Positions 1-37,056 of a DNA stretch of 37,056 nt are shown in pieces; position 1 is the first letter of the stretch; each line of letters opens with the position of its first letter. Below the pieces are notes generated by a model that was not told where the DNA came from, ran no database searches, and saw nothing but the letters and a program-made list of their open reading frames with translations. The DNA is from Candidatus Cloacimonadota bacterium. Its GTDB lineage: Bacteria; Cloacimonadota; Cloacimonadia; JGIOTU-2. Made by a program: the position numbers and the translations under genes. The stretch covers positions 1 through 37,056 of the forward strand of contig JAYEOL010000064.1 in NCBI GenBank assembly GCA_034722995.1, in the 5' to 3' direction.

Positions 1-175
1 TATTGCCCTGAATCACCATTGTGTTTGTCATTATCTCTGTTATCTTGTATTTGAAAACCAAACCTTCTTTGAATGTTTGATTTAGTAAGACTGGACCTTT
101 TTTTATAATTACATTCTTTGCACAACCAAAAATAATAAATAGAGTTGCAAGAAATACTATATGTTTTCTAAACAT
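1..175 (-). CDS. Putative lipoprotein, N-terminal part (cut by window edge)
   Basis: The minus strand reads an open frame from an ATG at 175 to the window edge, about 58 codons. A strong Shine-Dalgarno (AGGAGG) lies just upstream of the ATG. The first residues are a basic start, a hydrophobic stretch and a lipobox-like IIFGC with the cysteine near residue 18, so the product should be a lipid-anchored envelope protein. The mature part that can be seen (KGPVLLNQTFKEG onward) is not recognisable. The C-terminus lies outside the window, so function is unknown. Confidence 0.65.
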   Translation of the reverse strand, partial: MFRKHIVFLATLFIIFGCAKNVIIKKGPVLLNQTFKEGLVFKYKITEIMTNTMVIQGN

Positions 176-295
176 AAGTCCTCCTGAAGAATTTCTTCAT
201 TTTTGAATTCTTGTTAATTGTTTGTAAAGTTTTATTATAAAAATAAATTGAAATAATTGACAATAAAAGGGTTGGTTTTGTTTATACAGATTATT

Positions 296-570
296 ATGAA
301 AATTTTACTTGCTGGCATTACAGGTTTCATCGGTGGACATCTTTGCAGAAGGTTATTAGAAAATCAACATAATAAAATTCTATCCCTAATCAGGCCAAAT
401 ACTGATATTGCAAGATATAAGGAAATCAAAAATAAAAAGGTTATCTGTAAATTAGGCGGATTGATAGATCTATAGTTTATAAATTCGGTTTCAATGAATG
501 CAAGTTTGATGTTGTTTATCACATTGCAGAAATTTTTGAGGAAGAGACTTTTCAAAAAAAGAGTATTTAA
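296..570 (+). pseudogene. Broken NAD-dependent epimerase/dehydratase (extended SDR), N-terminal remnant
   Basis: From ATG 296 the frame encodes MKILLAGITGFIGGHL, the glycine-rich NAD-binding motif (GxxGFIGxH) of extended short-chain dehydrogenases such as nucleotide-sugar epimerases. It stops at TAG 473-475 after 59 residues. The family signal resumes in another frame, where residues like CKFDVVYHIAEIF match the usual DVVxHxA strand, and ends at TAA 570. Intact members are about 300 residues long, so this is a frameshifted and truncated relic. A TTGACA hexamer at 257-262 may be its old promoter. Confidence 0.7.
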
Positions 571-660
571 TTTTACTATAAGTTTTTGTCAAATATATAG
601 CAAATGAGTAATTAGAATATACTATTAAAAGAATAAATACGTTAAAATAGAAAGGAAATT

Positions 661-780
661 ATGCGACATATAAAGAGTTTTTTTGCAATGATATTTTGGA
701 TAATTTTATATATTCCTACGACCTTATTTGTTTTTTTTGTTTTCTTGAAAAGTCTCTTTAGAAAGGAAAAACTAAAATGA
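661..780 (+). CDS. Small single-pass membrane protein, 39 aa
   Basis: ATG 661 is preceded by AGGAA at good spacing and opens a 39-codon frame. The peptide is basic at the start (MRHIKSFF), has one long hydrophobic segment at about residues 8-30 (FAMIFWIILYIP through FVFFVF), and ends in a basic tail (RKEKLK). Its TGA overlaps the ATG of the next gene as ATGA (777-780), which suggests translational coupling to the methyltransferase. No family recognised. A real small protein is likely from the start signal and coupling, but it could be a remnant N-terminus. Confidence 0.5.
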   Translation: MRHIKSFFAMIFWIILYIPTTLFVFFVFLKSLFRKEKLK

Positions 781-1643
781 ATGAAATTACACAAAAGGAA
801 AAGAAAATACTGTTAAATTTTATTGAGAGAAATCTGGACATGTCTTCAAAAGATTTAGATGAAGGGATTGGAACTGTTTATGAAAGAGTGGTGATTGACA
901 AATATTTCAGACATATCCAACAAAAATATAATATAGAAACGGTCTTAGAAACACCAGCAGATGGTGTGACTGGAATTCCCGGTATAAATAGTCTGCAATT
1001 TGCACGAAATGGTGCTAAAGTATTTTTAACAAATCCATCCAAAAAGATGCTTATTAATGCACAGAAAGTATGGAAAAAAAATGATTTGGCTCCTTTAGTT
1101 GAATTTCATCAATCGGAAGTTGATGAACTACCCTTCAAAGATAATTCTTTTGATTTAGTGTGGAATTATTGTATGTTCGAACGTTTTAATCATCCAGAAG
1201 TTTTATTAGAAGAGATGAAAAGAGTTTCACAAAAATATGTTATGGTTATGACGCAAAATTTCCATAATTTCGGAACTTTGGTTCATTGGTTATTTCATAA
1301 ATATCATAACCTGTATTGGGATCATGGACATACAAAATTAATGACATTTTCTGGAATAAAAGATAATCTAAAAAAAGTTAATCTAAAAATCCTGGAAAAA
1401 GGCACCATAGATACACCTCCATGGATGGATACCTGGGATATGCCTTTAAGGGGAGAAATTAAAACTTTCCTAAATCCTATTGGCGTTAAATGGAATTGGA
1501 ATATTAACAAAGAAACCCAAAAGAAAGAAAAGGAGAATGAAAGAGGTGGATTGATTCCATTTTTAGCAAAAGTAGAAGAATATTTACCGGAATGGTTTAG
1601 TGTTATACAAACTCATCATCTTTATATCTTAACCAAAAAATAA
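777..1643 (+). CDS. Class I SAM-dependent methyltransferase
   Basis: A 288-aa protein with a Rossmann methyltransferase core. Residues about 57-80 (VLETPADGVTGIPGINS) stand in for the SAM-binding motif I. AKVFLTNPSKKML is motif II-like, and LPFKDNSFDLVWNYCMFER (about 120-140) matches the LPFxDxSFDLV motif of the Methyltransf_11 family. Substrate cannot be told. It overlaps the small membrane ORF upstream by four bases and is followed nine bases later by a DUF362 gene, so the three probably form one operon. The first 50 residues and the long C-terminal part lie outside the family core. Confidence 0.8.
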   Translation: MNEITQKEKKILLNFIERNLDMSSKDLDEGIGTVYERVVIDKYFRHIQQKYNIETVLETPADGVTGIPGINSLQFARNGAKVFLTNPSKKMLINAQKVWKKNDLAPLVEFHQSEVDELPFKDNSFDLVWNYCMFERFNHPEVLLEEMKRVSQKYVMVMTQNFHNFGTLVHWLFHKYHNLYWDHGHTKLMTFSGIKDNLKKVNLKILEKGTIDTPPWMDTWDMPLRGEIKTFLNPIGVKWNWNINKETQKKEKENERGGLIPFLAKVEEYLPEWFSVIQTHHLYILTKK

Positions 1644-1652
1644 AAAAATATT

Positions 1653-2783
1653 ATGAGCAAGGTATATATAAAAAAAACAAACAAACCTTATGACTTAATT
1701 CAATTACTTAATAAGATTGATACTGACTTTAAGAAGAAAACAATAGCTTTTATCAAACCAAATGTAGTTGTTGGTGCAAAACCTAAAAAGGCAATAGTTG
1801 TTGAGCCTATTCTGGTTAAATATTTGGTTGACTTTCTTAGAGGTAAAGGAATTAAAAAAATAATAATAGGAGAAGCATCTGGATTGACGATAGATTCGAA
1901 TAAGGCGATGCTTGAAAGTGGTTACGATATTTTTTTTGATCAACCAGACATAAAATCTATAAATATAGATAAAACAGAAAAGATACATAAAGAGTGGGAA
2001 TACGGAAAAATTAAACTGCCGAAAATTTTATTCGGAGAAAATGTACTTTATATAAATGTTGCAAAGTTGAAAACACATATGCAAAGTACTGTAACTTTGG
2101 GATTGAAGAACCAAAAGGGAATCATCAGTGATACCAAAAAGAAATTTTTTCACAAGCAGGGACTTCATAAACCAATTGTTGAGCTTGCCAAAATAATCAA
2201 ACCAGATTTAACAATTATTGACGGTATTCTGGGATTAGAGGGTGATGGACCTTTATATTCTGGTCATCCAATAAAATCAGAAATATTAATTGCTAGTAAA
2301 GACATTTTAAGTTGTGATATCGTTGGAGCAAAGTTTATGGGAATTGACACTGAAAAAGTATCTCATCTAAAATATGGTATTCAAGAAAAAATTGGTGATC
2401 CCGATCCACAAATAATTGGTGAAGATTTAGATGAAATTAAAATGAATTTTAAAAGAGCAGACGAAGAAAAATTCACTTTCCTTAAATTTACAAATATGAG
2501 AAATCCCTATGCTTGCAGTATGTGTGGACTTTCTTTGACAGAAACTTTTTATAGAATTCCTAAAAAACCAAAATTAGCCATAACTAAAGGTCCAAAATTA
2601 GCTTACTATTTTCTTTTTAAAGGGATTACATTTGTATATGGTAAAAATCCTAAATTGCCCCGAAAAACAAATAGAAGAATAATCTGCTTTGGAAATTGCA
2701 CAAAAGAACTGGCAAAAGAAAAAGGCTGGGAATGGATTCCTGGTTGCCCACCTAAAATTGAAGATGTTTTAAAAATTCTATGA
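1653..2783 (+). CDS. DUF362 domain protein
   Basis: A 376-aa protein. Residues about 30-250 fit the DUF362 pattern: KPNVVVGAKPKKA at the start, then KLKTHMQSTVTLGLKNQKG and a DGILGLEGDGP motif. DUF362 proteins are often fused to ferredoxin domains; here the C-terminal 100 residues instead carry scattered cysteines (YACSMCG, CFGNC, PGCPP) that could bind a metal or Fe-S cluster. Function is not established for the family. It sits directly behind the methyltransferase and likely shares its transcript. Confidence 0.8.
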   Translation: MSKVYIKKTNKPYDLIQLLNKIDTDFKKKTIAFIKPNVVVGAKPKKAIVVEPILVKYLVDFLRGKGIKKIIIGEASGLTIDSNKAMLESGYDIFFDQPDIKSINIDKTEKIHKEWEYGKIKLPKILFGENVLYINVAKLKTHMQSTVTLGLKNQKGIISDTKKKFFHKQGLHKPIVELAKIIKPDLTIIDGILGLEGDGPLYSGHPIKSEILIASKDILSCDIVGAKFMGIDTEKVSHLKYGIQEKIGDPDPQIIGEDLDEIKMNFKRADEEKFTFLKFTNMRNPYACSMCGLSLTETFYRIPKKPKLAITKGPKLAYYFLFKGITFVYGKNPKLPRKTNRRIICFGNCTKELAKEKGWEWIPGCPPKIEDVLKIL

Positions 2784-2825
2784 TGTTTACTAAATGAAAA
2801 TGCAAAACAAAAATGTAAAAAATTT

Positions 2826-2906
2826 ATGTTTATTGAGAACTTACCAATTTGGTGGAGATTAAAACAATTCTGGCCGCACCATCGGTATGTAGTTGCTAAA
2901 AAGTAA
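2826..2906 (+). pseudogene. Possible C-terminal remnant of a methyltransferase-like protein, 26 aa
   Basis: A short open frame from ATG 2826 to TAA 2906 reads LPIWWRLKQFWPHHRYVVAKK at its end. The aromatic-rich run ending in YVVAKK looks like the tail of a class I methyltransferase, but it is too short to prove. No clear ribosome binding site. It may be a decayed gene between the DUF362 and flippase-like genes. Confidence 0.25.
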
Positions 2907-2917
2907 TTTAAAAAATT

Positions 2918-3931
2918 ATGAATTCATTTATTAAAAAAAATATAAATTTCATTATAGGAATTCTTATTGGTATAGTTTGCTTGATTCTGTGGTTCATTAT
3001 AATTGATTTTGATGAGTTTTTAAAATACTTTCATAAATTTGATTTGAAATTTGCCCTTTTGTTCTCATTCTTTTATATATTCGCATATTTTTTACGAAGC
3101 TTACGATGGAAGATTATCCTTAACCCTATTTATAAAATGAAAGTTTTTGAAAGTTTCAGAATTTTTATGGCTGGGATGCTGCTTAACTATTTAATTCCGA
3201 TTCGGGTTGGAGAATTAGCAAAGTCTTTTATCCTAAAGAAAAATAAAGGAATAGGTATTGCAAAAACCCTGCCTTCCATTTTTATTGATAAAATGACTGA
3301 TCTGTTTCCAATAATGATTATTCTCGTTCTAATACCTCTTATTACTGTTCAATTAAACGGAACGCTATACACGATTATTTTTCTTCTTTTATTTATTTAT
3401 ATAGCGTTCTTAGGTTTTCTCTTCTTTGCTGTAAATCATAAGCATATTGCACTAAAATTTACTGATAAACTTTTATTTATCTTCCCTAAAAAATATAAAA
3501 ACCGTTTAGAATTTTTCTTTTTTAATTTCGTAGAGGGTATGTCTGTAATGAAAGGACGTATCAAAGATTATGTGATTGTTTATGGGTTAACTGTTCTCGC
3601 GGTTCTTTCAGAATCTTTGTATATTTATGCGGTTTTTCATTCATTTGGAGCAAGCAATACTACATATTTGAGAATTATGTTTGGTTATACTTTAATGAAT
3701 TTGACTTATATATTGCCAACACCACCTGTCCAAATTGGTTCAAATCAATTTCTATGGGTTCTAATTTTTTCGTTTGCTTTAGGAATAGATAAAAATCTGA
3801 CAGGTGCAGCTGTTGTTTTTTCTCATTTTTTAACATCTGTCTGGATATTTCTTGTTGGAGGAATATCCTTTTCTGTTATTGGAGTAAAAATTAAGGAAGC
3901 ATTTCGTCAATCTCATCCACAAGAAAAGTAA
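2918..3931 (+). CDS. Lysylphosphatidylglycerol synthase TM region / UPF0104 family membrane protein
   Basis: A 337-aa integral membrane protein with about eight hydrophobic segments. The family signatures are present: YFLRSLRWKIIL near residue 60, then AGMLLNYLIPIRVGELAKSFIL (about 88-110), IDKMTDLFP, and PTPPVQIGSNQF near residue 270. Members of the LPG_synthase_TM/AglD superfamily are thought to move or modify lipid-linked substrates, but there is no aminoacyl-transferase domain here. It follows methyltransferase and DUF362 genes and might act in envelope lipid or glycan metabolism; this is inference. Confidence 0.8.
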   Translation: MNSFIKKNINFIIGILIGIVCLILWFIIIDFDEFLKYFHKFDLKFALLFSFFYIFAYFLRSLRWKIILNPIYKMKVFESFRIFMAGMLLNYLIPIRVGELAKSFILKKNKGIGIAKTLPSIFIDKMTDLFPIMIILVLIPLITVQLNGTLYTIIFLLLFIYIAFLGFLFFAVNHKHIALKFTDKLLFIFPKKYKNRLEFFFFNFVEGMSVMKGRIKDYVIVYGLTVLAVLSESLYIYAVFHSFGASNTTYLRIMFGYTLMNLTYILPTPPVQIGSNQFLWVLIFSFALGIDKNLTGAAVVFSHFLTSVWIFLVGGISFSVIGVKIKEAFRQSHPQEK

Positions 3932-4007
3932 AATTGTACCAAGGACAAAATTTTTCATAATTATTTATAAACCGAAAATCAGCATTATGCTTTAAGATGG
4001 AGTAACT

Positions 4008-5123
4008 ATGAAAAGTTCCTATATAATAATATTATTTTTTCTGCTCATCTATAATTGCCTATTAGCCCAGGAAATTTCATTTTCCGTCCAAGATAATCCC
4101 AATGATGACGGCTCTGGAATTGTACTCCAATGGAATTTTGATAACAAAGATATAAGCAGCATTATTATTAAAAGAAGTACTGATAACATTCATTTCAAAA
4201 AAATTACCAAACCCTTAATTTCTGATAGGAAACACCTTGATCAGGATGGGATTTCTCCTGGAATTGATTATTATTATCAAATCCATTTTCTGGATAGGAA
4301 TGGTGAAGAGATAATTCCACCGATTTTAGCTTCTGCATCCTCAAAAGCACAGTGGTTTAATAAAGATAAGATACCGCTACTTGTAATGACACTTTTGCTC
4401 ACTACCATAATCGTATATTTGATATCTTCAGCAAAAAAAGGAAAGAGGTTGTTTATAAGAAGAATCAGCGGTCTGGATATGATAGAAGAAGCAGTAGGAC
4501 GAGCCACTGAGCTGGGAAAACCTATCTTGTTCGTGCCCGGAATTATGGACCTTGATAATATCCAAACTCTGGCAGGACTAAATATTCTTGGTCATTTGGC
4601 TCAGAAAGTCGCCCAATATGACACTACCATCCATGTCCCGGTTTGTCGCTCAATGGTTTTGTCCACAGCAAAAGAGATAGTGAAAGAATCCTATCTGCGA
4701 GCCGGCAGGCCGGACGCATTCAATCCTGATTCTGTATTTTATCTTACGGATGACCAATTCGGGTATGTTGCAGGTGTGGATGGTATAATTGTGCGTGAAA
4801 AACCAGCAGCTAATTTTTACCTAGGAGCTTTTTATGCCGAATCTCTAATTTTAGCTGAAACCGGATTTGAAAGTGGTGCTATCCAGATTGCCGGAACTGC
4901 TATGCCGTCTCAAATACCTTTCTTTGTTGCTGCCTGCGACTATACTTTGATAGGTGAAGAATTATATGCCGCATCTGCTTATCTTTCCAAGATTCCCGCA
5001 CAATTGGGCAGCCTTAAGGGCCAGGATTATGGCAAAGTTATCGTCATATTTCTAATCTTTATTGGCATTATTCTGGAAATATTCAATATACATTTTTTTA
5101 AAGACTTCATATCAATGAAATAA
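4008..5123 (+). CDS. DUF6754-type membrane protein with N-terminal Fn3-like domain
   Basis: A 371-aa protein with a GGAG ribosome binding site. Residues 1-20 are a signal peptide (ends in LLAQE), 22-112 look like a fibronectin type III-like beta domain (IIIKRSTDNIHF and DYYYQIHFLD are typical strands), 122-141 is a membrane helix, and about 150-340 is a conserved alpha/beta region (GRATELGKPILFVPG, AGLNILGHLA, ETGFESGAIQIAGTAMPSQIPFF). A final membrane helix lies near 343-365. I associate this layout with the DUF6754 family, which has no known function. It is the first gene of a four-gene membrane cluster. Confidence 0.7.
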   Translation: MKSSYIIILFFLLIYNCLLAQEISFSVQDNPNDDGSGIVLQWNFDNKDISSIIIKRSTDNIHFKKITKPLISDRKHLDQDGISPGIDYYYQIHFLDRNGEEIIPPILASASSKAQWFNKDKIPLLVMTLLLTTIIVYLISSAKKGKRLFIRRISGLDMIEEAVGRATELGKPILFVPGIMDLDNIQTLAGLNILGHLAQKVAQYDTTIHVPVCRSMVLSTAKEIVKESYLRAGRPDAFNPDSVFYLTDDQFGYVAGVDGIIVREKPAANFYLGAFYAESLILAETGFESGAIQIAGTAMPSQIPFFVAACDYTLIGEELYAASAYLSKIPAQLGSLKGQDYGKVIVIFLIFIGIILEIFNIHFFKDFISMK

Positions 5124-5175
5124 ATTTCCGTATAAAATACATGGAATTTTATAGAAAATAGTATTGCGAGGAAAA

Positions 5176-5871
5176 ATGAGAAGACAATTTCCTTTGATTA
5201 TAACATTTTTTATAGGCACATTGATCGTCATTTCTGAATTCATACCTCATAAACCTTTTGGGAATTTATCCGATACATTTTACGGATGGTTTTTGATCAT
5301 ATCCGGTTTTGCTATAATTCTTGGTCAGTTGAATCTTTTTAAAGTTAACTTAATAAAAATCTCAAGAAAATCTCCCAATTGGCGCTATTATATTATAGCA
5401 TTAGTGAGTTTTATCATTATGGTTCTCTTTGGTCTATTATGGGGAACACAAAAACATCCAGGACTTCTAACAAATACACAACCGTTAATTGATTTTTTAG
5501 GCAGAAAACCCTTTGACTATCTGTTCAAATATTTCTTTGAAAACCTTTCTGCTACGATGTTCTCTCTCTTGGCATTTTTTGTAGCTTCTGCATCATATCG
5601 GGCATTCAGAGCCAGAAGTCCAGAATCTACTTTGTTGCTTACCTCAGCAGTTCTGGTTATGCTCGGAAGAACTACTATCGGTACCTGGATAACAGGTTGG
5701 GTGCCGGAATCTCTGACCTATCTCCATCTTCCTAATATTGCGAACTTTATCATGGAATATCTCAATACAGCGGCGCAGCGAGCCATAATGATATGTGCAG
5801 GTCTCGGCGTTGTAGGTAGTTCCTTAAGAATCATTCTTGGAATAGAAAGATCCTATCTGGGAGGAAAATAA
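5176..5871 (+). CDS. Polytopic membrane protein of the DUF6754 cluster
   Basis: About 231 aa. I chose ATG 5176 over the upstream TTG 5164 because GAGGA sits five bases before it. About six hydrophobic helices are visible, with a conserved-looking RAFRARSPESTLLL loop after the fourth. The protein ends in GIERSYLGGK. No enzymatic motif was found. Only two bases separate its stop from the next gene, so they are surely co-transcribed. Function unknown; probably a membrane partner of the neighbouring DUF6754 protein. Confidence 0.7.
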   Translation: MRRQFPLIITFFIGTLIVISEFIPHKPFGNLSDTFYGWFLIISGFAIILGQLNLFKVNLIKISRKSPNWRYYIIALVSFIIMVLFGLLWGTQKHPGLLTNTQPLIDFLGRKPFDYLFKYFFENLSATMFSLLAFFVASASYRAFRARSPESTLLLTSAVLVMLGRTTIGTWITGWVPESLTYLHLPNIANFIMEYLNTAAQRAIMICAGLGVVGSSLRIILGIERSYLGGK

Positions 5872-5873
5872 TC

Positions 5874-6716
5874 ATGAAAACATTAAATATTTTAACGAAA
5901 ATAGACAGACGAATAATTTTCCTGCTGATATTTTTCGGAGTTGCTGTTCCGCTACTTGTTACAATTAATTTTAAACTGGGAGTAACAAAAAATGTCCGTA
6001 AAGTATACAATATGGTTGAAGAGACTCAGGAAAATTCTAAAGTGGTAATTTCTTATGATTACGGGCCTTCCACAAAACCGGAAATACAACCGATGGCGAT
6101 TGCCTTGCTCAATCATGCCTTTCGGAAAAAACTGAGGGTAATTTGTGTCGCTTTGTGGCCCATGGGTGTGCAGATGTGCAATGAAGCACTGGAAACTACT
6201 TTGCAACATTTTCCAGATCTAAAATACGGAAAAGATTATGTGAATTTGGGTTATAAAACCGGTGGACAGGTAACCATCAACCATATGGCAAAAAACTTTC
6301 GCAGCACTTTTCCCACAGATGAAGGCGGAACACCGATTGACGAACTTCCTATTTTAAATGGAATCAATAATTTTAATAAGATAGCATTTATCATCGGACT
6401 TTCTGCAGGTGACCCTGGGATAAAGCAATGGGTTCAGGTGGCTCACGATTCATACGGAAAGCCTGTTGCTGGTGGCTCAACTGCTGTTCAAGTTCCATTC
6501 CTTCTGCCTTATGTCAATAAGCAGCAGCAATTGACAGGATTGATAGGCGGTTTAAAGGGAGCGGCTGAGTATGAAAAACTTATCAATCTTCCCGGTTTTG
6601 CTACCAAAGGAATGGACGCTCAGTCTATTGCTCATCTGATCATAATACTGTTTATCATTATCGGTAATATCGGTTATTTTGCATCTAAAAAACAGAAGGG
6701 AAAAATCAAATCCTAA
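5874..6716 (+). CDS. Membrane-anchored protein with a large soluble domain, DUF6754 cluster
   Basis: A 280-aa protein with GGAGGA before its ATG. A membrane helix at residues 12-31 and another at about 252-268 bracket a soluble alpha/beta domain (40-250). The domain begins with a strand-rich VVISYDYGPSTKPEIQPMAIAL and includes LRVICVALWP, NLGYKTGGQV and a glycine-rich FIIGLSAGDPGIKQW. This resembles a Rossmann-like fold but I cannot assign a family or ligand. Topology suggests that the domain is outside the cytoplasm or at the membrane face. Function unknown. Confidence 0.7.
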   Translation: MKTLNILTKIDRRIIFLLIFFGVAVPLLVTINFKLGVTKNVRKVYNMVEETQENSKVVISYDYGPSTKPEIQPMAIALLNHAFRKKLRVICVALWPMGVQMCNEALETTLQHFPDLKYGKDYVNLGYKTGGQVTINHMAKNFRSTFPTDEGGTPIDELPILNGINNFNKIAFIIGLSAGDPGIKQWVQVAHDSYGKPVAGGSTAVQVPFLLPYVNKQQQLTGLIGGLKGAAEYEKLINLPGFATKGMDAQSIAHLIIILFIIIGNIGYFASKKQKGKIKS

Positions 6717-6743
6717 ATATATTTTTGCTGAAAAGGAGTCTTT

Positions 6744-7385
6744 ATGACATATATAATAGAAAGAATTGGCATTTGGATCGGAGCATTTTTAACCTTTGCT
6801 ATCCTTAGCTTTCTCTATAAGGACAATCCGTTTTATAAAATTGCAGAACAGATTTTCATTGGTATTTCTGCGGGATATTGGTTTATCTACACTATTTATA
6901 ATATTTTGATTCCCAATCTTTTTACGCCAGTTTTGACGGATCTTTCAGCAAATCGATTACTTTTAATCCCTGCCTTTTTAGGTTTTCTTATGCTTTGCAG
7001 ACTAATACCCAAAATAGATTGGGTGAGCCGCTATCCTATCTCATTTGTGATGGGAACCACTGCTGGAATGAGCCTGATATTGTTTCTGCGTTCCGATATT
7101 ATCAAACAAACTTCTGAAACTATGATGAATCCCTTTTCTGCTCCAGATTTAGCCGCAACTATCGGACAACTTATCTTGATAATCGGCACTATTACAGGAA
7201 TAATATACTTTTTCTTCAGTAAAAAACATGAAGGAGCATTTGGGACAACAGCAAAGGTTGGTATTTATTTTCTTATGATAAGTTTTGGAGCGGCATTTGG
7301 ATATACTATTATGGCGCGTATTTCTTTATTGATTGGAAGATTAAATTTCTTGCTTGGGAATTGGTTGGGGATAATAAAGCCATAG
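6744..7385 (+). CDS. Polytopic membrane protein, last gene of the DUF6754 cluster
   Basis: A 213-aa protein, preceded by AAGGAG. Six hydrophobic helices cover almost the whole length; short charged loops include RLIPKIDWVSRYP. No known motif. It closes the four-gene set (4008-7385) and is followed by 740 bases without genes. Taken together the cluster encodes one secreted-domain membrane protein, one anchored soluble-domain protein and two polytopic proteins, which looks like a membrane complex of unknown role. Confidence 0.7.
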   Translation: MTYIIERIGIWIGAFLTFAILSFLYKDNPFYKIAEQIFIGISAGYWFIYTIYNILIPNLFTPVLTDLSANRLLLIPAFLGFLMLCRLIPKIDWVSRYPISFVMGTTAGMSLILFLRSDIIKQTSETMMNPFSAPDLAATIGQLILIIGTITGIIYFFFSKKHEGAFGTTAKVGIYFLMISFGAAFGYTIMARISLLIGRLNFLLGNWLGIIKP

Positions 7386-8018
7386 ATATATATTTTCTGA
7401 AAACAAATAGATTTTGACAAATATGAATAAAATACTGCATTTCGTCCACAGTTAATTAGAGTTTATCCGGTAAAGTCAGTTTTTCAGACAAAATGGAAAC
7501 TTGACTTAAGCTCCCCTCTATCAGCAAGCTGATAGTTCAGTTAAGATGAAACCGAGGGAAGTAAAACAAGAGGCTATCTTGTTAATTTTAGCAATAATTC
7601 TAATTCCTTATAATTCAAGAAGTTAGAAAGTAGTTTCATAGGAGTTAAAGCCAAAAAATTGATCATACAGTCCGCCAGACCCAATTAATCGGGACTCCGT
7701 CTCGGAGCTGGCGGATGTAATCCTGTATTTAGCGAACAAAAAACACCATTATCCCGATTCACCCTTCGCAGTTCATCCTTCGTAGTACTGCGGAGAATGG
7801 ATGCTACGCCCGTCCTCCGTAGAAGTTCTCTACTTCGGAGGATGGAGAGAACGGGTATATCGGGAGTGTTAGGAATAATTTCATTTGATTAGCTGCTGTC
7901 AGGGACCAATCCCTGACAGTCATTGATAAGTTATCAGGAACCATTCTCTATCGTCATGGAATGGTCCGTGATGGCTCTATTAATCTCAATTGTTGTTAAT
8001 CAGATAGAAGAAATCACC
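7386..8018. repeat. Gene-free stretch packed with palindromic dispersed repeats
   Basis: No convincing ORF. It holds several perfect or near-perfect hairpins: TATCAGC/GCTGATA (7518-7533), TCCGCCAG/CTGGCGGA (7671-7678 with 7708-7715), a complex CTCCG-rich palindrome near 7770-7860, and CTGTCAGGGA/TCCCTGACAG with a 4-nt loop (7896-7919). GAAACTTGACTTAAG at 7496-7510 recurs inverted at 17909-17923. The GC content of the hairpins is higher than the surroundings. I read this as a landing area for small non-coding repeats. Confidence 0.6.
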
Positions 8019-8060
8019 AAGACCTTCAAGGTTCTGTAAACCTTGAAGGTCTTTTATTTT
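8019..8060. terminator. Strong 13-bp hairpin, terminator-like
   Basis: AAGACCTTCAAGG (8019-8031) pairs perfectly with CCTTGAAGGTCTT (8041-8053) around a 9-nt loop and is followed by TTATTTT. It could terminate transcripts entering from the left before the MoxR gene. The perfect arms also fit a dispersed repeat unit. Confidence 0.55.
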
Positions 8061-8125
8061 CCCTCCTATTCTTGACAACATAATATCAATCTAACTTTTA
8101 AAGTAAAAATCATTTGAGGTGTGGA

Positions 8126-9130
8126 ATGCAAAATATTTTATCAGAAGGTGATGTTCAAACTATAGAAAATCTATCAAAGTCACGAGAAACAATTATTAAA
8201 GAAATACATAAAGTTATTATTGGTCAGGATAAAGTTATAGAATATTTCTTAATTGCACTTTTTGCCAATGGGCATTGTCTTCTTGTTGGAGTACCCGGAC
8301 TTGCAAAAACTCTGCTAATCAGCACAATTGCACAAGCACTGGATTTGAAATTTAGCCGTATTCAATTCACTCCTGATTTAATGCCTTCAGATATAACTGG
8401 AACGGACATTCTCACCGAAGATAGAACAACAGGAAAAAGAATTTTCCAATTTGTTAAAGGTCCGGTTTTTGCTAATATCATTCTTGCAGATGAGATAAAT
8501 CGAACACCACCAAAAACCCAATCTGCTTTATTAGAAGCAATGCAAGAAAGAATGGTCACTGCTGGCAATAATACTTTTCCACTATCCCCACCATTCTTTG
8601 TGCTTGCAACCCAGAATCCAATTGAACAGGAAGGCACATATCCTCTGCCAGAAGCACAATTAGACCGATTCATATTTCATATTGATATTGATTATCCAGG
8701 TTATGAAGAAGAGAAACTGATTGCAGAATTCACAACAAGCCAGGAATTTCCAAAAATAAATAAAGTAATTGATGGTGTGGAAATTAACAAACTTCAAAAG
8801 TTTATCTTCAAAATTCCTGTATCTGAACACATTCTTAAATTTGCAGTAGACCTCGCCAGAATTTCGCGTCCTAACGAAAAATATGCCCCTGATTTTGTGA
8901 AAAAATGGGTTAACTGGGGTTCCGGACCGCGTGCTTCTCAATATCTAATTTTAGCATCAAAAACCAGAGCCGCTCTTTATGGCAGATATACACCTACTAT
9001 TGAAGATATAGAATTCGTTGCAACACCGATTTTGCAACACCGGATCTTACTAAATTTTGCTGCAGAAGCTGAAGGAATTAAATCAAAGGATTTGATTAAT
9101 AAGTTAATAAACTATGTTAAGAAAAAATAA
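8126..9130 (+). CDS. MoxR-family AAA+ ATPase
   Basis: About 334 aa. I chose ATG 8126, which has GAGGTG at good spacing; the TTG at 8114 lies before that site. It shows the AAA_3 pattern: Walker A GVPGLAKT, Walker B LADEINRTPPKTQSALLEAM, sensor 1 LATQNPIEQEGTYPLPEAQLDRF, and a C-terminal lid with GPRASQYLI. MoxR ATPases usually act with VWA or DUF58 proteins encoded next door to mature or load metal into partners. No such partner lies in this window, so the gene appears to be an orphan or the operon has been cut by rearrangement. Confidence 0.9.
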   Translation: MQNILSEGDVQTIENLSKSRETIIKEIHKVIIGQDKVIEYFLIALFANGHCLLVGVPGLAKTLLISTIAQALDLKFSRIQFTPDLMPSDITGTDILTEDRTTGKRIFQFVKGPVFANIILADEINRTPPKTQSALLEAMQERMVTAGNNTFPLSPPFFVLATQNPIEQEGTYPLPEAQLDRFIFHIDIDYPGYEEEKLIAEFTTSQEFPKINKVIDGVEINKLQKFIFKIPVSEHILKFAVDLARISRPNEKYAPDFVKKWVNWGSGPRASQYLILASKTRAALYGRYTPTIEDIEFVATPILQHRILLNFAAEAEGIKSKDLINKLINYVKKK

Positions 9131-9160
9131 TCTACAAAAAACTATAAGGAGGAACAAAGA

Positions 9161-9223
9161 ATGAAAAAAAAGCAATTAATAATAAGCGACTCAAGTTTCG
9201 CAGAATATATTATAAAAGGTTAA
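9161..9223 (+). CDS. Short ORF with a very strong ribosome binding site, 20 aa
   Basis: AGGAGG sits eight bases before ATG 9161 and opens a 20-codon frame (MKKKQLIISDSSF at the start) that ends at TAA 9223, two bases before the next gene. It could be a leader peptide that couples translation to the Cache lipoprotein, or the stump of a truncated gene. Nothing supports a defined function. Confidence 0.3.
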   Translation: MKKKQLIISDSSFAEYIIKG

Positions 9224-9225
9224 AT

Positions 9226-10134
9226 ATGATTTTTTTAAGTAATTTTCATTCCTGTGAAACTTCAGTAAGTGGTTTACTAATAGTAGGATTACTAATATTT
9301 TTTCTCTCATCTTGCACAAGTAAGAAGCCAAAGAGTGAACTTACTCAAACCGAAGAATTGGTTTCTTTTGTCAATAAAGCAGTTGAATTGATAGAAAATG
9401 ACGGTGAAGATTGTTTTCCGGAATTCAGAAAGAAAGACAGTAAATGGTTTCACGATGACTTGTATATTTTCTTATGGGGTCTGGACGGAATGAGATATGT
9501 ATATCCACCAAACCTTCAAGGCGAAGGTAAAAATATGATTGGTTTAAAGGACATTAAGGGAAAACCTATCGGCAGATTAATTGTTGATGCAGCATCAGGC
9601 GAAAAGGGTGAAGGTTGGGTTCATTATCAATGGCCCAAACCAGAAGAAAAAGAACCATCTTGGAAAAGCACTTTCGTAAAAAGAGTAACGGCTCCATCTG
9701 AAAAAACATATCTTGTCGGAAGTGGTTTGTATAACCTTAAGATTGATAAGAGTTTCATTGTTGAAGAGGTTAATGATGTTATTGTTCTGATTAAAAAAGT
9801 TGGCATTTCAGCTCTTGACACAATAAAAGCAAAGGCAGGTAAGTTTATATTCTTAGATACCTATGTATTCATAAAAGATATTAAAGGTAACGAATTGGTA
9901 AATCCAGCTTTCCCGGAATTAGAAGGACAGAATTTATATGATTTGCAGGATTCTAAAGGAAAATATTTTATTCATGAGGAGCTTGAAACACTAAAAACTA
10001 AAGATGATTGCTGGATGGATTATATGTGGCCCAAACCAGGTGAAACAACACCCTCCAAAAAATTGGTTTATGTAAAAAAAGTAATTGTTGGACAAGATAC
10101 CTTAATAGTTGGAGCTGGCTATTTTCCTGAATAA
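9226..10134 (+). CDS. Lipoprotein with two tandem Cache sensor domains
   Basis: A 302-aa protein. Residues 17-29 are hydrophobic and end in the lipobox LSSC (cysteine near residue 29), so it should be lipid-anchored in the periplasm. Two homologous single-Cache domains follow (about 38-165 and 175-302). Each has a helix, a region around DLYIFLWGLDGMRYVYPPNLQGEG or DTYVFIKDIKGNELVNPAF, a DxxGK step, and a WxxYxWPKPxE(K/T)xPS motif followed by FVKRV/YVKKV and GSGLY/GAGYF. Cache domains bind small ligands. It sits 12 bases before a response-regulator phosphatase and may feed signals to that module. Confidence 0.8.
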   Translation: MIFLSNFHSCETSVSGLLIVGLLIFFLSSCTSKKPKSELTQTEELVSFVNKAVELIENDGEDCFPEFRKKDSKWFHDDLYIFLWGLDGMRYVYPPNLQGEGKNMIGLKDIKGKPIGRLIVDAASGEKGEGWVHYQWPKPEEKEPSWKSTFVKRVTAPSEKTYLVGSGLYNLKIDKSFIVEEVNDVIVLIKKVGISALDTIKAKAGKFIFLDTYVFIKDIKGNELVNPAFPELEGQNLYDLQDSKGKYFIHEELETLKTKDDCWMDYMWPKPGETTPSKKLVYVKKVIVGQDTLIVGAGYFPE

Positions 10135-10146
10135 TAAGGAGCATAA

Positions 10147-12579
10147 ATGAAGAAAATATTAGTAATAGACGACCAAATAGAGAGTCTTATCGCAATAAAG
10201 GATGTATTAACTTCGCAAATTTCAGAATGTGAAGTATTTACTGCTCAATCAGGACCAGAAGGGATTGAAAAAGCAAAGAAAGAATTACCTGATACTATTC
10301 TGCTTGATATTAAAATGCCTGAGATGGATGGATTTGAAGTTTGTAAACGACTTAAAACCGATGAAATTACAAAAAACATTCCAATTATTATAGAAACGGG
10401 AATATATACTGATTCAGAAACTCATATAAAAGCATTAAACCTTGGTGCTGATGCTTTTCTAACAAAACCTTTAGATGCAAGTAAACTTATTGCTCAAGTA
10501 AATGTAATGATTAGAATTAAAAAGAGCAATAGAGAACTTCAAAAGCAGAGAAATTATTTTGAGGCATTATTTAATAGTGCTCCTACTGCAATCGTCTCAT
10601 TAGATATGAATCAGAATATACTAAATATTAATCCTCAATTTGAATCTATTTTTGGATATCCTCTAAATGAAATAAAGGGAAAAAATATTGATAAATATAT
10701 CGTCCCAAAAGATAAATTGTCAGAAGCTATAAAGATTACAGAAAAAGTTCTTCAGGGAGAAACTTCAAAAACAGAATCAATAAGAAAAAGAAAGGATGGC
10801 TCATTAGTTCCTGTTACAATTGGTTTAGCTCCAATCCTTGTTGAAGGTAAGCAGGTTGGATTGTATGGAATCTATAGGGATATTACAGAAAGAAAGCATG
10901 CAGAACAAATCCAATCAGTGTTATATAACATCGCTAATGCCGTCCATACTACAAAGGAGATTAACGAATTATTGTCATCAATAAGGAATTATCTAAGCAC
11001 AATTATTGATACAACTAATTTCTATGTAGCTTTATACGGCAAAAAGACTAATACTATCTCCCTTCCCTATAATGTTGACGAAAAAGATAAATTCACTTCA
11101 TTCCCAGTTGGTAAAACTTTCACTTCTTATGTTATAAGAACTGGGAAACCTCTTCTTGCTACTGGTGAAGTACAAAATAATTTGGTTAAATCTGGAGAAG
11201 TAGAATTAATTGGAACACCCGCAAAGGTATGGCTTGGAGTTCCTTTAAAATTAGAAAGTGAAGTTATTGGTGTTATTGCTGTCCAGAGTTATACAGATGC
11301 TTCCTTGTATAATAAAAAGGATGTAGATATTTTGGAGTTTGTATCTAAGCAGATTGCTATTGCTATAGAGCGAAAAAAAGCTGAAAAAGCATTACAGATT
11401 GAAAAAGCATACTTTGAGCAACTTTTTGAAAGCTCACCTGAAGCAATCGTTCTCGTAGATAATGATAGTAAATTGCTTAAAGTAAACAAAGGATTTACAA
11501 AAATGTTTGGCTACACCCAGAATGAAGTTGCCAGAAAATCGATTGACGACTTAATAGCACCCGGAACTATACATAATGAGGCAGGTCGTTTAACAAAAGA
11601 TGTTGCAAAAGGAAAGGATATTGCTATTGAATCTATTAGAAGATGTAAAAATGGAAATCTAATCAATGTCTCTATACTTGGAACTCCTATTAATATTGAA
11701 GGTGGTCAAATCGCAGTATATGGAATTTATCGTGACATTACTGAACGCAAGCAAGCTGAAGAAGAAAGAGAAAGGCTTATTACAGAACTAACAGAAGCAA
11801 AGGGAACTATTGAAGAAAAAAACGAAAATATAATGAGTAGCATTAGATACGCCAAAAGAATCCAAAAAGCAATCTTACCTATAGAAAAAAGAATGTCTGC
11901 TGTATTAAAAGATTATTTTATCATTTTTAAGCCTCGAGATATTGTATCAGGTGATTTCTATTGGTTCAGTAAATTTGATGATAAAATCTTTATTGCAGCG
12001 GTTGATTGCACAGGTCATGGTGTACCCGGAGCTTTTATGTCTATGATAGGTAATTCACTTTTAAATAAGATTGTTAATGAAAACAAAATATTTAATCCAG
12101 CTAAAATTCTTGAGCAATTACATAAGGGAGTTCGTTTATCATTAAAGCAAGAAATGGGTGAAACAGATACCTCTGATGGAATGGATGTATGTCTTTGTAT
12201 GATTGAAAAAAGTAGAAATAAAATAACATTTGCCGGTGCGAAACGTCCTTTGTATTATATCAAAGATTCTGAACTTATTGAATTTAAAGGTGATAGAAAA
12301 CCTATTGGTGGAAGACAAAAGGAAGAGAAAAGAATATTTAAAAATAAAGAATTTACTGTATTAACAAGAAGTATGCTCTACCTTACAACAGATGGATTCG
12401 CAGACCAGTCCGATCCTAATGGTAATAAATTTGGTTCAAAACGGTTGAAAAAATTATTACTAAATATTCATAAATATAATTTAGATAAGCAAGAAAAGGC
12501 ATTAACAGAGGATTTGGATAGTTTCCAGAATGGTGAGCCACAAAGAGATGATATCTTATTAATGGGAATTAGGTTATAA
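10147..12579 (+). CDS. REC-PAS-GAF-PAS-PP2C (SpoIIE/RsbU-type) protein phosphatase
   Basis: An 810-aa soluble regulator, preceded by AAGGAG. The receiver domain (1-120) has D8, D9, phospho-acceptor D54 and K107. A PAS domain follows (about 135-255, ending DITERKHAE), then GAF (260-410), a second PAS (420-535, ending DITERKQAE), a coiled coil (535-575) and a PP2C phosphatase domain (575-810). Metal-binding motifs are intact: SGDFYW, AVDCTGHGVPGAFMS, TTDGFADQ and RDDI. The next two genes encode SiaB- and SiaC-like proteins, so this is the SiaA equivalent that should dephosphorylate the SiaC-like partner. Unlike Pseudomonas SiaA it has no membrane or HAMP region. Confidence 0.9.
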   Translation: MKKILVIDDQIESLIAIKDVLTSQISECEVFTAQSGPEGIEKAKKELPDTILLDIKMPEMDGFEVCKRLKTDEITKNIPIIIETGIYTDSETHIKALNLGADAFLTKPLDASKLIAQVNVMIRIKKSNRELQKQRNYFEALFNSAPTAIVSLDMNQNILNINPQFESIFGYPLNEIKGKNIDKYIVPKDKLSEAIKITEKVLQGETSKTESIRKRKDGSLVPVTIGLAPILVEGKQVGLYGIYRDITERKHAEQIQSVLYNIANAVHTTKEINELLSSIRNYLSTIIDTTNFYVALYGKKTNTISLPYNVDEKDKFTSFPVGKTFTSYVIRTGKPLLATGEVQNNLVKSGEVELIGTPAKVWLGVPLKLESEVIGVIAVQSYTDASLYNKKDVDILEFVSKQIAIAIERKKAEKALQIEKAYFEQLFESSPEAIVLVDNDSKLLKVNKGFTKMFGYTQNEVARKSIDDLIAPGTIHNEAGRLTKDVAKGKDIAIESIRRCKNGNLINVSILGTPINIEGGQIAVYGIYRDITERKQAEEERERLITELTEAKGTIEEKNENIMSSIRYAKRIQKAILPIEKRMSAVLKDYFIIFKPRDIVSGDFYWFSKFDDKIFIAAVDCTGHGVPGAFMSMIGNSLLNKIVNENKIFNPAKILEQLHKGVRLSLKQEMGETDTSDGMDVCLCMIEKSRNKITFAGAKRPLYYIKDSELIEFKGDRKPIGGRQKEEKRIFKNKEFTVLTRSMLYLTTDGFADQSDPNGNKFGSKRLKKLLLNIHKYNLDKQEKALTEDLDSFQNGEPQRDDILLMGIRL

Positions 12580-12651
12580 AATCTTTACAGGATTATTAAA
12601 CCTTGTCAATTTGTGTATTAATTTTGATTATATAAAAGAAAGGATTTATTA

Positions 12652-13212
12652 ATGATTAAGTTAAATCTGTTTGAATATTACAAACAAATGAGCAAGAATA
12701 AAATCGTTTTTGCATATAAAGGAACTATTTCTCAAGATGTTTTGGTAGAATTAGCAGAATTAGTTAAGGATAAATTATTTTCCAGCTCAGAACAACGAAA
12801 CACGATAAAAAAGGTTTTTGCAATTTTTATAGAACTTGCTCAAAACATTTTGCACCATTCTGCAGAAAAAGTATCTATAAAAAGAGCTGATAAAAAAATC
12901 GGAACTGGAATAATCGTCGTAAGTGAAACAAGTGACTATTATACAATTACATCTGGAAATTTAGCAGAAAGAGAAAATTTATTAGATGTTATAAAAAGAT
13001 GTGATTTTATTAACTCCCTTAATGCAGTAAAATTAAAAGAATATTATAAAGAGCAAAGAAGCCTCCCCTTTAAAAAGGGAGCTTCTGGACCAGGTTTAGG
13101 ATTAATTGATATAGCAAGAAAATCAAAAAATCCACTTGAATATGATTTTAATCCTGTTGATAATTCATATTCATTTTTGATATTATCAGCACAAGTTGGA
13201 AAGGTTAGCTAA
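12652..13212 (+). CDS. SiaB-family protein kinase (DUF6272, GHKL fold)
   Basis: A 186-aa protein preceded by AAAGGA. The N-box FIELAQNILHHS (about residues 61-72) and the later glycine-rich GPGLGLIDIARKS (about 147-159) are the ATP-site motifs of the GHKL fold as seen in DUF6272/SiaB proteins. In Pseudomonas, SiaB phosphorylates SiaC on a threonine. The stop is immediately followed by the ATG of the SiaC-like gene, so the two are translationally linked. Confidence 0.85.
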   Translation: MIKLNLFEYYKQMSKNKIVFAYKGTISQDVLVELAELVKDKLFSSSEQRNTIKKVFAIFIELAQNILHHSAEKVSIKRADKKIGTGIIVVSETSDYYTITSGNLAERENLLDVIKRCDFINSLNAVKLKEYYKEQRSLPFKKGASGPGLGLIDIARKSKNPLEYDFNPVDNSYSFLILSAQVGKVS

Positions 13213-13587
13213 ATGAAAAATCTATATCTCCCAAAAACGAAATATACACTTGAGGTCAATTTTGATGTAAAAAAGAGAATATTTGAAATGACTGGAGCCT
13301 CTTATCCTGAAAATGCAATGGAATTCTTTCAACCTATTTTTGACTATATCCAATCATATATTACTAAAATTCGTAAACCAATAAATCTCAATCTGAAAAT
13401 AAATTACTTAAATACAAGCTCCACAAAATGTCTTATTGATATTCTGGAAATGTTAGACCAACATAACAATGACTTTGGTAATGTTACGATAAATTGGTAT
13501 TATGATAAAGATGATGAAGATATACAAGAAATGGGCGAAGACCTGTTAGAAGATTTTGATTTACCAATCAATTTAATATCATATTAG
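13213..13587 (+). CDS. SiaC-family regulatory phosphoprotein (DUF1987)
   Basis: A 124-aa protein. YLPKTKYTLEVNFD at the start and the central LKINYLNTSSTKCLIDIL fit the DUF1987/SiaC family, whose fold resembles anti-sigma-factor antagonists. Threonine 68 in NTSS aligns by motif with the T68 phosphosite of Pseudomonas SiaC. It should cycle between a kinase (upstream gene) and a phosphatase (two genes upstream), controlling a downstream partner. It starts one base after the SiaB-like stop. Confidence 0.88.
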   Translation: MKNLYLPKTKYTLEVNFDVKKRIFEMTGASYPENAMEFFQPIFDYIQSYITKIRKPINLNLKINYLNTSSTKCLIDILEMLDQHNNDFGNVTINWYYDKDDEDIQEMGEDLLEDFDLPINLISY

Positions 13588-13593
13588 AATTCT

Positions 13594-14055
13594 ATGATTG
13601 AAAACAATAAAAAGAATCACTATCAAATTTTTGAAAAAGAACTGAGCGTTCTTGAAGAAGCTAAAAAAATTTTATCACTATCTGTAACTAAAGATGAGAT
13701 TATAGAAAGATATTCTTTAATAATTAACAAATATGAAAAATTACTTAAATTGATTGTAAAAGTTACAAGAATTAGCGATAGAACTGAAAATAAACTAATT
13801 AAAGCAAATGAAAAAATAGAAAAGCAGAATAGAGAATTAGAAAAAGCAATATCTGAAATAAAAACTCTACGAGGTATTCATCCTATTTGCTCTTACTGTA
13901 AAAAAATCCGCGATAGCGATGGAAGATGGGTACAAATTGAACGCTATATTCATAAACATTCTGAAGCTGAATTTAGCCATGCTATCTGCCCGGAATGTAT
14001 GAAAAAAGTGTATCCCAAACAATATAAGAAACTAAAAGAAGAGGGAAGAATCTAA
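13594..14055 (+). CDS. SiaD-like coiled-coil protein with zinc-ribbon-like tail in place of GGDEF
   Basis: A 153-aa protein six bases after the SiaC-like gene. Residues 1-92 are a helical coiled coil (YEKLLKLIVKVTRISDRTENKL) like the N-terminal SiaC-interacting part of SiaD diguanylate cyclases. No GGDEF domain follows. Instead residues about 95-145 carry HPICSYCKKIRDSDGRW and FSHAICPECMKKVYP, a CxxC...CxxC tail often found at the C-terminus of bacterial PAS/response-regulator proteins and likely to bind zinc. The output is therefore not c-di-GMP synthesis; what it does is unknown. Confidence 0.75.
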   Translation: MIENNKKNHYQIFEKELSVLEEAKKILSLSVTKDEIIERYSLIINKYEKLLKLIVKVTRISDRTENKLIKANEKIEKQNRELEKAISEIKTLRGIHPICSYCKKIRDSDGRWVQIERYIHKHSEAEFSHAICPECMKKVYPKQYKKLKEEGRI

Positions 14056-14226
14056 GAATAATAAATTTTGATGTAACTGGCAAAAAATCATTGGCTTGCT
14101 TAATTACACTGGAAAATTCATTAATGTCTTCCCTCACGAATTATTTATTCATATTAAATTTCAAAAAAACTTGATTTTTTTACCAAGCCTTTTCAAAATA
14201 TTACATATAAAATTTAGGAGACAACA

Positions 14227-14622
14227 ATGAGTGTAAGAAGCGAAGTATTTAAATGGCTTGAAAACCATCCAGACCAGGCAATCAAAAAAGGATTTGACTC
14301 CAACACTGAATTAAATAAAGCTTTTCCTGACCAAAATATCAAACTACTCTCTAAATACAAAATTCAGTATAATGAAGAAAAAAAGCGAGAAATACCAATT
14401 AAGACAAAAAAACAAAAACCACCTATAGAACCAAAACCTAAACCTGAAATTAAAATTACTCCACAAAAAGAATCTATCAAAATAAACATTAACTTTACTG
14501 ACTTTCTGAAAAAAGTAATAAAAAAGAATAAAAAAACTATTTTATTATGTGCTGTTGGAATTTTGTTATTGCTACCGCTTTTTCTAAAATTCAAATCTAT
14601 TAGAAACTCGCACAAGAAATAG
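14227..14622 (+). CDS. Hypothetical tail-anchored protein, 131 aa
   Basis: AGGAG precedes ATG 14227. Residues 1-50 form a small helical domain (VRSEVFKWLENHPDQAI) that may be a winged-helix-like or regulator-binding fold. Residues 51-85 are a Lys/Pro-rich linker (PPIEPKPKPEIK), and a single membrane helix lies at about 104-121, close to the C-terminus. The pattern suggests a cytoplasmic domain tethered to the membrane by its tail. I do not recognise the family. It is separated by about 170 bases from the signalling operon. Confidence 0.6.
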   Translation: MSVRSEVFKWLENHPDQAIKKGFDSNTELNKAFPDQNIKLLSKYKIQYNEEKKREIPIKTKKQKPPIEPKPKPEIKITPQKESIKININFTDFLKKVIKKNKKTILLCAVGILLLLPLFLKFKSIRNSHKK

Positions 14623-14677
14623 AATCAATAGTTGCCTGATAACATTAGACCGTTGCAAAAATTTTCAGTTTGCCCAT

Positions 14678-14800
14678 AGATAGATCTGTGGGCTTCTATC
14701 TAGCGTGCAAACGGTAAGATAAATAGAATAGAAACCCATAACTTTAGTTATGGGTTTTAACCAACAAATACAAAAATTAACCGTTTTAACGGTTTCTTTA
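14678..14800. terminator. Cluster of three hairpins after the tail-anchored gene
   Basis: Three inverted repeats lie in the 280-base gap before the cupin gene: GCCCA/TGGGC near 14678-14700, AACCCATAAC/GTTATGGGTT (14733-14756, 10-bp stem, followed by TTAA), and AACCGTT/AACGGTT (14779-14794, followed by TCTTTA). One or more may terminate the upstream transcript. The second also looks like a small dispersed repeat. Confidence 0.5.
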
Positions 14801-14903
14801 AGTGGACTCATATCTTTTATAAGAGAAAAATGTCTAACATCAGAATCATCATAATATAAAACCAAAAAGATTGTCTGGAATAAATTAGAAAAATACTAAA
14901 ACC

Positions 14904-15239
14904 ATGAAAAACTTACTAAAAACACATAACTTATTTTCCCGCTTTCCAAAATCTATATCTAAAGAAATCTTTGAAACTCTACTTAAAACTGAATCATTTA
15001 AATTAGAAAGGATAATTTCAACAGGTCAATCAACTACTGCTAAGAAATGGCTAAATCAGGATACAAATGAATGGGTAATTTTACTAAAAGGAGGTGCTGG
15101 ATTGTTGTTCAAAGAAAAAAATAAAATTCTTACGATGAAACCTGGAGATTATATTCATATTCCTGCTCATAAATTGCATAGAGTTGAATGGACAGATAAA
15201 AACGAACCCACGATTTGGTTAGCTCTCCATTATCAATAA
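14904..15239 (+). CDS. Small cupin-domain protein
   Basis: A 111-aa single-domain cupin. Beta-strand motifs ILLKGGAGLLFK and MKPGDYIHIPAHKLHRVEW match the second half of the cupin barrel (PGDxxxxPxxxxHxv), with metal-ligand histidines at the IPAHKLHRV segment. The glutamine/glutamate and first histidine pair of the canonical motif 1 is weak (TTAKKWLNQDTNEWV), so metal binding is uncertain. The reaction and substrate are unknown. Confidence 0.8.
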   Translation: MKNLLKTHNLFSRFPKSISKEIFETLLKTESFKLERIISTGQSTTAKKWLNQDTNEWVILLKGGAGLLFKEKNKILTMKPGDYIHIPAHKLHRVEWTDKNEPTIWLALHYQ

Positions 15240-15545
15240 TCATATAAAGTTGTTCATAAAAATATAAGGTAAACTGCCAGGTCCTCTCTAAAAAGAGGGG
15301 ATTTAGGCGTGCCCCGTAAGGAAGGATGATCCCAGTTGGATAAGAAGAAAATCCAACGGGGTAAACCGTATCGGTGGTATGTTAATATGAGATATTTCTA
15401 TTTTTACACAGCCTTTTCAGTTGTGGGAAAAATAATCTAATAAACATATTTTAACCATTTTATCGGTCTCAGCGTCCAGAGGGAATGGTTTTTATAGTAA
15501 ACTCAATTATAATTAAAAACATTGCAAAATAAATAATTTCTTAAA
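15240..15545. repeat. Gene-free stretch with dispersed repeat copies
   Basis: No ORF of note. It contains CCCAGTTGGAT/ATCCAACGGG (15331-15360), related to a hairpin at 28508-28535, and a hairpin AACCATT/AATGGTT (15453-15490) whose loop (15462-15484) matches 20 of 23 bases of a segment at the end of the TerB-like gene (35720-35742). Confidence 0.55.
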
Positions 15546-15549
15546 TAAA

Positions 15550-15580
15550 TTGACAATATATTTATATTTTTAAAATAAAT
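15550..15580 (+). promoter_or_regulatory. Candidate sigma-70-type promoter for the slipin gene
   Basis: TTGACA at 15550-15555 is followed by AT-rich DNA with TAAAAT/AAATAA at about 15-17 bases, and lies 49 bases before the slipin ATG. In DNA this AT-rich the -10 is not unique. Confidence 0.35.
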
Positions 15581-15603
15581 CTCAATAAAGAATGGAGGAA
15601 AAA

Positions 15604-16410
15604 ATGAGTATTAATGTCCTTATTATTATCATAATTCTGGCTCTGATTATTCTGACCAAAGCTATTAGAATTGTCAGAGAATATGAACGAGGTGTAGTTT
15701 TCCGTCTCGGAAGGCTATTGAGAGCTAAAGGTCCAGGTTTGTTTCTGCTGATACCTTTCATAGACAAGATGGTGAAGGTTGAGCTTAGAACCGTTACAAT
15801 GGATGTGCCACCACAAGACATTATAACAAAAGATAATGTGCCTGTTAAGGTTAATGCTGTTGTGTATTTTCGTATTCTCAACCCAGAAGATGCGGTTGTA
15901 AAAATTGAAAACTACTATCAGGCTACCTCACAGATTGCACAGACCACTCTTAGAAACATTCTGGGAAAATCCGAACTTGATGACCTACTTTCCCGCAGAG
16001 AAAAAATCAGCCAGGAATTACAAAAAGTAATTGATGAGCAAACTGACCCCTGGGGTATTAAAGTTAGTGTTGTTGAAGTAAAAGATGTAGAACTTCCATC
16101 CACAATGCAAAGGGCAATGGCAAAACAGGCAGAAGCAGAAAGAGAGAGAAGAGCAAAGGTTATTCATGCAGAAGGAGAATTCCAGGCTTCTGCAAAACTT
16201 GCACAAGCAGCTGATGTTCTCAGTAAAAATGCTGCATCTATACAGTTAAGATTCTTACAAACCCTTACTGAAATTTCATCAGAAAAGAATTCAACAATTA
16301 TTTTTCCAATCCCAATTGACTTGTTGAAATCATTTATGGAAAAAGGCAAACTCCCAGTTGATTTAATGAGGTCAGTTATGGAAAAAACTGGCAAAAACAA
16401 AAAGGAATAA
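15604..16410 (+). CDS. Slipin / stomatin-like SPFH (band 7) membrane protein
   Basis: About 268 aa. I chose ATG 15604 because the GGAGG at 15594-15598 lies just before it; the ATG at 15592 contains that site. An N-terminal hydrophobic segment (about 4-20) is followed by the band 7 domain: [68 protein letters not shown], then a charged coiled coil ([21 protein letters not shown]). These proteins build membrane microdomain scaffolds and often pair with NfeD proteases; no NfeD gene is present here. Confidence 0.92.
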
Positions 16411-16518
16411 ACTGACCAATATCTAGAAAGGTAAGTTAAAATCACTTAGAATCAAGAGGGTGGTCTATAGGTATTGCTATAACTAAAATACCGCATAATC
16501 AAACCAATAGGAGAAATT

Positions 16519-16776
16519 ATGGAAAAAGAGATAGGTAAAGTTATCCATTTCTGGGGTCATATCTCGGTTGCAGGAATTGACCTCACAAAAGGTGAACTTA
16601 AAATCGGGGATACAATCCATATTAAAGGACATACCACTGATTTCACTCAGAGAGTAGATTCAATTCATATTGAAGAGAATGCTATTGAAAAAGCAAAAAT
16701 TGGCGATTCCATTGGAGTTAAAGTTAAAGAGCATGTCCACCAGCATGATACGGTCTATCTTGTAATAGAGGAATAA
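16519..16776 (+). CDS. Translation elongation factor-like (EF-Tu domain 2-like) protein
   Basis: An 85-aa protein preceded by AGGAGA. The whole length is a small beta-barrel: VIHFWGHISVAGIDL, GELKIGDTIHIKG, VDSIHIEENAIEKAKIGDSIGVKV and a final TVYLVIEE. This is the pattern of stand-alone EF-Tu domain 2-like proteins, without any GTPase domain. Its role is not known. A second copy of its last codons and downstream bases occurs at 17751-17780, behind a cassette. Confidence 0.8.
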   Translation: MEKEIGKVIHFWGHISVAGIDLTKGELKIGDTIHIKGHTTDFTQRVDSIHIEENAIEKAKIGDSIGVKVKEHVHQHDTVYLVIEE

Positions 16777-16817
16777 GAAAGAGAAAACGACTTTCATTTA
16801 CCCGACTATAGCAAGAA

Positions 16818-16882
16818 TAAACGCAACAAAAGTGTGTCTATGCACCTGTTTTAGGTAGCATAGATGCAATATTGCGTTTATA
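16818..16882. repeat. Nested inverted repeat before the nucleotidyltransferase cassette
   Basis: ATAAACGCAA near 16818 pairs with TTGCGTTTAT near 16882. Inside it TCTATGC pairs with GCATAGA and ACCT with AGGT around a GTTTT loop. The long folded structure ends about 50 bases before the cassette ORFs. It recalls attC-type recombination sites in shape, but the conserved core triplets are not clear. Confidence 0.5.
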
Positions 16883-16934
16883 TAATTGTTAGCTTTCATG
16901 CTTAGGTAGATAAGACAAAGGTTGTGCGGGAATT

Positions 16935-17150
16935 ATGGATATTAAAAACCGTCCAAATCATAGGATATATATTCAAGTGCTTCGTGAAATGTCTCCTGAA
17001 AAAAGGTTGCTTAAGGCATTTGAGTTGTCTGAATTTGCCAATCAACTTTTTACTTATGGATTACATAAGAGGTTTCCAAAACTTTCAGGTGAAGAGTTCA
17101 AAAAAATACTTTTGGAGCGTCTCGATAAATGTCACAACAGGAATTATTAA
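16935..17150 (+). CDS. Small conserved protein paired with a nucleotidyltransferase, 71 aa
   Basis: A 71-aa basic protein (MDIKNRPNHRIYIQVLREMSP at the start), mostly helical, with FELSEFANQLFTYGLHKRFPKLSGEEFKKILLERLDK. It overlaps the following nucleotidyltransferase frame by 22 bases. Small partners encoded before nucleotidyltransferases often act as antitoxin-like or accessory subunits; here this is only inferred from position. The ribosome binding site is weak. Confidence 0.6.
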   Translation: MDIKNRPNHRIYIQVLREMSPEKRLLKAFELSEFANQLFTYGLHKRFPKLSGEEFKKILLERLDKCHNRNY

Positions 17151-17685
17151 AGAAGGTTATTCAAGCCCTCAATCAAGCTGGAATCCAATATATGATAACA
17201 GGTTCTGTCGTTTCAAGCTTGCAAGGTTCACCCATGACATAGATATGGTCGTTGCTATTCAAAGCCTGAATGCTAATGAATTAGTTGAAGCTTTTCCGCC
17301 ATCTGATTTTTACTTAGATAAAGACAGCATTCGTGATGCGATTAACAGACGAAGTATGTTCAATCTAATTGACTTAAAGGATGGAGATAAAGTTGACTTT
17401 TGGATATTGACCGACGAACCCTTTGACCAGTCACGTTTTCCACGTAGGTATAGGGAGGAATTTATGGGGCTAAAAATGCAAGTTTCGAGTCCAGAGGATA
17501 CAATCTTAGCCAAATTGAGATGGGCAAAGCTTTCCGGTGGAAGTGAAAAACAATTTACCGATGCCCTACGAGTTTATGAAGTACAATATGGGAGATTAGA
17601 CATAGATTATCTGGAACATTGGGTAAAGAAATTAGATGTTGAATCATTATGGAAACGGCTAACTGATAAGGCGAAAACAGGATAA
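17129..17685 (+). pseudogene. Frameshifted nucleotidyltransferase (AbiEii-like fold)
   Basis: From ATG 17129 the frame reads MSQQELLKKVIQALNQAG then YMITGSVVSSLQGSPM and stops at TAG 17240-17242. The expected continuation THDIDMVVAI, which carries the catalytic Asp pair of the nucleotidyltransferase fold, is found from 17230 in another frame and runs to 17685 (KVDFWILTDEPFD, SSPEDTILAKLRWAKLSGGSEKQF). A small deletion between GSP and THDID, where the family normally has an Arg and another residue, explains the break. Together the pieces make a full-length-sized protein of about 185 residues, so inactivation looks recent, or a sequencing error is possible. Confidence 0.7.
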
Positions 17686-18019
17686 TTAACGCACCGCAGA
17701 TAACAGCATGTTTGCCCGTCTGTTGCGGACAGGCAGTTCGCTTCGCTAATGTGTATCTTGTGATAGAGGAATAAGGAAGATTAAAGAGTCTTTTATTTAA
17801 TGGTTTAATGAAAACCCAGAAACTTGAATTAAGTTCCAATTCATCGGGACTTGATTTAAGTTTTGTGGAAATAACTCACAAATTCGAAACTTAACTAAGT
17901 TCTTACTACTTAAGTCAAGTTTCAAAATCATTTGTTTATATCCTGTATGTTGGAGTATATATAAATCTTAGTAAAAATAACATAAAAAAATAATTCAAAA
18001 CAAAAATTACAATATAATA
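17686..18019. repeat. Gene-free stretch with duplicated gene end and inverted repeats
   Basis: It contains a stem TGCCCGTC/GACAGGCA near 17712-17735, a 30-base copy of the end of the EF-Tu-like gene (17751-17780, 27 of 30 identical to 16753-16782), and an imperfect inverted repeat AAACTTGAATTAAGT near 17818 with ACTTAAGTCAAGTTT near 17909. No ORF with support. Confidence 0.6.
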
Positions 18020-18091
18020 ATGTCAGAACTATTAACTATTAAACAGGCAAGCAAATGGGCAAGTGAATATTTGGGGGAAGAATGGAATTAA
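18020..18091 (+). pseudogene. Truncated DNA-binding (excisionase/MerR-like) N-terminus, 23 aa
   Basis: ATG 18020 opens a short frame with SELLTIKQASKWASEYLG, which resembles the first helix-turn-helix of small excisionase-like DNA-binding proteins, then stops at 18091. The next gene starts inside its last codons. It is likely a remnant rather than a working protein, but could be a leader for the two small genes that follow. Confidence 0.35.
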
Positions 18092-18279
18092 TTGATAAAG
18101 ATGAGATTTTATTTTATATTTCAAAGGAAACAATACAATATGAGGCATTAGAAAAGATTGGAAGATATTTAACTGACGATGAATTAGAAATCGCAAAAGA
18201 AGGCTTAGAATGGGGATTGATGACAGATATTGATTCAGTATATAATACAATTCTTTTTGAAATGATACAAAAAGAGTAA
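18082..18279 (+). CDS. Small acidic protein, 65 aa (paralog of next gene)
   Basis: GGGGGA precedes ATG 18082. The acidic helical peptide contains LEKIGRYLTDDELEIAKEGLEWGL, then IDSVYNTILFEMI. The next gene has the same pattern (ELNRRLSDEELKMVETRLGDYI then EAINTTI), so the two are diverged tandem paralogs. No function is known to me for the family. Four bases separate them. Confidence 0.6.
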   Translation: MELIDKDEILFYISKETIQYEALEKIGRYLTDDELEIAKEGLEWGLMTDIDSVYNTILFEMIQKE

Positions 18280-18283
18280 ATAT

Positions 18284-18466
18284 ATGGAAAAAGATAAAAT
18301 AATCTATTCAATTAATATTGAAGATGTCCAAACAGTTGCAAAACAAGAATTAAATAGAAGACTATCAGATGAAGAACTAAAAATGGTTGAAACGAGATTA
18401 GGTGACTACATAGATTGGTATGAAGCAATAAATACAACCATTAATGAAATAACTAAAAAAATATAA
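18284..18466 (+). CDS. Small acidic protein, 60 aa (paralog of previous gene)
   Basis: A 60-aa peptide starting MEKDKIIYSINIEDVQ with the shared motif RRLSDEELKMV and IDWYEAI. It follows its paralog by four bases and so is probably on the same transcript. Size and charge suit a small regulator or inhibitor, but nothing in the sequence proves this. Confidence 0.6.
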   Translation: MEKDKIIYSINIEDVQTVAKQELNRRLSDEELKMVETRLGDYIDWYEAINTTINEITKKI

Positions 18467-18614
18467 TTCTTCAATAAAAATTTCACCAAAGAAATAAATA
18501 AAAAGTTGATTATAGCTATAAACTATTAACTCTCCTCACTTAAAAAAATTGACACAAACACTTTAAATACAATTTCTATCTACGCATAAATATTAAATAG
18601 ATTAATCTGTGTTT

Positions 18615-18668
18615 ACCCCGTGTAATCCCCGATTTAATCGGGGAGAAGCGTTTTATATTACACGGGGT
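18615..18668. repeat. Nested palindromic repeat upstream of metG
   Basis: ACCCCGTGTAAT (18615-18626) pairs with ATTACACGGGGT (18657-18668). Nested inside is the perfect palindrome CCCCGATT-T-AATCGGGG (18627-18643). A close relative of the inner palindrome (15 of 17 bases) lies inside the miaB coding sequence at 34961-34977. It ends 30 bases before metG and might affect its transcript. Confidence 0.65.
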
Positions 18669-18697
18669 GAATCAGTGGCTAAAATCAAAATAGAAAT

Positions 18698-20716
18698 ATG
18701 GCAAAAGAAAAATATTTAGTTACCAGTGCTCTTCCATACGCTAATGGTGATTTGCATATTGGACATCTTGCAGGTGCATATCTACCTGCAGATATATTTG
18801 TAAGGTTTCAAAAATTGCTTGGAAATGATGTAATTTATATCTGTGGGACAGACGAACACGGTACACCAATTTCAATAAAAGCAGACCAGAAAAAAGTTCC
18901 TCCAAGAAAAATCGTAGCCAAATACCATAGAAGAATCAAATCGGTTTTTGAAGGACTTAATTTTTGTTTTGATAATTTTTCAGGAACTGCTCGTCCAGTG
19001 CACTACGAAATCTCACAGAAATTCTTTACCAATCTATTAAAAAATGGTTATATAACCACACATACAAACAAACAGCTTTATTGTCCTCATTGTAAACGCT
19101 TTTTGCCGGACAGATATGTTGAAGGTGAATGTCCATTTTGTCATTCTAAAGAAGCTCGGGGAGACCAATGTGATGCTTGTGGAAAACTTATTGACGCCAT
19201 TCAACTAATAAATCCTGTTTGCATAACATGTGGCGATACACCAATTATTAAAGAAACAACAAACTGGTTTCTGAATCTGCCGAAATTTTCAGATAAACTT
19301 AAAAAATGGATTGAATCAAAAACTGAGTGGAAAGATAATGTTAAAAAGTTCATCCTTGGCTGGTTAAAATCTGGCTTAAAAGAAAGAGCAATTACCCGAG
19401 ACCTTGATTGGGGTGTTCCAGTTCCTCTTGAAAATGCAAAAGGGAAGGTAATTTATGTCTGGTTTGAGGCTCCAATCGGATACATTTCATCAACTATTGA
19501 ATGGGCAGAAAGAATTGGTCAACCAGAAAAATGGAAAGATTACTGGTTTGATAAAGAAAGAAAACTAATTCATTTTATCGGTAAAGACAACATTCCATTT
19601 CATACAATAATTTGGCCCGCTGTTCTGATGGGTCAAGACGAAGATTATATCTTACCTTATGATGTTCCAGCAAATGAATATCTTAATCTGGAAGGAAGGA
19701 AAATCTCCACAAGCAAAAACTGGGCTGTGTGGATTAATGAATATTTAGAAGATTTCCCTGCTGACCCGTTACGGTATTATCTCGCTGCCAATGCTCCTGA
19801 AAACAAGGACTGTGATTTTGTATGGAAAGAATTTCAAGAAAAATATAATACAGATTTAGCGAACATCCTTGGTAATTTTGCTAATCGTGTATTTAAATTT
19901 TCAAAAAGATATTTTGATGGAAAAATTTGTATTCCAAAAACATTTTCAAATTTATCAAATGAAACTTGGATAAATGCTCGTGCTATTGCTACAATTGAAG
20001 CAAAAGGTTATTATCAAAGTTATAAAGTACGAAAAGCTATAAAACGGATTATAGATATTGCTCGGGAGGGCAATAGATATTTCGATATAACAAAACCCTG
20101 GATTGAGATCAAACAGGATAAGAAAAAAGCTGAAGAAACTATTTTTATTTGTCTCGAACTTTTACGAATGATCTCAATAGTTCTCTCACCTATAATACCA
20201 GAAAGTATGAAAAAGCTTAGAAAAATGATGAATCTTCCTGATAAAATGTTATGGAAAAATATTAAGTATGAATTTAAAGAAGAAATTGTTTTAGGAAAAA
20301 TTGAAACACTCTTTGAAAAAATTTCTGATGATACAATAGAAAAACAGATAAAAAAATTGAAAGGAATCTATATGCATGAAGAAAAAAGCAAAAAAATAAT
20401 TGATTTTGAAACATTTCAGGAACTTGATTTAAGAATTGCAGAAATAATATCTGCAGAGAAAGTCAAAAATACAGATAAACTTCTGAAGTTGAAAATCGCA
20501 GTTGGAGATAATATCAAGCAGATTATAGCAGGAATTGTAAAACATTACGCAGTTGAAGATTTAATTGGCAAAAAAATTCTAATAATGAACAATCTCAAGC
20601 CAATCATTATCAAAGGCGAGAAATCTGAAGCAATGCTTTTGGCGGCAATTGATGGTGATAATTTGTCCCTTCTGATTCCGGAAAAAGATATTTCAAAAGG
20701 CAGCAAAGTGTTGTGA
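18698..20716 (+). CDS. metG: Methionyl-tRNA synthetase with C-terminal tRNA-binding domain
   Basis: A 672-aa cytoplasmic enzyme that charges tRNA-Met. The HIGH motif is in LPYANGDLHIGHLAGAYLP, a zinc-binding insert has four Cys pairs (CPHC, CPFC, CDAC, CITC), and the KMSKS loop appears as GRKISTSKNW. The anticodon-binding helical domain follows, and residues from about 565 form the EMAP/Arc1p-type tRNA-binding domain (FQELDLRIAEI, KLLKLKIAVGD, IIAGI, MNNLKP, GEKSEAMLLAA). The full length and all motifs suggest an active enzyme. The ribosome binding site is weak. Confidence 0.96.
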   Translation: MAKEKYLVTSALPYANGDLHIGHLAGAYLPADIFVRFQKLLGNDVIYICGTDEHGTPISIKADQKKVPPRKIVAKYHRRIKSVFEGLNFCFDNFSGTARPVHYEISQKFFTNLLKNGYITTHTNKQLYCPHCKRFLPDRYVEGECPFCHSKEARGDQCDACGKLIDAIQLINPVCITCGDTPIIKETTNWFLNLPKFSDKLKKWIESKTEWKDNVKKFILGWLKSGLKERAITRDLDWGVPVPLENAKGKVIYVWFEAPIGYISSTIEWAERIGQPEKWKDYWFDKERKLIHFIGKDNIPFHTIIWPAVLMGQDEDYILPYDVPANEYLNLEGRKISTSKNWAVWINEYLEDFPADPLRYYLAANAPENKDCDFVWKEFQEKYNTDLANILGNFANRVFKFSKRYFDGKICIPKTFSNLSNETWINARAIATIEAKGYYQSYKVRKAIKRIIDIAREGNRYFDITKPWIEIKQDKKKAEETIFICLELLRMISIVLSPIIPESMKKLRKMMNLPDKMLWKNIKYEFKEEIVLGKIETLFEKISDDTIEKQIKKLKGIYMHEEKSKKIIDFETFQELDLRIAEIISAEKVKNTDKLLKLKIAVGDNIKQIIAGIVKHYAVEDLIGKKILIMNNLKPIIIKGEKSEAMLLAAIDGDNLSLLIPEKDISKGSKVL

Positions 20717-20886
20717 TGAAAAAATTATCTCTTAACTTCCTTATCTCCATTATTATCTTAATTTTTCCAATCTTTTCATTATATAGCGCATCAAAAAGTA
20801 TAACTAATTTTCATATAGGTTTGCTTATATTTGGTTTCAAATTTTTGGTTAATTTCATCAACCGCAGTTTTGTAACCCAAATATAA
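20716..20886 (+). pseudogene. Truncated secreted-protein gene: signal peptide only, fused to the antisense of the barrel gene
   Basis: An ATG at 20716 overlaps the metG stop as TGATG. It encodes a good signal peptide (MKKLSLNFLISIIIL, then FPIFSLYSA), but after about 25 residues the frame runs into the 3' end of the convergent barrel gene and stops at 20886. This looks like a gene formerly coupled to metG whose body was lost when the minus-strand block to the right joined here. Confidence 0.45.
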
Positions 20887-22839
20887 ATTGCAATCAGGCT
20901 TGAATTCCCAGCGGAAATTAGAAAAGAAACCCAAATACATTGTTAGATCGTCAGACTTATAATTATTAAAACGCAACCCATTATTAAATGAGATATTATT
21001 ATAAATATCCAAACCAATATCTCCATTCGCTATCCAATATTCATCGTCAATTCCTGAATCCTCTGGTATGTCATACCACTTATAATTAGCTGCATAAACA
21101 CTATAGGAAAAGTATTTGGTTAAATTTCCCCAAACTGAAAACTTACTATAAAATTTATCATAAGTGTTAAAGAGATTGTAATTTAATTCTTTCCCTTTGC
21201 TAATGGTAATACTAAAACCAAACCAATTCAATTTATTCCAAGAAACACCACTGTAAACTTTGTGCCAATCAAAAATTTTGTTTAAATAATTTATCTGACC
21301 CATACAATATTTTGTCCATAAATTAATTTTATGTTGAGTATAACACCATACATTTATACCTATATTTTGGTCAAATAATTCTCCTGAACCATTGAACATA
21401 GCCTTTTGCCCCCATATACTACCTCCAAAATATTTAATTACTTTGCTATTAGGTTCTGTATATTGGTCGATATCTAAAAACATATTGTGATAATTTTTTT
21501 CATATATCTGTCCCATATCAACAAAATAATTTTTGCTTATTTTACCGCCCCCAACTGACCAAGAAAAATCTCCTTTCTTGCCATCATAATAACCATAAAC
21601 AGAGTAACCTTTTTTAATTTCTGTTTCATCTTTTATAGAAGTGTCTATCTCAAATTTTATCAATTGATTATTAGTAAATTCCCAAACAGGTTCAAGGTGA
21701 AATACTTCATTATGATAATTTTTATTCATTCTGTTTAATAAAGTCATTTGAACAGAGAAATTGTTCCATTTTGGTTTGAACGCAAGCATATTATAAATAT
21801 CATCGTAATTAGTTATTATTCCATCCTCTATTATCTTTTTATCCAGAGCAGATAGAAACCCATAAGAAAATCTTTCAGAATTTCCGGTCAATTTTATCCC
21901 ACATCGCGGTTGCATAATATGACGGGAATAAAATAATTCACTATCTACACCGAAAACATCCAAATCCTCTATAAAGAAAAACCTGTTTTCATGATAAGTT
22001 GGAGCATATATTAAATTATAAATATCAGCCTCAGAATCAATTGGAACATCAGAAAAATCAGGGTTAATACTTAACTTTAATTTTGTGGAAAAACTGGGGT
22101 TAAAAGAAAAATCCAATCCAACATTGTAAGGATCAAAAGATACTGTTTTCTCAATCATATCATACTTTTTGATAAGATATGGACTAAGACGGTAGTTTTT
22201 GGCTTTATTGATTTTTTCATTGATAGTAATATCATAAGCTTTACGAAAGTAATCTTTACCCATATTAGTCGGCATATAAGGAATAGAATAAAATTCGTCA
22301 TCTTTATAAAAATACCGAGTAAAAATTATATTCCATTTATATGGTGGGTTGCCAAAAAAACGTAGGTCTTTGAACGGGATTATCATTAAAGATTGCCAGA
22401 TATCCTCAGAAATTTCGTTTTTGTATGTATAATTACTATTCCAACCTAAGTCCATCTTCAAATCAGGATTGCGAATGCCATCATATTTATTACCAAAAGG
22501 AAAGGAACAAAACATATAGGCATAATAATTTTTTACATCTGTAATAATTTGTATTCTTAAAAAGTCATTATTAGACCATTCATCTTTTCCGACAAACTTT
22601 CCTCTGGCAAATTGTTCATCTATTTTTGCTTCCCAAAGCACATACAAATTATCCCCATCATGCCATAACCAAATATCTGTTTTAAGTGGGCAGGCAAGCG
22701 AATCCTTAGGATAAATTCGCACAAAATCTGAGAGATGATTGCTGTTGGTTTTGAGCTCTTCTTCAGAGAAAGGAATTTCTAAACCAAAGCAGTTTAATGA
22801 TAAAAAAATAATGATAGCGACTAATATGTATCCTCTTAT
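20791..22839 (-). CDS. DUF5916-type outer-membrane beta-barrel protein with CBM9-like N-terminus (likely ATA start)
   Basis: About 682 aa from ATA 22839, or 643 aa from the first usual start, GTG 22722. The N-terminal part (WLWHDGDNLYVLWEAKID, DIWQSLMIIPFKDLRF) is CBM9-like, and INPDFSDVPIDSEADIYNL then YHENRFFFIED is the DUF5916 signature. The rest is aromatic beta strands ending in ISYTF, the terminal aromatic of outer-membrane barrels. In frame upstream of GTG a signal peptide is encoded (RGYILVAIIIFLSLNCFG), with GGAG five bases before an ATA codon, so translation probably starts there. It follows the ABC exporter by 39 bases and could be its outer-membrane partner; ligand unknown. Confidence 0.8.
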   Translation of the reverse strand: MRGYILVAIIIFLSLNCFGLEIPFSEEELKTNSNHLSDFVRIYPKDSLACPLKTDIWLWHDGDNLYVLWEAKIDEQFARGKFVGKDEWSNNDFLRIQIITDVKNYYAYMFCSFPFGNKYDGIRNPDLKMDLGWNSNYTYKNEISEDIWQSLMIIPFKDLRFFGNPPYKWNIIFTRYFYKDDEFYSIPYMPTNMGKDYFRKAYDITINEKINKAKNYRLSPYLIKKYDMIEKTVSFDPYNVGLDFSFNPSFSTKLKLSINPDFSDVPIDSEADIYNLIYAPTYHENRFFFIEDLDVFGVDSELFYSRHIMQPRCGIKLTGNSERFSYGFLSALDKKIIEDGIITNYDDIYNMLAFKPKWNNFSVQMTLLNRMNKNYHNEVFHLEPVWEFTNNQLIKFEIDTSIKDETEIKKGYSVYGYYDGKKGDFSWSVGGGKISKNYFVDMGQIYEKNYHNMFLDIDQYTEPNSKVIKYFGGSIWGQKAMFNGSGELFDQNIGINVWCYTQHKINLWTKYCMGQINYLNKIFDWHKVYSGVSWNKLNWFGFSITISKGKELNYNLFNTYDKFYSKFSVWGNLTKYFSYSVYAANYKWYDIPEDSGIDDEYWIANGDIGLDIYNNISFNNGLRFNNYKSDDLTMYLGFFSNFRWEFKPDCNLYLGYKTAVDEINQKFETKYKQTYMKISYTF

Positions 22840-22878
22840 TTTAACTCCAATCTGATATAACTTCAGAGATATAGTTTT

Positions 22879-24777
22879 TTAAAATTTGTAATCATATAAT
22901 TTTTTATAATTGTTATTCATTTTAATTAACTCATTGTGAGTCCCTTGTTCTATAATTCTTCCATTATCCAGAACAAGAATTTTATTACATTTTCGCGTGA
23001 TTGTTAAATGATGTGTAATGACAAAAATAATCATATCTTCAGGCAAATTAATAATTGTTTTATTAATAAAGCTTTCACTTATCGGATCAATATTGGAGGT
23101 TGCTTCATCTAAAATCAATATCTTTGGATTTCTTATTAATGCTCGAGCAATTGCAATCCTCTGTTTCTGACCAACTGATAAATTCGCACCTTTTTCTCCA
23201 ACAATCGTTTTATATCCAATTGGTAATTGTTTGATAAACTCATCCGCATAAGCTTGTTTTGCAGATAAATAAATCTCCTCCTCGCTTGCTCGACCATTGC
23301 CAAATTTGATATTATTGTAAATCGTATCATTAAACAGATACGGTTCTTGCTCAACAATGGCTACCTGTCTTCGTAAAGCTATTAATTCTGATGTAACTAA
23401 TCTCCTACCATTTAGAATTATATCACCTTCATCTATCTCATATAAACCTGCAAGAAGTCGCAGTAAAGTTGTCTTTCCCCCTCCAGAACTGCCCACAATA
23501 CCTATCTTCTCACCATTTCTTGCTGTGAAACTTATTCCTTTTAATATTTCTTCTTCTACAATTTTATTTGTAATGAGATTTTTATCCTTAAGATTTTTAA
23601 ATTTTATTCCATTAATATCTTCTTCTCTGTGCCTCTGTGCCTCTGTGGCAACTCTTTTCTCATAGGAAAAATGAACATTCCCAAAAGCTAATTGCTCAAT
23701 CTTTTCTGGCAAAACTATCTCTTTATCTATCCTTTCTTCAGGCAAATCAAAAAGTTCTCTAACCCTTTCCAATGCCATTAGTGACTTCTGTATCTGTATA
23801 TTGACATTTATCAATCTACTTGTTGGACCAAACAAATAACCCACAAACGAATTGAAAGCAATGAGTGAACCGAGAGTTAGATTTCCCTGTATTATCTCAT
23901 AACCACCATAACCTATAATTACTATTGGTGCAAGTCCACCTAAAAAGCCGGTTACTGTGCTGTTGAGAAAAGATGTTTTTCCCAGTTTGATATTTGAACG
24001 AAATGCCTGCTTCGCTCTTTTGATATATCGCAAAAGATTGTATTTATATTTCAAAAAGACCTTAATCAACTCAACCATATTAAGCGACTCTTCTAATTGT
24101 CTCGTTGTCTGCGCATTATCCTCATAAAATACTTTTGATAATTTACGAATTATCTTGCTAAAATAGATTGTGGATGCTACAAAAAAAGGCAGAATTGTAA
24201 TGGAAATCAGTGCCAGTTTCCAGTGAATAATAAAGATTGCCATAACTCCAACAAGAAAGGTAAGAATATCCTTTATTATCATTATAACAGTATCAGCAAA
24301 CAAAGTTCGTATCCTGTCTGTATCGTCATTTATGCGGGAGATAAGATAACCTGTGCCGTATTTTTTGTTTATCTTAAGTGGAAGTTTATTTATTTTCTCC
24401 AGCAAATCCAATCTGATGCTTAAAATTACTTTTGTATTGATTTTGTAAAAGAGAAGTCCTTGAAAATAGCCAACTACTTTCATAAAGATAAGCAAGCCCA
24501 ATACAAGCAGGATTAAAAACAATAATTCTTGCAGGTTTTTGTTTGGAAGTGTTTTGTCTATTATGTGGCGTGTAATAAGCGGAGTGGGTAGGATGAGGAT
24601 GGAGAGAAGGAATACGGAGATGCCACCTATTATTAGACTGGTGATGTGTTTTTTGAAATATGGGGTGAGGAAGCGGAAAATGAGGTTAGTGTTCATTTGT
24701 TTATTTTCAAAAAGTAATGTACTTATTTTATTGCCAATAATTTTAAGTTTCCTCATCCTATAAACATAAATAGACAT
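22879..24777 (-). CDS. ABC exporter (fused membrane and ATPase domains)
   Basis: Up to 632 aa; ATG 24696 (MNTNLIFRFL) is an alternative start. Six membrane helices (about 40-320) are followed by a nucleotide-binding domain: Walker A GSSGGGKTTLL, Q-loop VEQEPYLF, signature LSVGQKQRIAIARAL, Walker B ILILDEATSNID, and the H-loop VITHHL. All motifs are intact. There is no C39 peptidase domain. Between the first ATPase strand (FGNVHFSYEKR) and ILKGISF lies an extra stretch of about 35 residues starting VATEAQRHREED, which is encoded by a dispersed repeat. It lies downstream of the peptide maturases and is the probable exporter of their product. Confidence 0.88.
   Translation of the reverse strand: MSIYVYRMRKLKIIGNKISTLLFENKQMNTNLIFRFLTPYFKKHITSLIIGGISVFLLSILILPTPLITRHIIDKTLPNKNLQELLFLILLVLGLLIFMKVVGYFQGLLFYKINTKVILSIRLDLLEKINKLPLKINKKYGTGYLISRINDDTDRIRTLFADTVIMIIKDILTFLVGVMAIFIIHWKLALISITILPFFVASTIYFSKIIRKLSKVFYEDNAQTTRQLEESLNMVELIKVFLKYKYNLLRYIKRAKQAFRSNIKLGKTSFLNSTVTGFLGGLAPIVIIGYGGYEIIQGNLTLGSLIAFNSFVGYLFGPTSRLINVNIQIQKSLMALERVRELFDLPEERIDKEIVLPEKIEQLAFGNVHFSYEKRVATEAQRHREEDINGIKFKNLKDKNLITNKIVEEEILKGISFTARNGEKIGIVGSSGGGKTTLLRLLAGLYEIDEGDIILNGRRLVTSELIALRRQVAIVEQEPYLFNDTIYNNIKFGNGRASEEEIYLSAKQAYADEFIKQLPIGYKTIVGEKGANLSVGQKQRIAIARALIRNPKILILDEATSNIDPISESFINKTIINLPEDMIIFVITHHLTITRKCNKILVLDNGRIIEQGTHNELIKMNNNYKKLYDYKF
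23620..23651. repeat. Dispersed CTCTGTGCC-type repeat inside the ABC transporter frame
   Basis: Three near-copies of CTCTGTGCC/CTCTGTGGC in tandem on the plus strand are read on the minus strand as ATEAQRHREE. I know this sequence as a short repeat that appears, often between genes, in many unrelated bacterial genomes. Here it keeps the frame open and lengthens a surface loop of the ATPase domain. Confidence 0.65.
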
Positions 24778-24982
24778 TTTTTCTTAAAAAGTATACTTTG
24801 TAATTGTATTTAATTCTTGAGTTTTTTTCAGTATTTATTTCATCAGTTTTTTTAGAAATATATTATTTATCTTGTGGATTCTATTTAAACAATTGCTTAG
24901 TAGTAACCTAAACAATGCTCGTAAAACAACTCAAATAAATATATACTTTTTAGACATACTACACTTTTAAATTATATTATCT

Positions 24983-25008
24983 AATTATCTAAAATTTTAT
25001 AGATAATT
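24983..25008 (-). terminator. AT-only hairpin at the end of the TraB-like gene
   Basis: AATTATCT (24983-24990) and AGATAATT (25001-25008) can pair around the stop codon, followed on the minus strand by T/A-rich DNA. The stem is weak, so partial read-through into the ABC transporter gene is likely. The gap up to 24778 holds no ORF I can support. Confidence 0.3.
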
Positions 25009-25647
25009 TTCTATATATTCAATAAATATATCGTTTCTTTGACTAAGTTTTTTGTTTAGCCAAAATTTATGTGCCAAACCTACTGTTATTAGAATCTTTT
25101 TCCTTGGGTTTTCTTTTATAGTAGCACTTATTTTCTCATAAAATTTCATGTTCCATTTTTCCTTTACCTCCCACAAACTGGGAAGAAGTTTTTTACAGTA
25201 TTCATAAGCCATTTCATATAACAAGTCGAACCTTTTAGACTGAAGCATTTTTAAATTTTCACAAACAACAATTTTTTGGAAAATTCGTTCAAATTCATAA
25301 TAACATTCTAGCCTAATATTCTCGATTAATTCTTCCTTCATCCTTTTAATTACTAAATCTCTTTCTTTTCCCCATGCCATACCTTCAGGAGTATTGGGTT
25401 GAATAGGAATAATATTATAACCTTCTTTGGAGGCAAGAGGAATAATTATTTCAGGATACTCAGGTTTCGATTTGCAGGTTATAATCCCATCTAGTTGATC
25501 CTGGCTCAATTCAGCACATATAATATCTGAATTTATCTTTTTAATGAGATTTTTTAGAACTTTCATACTATAATAAGAAATTTTATGATGAAGTTTATGT
25601 ATTGTGCCTAATACAATTACTTTCGGGGGTATTCTTTCCTGTTCCAT
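24997..25647 (-). CDS. TraB/PrgY/TIKI-fold protein in the peptide cluster
   Basis: A 216-aa protein. VIVLGTIHKLHH (G14, H17), IICAELSQDQLDG (E46) and, near the end, ILITVGLAHKFWL (G190, H193) match the conserved GxxH, Glu and GxxH positions of the TraB/PrgY/TIKI superfamily. Animal TIKI proteins are metalloproteases and enterococcal TraB/PrgY blunt peptide pheromone signals. No membrane helix is present, unlike PrgY. It lies 59 bases after the radical SAM maturase. A role in cutting or limiting the modified peptide is inferred from family and position, not shown. Confidence 0.65.
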   Translation of the reverse strand: MEQERIPPKVIVLGTIHKLHHKISYYSMKVLKNLIKKINSDIICAELSQDQLDGIITCKSKPEYPEIIIPLASKEGYNIIPIQPNTPEGMAWGKERDLVIKRMKEELIENIRLECYYEFERIFQKIVVCENLKMLQSKRFDLLYEMAYEYCKKLLPSLWEVKEKWNMKFYEKISATIKENPRKKILITVGLAHKFWLNKKLSQRNDIFIEYIENYL

Positions 25648-25706
25648 AATAATAATGAAAAGATTACTTGAATAATTCTTTAGTCAAATATTTCTTCAGG
25701 TAAAAT

Positions 25707-27050
25707 TTATTCAAAGTAAGTATCTACAAACCAATCTAAATATAACTTATAACTCAACTTTATTTGTGTACAAAAGGGGAATTTGCTCTTCTTTTTTGAT
25801 TTACAACCTCCATGACAAATAGGACGAAATTTACACTTACCACAAACTATATCATTAGTAAGATTCAACTCTGTCCAGTTTGCTAATTTACTTTCATTTA
25901 TAACTAACTTACCTTCTTTATCAATTTTACTAATAGAATCTTTTTTTTCAACCATCGCTGCACACTTATATATACGACACTTAGGACCGATCACAAAAGA
26001 ATCTAGCTTTTCAACTCCACAATATGTACCCCATCTTTTAATTGGTTTAAAAACAAATGGTACTTGCTTTGTACTTTTATCAATATTAATATATTTGTTG
26101 TATAATGTTAAAATCTTTGCTACTCGTTCAGGATGTTTATCAGGTGTAAACATTTTATCATAATGGTCTTTGGGCACAGTTGATAGCATAGATGTACTTT
26201 CAAATTCAAATATAACATCATCCCTGAGCTTTGGGGGAAAATTTTTTAAAAAATAATCCAGATAATCCAAATTTTCTTTATCTAAGTTTACTCTAATTTT
26301 TAATATTGTATCAATAGATTTTTTTTCTAAAAATGTTAACAGATTCTCCATAATTGTCTCATAGGTTCCCTTCCCATTTGCTAGTGGACGTCTCTTATCG
26401 TGAATTTCTTTTGGACCGTCTAATGTAATCATTATTTTTTGTAGATGAAATTCATCAATAAGGATTTGTGCTACCCTCCCTTTTAACAGGTAACCATTTG
26501 TTGACATTACAGAGTTGAATTCACAATTATTTTTTATACATATATTTCTAATTCTTGAATTTAATTTTCTTATTATTTCTAAGTTTAGCAATGGCTCTCC
26601 ACCATACCACGCAATTGATAAAGGTGAAGTTGATCGATATTTCACTTGATTGTCAATAAATTTCAAAATTCTTTCCATACATCCATTATTCATATAAATT
26701 TTTCTATGTCTTTCGTAACAATATACACATCTGAAATTACAGTCAAAAGTATTTACTATTGTTATTGAAAGACCTTTTGATCCATATTGAGCCAACAACT
26801 CTCTTGAACGTATTCGGTTATTTTCTTCATTTCTATTTTTAACAATGAAGCCACCTTTAATCAAATTATTTTTTATTTCTATCAAGTTCGTTTCCAAATT
26901 GGGAAAACTGTCTGGTTTCTTTATTATAGATAGAGCTTGCTTAAACTGTTGTTCATTTTTGAATTTCAATAGTGCACCTGTTAATAAATTTACACCCACA
27001 TAATTATTTTTAGGGGTTTTGCGAAATATATTATAATTCGATGCTTCCAT
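25707..27050 (-). CDS. Radical SAM/SPASM peptide maturase with PqqD-like (RRE) N-terminus
   Basis: A 447-aa enzyme. Residues 1-80 resemble the leader-binding PqqD/RRE fold (NYVGVNLLTGALLKF, LIKGGFIV). The radical SAM cluster motif is CNFRCVYC (C104, C108, C111), followed by the SAM-binding WYGGEPLLN (148-156) and MSTNGYLL. The C-terminal SPASM domain has C344, C358, C363, C403, C406, C412, C416 and C427 for two auxiliary Fe-S clusters. This architecture makes crosslinks or thioethers in ribosomal peptides. It sits seven bases after the SPASM-only protein and downstream of a 47-aa Cys-containing peptide gene, its likely substrate. Confidence 0.9.
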   Translation of the reverse strand: MEASNYNIFRKTPKNNYVGVNLLTGALLKFKNEQQFKQALSIIKKPDSFPNLETNLIEIKNNLIKGGFIVKNRNEENNRIRSRELLAQYGSKGLSITIVNTFDCNFRCVYCYERHRKIYMNNGCMERILKFIDNQVKYRSTSPLSIAWYGGEPLLNLEIIRKLNSRIRNICIKNNCEFNSVMSTNGYLLKGRVAQILIDEFHLQKIMITLDGPKEIHDKRRPLANGKGTYETIMENLLTFLEKKSIDTILKIRVNLDKENLDYLDYFLKNFPPKLRDDVIFEFESTSMLSTVPKDHYDKMFTPDKHPERVAKILTLYNKYINIDKSTKQVPFVFKPIKRWGTYCGVEKLDSFVIGPKCRIYKCAAMVEKKDSISKIDKEGKLVINESKLANWTELNLTNDIVCGKCKFRPICHGGCKSKKKSKFPFCTQIKLSYKLYLDWFVDTYFE

Positions 27051-27057
27051 AAATTAC

Positions 27058-28071
27058 TTACTCCTTTTTTACAAGGGGACAATTTGATAATAACTCATTC
27101 TTGCATCCTCCATAACAATATTCGAGAAAAGGACACTGAATGCATTGTTTTATTTCAAATGGATCCTTACTAATAAAAGAATAAAAAAGAGAAAAATTCC
27201 GTTTTTCAATTCCTTGCTCATTTATACTTCCAATAATTTTATTCTTAAAAAACTGAGAAAAACATTGATAAAAATTACCCTCTAAATCTATTAGAAAATG
27301 GTTCCAGTGTTCAGCAAAACAATATGAATAGTTTGTAAACCAATTAAATGTAAATGGGATTTCCCTGCTTTTTAATTCTTCTCTTAATAGATTGATAGAG
27401 GTAGTCTCAAAAAAAGAGAATTTAGAATTATGTAGAGCTTCTTTTTGCCAACATGGGAAAAAGGGTATCTTTACAACTTCAATAATATTTTTGTCTATCT
27501 TCTCTGATATTGAATCGACTAATTCAATAATATTTTTAGGATTTGAATGATTGTCAATATTATAAAAACATAATATCAGCTTCTGGAAAATACCCAAGCG
27601 ATTTAATCTTTTTATCCTTTCAGTATAAAATTTTATCTTTTCTAATAAATTTAATTCTTTTTCATTTATATCAAAAAATAAATAGTTAAAGTTAAAATAA
27701 TCTCTAAAATCTTTATTTGGTAATTTTAAAGAATTAATAGGATTAATAGGATGAAGCACTGTAAATAAATTTCCGGTACTATATCTACAAATTTTTCTAA
27801 GTTCATTAATTGCTTTAGCATATTTATTAATTGAATTTAGATTGGGCATATAAAATTGAACCCAAGTATGCTCCGCCATTTGAATTTTTTGTTTCAACCA
27901 TTTTATAATCTTTTCTTTTAACTTATTATGATCTTCTATTTTAAAAACAAAACTAATAAAAACAATATGACGACTGAACCTAATAAATTTATTCTTGAGA
28001 GATTTTACTTTTAATGACTCATTTTTTAATTTATTACTTCCCCCACATGTAAAATCTGAAATATTTAGCAT
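27058..28071 (-). CDS. SPASM-domain protein with degenerate radical SAM region
   Basis: A 337-aa protein preceded by AAGGA. The C-terminal 90 residues form a complete SPASM domain: C251, then DLEGNFYQC (C270), then CIQCPFLEYCYGGC (C310, C313, C319, C323) and C331. The N-terminal 250 residues have the length of a radical SAM barrel but lack the CxxxCxxC cluster motif and the GGEP motif. It is probably a non-catalytic partner of the downstream maturase, as in RiPP systems that pair a SPASM protein with another enzyme. Its own start includes DFTCGGSNK, of unknown meaning. Confidence 0.75.
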   Translation of the reverse strand: MLNISDFTCGGSNKLKNESLKVKSLKNKFIRFSRHIVFISFVFKIEDHNKLKEKIIKWLKQKIQMAEHTWVQFYMPNLNSINKYAKAINELRKICRYSTGNLFTVLHPINPINSLKLPNKDFRDYFNFNYLFFDINEKELNLLEKIKFYTERIKRLNRLGIFQKLILCFYNIDNHSNPKNIIELVDSISEKIDKNIIEVVKIPFFPCWQKEALHNSKFSFFETTSINLLREELKSREIPFTFNWFTNYSYCFAEHWNHFLIDLEGNFYQCFSQFFKNKIIGSINEQGIEKRNFSLFYSFISKDPFEIKQCIQCPFLEYCYGGCKNELLSNCPLVKKE

Positions 28072-28102
28072 TTTTCACATCCTTTTATATAAATTAAATA
28101 AA

Positions 28103-28132
28103 CTGGGGAGATAATTTGTTTCTTCTCCCCAG
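28103..28132 (-). terminator. Attenuator-like hairpin between peptide gene and maturases
   Basis: CTGGGGAGA (28103-28111) pairs perfectly with TCTCCCCAG (28124-28132), 12-nt loop. On the minus strand it is followed by TTTATTTAATTT. It lies after the peptide stop and before the SPASM gene, where partial termination would make more precursor than enzyme, a common layout in RiPP operons. Confidence 0.65.
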
Positions 28133-28150
28133 GTAAAACCCCACACGTTT

Positions 28151-28294
28151 TTATAGATTAGGTTTTTCATCTAGAATCGCTACACACTGTTCACCACCAC
28201 AATCAGCAAGTGGAACTGCAGACTTTGCAATATCTCCTTCTTTAAGAATAGTTATTTCCTCATCAAGCTGTATAGGGTTGATAAGAAATTTCAT
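28151..28294 (-). CDS. RiPP precursor peptide, 47 aa, C-x4-C core
   Basis: ATG 28294 follows a strong GGAGGAAG site and opens 47 codons to TAA 28151. The leader-like half (MKFLINPIQLDEEITILKEGD) is acidic and amphipathic. The C-terminal half has SAVPLADCGGEQCVAIL with C32 and C37, flanked by acidic D31, E35, D42 and E43. Size, leader/core split, and position just before a SPASM protein and a radical SAM/SPASM maturase fit a ribosomally made modified peptide. Cys-to-residue thioether links (sactipeptide or ranthipeptide type) are plausible. I do not recognise the precursor family. Confidence 0.75.
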   Translation of the reverse strand: MKFLINPIQLDEEITILKEGDIAKSAVPLADCGGEQCVAILDEKPNL

Positions 28295-28490
28295 TTCTTC
28301 CTCCATATTTTACCCTTGTCCACTTTTCCTTCTCACCCAGGAATTTATTTACCTCACGGCATAAGGCGAGAAGTATTCCCTCAGCAACAGTATGAATAGC
28401 CATTTCTGGTTTGCCATATCCAAAATGGAACTTCTCCCAGCCGGTCTGCCTCTCTACATTGGGAAGAAAAATAGAGATGCAGATATTCAA
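28263..28490 (-). pseudogene. Unrecognised protein fragment overlapping the peptide gene start
   Basis: A 75-codon open frame from TTG 28490 (or ATG 28404-28412 region, MAIHTVAEGILL) runs over the ribosome binding site and first codons of the precursor gene in another frame. The middle (EKFHFGYGKPEMAIHTVAEG, then REVNKFLGEKEKW) has the composition of real protein, but no family is recognised. It has no ribosome binding site of its own. I read it as a decayed gene end or an untranslated leader; a small real protein is possible. Confidence 0.25.
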
Positions 28491-28618
28491 GTGAATTTAT
28501 TTTTTCCAACCCATCGGATATACATCCAACGGGTTAAAATTACGAATATATTTCTCACAGAGGTGTGAGATAATTTAAATATTTTTTGATAAAGATATTG
28601 GTATTCTTTAACTTTCAT
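28487..28618 (-). other. Short ORF containing a dispersed palindrome, 43 aa
   Basis: An ATG at 28618 opens a 43-codon frame (MKVKEYQYLYQKIFKLSH at the start). Its second half spans an imperfect palindrome AACCCATCGGAT/ATCCAACGGGTT (28508-28535), related to 15331-15360. No ribosome binding site stands out. Probably leader region of the peptide operon or a remnant. Confidence 0.2.
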
Positions 28619-28672
28619 AATTTCTTATAAAATATTTTATGGGGCCTTTTAGGTAGCGTTATTTCACAAAAC

Positions 28673-28830
28673 AAAAAAGGACGCCACTTCCATAACGTCC
28701 TGTCTCAAGGTATACCCTACCTAATCACCAAGACATAAGAAAGTGCGTCCGAATTGGACGCAACCTTCTCACTTGCTCTGGTGATTCGATAAAATAGGTA
28801 TTTATGAGACAGAACCAGTAAAAGGTGCGA
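28673..28830 (-). ncRNA. Structured small RNA with intrinsic terminator (possibly 6S-like)
   Basis: On the minus strand a rod-like fold can be drawn: CTGTCTCA with TGAGACAG (28812-28805 and 28707-28700), TACCTA with TAGGTA, ATCACCA with TGGTGAT, GAGAAGG with CTTTCTT, and an apical TGCGTCC/GGACGCA stem with a 5-nt loop. Internal bulges separate the stems. It is followed by a second hairpin GGACGTTA/TGGCGTCC and TTTTTT (28678-28673), a classic terminator. Length about 150 nt and a long interrupted hairpin recall 6S RNA, but there is no diagnostic sequence. The T-run exists only on this strand, fixing the direction. Confidence 0.65.
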
Positions 28831-28923
28831 AAAATTTTTATTCTCGCTTTAAAACAGCTAAGTCATTTTTTTCCCTTAATTACAAATTAGTATATTTTTC
28901 ACATTTCATATTTTAAACCATTT

Positions 28924-29154
28924 TTATTTCAATAATTTTTTAAATTCTTCAATACCAATGTTTGCATCTTTTAGAATACTTTTTAACACTTTAGGGTGAA
29001 GAATTTTTCCTGAATGATAAGGAATTGTAACACGAGTATTTAGTTCATTTCGGTAAATTTTATGACTACCACTTTGTCGTACCAAATGGAATCCTAAATG
29101 TTTTAGTGCTTTTATAACTTTGTCAGCTGTAACTCTTGGTAGTTTTTCACTCAT
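28924..29154 (-). CDS. hicA: HicA-type mRNA interferase toxin
   Basis: A 76-aa protein with the double-stranded RNA-binding-like HicA fold: VIKALKHLGFHLVRQSGSHKIYRN with the catalytic histidine in GSHKIY, then TIPYHSGKILHPKVLKSILKDANI. It cuts mRNA when not bound by HicB. Its ATG overlaps the HicB stop by four bases (ATGA type), so the pair is translated together with the antitoxin first. Confidence 0.93.
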   Translation of the reverse strand: MSEKLPRVTADKVIKALKHLGFHLVRQSGSHKIYRNELNTRVTIPYHSGKILHPKVLKSILKDANIGIEEFKKLLK

Positions 29155-29375
29155 ATAGCCATTTTCATAGTCGTCAAACTAATCATTTCAATTTGCGGAA
29201 GCACTTCATCATTTTCTAATCTATCTTCAATATGAAGCCGAACAGCATCTCTAATATTTTCTAATGTCTCTTCATAAGTCATTCCTTGTGTATAGCACCC
29301 TTGTAACTCAGGACAAAATGCAAAGTAACCATCCTTGTCTTTTTCTGTCACAATGGAAAATTGATAATAATTCAT
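29151..29375 (-). CDS. hicB: HicB-type antitoxin
   Basis: A 74-aa protein with the HicB signature: FSIVTEKDKDGYFAFCPELQGCYTQGMTYEETLENIRDAVRLHIE. The RNase H-like fold inhibits HicA. No C-terminal DNA-binding domain is present, so autoregulation would need another factor. It is the first gene of the toxin-antitoxin pair, upstream of the small RNA and peptide locus. Confidence 0.93.
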   Translation of the reverse strand: MNYYQFSIVTEKDKDGYFAFCPELQGCYTQGMTYEETLENIRDAVRLHIEDRLENDEVLPQIEMISLTTMKMAI

Positions 29376-29452
29376 ATTTTATTTCTCCATCGTATTTCTT
29401 ATGTAATTATGTAAAAAAAATACAGAATTCATTTTATTCCATATCAAATTAT

Positions 29453-29562
29453 TTAGGGGGTATAATAACTTAGCTATTCTCTCTAATAGGGTGAACTAAC
29501 ATAATTTATCCGCAGACTGGCGGACGTGATAATCTAACTGTCATTTTATTACACCCCCTTAA
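29453..29562. repeat. MITE-like 110-bp element with terminal inverted repeats
   Basis: TTAGGGGGTATAATAA at 29453-29468 is mirrored by TTATTACACCCCCTTAA at 29546-29562, with one insertion and one mismatch. The middle has TCCGC...GGCGGA (29509-29524), related to the TCCGCCAG repeat at 7671-7715. No ORF. The element fills the gap (29376-29704) between the HicBA promoter side and the SpoIID gene. Confidence 0.4.
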
Positions 29563-29704
29563 CTTTGAAAAATATAGTACAAAATTAATATCCTTATTTT
29601 TATTCTGTCAAATTTTTCAGCAAATTTTTTTAATTTTTTTCAATAAATTCTCAAAAAACTAAAAAAGTTGACTGTTATTTCAATATCTTGATAAACTTTC
29701 TAAT

Positions 29705-31318
29705 ATGTTTAAAATAATATCTAACAAAATAACAAAAATTGTTGATGATTTTCTTTTATATCCCCTTACTCATCGGCTATGCATCAGATGGATTTCTTTA
29801 TTGTTTTTTACTTTCTTAGCCATTTCAAACTATGCAGCAGAAATCATGGATAATAAATTCTATATAGATGTAGAAATTCTGCCGAACGCAAATCAAATAC
29901 ATCTTAAATCAAATGGCAATCTTATTATCTCAGAAACAGACTCTCCATTTCAATTGGAATTTTCAAAGCCTGAATTATCTATTCAATTAACGGAAAAAGT
30001 AGAAACTTCACCTTATTGGAGAGTTGGAATAAAAAAATTCTCAGACAAAGTTAGTGCTGAAAAATTTTTAAAAAATTTTTCTGAATGCTTTGCTGAACCA
30101 TCATCAGAAATTGCTTATAAAAACAAAGAACTAAAGCAAATTAGCAATTATTCAGTGTATCTAAAAGAAAGGTTTAATTCATACGAATCGGCAAAAGCAA
30201 TGTGTGAGATGGATGGATGGATTGAAGAAAAATACTCTTTCTCCAATTCTGAAGTTTTGATTTATGACATCAAAAACGATAAAGAATATTTTCTCAATGC
30301 TCCTCTCAATATTACTTCTAACAAACCGATTATAGTTTTTCAAATTCCGAAAACAAATTTCTGGGATCCAAAACAATTTGTAACTCGTTCCTATGAAGGA
30401 AATCTCAAAATTCAGTTAAACCAGCTTGGCAAGATGAATCTTATTGCAAATGTTGAATTTGAAAGATATATTGCTGGAGTTGTGCCAAATGAAATTGGAG
30501 ATGACACTCCAATGGAAGCGATGAAAACACAAGCTATTGCCGCTCGCTCAGAAGCACTCTATAAAATAATTCACAAACAACATAAAGATGATGGTTTTGA
30601 CCTCTGCGCAAGTGTGCATTGCCAGGTTTTTTCAGGTCTTACTGATGTTACTAAAAAAGTAAAAAGGGCAGTTGGCGAAACCGAATATATGGTAGGCATT
30701 TATAATTTTGAAATTATCAATGCGGTATATTCAACTAATTGTGGAGGCATTACAGAAAATAGCAATAATGTTTGGGGCGGCAAATCTGTCCCCTATCTTA
30801 CAAGCATTTATGATGGAAAAAACAGTTACAAAATTAATCTAACTAATGAAAGTAAGGTAAAACAGTGGATATTGGGGAAACAACAAGTATTTTGCAATAC
30901 CGAAAATGAAAAGGGCTGGATAAAAAATTCCTACAAATGGAAAAAGGAATTCTTAAAAGAAGATTTAGAAGAACACCTAAATTCAATTTCAGATTTGGGA
31001 AAGTTGAAAGACATTAAAATCCTAAAAAGAGGAAATTCAGGTCGGATTTTAGAGCTTAAAATTATTGGCACAAAAAATGAGATACATCTAAATAATGAAT
31101 TGCAGATTAGACAAGCTTTTAGCGGCTTAAAGTCATCTCTGTTTTTTGTGCAGATAATTGGAAACAAAGTAATTTTTTCTGGTAAAGGTTCTGGTCACGG
31201 CGTTGGAATGTGTCAGGTTGGTGCCATCCAAATGGCGAAGGAAGGATATTCTGCAAAAGAGATTTTGAAGCATTACTATACTGGGATAAAGATAACAAAA
31301 ATTAAGTTATCAAATTAG
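29705..31318 (+). CDS. SpoIID/LytB domain protein with SPOR-like N-terminal region
   Basis: A 537-aa exported protein. A long basic start leads into a hydrophobic segment ending near residue 45 (FLAISNYAAE). Residues about 95-180 look like two SPOR-type repeats (YWRVGIKKFSDKVSAEKFL, YSVYLKERFNSYESAKAMC). The SpoIID domain follows: FERYIAGVVPNEIGDDTPMEAMKTQAIAARSEAL, LCASVHCQVFSGL, VYSTNCGGITENSNNVWGG and the end GHGVGMCQVGAIQMAKEGYSAKEIL. SpoIID proteins cut peptidoglycan glycans lacking stem peptides. The conserved Glu in VPNEIG is present. Confidence 0.92.
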   Translation: MFKIISNKITKIVDDFLLYPLTHRLCIRWISLLFFTFLAISNYAAEIMDNKFYIDVEILPNANQIHLKSNGNLIISETDSPFQLEFSKPELSIQLTEKVETSPYWRVGIKKFSDKVSAEKFLKNFSECFAEPSSEIAYKNKELKQISNYSVYLKERFNSYESAKAMCEMDGWIEEKYSFSNSEVLIYDIKNDKEYFLNAPLNITSNKPIIVFQIPKTNFWDPKQFVTRSYEGNLKIQLNQLGKMNLIANVEFERYIAGVVPNEIGDDTPMEAMKTQAIAARSEALYKIIHKQHKDDGFDLCASVHCQVFSGLTDVTKKVKRAVGETEYMVGIYNFEIINAVYSTNCGGITENSNNVWGGKSVPYLTSIYDGKNSYKINLTNESKVKQWILGKQQVFCNTENEKGWIKNSYKWKKEFLKEDLEEHLNSISDLGKLKDIKILKRGNSGRILELKIIGTKNEIHLNNELQIRQAFSGLKSSLFFVQIIGNKVIFSGKGSGHGVGMCQVGAIQMAKEGYSAKEILKHYYTGIKITKIKLSN

Positions 31319-31355
31319 TATGAGATTTTAATCCTCTGGACTTAATGTAAGTTGT

Positions 31356-32003
31356 TTAGGTGTTTGCTTCTAACAAACCAATAATAAACTCAAAGGGAAA
31401 TTCCTTTTTAAATTCAACAATAATTTCTATCAACAGGTTTTCAATTTCATCTGCTAACTTGCTTACATTGATTGTATTTCTTATTTTCCTGATTCCAGAT
31501 AAAGATTTCCACAAAGATTTATACACAACAAGAGATGTATAGTAAGCATCCTCAAGAAAAAATTCATCTTTGGTAACTACAAATTTCTGCAAAGAATCTA
31601 AAGTCCTATGAATTTTTACTGGAATAATTGTTTTATACCAATCCAAATCTGAAAATGGTTCTTCTAATCCGTGCAAACTCAAATATCGTGCTCTATAATC
31701 TTGCAGAAAATCTTCTGCTTTAATTAGATAATCATTACTGAGTTTAATGATATGTTTTTTCTGAACCTCTATGTGAATCTTCTCAAAAGGGTCTTCTTCA
31801 TTCAGAGGTAAAATTTCAATTTTATTTTCTTTGATAAATTTGCCTATCATCTCTCGTGCTTCTTCCAGATTCTCTTTAAGAATTTCAAACCAGTCCTTGT
31901 CTTCATACCTGTCTTCAATTTCTTTTTTATAAACTGTGCATCTATCTTTCACAGGACATTTTTCACAGCGGTAATCACAATAATTATAAGGTGCTTTTTT
32001 CAC
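31356..32003 (-). CDS. Conserved helical protein with N-terminal cysteine cluster, 215 aa
   Basis: The first 25 residues carry YCDYRCEKCPVKDRCTVY, a CxxxCxxCx5C cluster that may hold zinc or an Fe-S centre. The rest is predicted mostly helical (ILKENLEEAREMIGKFI, IEVQKKHIIKLSNDYLIKAEDFLQDY, LADEIENLLIEIIVEFKKEF). I do not recognise the family by function. It is convergent with the SpoIID gene (38 bases apart) and divergent from the AbiE pair. Confidence 0.65.
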   Translation of the reverse strand: MKKAPYNYCDYRCEKCPVKDRCTVYKKEIEDRYEDKDWFEILKENLEEAREMIGKFIKENKIEILPLNEEDPFEKIHIEVQKKHIIKLSNDYLIKAEDFLQDYRARYLSLHGLEEPFSDLDWYKTIIPVKIHRTLDSLQKFVVTKDEFFLEDAYYTSLVVYKSLWKSLSGIRKIRNTINVSKLADEIENLLIEIIVEFKKEFPFEFIIGLLEANT

Positions 32004-32156
32004 TTTTCTCTCCCAAAGCTTATGAATAATTTTATTAAAAAATAGAAAGTAGCTGTAATCATTGTCAAATTTTATTTTCCTGTAAATTATCAGAGTAAGA
32101 AAATTGAGTGTTATTTTTAACCTGATAAATCATCCTAAAAAAAATGGAAAATATAT

Positions 32157-32186
32157 TTGACAAGAATATTGTAAGAATTTTATTTT
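32157..32186 (+). promoter_or_regulatory. Candidate promoter of the abiE pair
   Basis: TTGACA (32157-32162) and TATTTT (32181-32186) are 18 bases apart, about 43 bases before the ATG of the AbiEi gene. Confidence 0.4.
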
Positions 32187-32228
32187 GTATATTGTTTAAT
32201 CAATTGCCAATAATTGGGAAATACAGAA

Positions 32229-33029
32229 ATGAAAAACAATGAAAAAATAAAACTTGAATATAAAAGCCTTTCTAAAGATGAGGTTTATCTAATATCTCGG
32301 GCTGAGTTTGAGAAGCAAACAGTCATCACAACTGACTATGCCAAAAAGCTTTTCACTAATTCACGAAAAGCATCTAAAATTTTAGATAAATTAACGAGAA
32401 AAGAACGTCTTATCCAGATTGAAAGAGGTAAATATATAGTTGTGCCCCTAAAAGCCCCCAATCAATTATGGACTCCTAACGAATTTATTATTGCAAAACT
32501 CTGGATGAGCGATGTGCCTTACTATATTGGTTATTTTACTATATATAACTATTGGGGGTTTACTGAACAAGTTCCTCAAACTGTTTTTGTATTAAATACA
32601 AAGAAATCTCGTTCAAAAATAATATGTAATGTAAGATATAAAGCTGTTAAAATAAGTGAAAAGAAATATTATGGGATCAAAAGGGTAAGAATAAACCAAG
32701 AGGAAATATATATTAGCGATAAAGAACGAACTCTAGTAGATTTTATATATAATCCAATTGGTTCATTCGCAAATGTCAAGAAAGTATTGGAAGCCAATCT
32801 AAAACAAATTAATTTTACCAAGTTTATAAAATATCTGATATCTTTCCCTGTGATTTCTGTCAGAAGAAGAGCTGGTTATATTTTAGAGCAATTGGGTTAT
32901 AAAAATTCAGAATTGGAAAGATTACAAAAAAATCTGGGCAATAAGACAACTTATACTGTATTAAATCCAAGAATACCTTGCAGAAAAGGGAAAATCAGTA
33001 AAACCTGGAAAGTTATTGTTAATGGATAA
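32229..33029 (+). CDS. AbiEi-family type IV antitoxin / transcriptional regulator
   Basis: About 266 aa from ATG 32229 (a TTG at 32214 would add five residues). The N-terminal winged helix (SRAEFEKQTVITTDYAKKLF, RKASKILDKLTRKERLIQIERGKYIVVPL) and the middle WTPNEFIIAKLWMSDVPYYIGYFTIYNYWGFTEQVPQTVFV are typical of AbiEi antitoxins. ISDKERTLVDFIYNP follows. It should repress its own operon and neutralise the nucleotidyltransferase toxin, whose gene overlaps its end by eight bases. Confidence 0.9.
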   Translation: MKNNEKIKLEYKSLSKDEVYLISRAEFEKQTVITTDYAKKLFTNSRKASKILDKLTRKERLIQIERGKYIVVPLKAPNQLWTPNEFIIAKLWMSDVPYYIGYFTIYNYWGFTEQVPQTVFVLNTKKSRSKIICNVRYKAVKISEKKYYGIKRVRINQEEIYISDKERTLVDFIYNPIGSFANVKKVLEANLKQINFTKFIKYLISFPVISVRRRAGYILEQLGYKNSELERLQKNLGNKTTYTVLNPRIPCRKGKISKTWKVIVNG

Positions 33030-33885
33030 AGAACAACTAAAAGATATAATACCTGCATTGGCAAGAAAACATAATTTCAGACAGGCAATCGTAGAAAAAG
33101 ATTATTACCTCACCATTATTTTGAATAATATTGATTCACATCTAAGCAACAAACTTATTTTTAAGGGTGGCTCACTTCTTAATAAAATTTATTTCAATTA
33201 CAAAAGGTTAAGTGAAGACATTGATTTCACTTATTTGAGTAAAGACGAATTGAACTCGCGATCTAAAAGATCCAGGGCTATTGCACCAGTTAGAGAAAAT
33301 ATGAAGGAATTCTTAAGATATTTAGGCTTAAAAAGTAAAAATCCAGAGGGTGAAGGATTTAATAATTCTATGCAATATATTTTCAATATTTCATATCCTT
33401 CTTTTGTTACTGGAAAAGATGAAAGTATAAATATTGAGACTTCATTAAGACAAAAACCAATAGATAAACCGGTTTATAATGCAATCAGACATTTTTATAG
33501 AAATCCTTTTACAGACGAAGATTTAATCCCGGAAAATAAAATATTATCACTATCTCTAATTGAAGCTGTTGCTGAGAAATTGAAAGCTGCAATTACAAGA
33601 AAAGATTTGGCAATTCGTGATTATTATGATTTATGGCATATAGCAAAATCAGATTTCGATTTTTATAATAAAAAATTCCTTAATATTTTTAAGAAAAAAC
33701 TCGGAGGTGAAGGTTATAAATGTGATTATCGTCATAATTTTGGTTTAGATAAAAATGCTGTTAACATACTTAATCATCAGGTAAAAACGGATCTAATACC
33801 AGTTATTCGTATTGGAGAACATTTCAATCTTGAAAAAGTTCTTGAACGATTTAACAAGATACTGAAAGAAGTAAATTATTCTTAA
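33022..33885 (+). CDS. AbiEii-family nucleotidyltransferase toxin
   Basis: About 287 aa from ATG 33022, which lies inside the AbiEi stop region, so the two are translationally coupled. The nucleotidyltransferase core LIFKGGSLLNKIYFNYKRLSEDIDFTYL contains the GGS and DxD motifs, followed by IEAVAEKLKAAITRKDLAIRDYYDLWHI, also conserved. Type IV AbiEii toxins block growth by nucleotide transfer to RNA targets and can act in phage defence. All motifs look intact, in contrast to the broken nucleotidyltransferase at 17129-17685. Confidence 0.9.
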   Translation: MDKEQLKDIIPALARKHNFRQAIVEKDYYLTIILNNIDSHLSNKLIFKGGSLLNKIYFNYKRLSEDIDFTYLSKDELNSRSKRSRAIAPVRENMKEFLRYLGLKSKNPEGEGFNNSMQYIFNISYPSFVTGKDESINIETSLRQKPIDKPVYNAIRHFYRNPFTDEDLIPENKILSLSLIEAVAEKLKAAITRKDLAIRDYYDLWHIAKSDFDFYNKKFLNIFKKKLGGEGYKCDYRHNFGLDKNAVNILNHQVKTDLIPVIRIGEHFNLEKVLERFNKILKEVNYS

Positions 33886-33898
33886 TAAAAAACTAACA

Positions 33899-35254
33899 AT
33901 GCCTAAGCAGGAATTCAAAATGATTCATAAACAAAATCCACTAAAATTTTTCATCCAAACCTATGGCTGTCAGATGAATGTAGCTGATAGCGAAATGGTT
34001 TCAGGTCTACTAATCAAATCTGGATATGAACTGACTGAAAATATTGATGAAGCGGACATAATAATTTTCAATAGTTGCACAGTCCGCCAGCACGCAGAAG
34101 ACAGAGTTATCGGTCGTATTACACAAGAAGGAAATCGCAAAAAAAAGAAACCAAATTTACTTATTGGCTTAATTGGATGCGTTGCCCAACGCTGCGGTGA
34201 AGAACTAATACAGAAAATAGATTGCCTTGATTTCGCAGTTGGAACTGACCAATATCGTCTTTTACCAAAAGTAATAGAGAATTGCTTAAAGAATAATTGC
34301 TCAACATCTTTGCTTCAAGCAAATTATAAAGAAAATTACAGCGACATTCCTCCTTATAGAAAAAAAGGGATAAATGCTTTCATAACCATCATGCGTGGCT
34401 GTAATAACTTCTGCTCGTATTGTATTGTTCCGTATGTTCGTGGAAGAGAACGCTCACGAAATCATCTTGAAGTTCTAAAAGAGATTGAAACGGCTGGGAA
34501 TAAAGGATACAAAGATATTACACTCTTGGGACAAAATGTAAATTCTTACAAAAATGATAATATTGATTTTCCCACTTTACTTAAACTTGCCTCAAAAATT
34601 GATTCCATAAAAAGATTGCGTTTTATTACATCTCATCCAAAAGATTTATCTGATAAATTAATTGAAGTAATGACAAATGAAGAAAAAGTATGTGAGCATC
34701 TTCATCTTCCATTGCAATCAGGCTCAAACACTATTTTAGAAAAAATGAATAGAGGTTATTCAGTTGAGCAATACCTTTCTATTATTAAGAAGCTAAAAAA
34801 TTCTATCCCGAATATTGCCATAACAACTGATGTTATGACTGGTTTTCCAGGAGAAACAGAAAAGGACTTTTTGGATACCTATAATCTTATGAAAAAGATA
34901 AGATTTGATTATGCATTTACATTTAAATATTCTCCTCGCAAAGGAACAAAGGCAGCTGATCCCCGAGTAAATCGGGGACAGATAGATGAAAGTATTCGCC
35001 TAAAAAGATTACAAAAATTAATAGCACTTCAGGAAAAGATTACTTTTGAAAAATATAAAGAGCAAACCGGAAAAGTTGTTGAGGTTTATGTTGAACAAAA
35101 AAGTAAGAAAAACATCAATGAACTATCAGGACGAACAAGGGATAATAAAATAGCTGTGTTTCCTGGAGATAAAAATTTGATTGGCAAATTTGTGAAAGTA
35201 AAAATTTGCGATGCAACTGGATGGACATTAAGAGGAAAACAACAAAAAATTTGA
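33899..35254 (+). CDS. miaB: tRNA-2-methylthio-N6-dimethylallyladenosine synthase
   Basis: A 451-aa radical SAM methylthiotransferase; ATG 33920 is an alternative start. The N-terminal MTTase domain has QTYGCQMNVADSEMV, FNSCTVRQHAEDR and GCVAQRCGEE with three cluster cysteines. The radical SAM motif is GCNNFCSYCIVPYVRGRERSR, and LPLQSGSNTILEKMNRGY and TDVMTGFPGETEKDF follow. A TRAM domain ends the protein. It modifies A37 of tRNAs reading UNN codons. The linker before TRAM contains ADPRVNRGQ, encoded by a palindrome that also occurs between genes. Confidence 0.95.
   Translation: MPKQEFKMIHKQNPLKFFIQTYGCQMNVADSEMVSGLLIKSGYELTENIDEADIIIFNSCTVRQHAEDRVIGRITQEGNRKKKKPNLLIGLIGCVAQRCGEELIQKIDCLDFAVGTDQYRLLPKVIENCLKNNCSTSLLQANYKENYSDIPPYRKKGINAFITIMRGCNNFCSYCIVPYVRGRERSRNHLEVLKEIETAGNKGYKDITLLGQNVNSYKNDNIDFPTLLKLASKIDSIKRLRFITSHPKDLSDKLIEVMTNEEKVCEHLHLPLQSGSNTILEKMNRGYSVEQYLSIIKKLKNSIPNIAITTDVMTGFPGETEKDFLDTYNLMKKIRFDYAFTFKYSPRKGTKAADPRVNRGQIDESIRLKRLQKLIALQEKITFEKYKEQTGKVVEVYVEQKSKKNINELSGRTRDNKIAVFPGDKNLIGKFVKVKICDATGWTLRGKQQKI
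34961..34977. repeat. Palindrome CCCCGAGTAAATCGGGG inside miaB
   Basis: This 17-base palindrome shares 15 of 17 bases with the perfect palindrome upstream of metG (18627-18643). It is read in frame as PRVNRG in a surface linker between the radical SAM and TRAM domains. Confidence 0.6.
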
Positions 35255-35285
35255 CAACTAATATTAAGAATTTTCATATAAAATT

Positions 35286-35753
35286 ATGAACTTAAAGAAA
35301 CTATTATTTCAGAATGTAGCAATTACTAATAGTGAAGTAAAGGAAAAAGACACTAACAGAAAAATCCAAATAGCAACTTGTGCTCTACTTCTTGAGCTTG
35401 CAAATGCAGATAGCGAATTCGCAGATGTTGAGAAAGAAAGTATAATTTCTATAATTAAATCTAATTTTAATTTGTCAGATAATGAAGTAAATGAGTTAAT
35501 AAATGAGACAGAAAAGGAACTCAAACAAAGTATTGATTTGTGGCAATTCACTAATCTTATAAACCAAAATTTTTCAAATGAAGAAAAAGAGAGAATTCTT
35601 GAATTTACCTGGCAGGTCATTTATGCAGATGGTCGTCTTGACCAATATGAAGACTATTTGGTTCACAAAATAGCAAATTTATTACGATTAAGCCATGAAC
35701 AACTTATAAAAACAAAATTATCGGTCTCGGCGCCCAGACGGAAAAGTGAGTGA
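35286..35753 (+). CDS. TerB-like (TerB/DjlA N-terminal fold) protein, 155 aa
   Basis: An all-helical protein. IATCALLLELANADSEFADVEKESIISIIKSNFNLSD and LEFTWQVIYADGRLDQYEDYLVHKIANLLRLS are the two acidic metal-binding-like repeats of the TerB family, whose role is unclear (tellurite resistance or stress sensing in some species). The last 13 residues (KLSVSAPRRKSE) fall outside the domain and are encoded by a dispersed repeat copy (35720-35742). It is followed three bases later by the HD-fold gene. Confidence 0.85.
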   Translation: MNLKKLLFQNVAITNSEVKEKDTNRKIQIATCALLLELANADSEFADVEKESIISIIKSNFNLSDNEVNELINETEKELKQSIDLWQFTNLINQNFSNEEKERILEFTWQVIYADGRLDQYEDYLVHKIANLLRLSHEQLIKTKLSVSAPRRKSE

Positions 35754-35756
35754 GAA

Positions 35757-36293
35757 ATGAAGAGAGAAATTAAAGAATTATGGCCAGAATTAAACTGGAT
35801 AAAGAATAGAAATTTACGAGAAAAAGTTGCAAAAACATGGGAATTGGCTTTTAAAAAAAGTGTGTTAACGCCAGAAGATTTAAAAAAAATACCATTTACC
35901 TTACTTGTAAAAAATTGCAAAGTAAGTTTTATGGCTCATAAGCGAGCTGTTGTTCATATCGCTTTTGAATCTGCCAAAATAATGCAGGAATTCTTTGGAG
36001 ATAATCTGCCAATTAATCTTGATGTAGTTGTTGCAGGTGCTATTTTAGCTGATGTGGGTAAATTGCTTGAATATGAAAAGGATGGAGATACTATAAAATT
36101 CAGCAAATCTGGAACTTTGCTTAGACATGCATTTACAGGTGTTTCTCTTGCACAAGTGTGTGGAGTTCCTGATGAAGTCTGTCATATTATTGCAGTACAT
36201 TCCAAAGAAGGTGATGCATTCAAGAGAACGACAGAAGGATTGATTGTTCATCATGCAGATTTTATGGCTTATCTGCCTTTTAAGAATTTATAG
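35757..36293 (+). CDS. HD-domain-fold protein, first HD replaced by AD
   Basis: A 178-aa protein with the HD phosphohydrolase fold: MAHKRAVVHIAFESAKIM, then AGAILADVGKLLEYEK where the usual LLHDIGK is expected, then RHAFTGVSLAQVCGVPDEVCHIIAVHSKEGD and IVHHADFMAY. The other metal-ligand histidines are kept, but the His of the HD pair is an Ala. Either this subfamily uses a different ligand or the enzyme is inactive. The substrate is unknown. Its stop abuts the next ATG. Confidence 0.8.
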   Translation: MKREIKELWPELNWIKNRNLREKVAKTWELAFKKSVLTPEDLKKIPFTLLVKNCKVSFMAHKRAVVHIAFESAKIMQEFFGDNLPINLDVVVAGAILADVGKLLEYEKDGDTIKFSKSGTLLRHAFTGVSLAQVCGVPDEVCHIIAVHSKEGDAFKRTTEGLIVHHADFMAYLPFKNL

Positions 36294-36497
36294 ATGAATA
36301 CCGATAAAACCTGTAAATGGTATAATTCTTGTCCGATAAAATATTTTACTGACGCTGGAAAATTAGAGCCATATTGGGTAGAAAATTATTGTCTGAAGGG
36401 TAATAAAAATTGTATTCGTTATCAAATGGAAGAAAGAGGAGAATTTCATCCAGATAATATGCTGCCTAATGGGACGATTCGTGATGATTTAATCTAA
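36294..36497 (+). CDS. Small Cys-rich protein, 67 aa
   Basis: A compact protein with CKWYNSCPIKYF, LEPYWVENYCLKGNKNCIRYQMEERGE and DNMLPNGTIRDDL. The four cysteines (C7, C13, C33, C40) are well placed to bind zinc or an Fe-S cluster. The ATG directly follows the stop of the HD-fold gene, so they are co-translated and may act together. Family function not known to me. Confidence 0.7.
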   Translation: MNTDKTCKWYNSCPIKYFTDAGKLEPYWVENYCLKGNKNCIRYQMEERGEFHPDNMLPNGTIRDDLI

Positions 36498-36528
36498 ATA
36501 ATGGTTTATGTAGATTAAAGGTTTATCT

Positions 36529-37056
36529 ATGGGTAAAAAATATAAAGAAATTCAAGAAAGAATTATTATAACTTCAAAAACGGATGTTGTTCGGGAACAG
36601 TTATCTTTCGTAGATACCTATATAAGCCAACCAATAGAGAATAGAAGACAAAATACTACTGCAGTATATTTAGGAGATGTAAATAAAGCACTGGGACTAT
36701 TGCCTAATGACATTATAGATTGTGTAGTGACCTCGCCTCCTTATTGGAAACAGAGGAATTATAAACATCCCAAACAGATTGGTCAAGAAAAATCCTATCA
36801 TGAGTATATAAGAAATCTTGTTGATATTTTTACTAAAATAAAAAGAGTATTAAAGCCCACGGGAACTTTCTTTTTAAATGTAGGATATAAATATCAAAAT
36901 AAGGAGTTATTACTTATACCTGAATTATTAGCAGTTGAACTTCAAAAAAATGGCTGGGCACTCTTAAACAAAATTATCTGGCAAAAACCTAATGCTATGC
37001 CTTCCTCACTGGATAATAGGTTTTCAAACGTTTATGAGCCTATATTTCTATTCGTA
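36529..37056 (+). CDS. Site-specific DNA methyltransferase, N4-cytosine type (C-terminus outside window)
   Basis: The frame is open from ATG 36529 to the window end, 176 codons. After a non-conserved start of about 50 residues, TAVYLGDVNKALGLLP is followed by DCVVTSPPYWKQRNY, the catalytic TSPPYW motif seen mostly in m4C methyltransferases (N6-adenine enzymes usually have DPPY). Then VLKPTGTFFLNVGYKY and IIWQKPNAMPSS, typical of the beta-class N6/N4 fold. Whether a restriction enzyme accompanies it cannot be seen. Confidence 0.88.
   Translation, partial: MGKKYKEIQERIIITSKTDVVREQLSFVDTYISQPIENRRQNTTAVYLGDVNKALGLLPNDIIDCVVTSPPYWKQRNYKHPKQIGQEKSYHEYIRNLVDIFTKIKRVLKPTGTFFLNVGYKYQNKELLLIPELLAVELQKNGWALLNKIIWQKPNAMPSSLDNRFSNVYEPIFLFV

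Follow-up and report, generated by a model that had tools for sequence, protein, structure and literature searches.

A probable acquired radical SAM/SPASM RiPP locus with an ABC exporter and an outer-membrane barrel in a Cloacimonadota genome

The DNA analysed here, referred to as the window, is a stretch of 37,056 nucleotides that makes up contig C64 in a Candidatus Cloacimonadota draft genome of 1.89 Mb and 75 contigs. The list of open reading frames (ORFs) contains all six genes that a preliminary description had placed on the minus strand, in the same positions and order: a short peptide, a SPASM protein, a radical SAM/SPASM maturase, a TIKI/TraB-like protein, an ABC exporter, and a barrel protein. 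The features of the region and the evidence on which each was assigned are as follows.

20731..29800, no strand: genomic island, approximate extent (metG lies next to spoIID in G001:C208 and G002:C74)
20791..22839, minus: outer-membrane barrel protein (AF2 model and Foldseek, relatives in RiPP operons, codon list)
22879..24777, minus: ABC exporter, fused permease and ATPase (PF00664 and PF00005)
24997..25647, minus: TIKI/Ere-like protein of 216 aa, proposed leader protease (motifs, AF2 model, EreC fold match)
25707..27050, minus: radical SAM/SPASM peptide maturase of 447 aa with an RRE-like N-terminus (NF038107, TIGR04334, PF04055, and CteB matches)
27058..28071, minus: SPASM-only protein of 337 aa lacking radical-SAM cysteines (TIGR04085 match, Cys inspection)
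28102..28133, minus: hairpin with a T-rich tail, probable attenuator (position between the peptide and enzyme genes)
28154..28294, minus: putative precursor peptide of 47 aa, MKFLINPIQLDEEITILKEGDIAKSAVPLADCGGEQCVAILDEKPNL (ORF with a ribosome site)
28662..28842, minus: structured RNA element of ~180 nt (fold z, covariation, copy survey)

The maturase carries CxxxCxxC at residue 104, GGEP at residue 150, and CX2CX5CX3C at residue 403, together with a 7-Cys SPASM domain, and thus has every motif of the full radical SAM/SPASM enzyme first described. It matches PF04055 (56.6 bits), NF038107 (CefB, E=4e-56), TIGR04334 (Clo7bot, E=5e-54), and the PDB entry of CteB (5wgg, E=4e-15). The CefB, Clo7bot, and TIGR04463 models cover nearly its whole length, with scores below the curated cut-off in each case (190.7 vs 600, 183.7 vs 600, and 170.6 vs 525 bits, respectively). 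Full-length similarity is thus seen to CefB, TIGR04463, and the ranthipeptide maturases CteB and PapB, and the differences from the CefB and TIGR04463 systems are these unreached cut-offs and a window precursor that is not Cys-rich. The N-terminal region of the maturase, which is conserved in its relatives, is covered by the CefB and Clo7bot profiles, the alignments starting at residues 1-3; a PDB sequence search with the alignment of this RRE-like region gave no match to an RRE. The best reading of the locus is a radical SAM/SPASM RiPP system in the maturase group of CefB, Clo7bot, and TIGR04463.

The 47-aa ORF, immediately upstream of the enzyme genes, has GGAGG five bases ahead of its ATG and contains CGGEQC, the C-x4-C core that had been noted for it. 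A search of its own genome found no second precursor copy. The leader, MKFLINPIQLDEE, resembles the precursors beside one other Cloacimonadota maturase (G072:C76) and beside clostridial Clo7bot maturases. Compared by its ten N-terminal residues among 1322 small ORFs, the window peptide came out best against the G072:C76 precursor and in the top 3-4 against the Clo7bot leaders; with eleven comparisons made, this likeness is suggestive rather than strong. The peptide would serve as the precursor, and its MKFLxNPxxxxEE leader may bind the RRE-like N-terminus of the maturase. Between the peptide and enzyme genes, the hairpin with its T-rich tail folds at -22.8 kcal/mol (z -2.8), and 1 of 200 shuffles folded equally well. 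Such an arrangement is a common means of yielding more precursor than enzyme, which is the role we infer for it.

Two observations had been named beforehand as arguments against a RiPP locus, namely relatives of the maturase standing without a nearby small peptide and loss of the Cys pair among neighbours. The first was not encountered, as the closely examined relatives have such a peptide, and small Cys peptides accompany the related maturases of G072 (twice), G061, G032, G029, and G007. As to the second, the exact pair is not kept among neighbours, and the number of Cys varies. Collectively, the maturase family, the adjoining peptide, the leader likeness, and the small peptides beside related maturases make the RiPP nature of the locus well supported.

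PapB links Cys to Asp or Glu across 0-6 residues (PMC9413430). The core of the window peptide offers C32-X2-E35 and C37-X4-D42, both spacings lying within this range, and on this basis the predicted mass loss is 2 or 4 Da. The maturase would cross-link both cysteines of the core, thioethers to acidic residues close by being the most likely bonds, with C32 to E35 and C37 to D42 as possible pairs (-2 Da each), and it could also form other links. The product of the cassette would most likely be a small chemically cross-linked peptide. A quite improbable alternative is an intracellular cofactor or protein-like product, as with PQQ and mycofactocin, the transporter being incidental. The low number of Cys (two) and the shortness of the core would suit such a product, and the HicAB neighbourhood in the island says little on role, whereas the patchy occurrence of the maturase (matches at E<=1e-8 in 17 of the 125 phylum genomes surveyed, the window's own included), the transporter and envelope genes, and the variable cores fit a secreted, diversifying product better.

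The SPASM-only gene is 7 bases from the maturase gene. Its product scores 40 bits against TIGR04085 (cut-off 27) and has all 7 SPASM Cys and a complete CX2CX5CX3C with no CxxxCxxC, in agreement with its initial description as a SPASM protein lacking the radical-SAM cysteines. RiPP loci of Bacteroidales are known to include pseudo-radical-SAM partners (PMC10352776). These partners (IPR026418, TIGR04150) and the grasp-with-spasm proteins (TIGR04193) resemble the window arrangement in placing a SPASM protein beside a peptide-modifying enzyme (PMC10352776, PMC8939145), whereas the window protein matches neither TIGR04150 nor TIGR04193 at E<=1 and the window has no ATP-grasp enzyme. No close relative of the protein was found, and none beside another maturase. 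Origin as a decayed radical SAM enzyme was considered and is not supported: the 7 SPASM Cys are kept, but residues 1-235 score no better than shuffles against a maturase profile and thus show no detectable homology to radical SAM enzymes. From its position, the SPASM-only protein is probably a non-catalytic partner that would hold the substrate or pass electrons.

The GxxH, E, and GxxH motifs of the TIKI/Ere-like protein are invariant in 5 relatives. The earlier assignment to the TraB/TIKI fold draws on these motifs and a weak fold match; the Pfam TraB model (TraB/PrgY/GumN, PF01963) reaches 14.7 bits, below its gathering cut-off of 26.8, and DUF5694 reaches 19.5 bits, under its cut-off of 27.5. 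The two best PDB fold matches of the AF2 model (pLDDT 88.7) are erythromycin esterase EreC, at E 0.03-0.05 and TM about 0.35 (E=0.03 and TM 0.34 for the best); another Ere-like structure is also among the closest, and all these matches are weak. A PDB sequence search with the alignment of this family gave nothing useful, and a scan with the same alignment found three relatives. Apart from the window, G007 is the only genome in which the gene lies behind a maturase; in G006 and Aegiribacteria no maturase is near it, the Aegiribacteria relative having no RiPP genes around it, and we therefore regard it as accessory. Tiki/TraB peptidases beside RiPP enzymes have been noted in graspetide loci (branch 2), where they were proposed for leader cleavage (PMC8939145); those loci use ATP-grasp chemistry, in contrast to the radical SAM/SPASM chemistry of the window. 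Because the ABC exporter lacks a peptidase domain (a Pfam search found no C39 domain in it), leader cleavage would be the most economical role, and the TIKI/Ere-like protein may remove the leader in the cytosol.

A similar layout is found in the Clo7bot loci (TIGR04334, ctpM; e.g. Paraclostridium bifermentans plasmid NZ_CP079738), which share with the window an MKF(I/L)xxP leader, a radical SAM/SPASM maturase with a similar N-terminal domain, and the order of precursor, maturase, small protease-like gene (~206 aa), and ABC transporter. The TIKI-like gene of the window occupies the slot of the 206-aa HExxH protein. Unlike the window, the Clo7bot loci have seven or so tandem Cys-rich precursors and the HExxH protein in place of a TIKI-like one, and they have neither a SPASM-only protein nor, being Gram-positive, an outer-membrane barrel.

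The ABC exporter gene is present at 22879-24777 as first described, and its product is 62% identical to an exporter encoded between two maturases in G007; it would carry the peptide product over the inner membrane. The gap between the TIKI-like and ABC genes, about 220-300 bases, is the longest in the cluster. An 81% relative of the exporter in G001 lies beside TolC and adaptor genes with no maturase, and a close relative in G007:C70 is likewise beside TolC and adaptor genes.

In the reading frame of the barrel gene, no ATG, GTG, or TTG occurs between the ABC stop codon and the GTG at 22722 (window 22722-22881). The signal-peptide-like stretch begins near an ATA at 22839, which is preceded by GGAG five bases ahead. 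This abnormal start is equally consistent with a sequencing error, a rare start codon, or decay. The AF2 model consists of a beta-sandwich and many long antiparallel strands forming a large barrel, and its fold matches in Foldseek are the outer-membrane barrels LptD, FimD, and TonB receptors, with E from 7e-6. The signal-like stretch, the antiparallel strands, and the aromatic C-terminus (SYTF) are those of an outer-membrane beta-barrel, although the pTM of the model is only 0.51. The preliminary description had named the protein a DUF5916 barrel; the barrel is supported by the model and its fold matches, and the DUF5916 label, given by eye, is not, as no Pfam or NCBIfam model, DUF5916 included, matches at E<=1. 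DUF5916 likewise failed to match two paralogues and two RiPP-linked barrel relatives at E<=1.

A first contig scan with the window maturase as the query found no relative. Four more intact loci (G072:C110, G072:C76, G061:C3, and G022:C14) have a member of the barrel family next to a RiPP maturase; they share with the window a Cys peptide, a maturase, an ABC transporter, and a barrel of the same family, and they differ from it in having no SPASM-only or TIKI-like gene and in their varying gene order and ABC type. Furthermore, at G098:C214 the end of a more distant barrel relative lies with a small ORF and the maturase that scores highest against CefB (349 bits), and ABC transporters are present in most of the barrel-maturase loci (G072 twice, G061, G022, and G098). 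In G022:C14, a small Cys peptide, a radical SAM/SPASM enzyme from a different subfamily, an ABC exporter, and a barrel follow in that order, which is the window order minus the two extra genes. With the window left out, three co-localisations of barrel and maturase (G072:C110, G072:C76, and G061:C3) compare with 0.15 expected, a rough Poisson P of about 5e-4. G007 is from a different genus within the family; there, a maturase end with 58% identity precedes a TIKI-like gene with 45% identity, and another contig carries a Cys peptide, a maturase, a propeller lipoprotein, the 62%-identical ABC transporter, and a second maturase. The co-occurrence that the preliminary description proposed to look for is seen for peptide, maturase, ABC transporter, and barrel, and for the TIKI-like gene beside a maturase only in G007. 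The presence of similar clusters in other genomes indicates that the six-gene cluster is more than a chance arrangement.

Several RiPP cassettes of G007 (L013 = G007:C5, L012 = G007:C160) include 6-bladed-propeller lipoproteins (DUF5128); a HExxH protein behind a SPASM fragment was also observed, and a sequence common to both contig ends suggests further copies. A second precursor family, CYGLCxxLCxFLCGCPP, lies beside a maturase and an ABC transporter in G032 and G029 (L011 2763-2942, L016 3463-3600). A sigma-70-like protein of 363-387 aa is encoded ahead of the barrel cassette (L074 5105-6268, L142 9374-10465), in G072:C76, which has the maturase and peptide, as well as in G020:C25, which has lost both.

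The barrel family itself is widespread, occurring in 87 of the 125 phylum genomes, mostly in one or two copies, and paralogues stand away from any maturase in the window's own genome and in G001. In the barrel tree, RiPP-linked copies are scattered among lineage-specific barrels, which rejects a single dedicated clade of RiPP barrels and indicates that the barrel-RiPP link is recurrent and not one inherited operon. The barrel, and perhaps the ABC transporter, could be unrelated neighbours in the island, leaving a system of peptide, SPASM-only protein, maturase, and TIKI-like protein. Barrel paralogues away from maturases in most genomes, the close ABC relatives beside TolC and adaptor genes, the long gap ahead of the ABC gene, and the absence of an ordinary start codon in the window barrel would agree with this, whereas the peptide-maturase-ABC-barrel operons recur in other genera, one of them with a different maturase subfamily. 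We largely set the barrel aside as a mere neighbour once these operons appeared, and keep this reading as an unlikely rival.

Some loci have lost their biosynthetic genes. G042:C109 and G020:C49 contain maturase remnants only, and in G020:C25 the maturase and peptide are gone; the ABC and barrel ORFs are intact in all three. The ABC transporter in G061, G042, and G020:C49 comprises one ATPase and two ABC-2 permeases, a LanFEG-like layout of the kind found in lantibiotic immunity. These observations suggest another reading of the same RiPP locus, in which the ABC transporter and barrel form an immunity module that keeps the peptide off an envelope target or replaces that target, and that is kept after the biosynthetic genes decay. 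Immunity accounts for the persistence of ABC and barrel no less well than export does, and ordinary barrel copies elsewhere in the genome would agree with this reading. In contrast, the window's transporter is of the fused exporter type, draft assemblies may be missing genes by chance, barrel genes may just be slower to decay, and the RiPP-linked barrels are not a single clade. We consider the immunity reading, including the retention of the module after decay, a credible one that falls somewhat short of probable. The barrel may thus work with the ABC transporter as a passage or binding protein, or serve in self-protection. Of the initial proposal that the whole set makes, processes, and exports one peptide across two membranes, the RiPP nature and the link to the barrel family (G072 twice, G061, G022, and a remote relative in G098) are supported; export through the barrel would be one reading, the pattern in G020 and G042 agreeing no less well with immunity, the TIKI-like gene appears accessory, and the SPASM-only protein has no relative beside a maturase.

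Comparison with two genomes of the same genus places the locus in a genomic island. The cluster (20.8-28.3 kb) and a HicAB pair at 28924-29375, inside the island extent, are missing from G001 and G002, where the gap between the alignable parts of metG and spoIID is ~394 bases (G001:C208) and ~58 bases (G002:C74); in G002 the spoIID start lies directly behind metG. In the window, a short vestigial signal-peptide-like ORF (20713-20886) lies behind metG at the expected spoIID start, and the N-terminus of the present spoIID differs (29705-29800), the two marking the island ends. From this ORF, the insertion seems to have cut off the start of spoIID. Short palindromic repeats (AACCCGTTGGATGTATATCCGATGGGTT and a relative) flank the HicAB stretch at about 28509-28540 and 29770-29795, and parts of repeats of this type are found again elsewhere in G000 and G001.

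Taken as a whole, the set is an island between metG and spoIID and, with good probability, an acquired RiPP locus with the steps proposed above. The weak points of this explanation are the scores below the curated cut-offs, the SPASM-only protein with no relative, the weak TIKI fold match, the gap ahead of the ABC gene, and the barrel start. TIKI/TraB proteins and pseudo-radical-SAM partners have already been reported in RiPP loci, and what is new is the combination, especially the ABC transporter with the barrel. Among open-licence papers, we found none on Clo7bot, DUF5916, or Cloacimonadota RiPPs, and no report of a recurrent ABC transporter and outer-membrane barrel beside RiPP maturases; this recurrence in Cloacimonadota is the strongest new point. 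With slightly less than even confidence, we propose an undescribed Gram-negative RiPP group of Cloacimonadota, whose hallmark would be a two-membrane module for export or self-protection, formed by an ABC transporter together with an outer-membrane protein of sandwich-and-barrel build, with different maturase subfamilies, and to which the window would add a SPASM-only partner and a TIKI-type leader protease. Apart from a few microcins and darobactin-like peptides, little is known of how RiPPs of Gram-negative bacteria pass the outer membrane or leave it unharmed. A barrel found repeatedly next to maturases and ABC transporters, in a phylum that has hardly been studied, is a testable candidate for the outer-membrane step, and the locus also offers a SPASM-only partner and a protease type testable as a leader peptidase. 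If the barrel is a protected copy of the target, it would point to the target of the peptide.

As a side find outside the RiPP locus proper, the structured RNA element lies upstream of the peptide gene, between it and hicA. It folds with a z of -7.1, and its 51 consensus pairs, 17 of them with changes on both sides, are paired in 96% of cells, with 80 double-change cells against 25 in shuffles. Two stems are hypervariable in sequence yet complementary, and an intrinsic terminator stands at the end. An Rfam search of 20-32 kb of the window gave no match, and a covariance model found the element at full length at 48 places in 15 of the 125 phylum genomes, with up to 15 copies per genome. Most of the 12 copies viewed have a same-strand gene downstream, sometimes within a few bases, and the element may be a leader RNA or an insulator.
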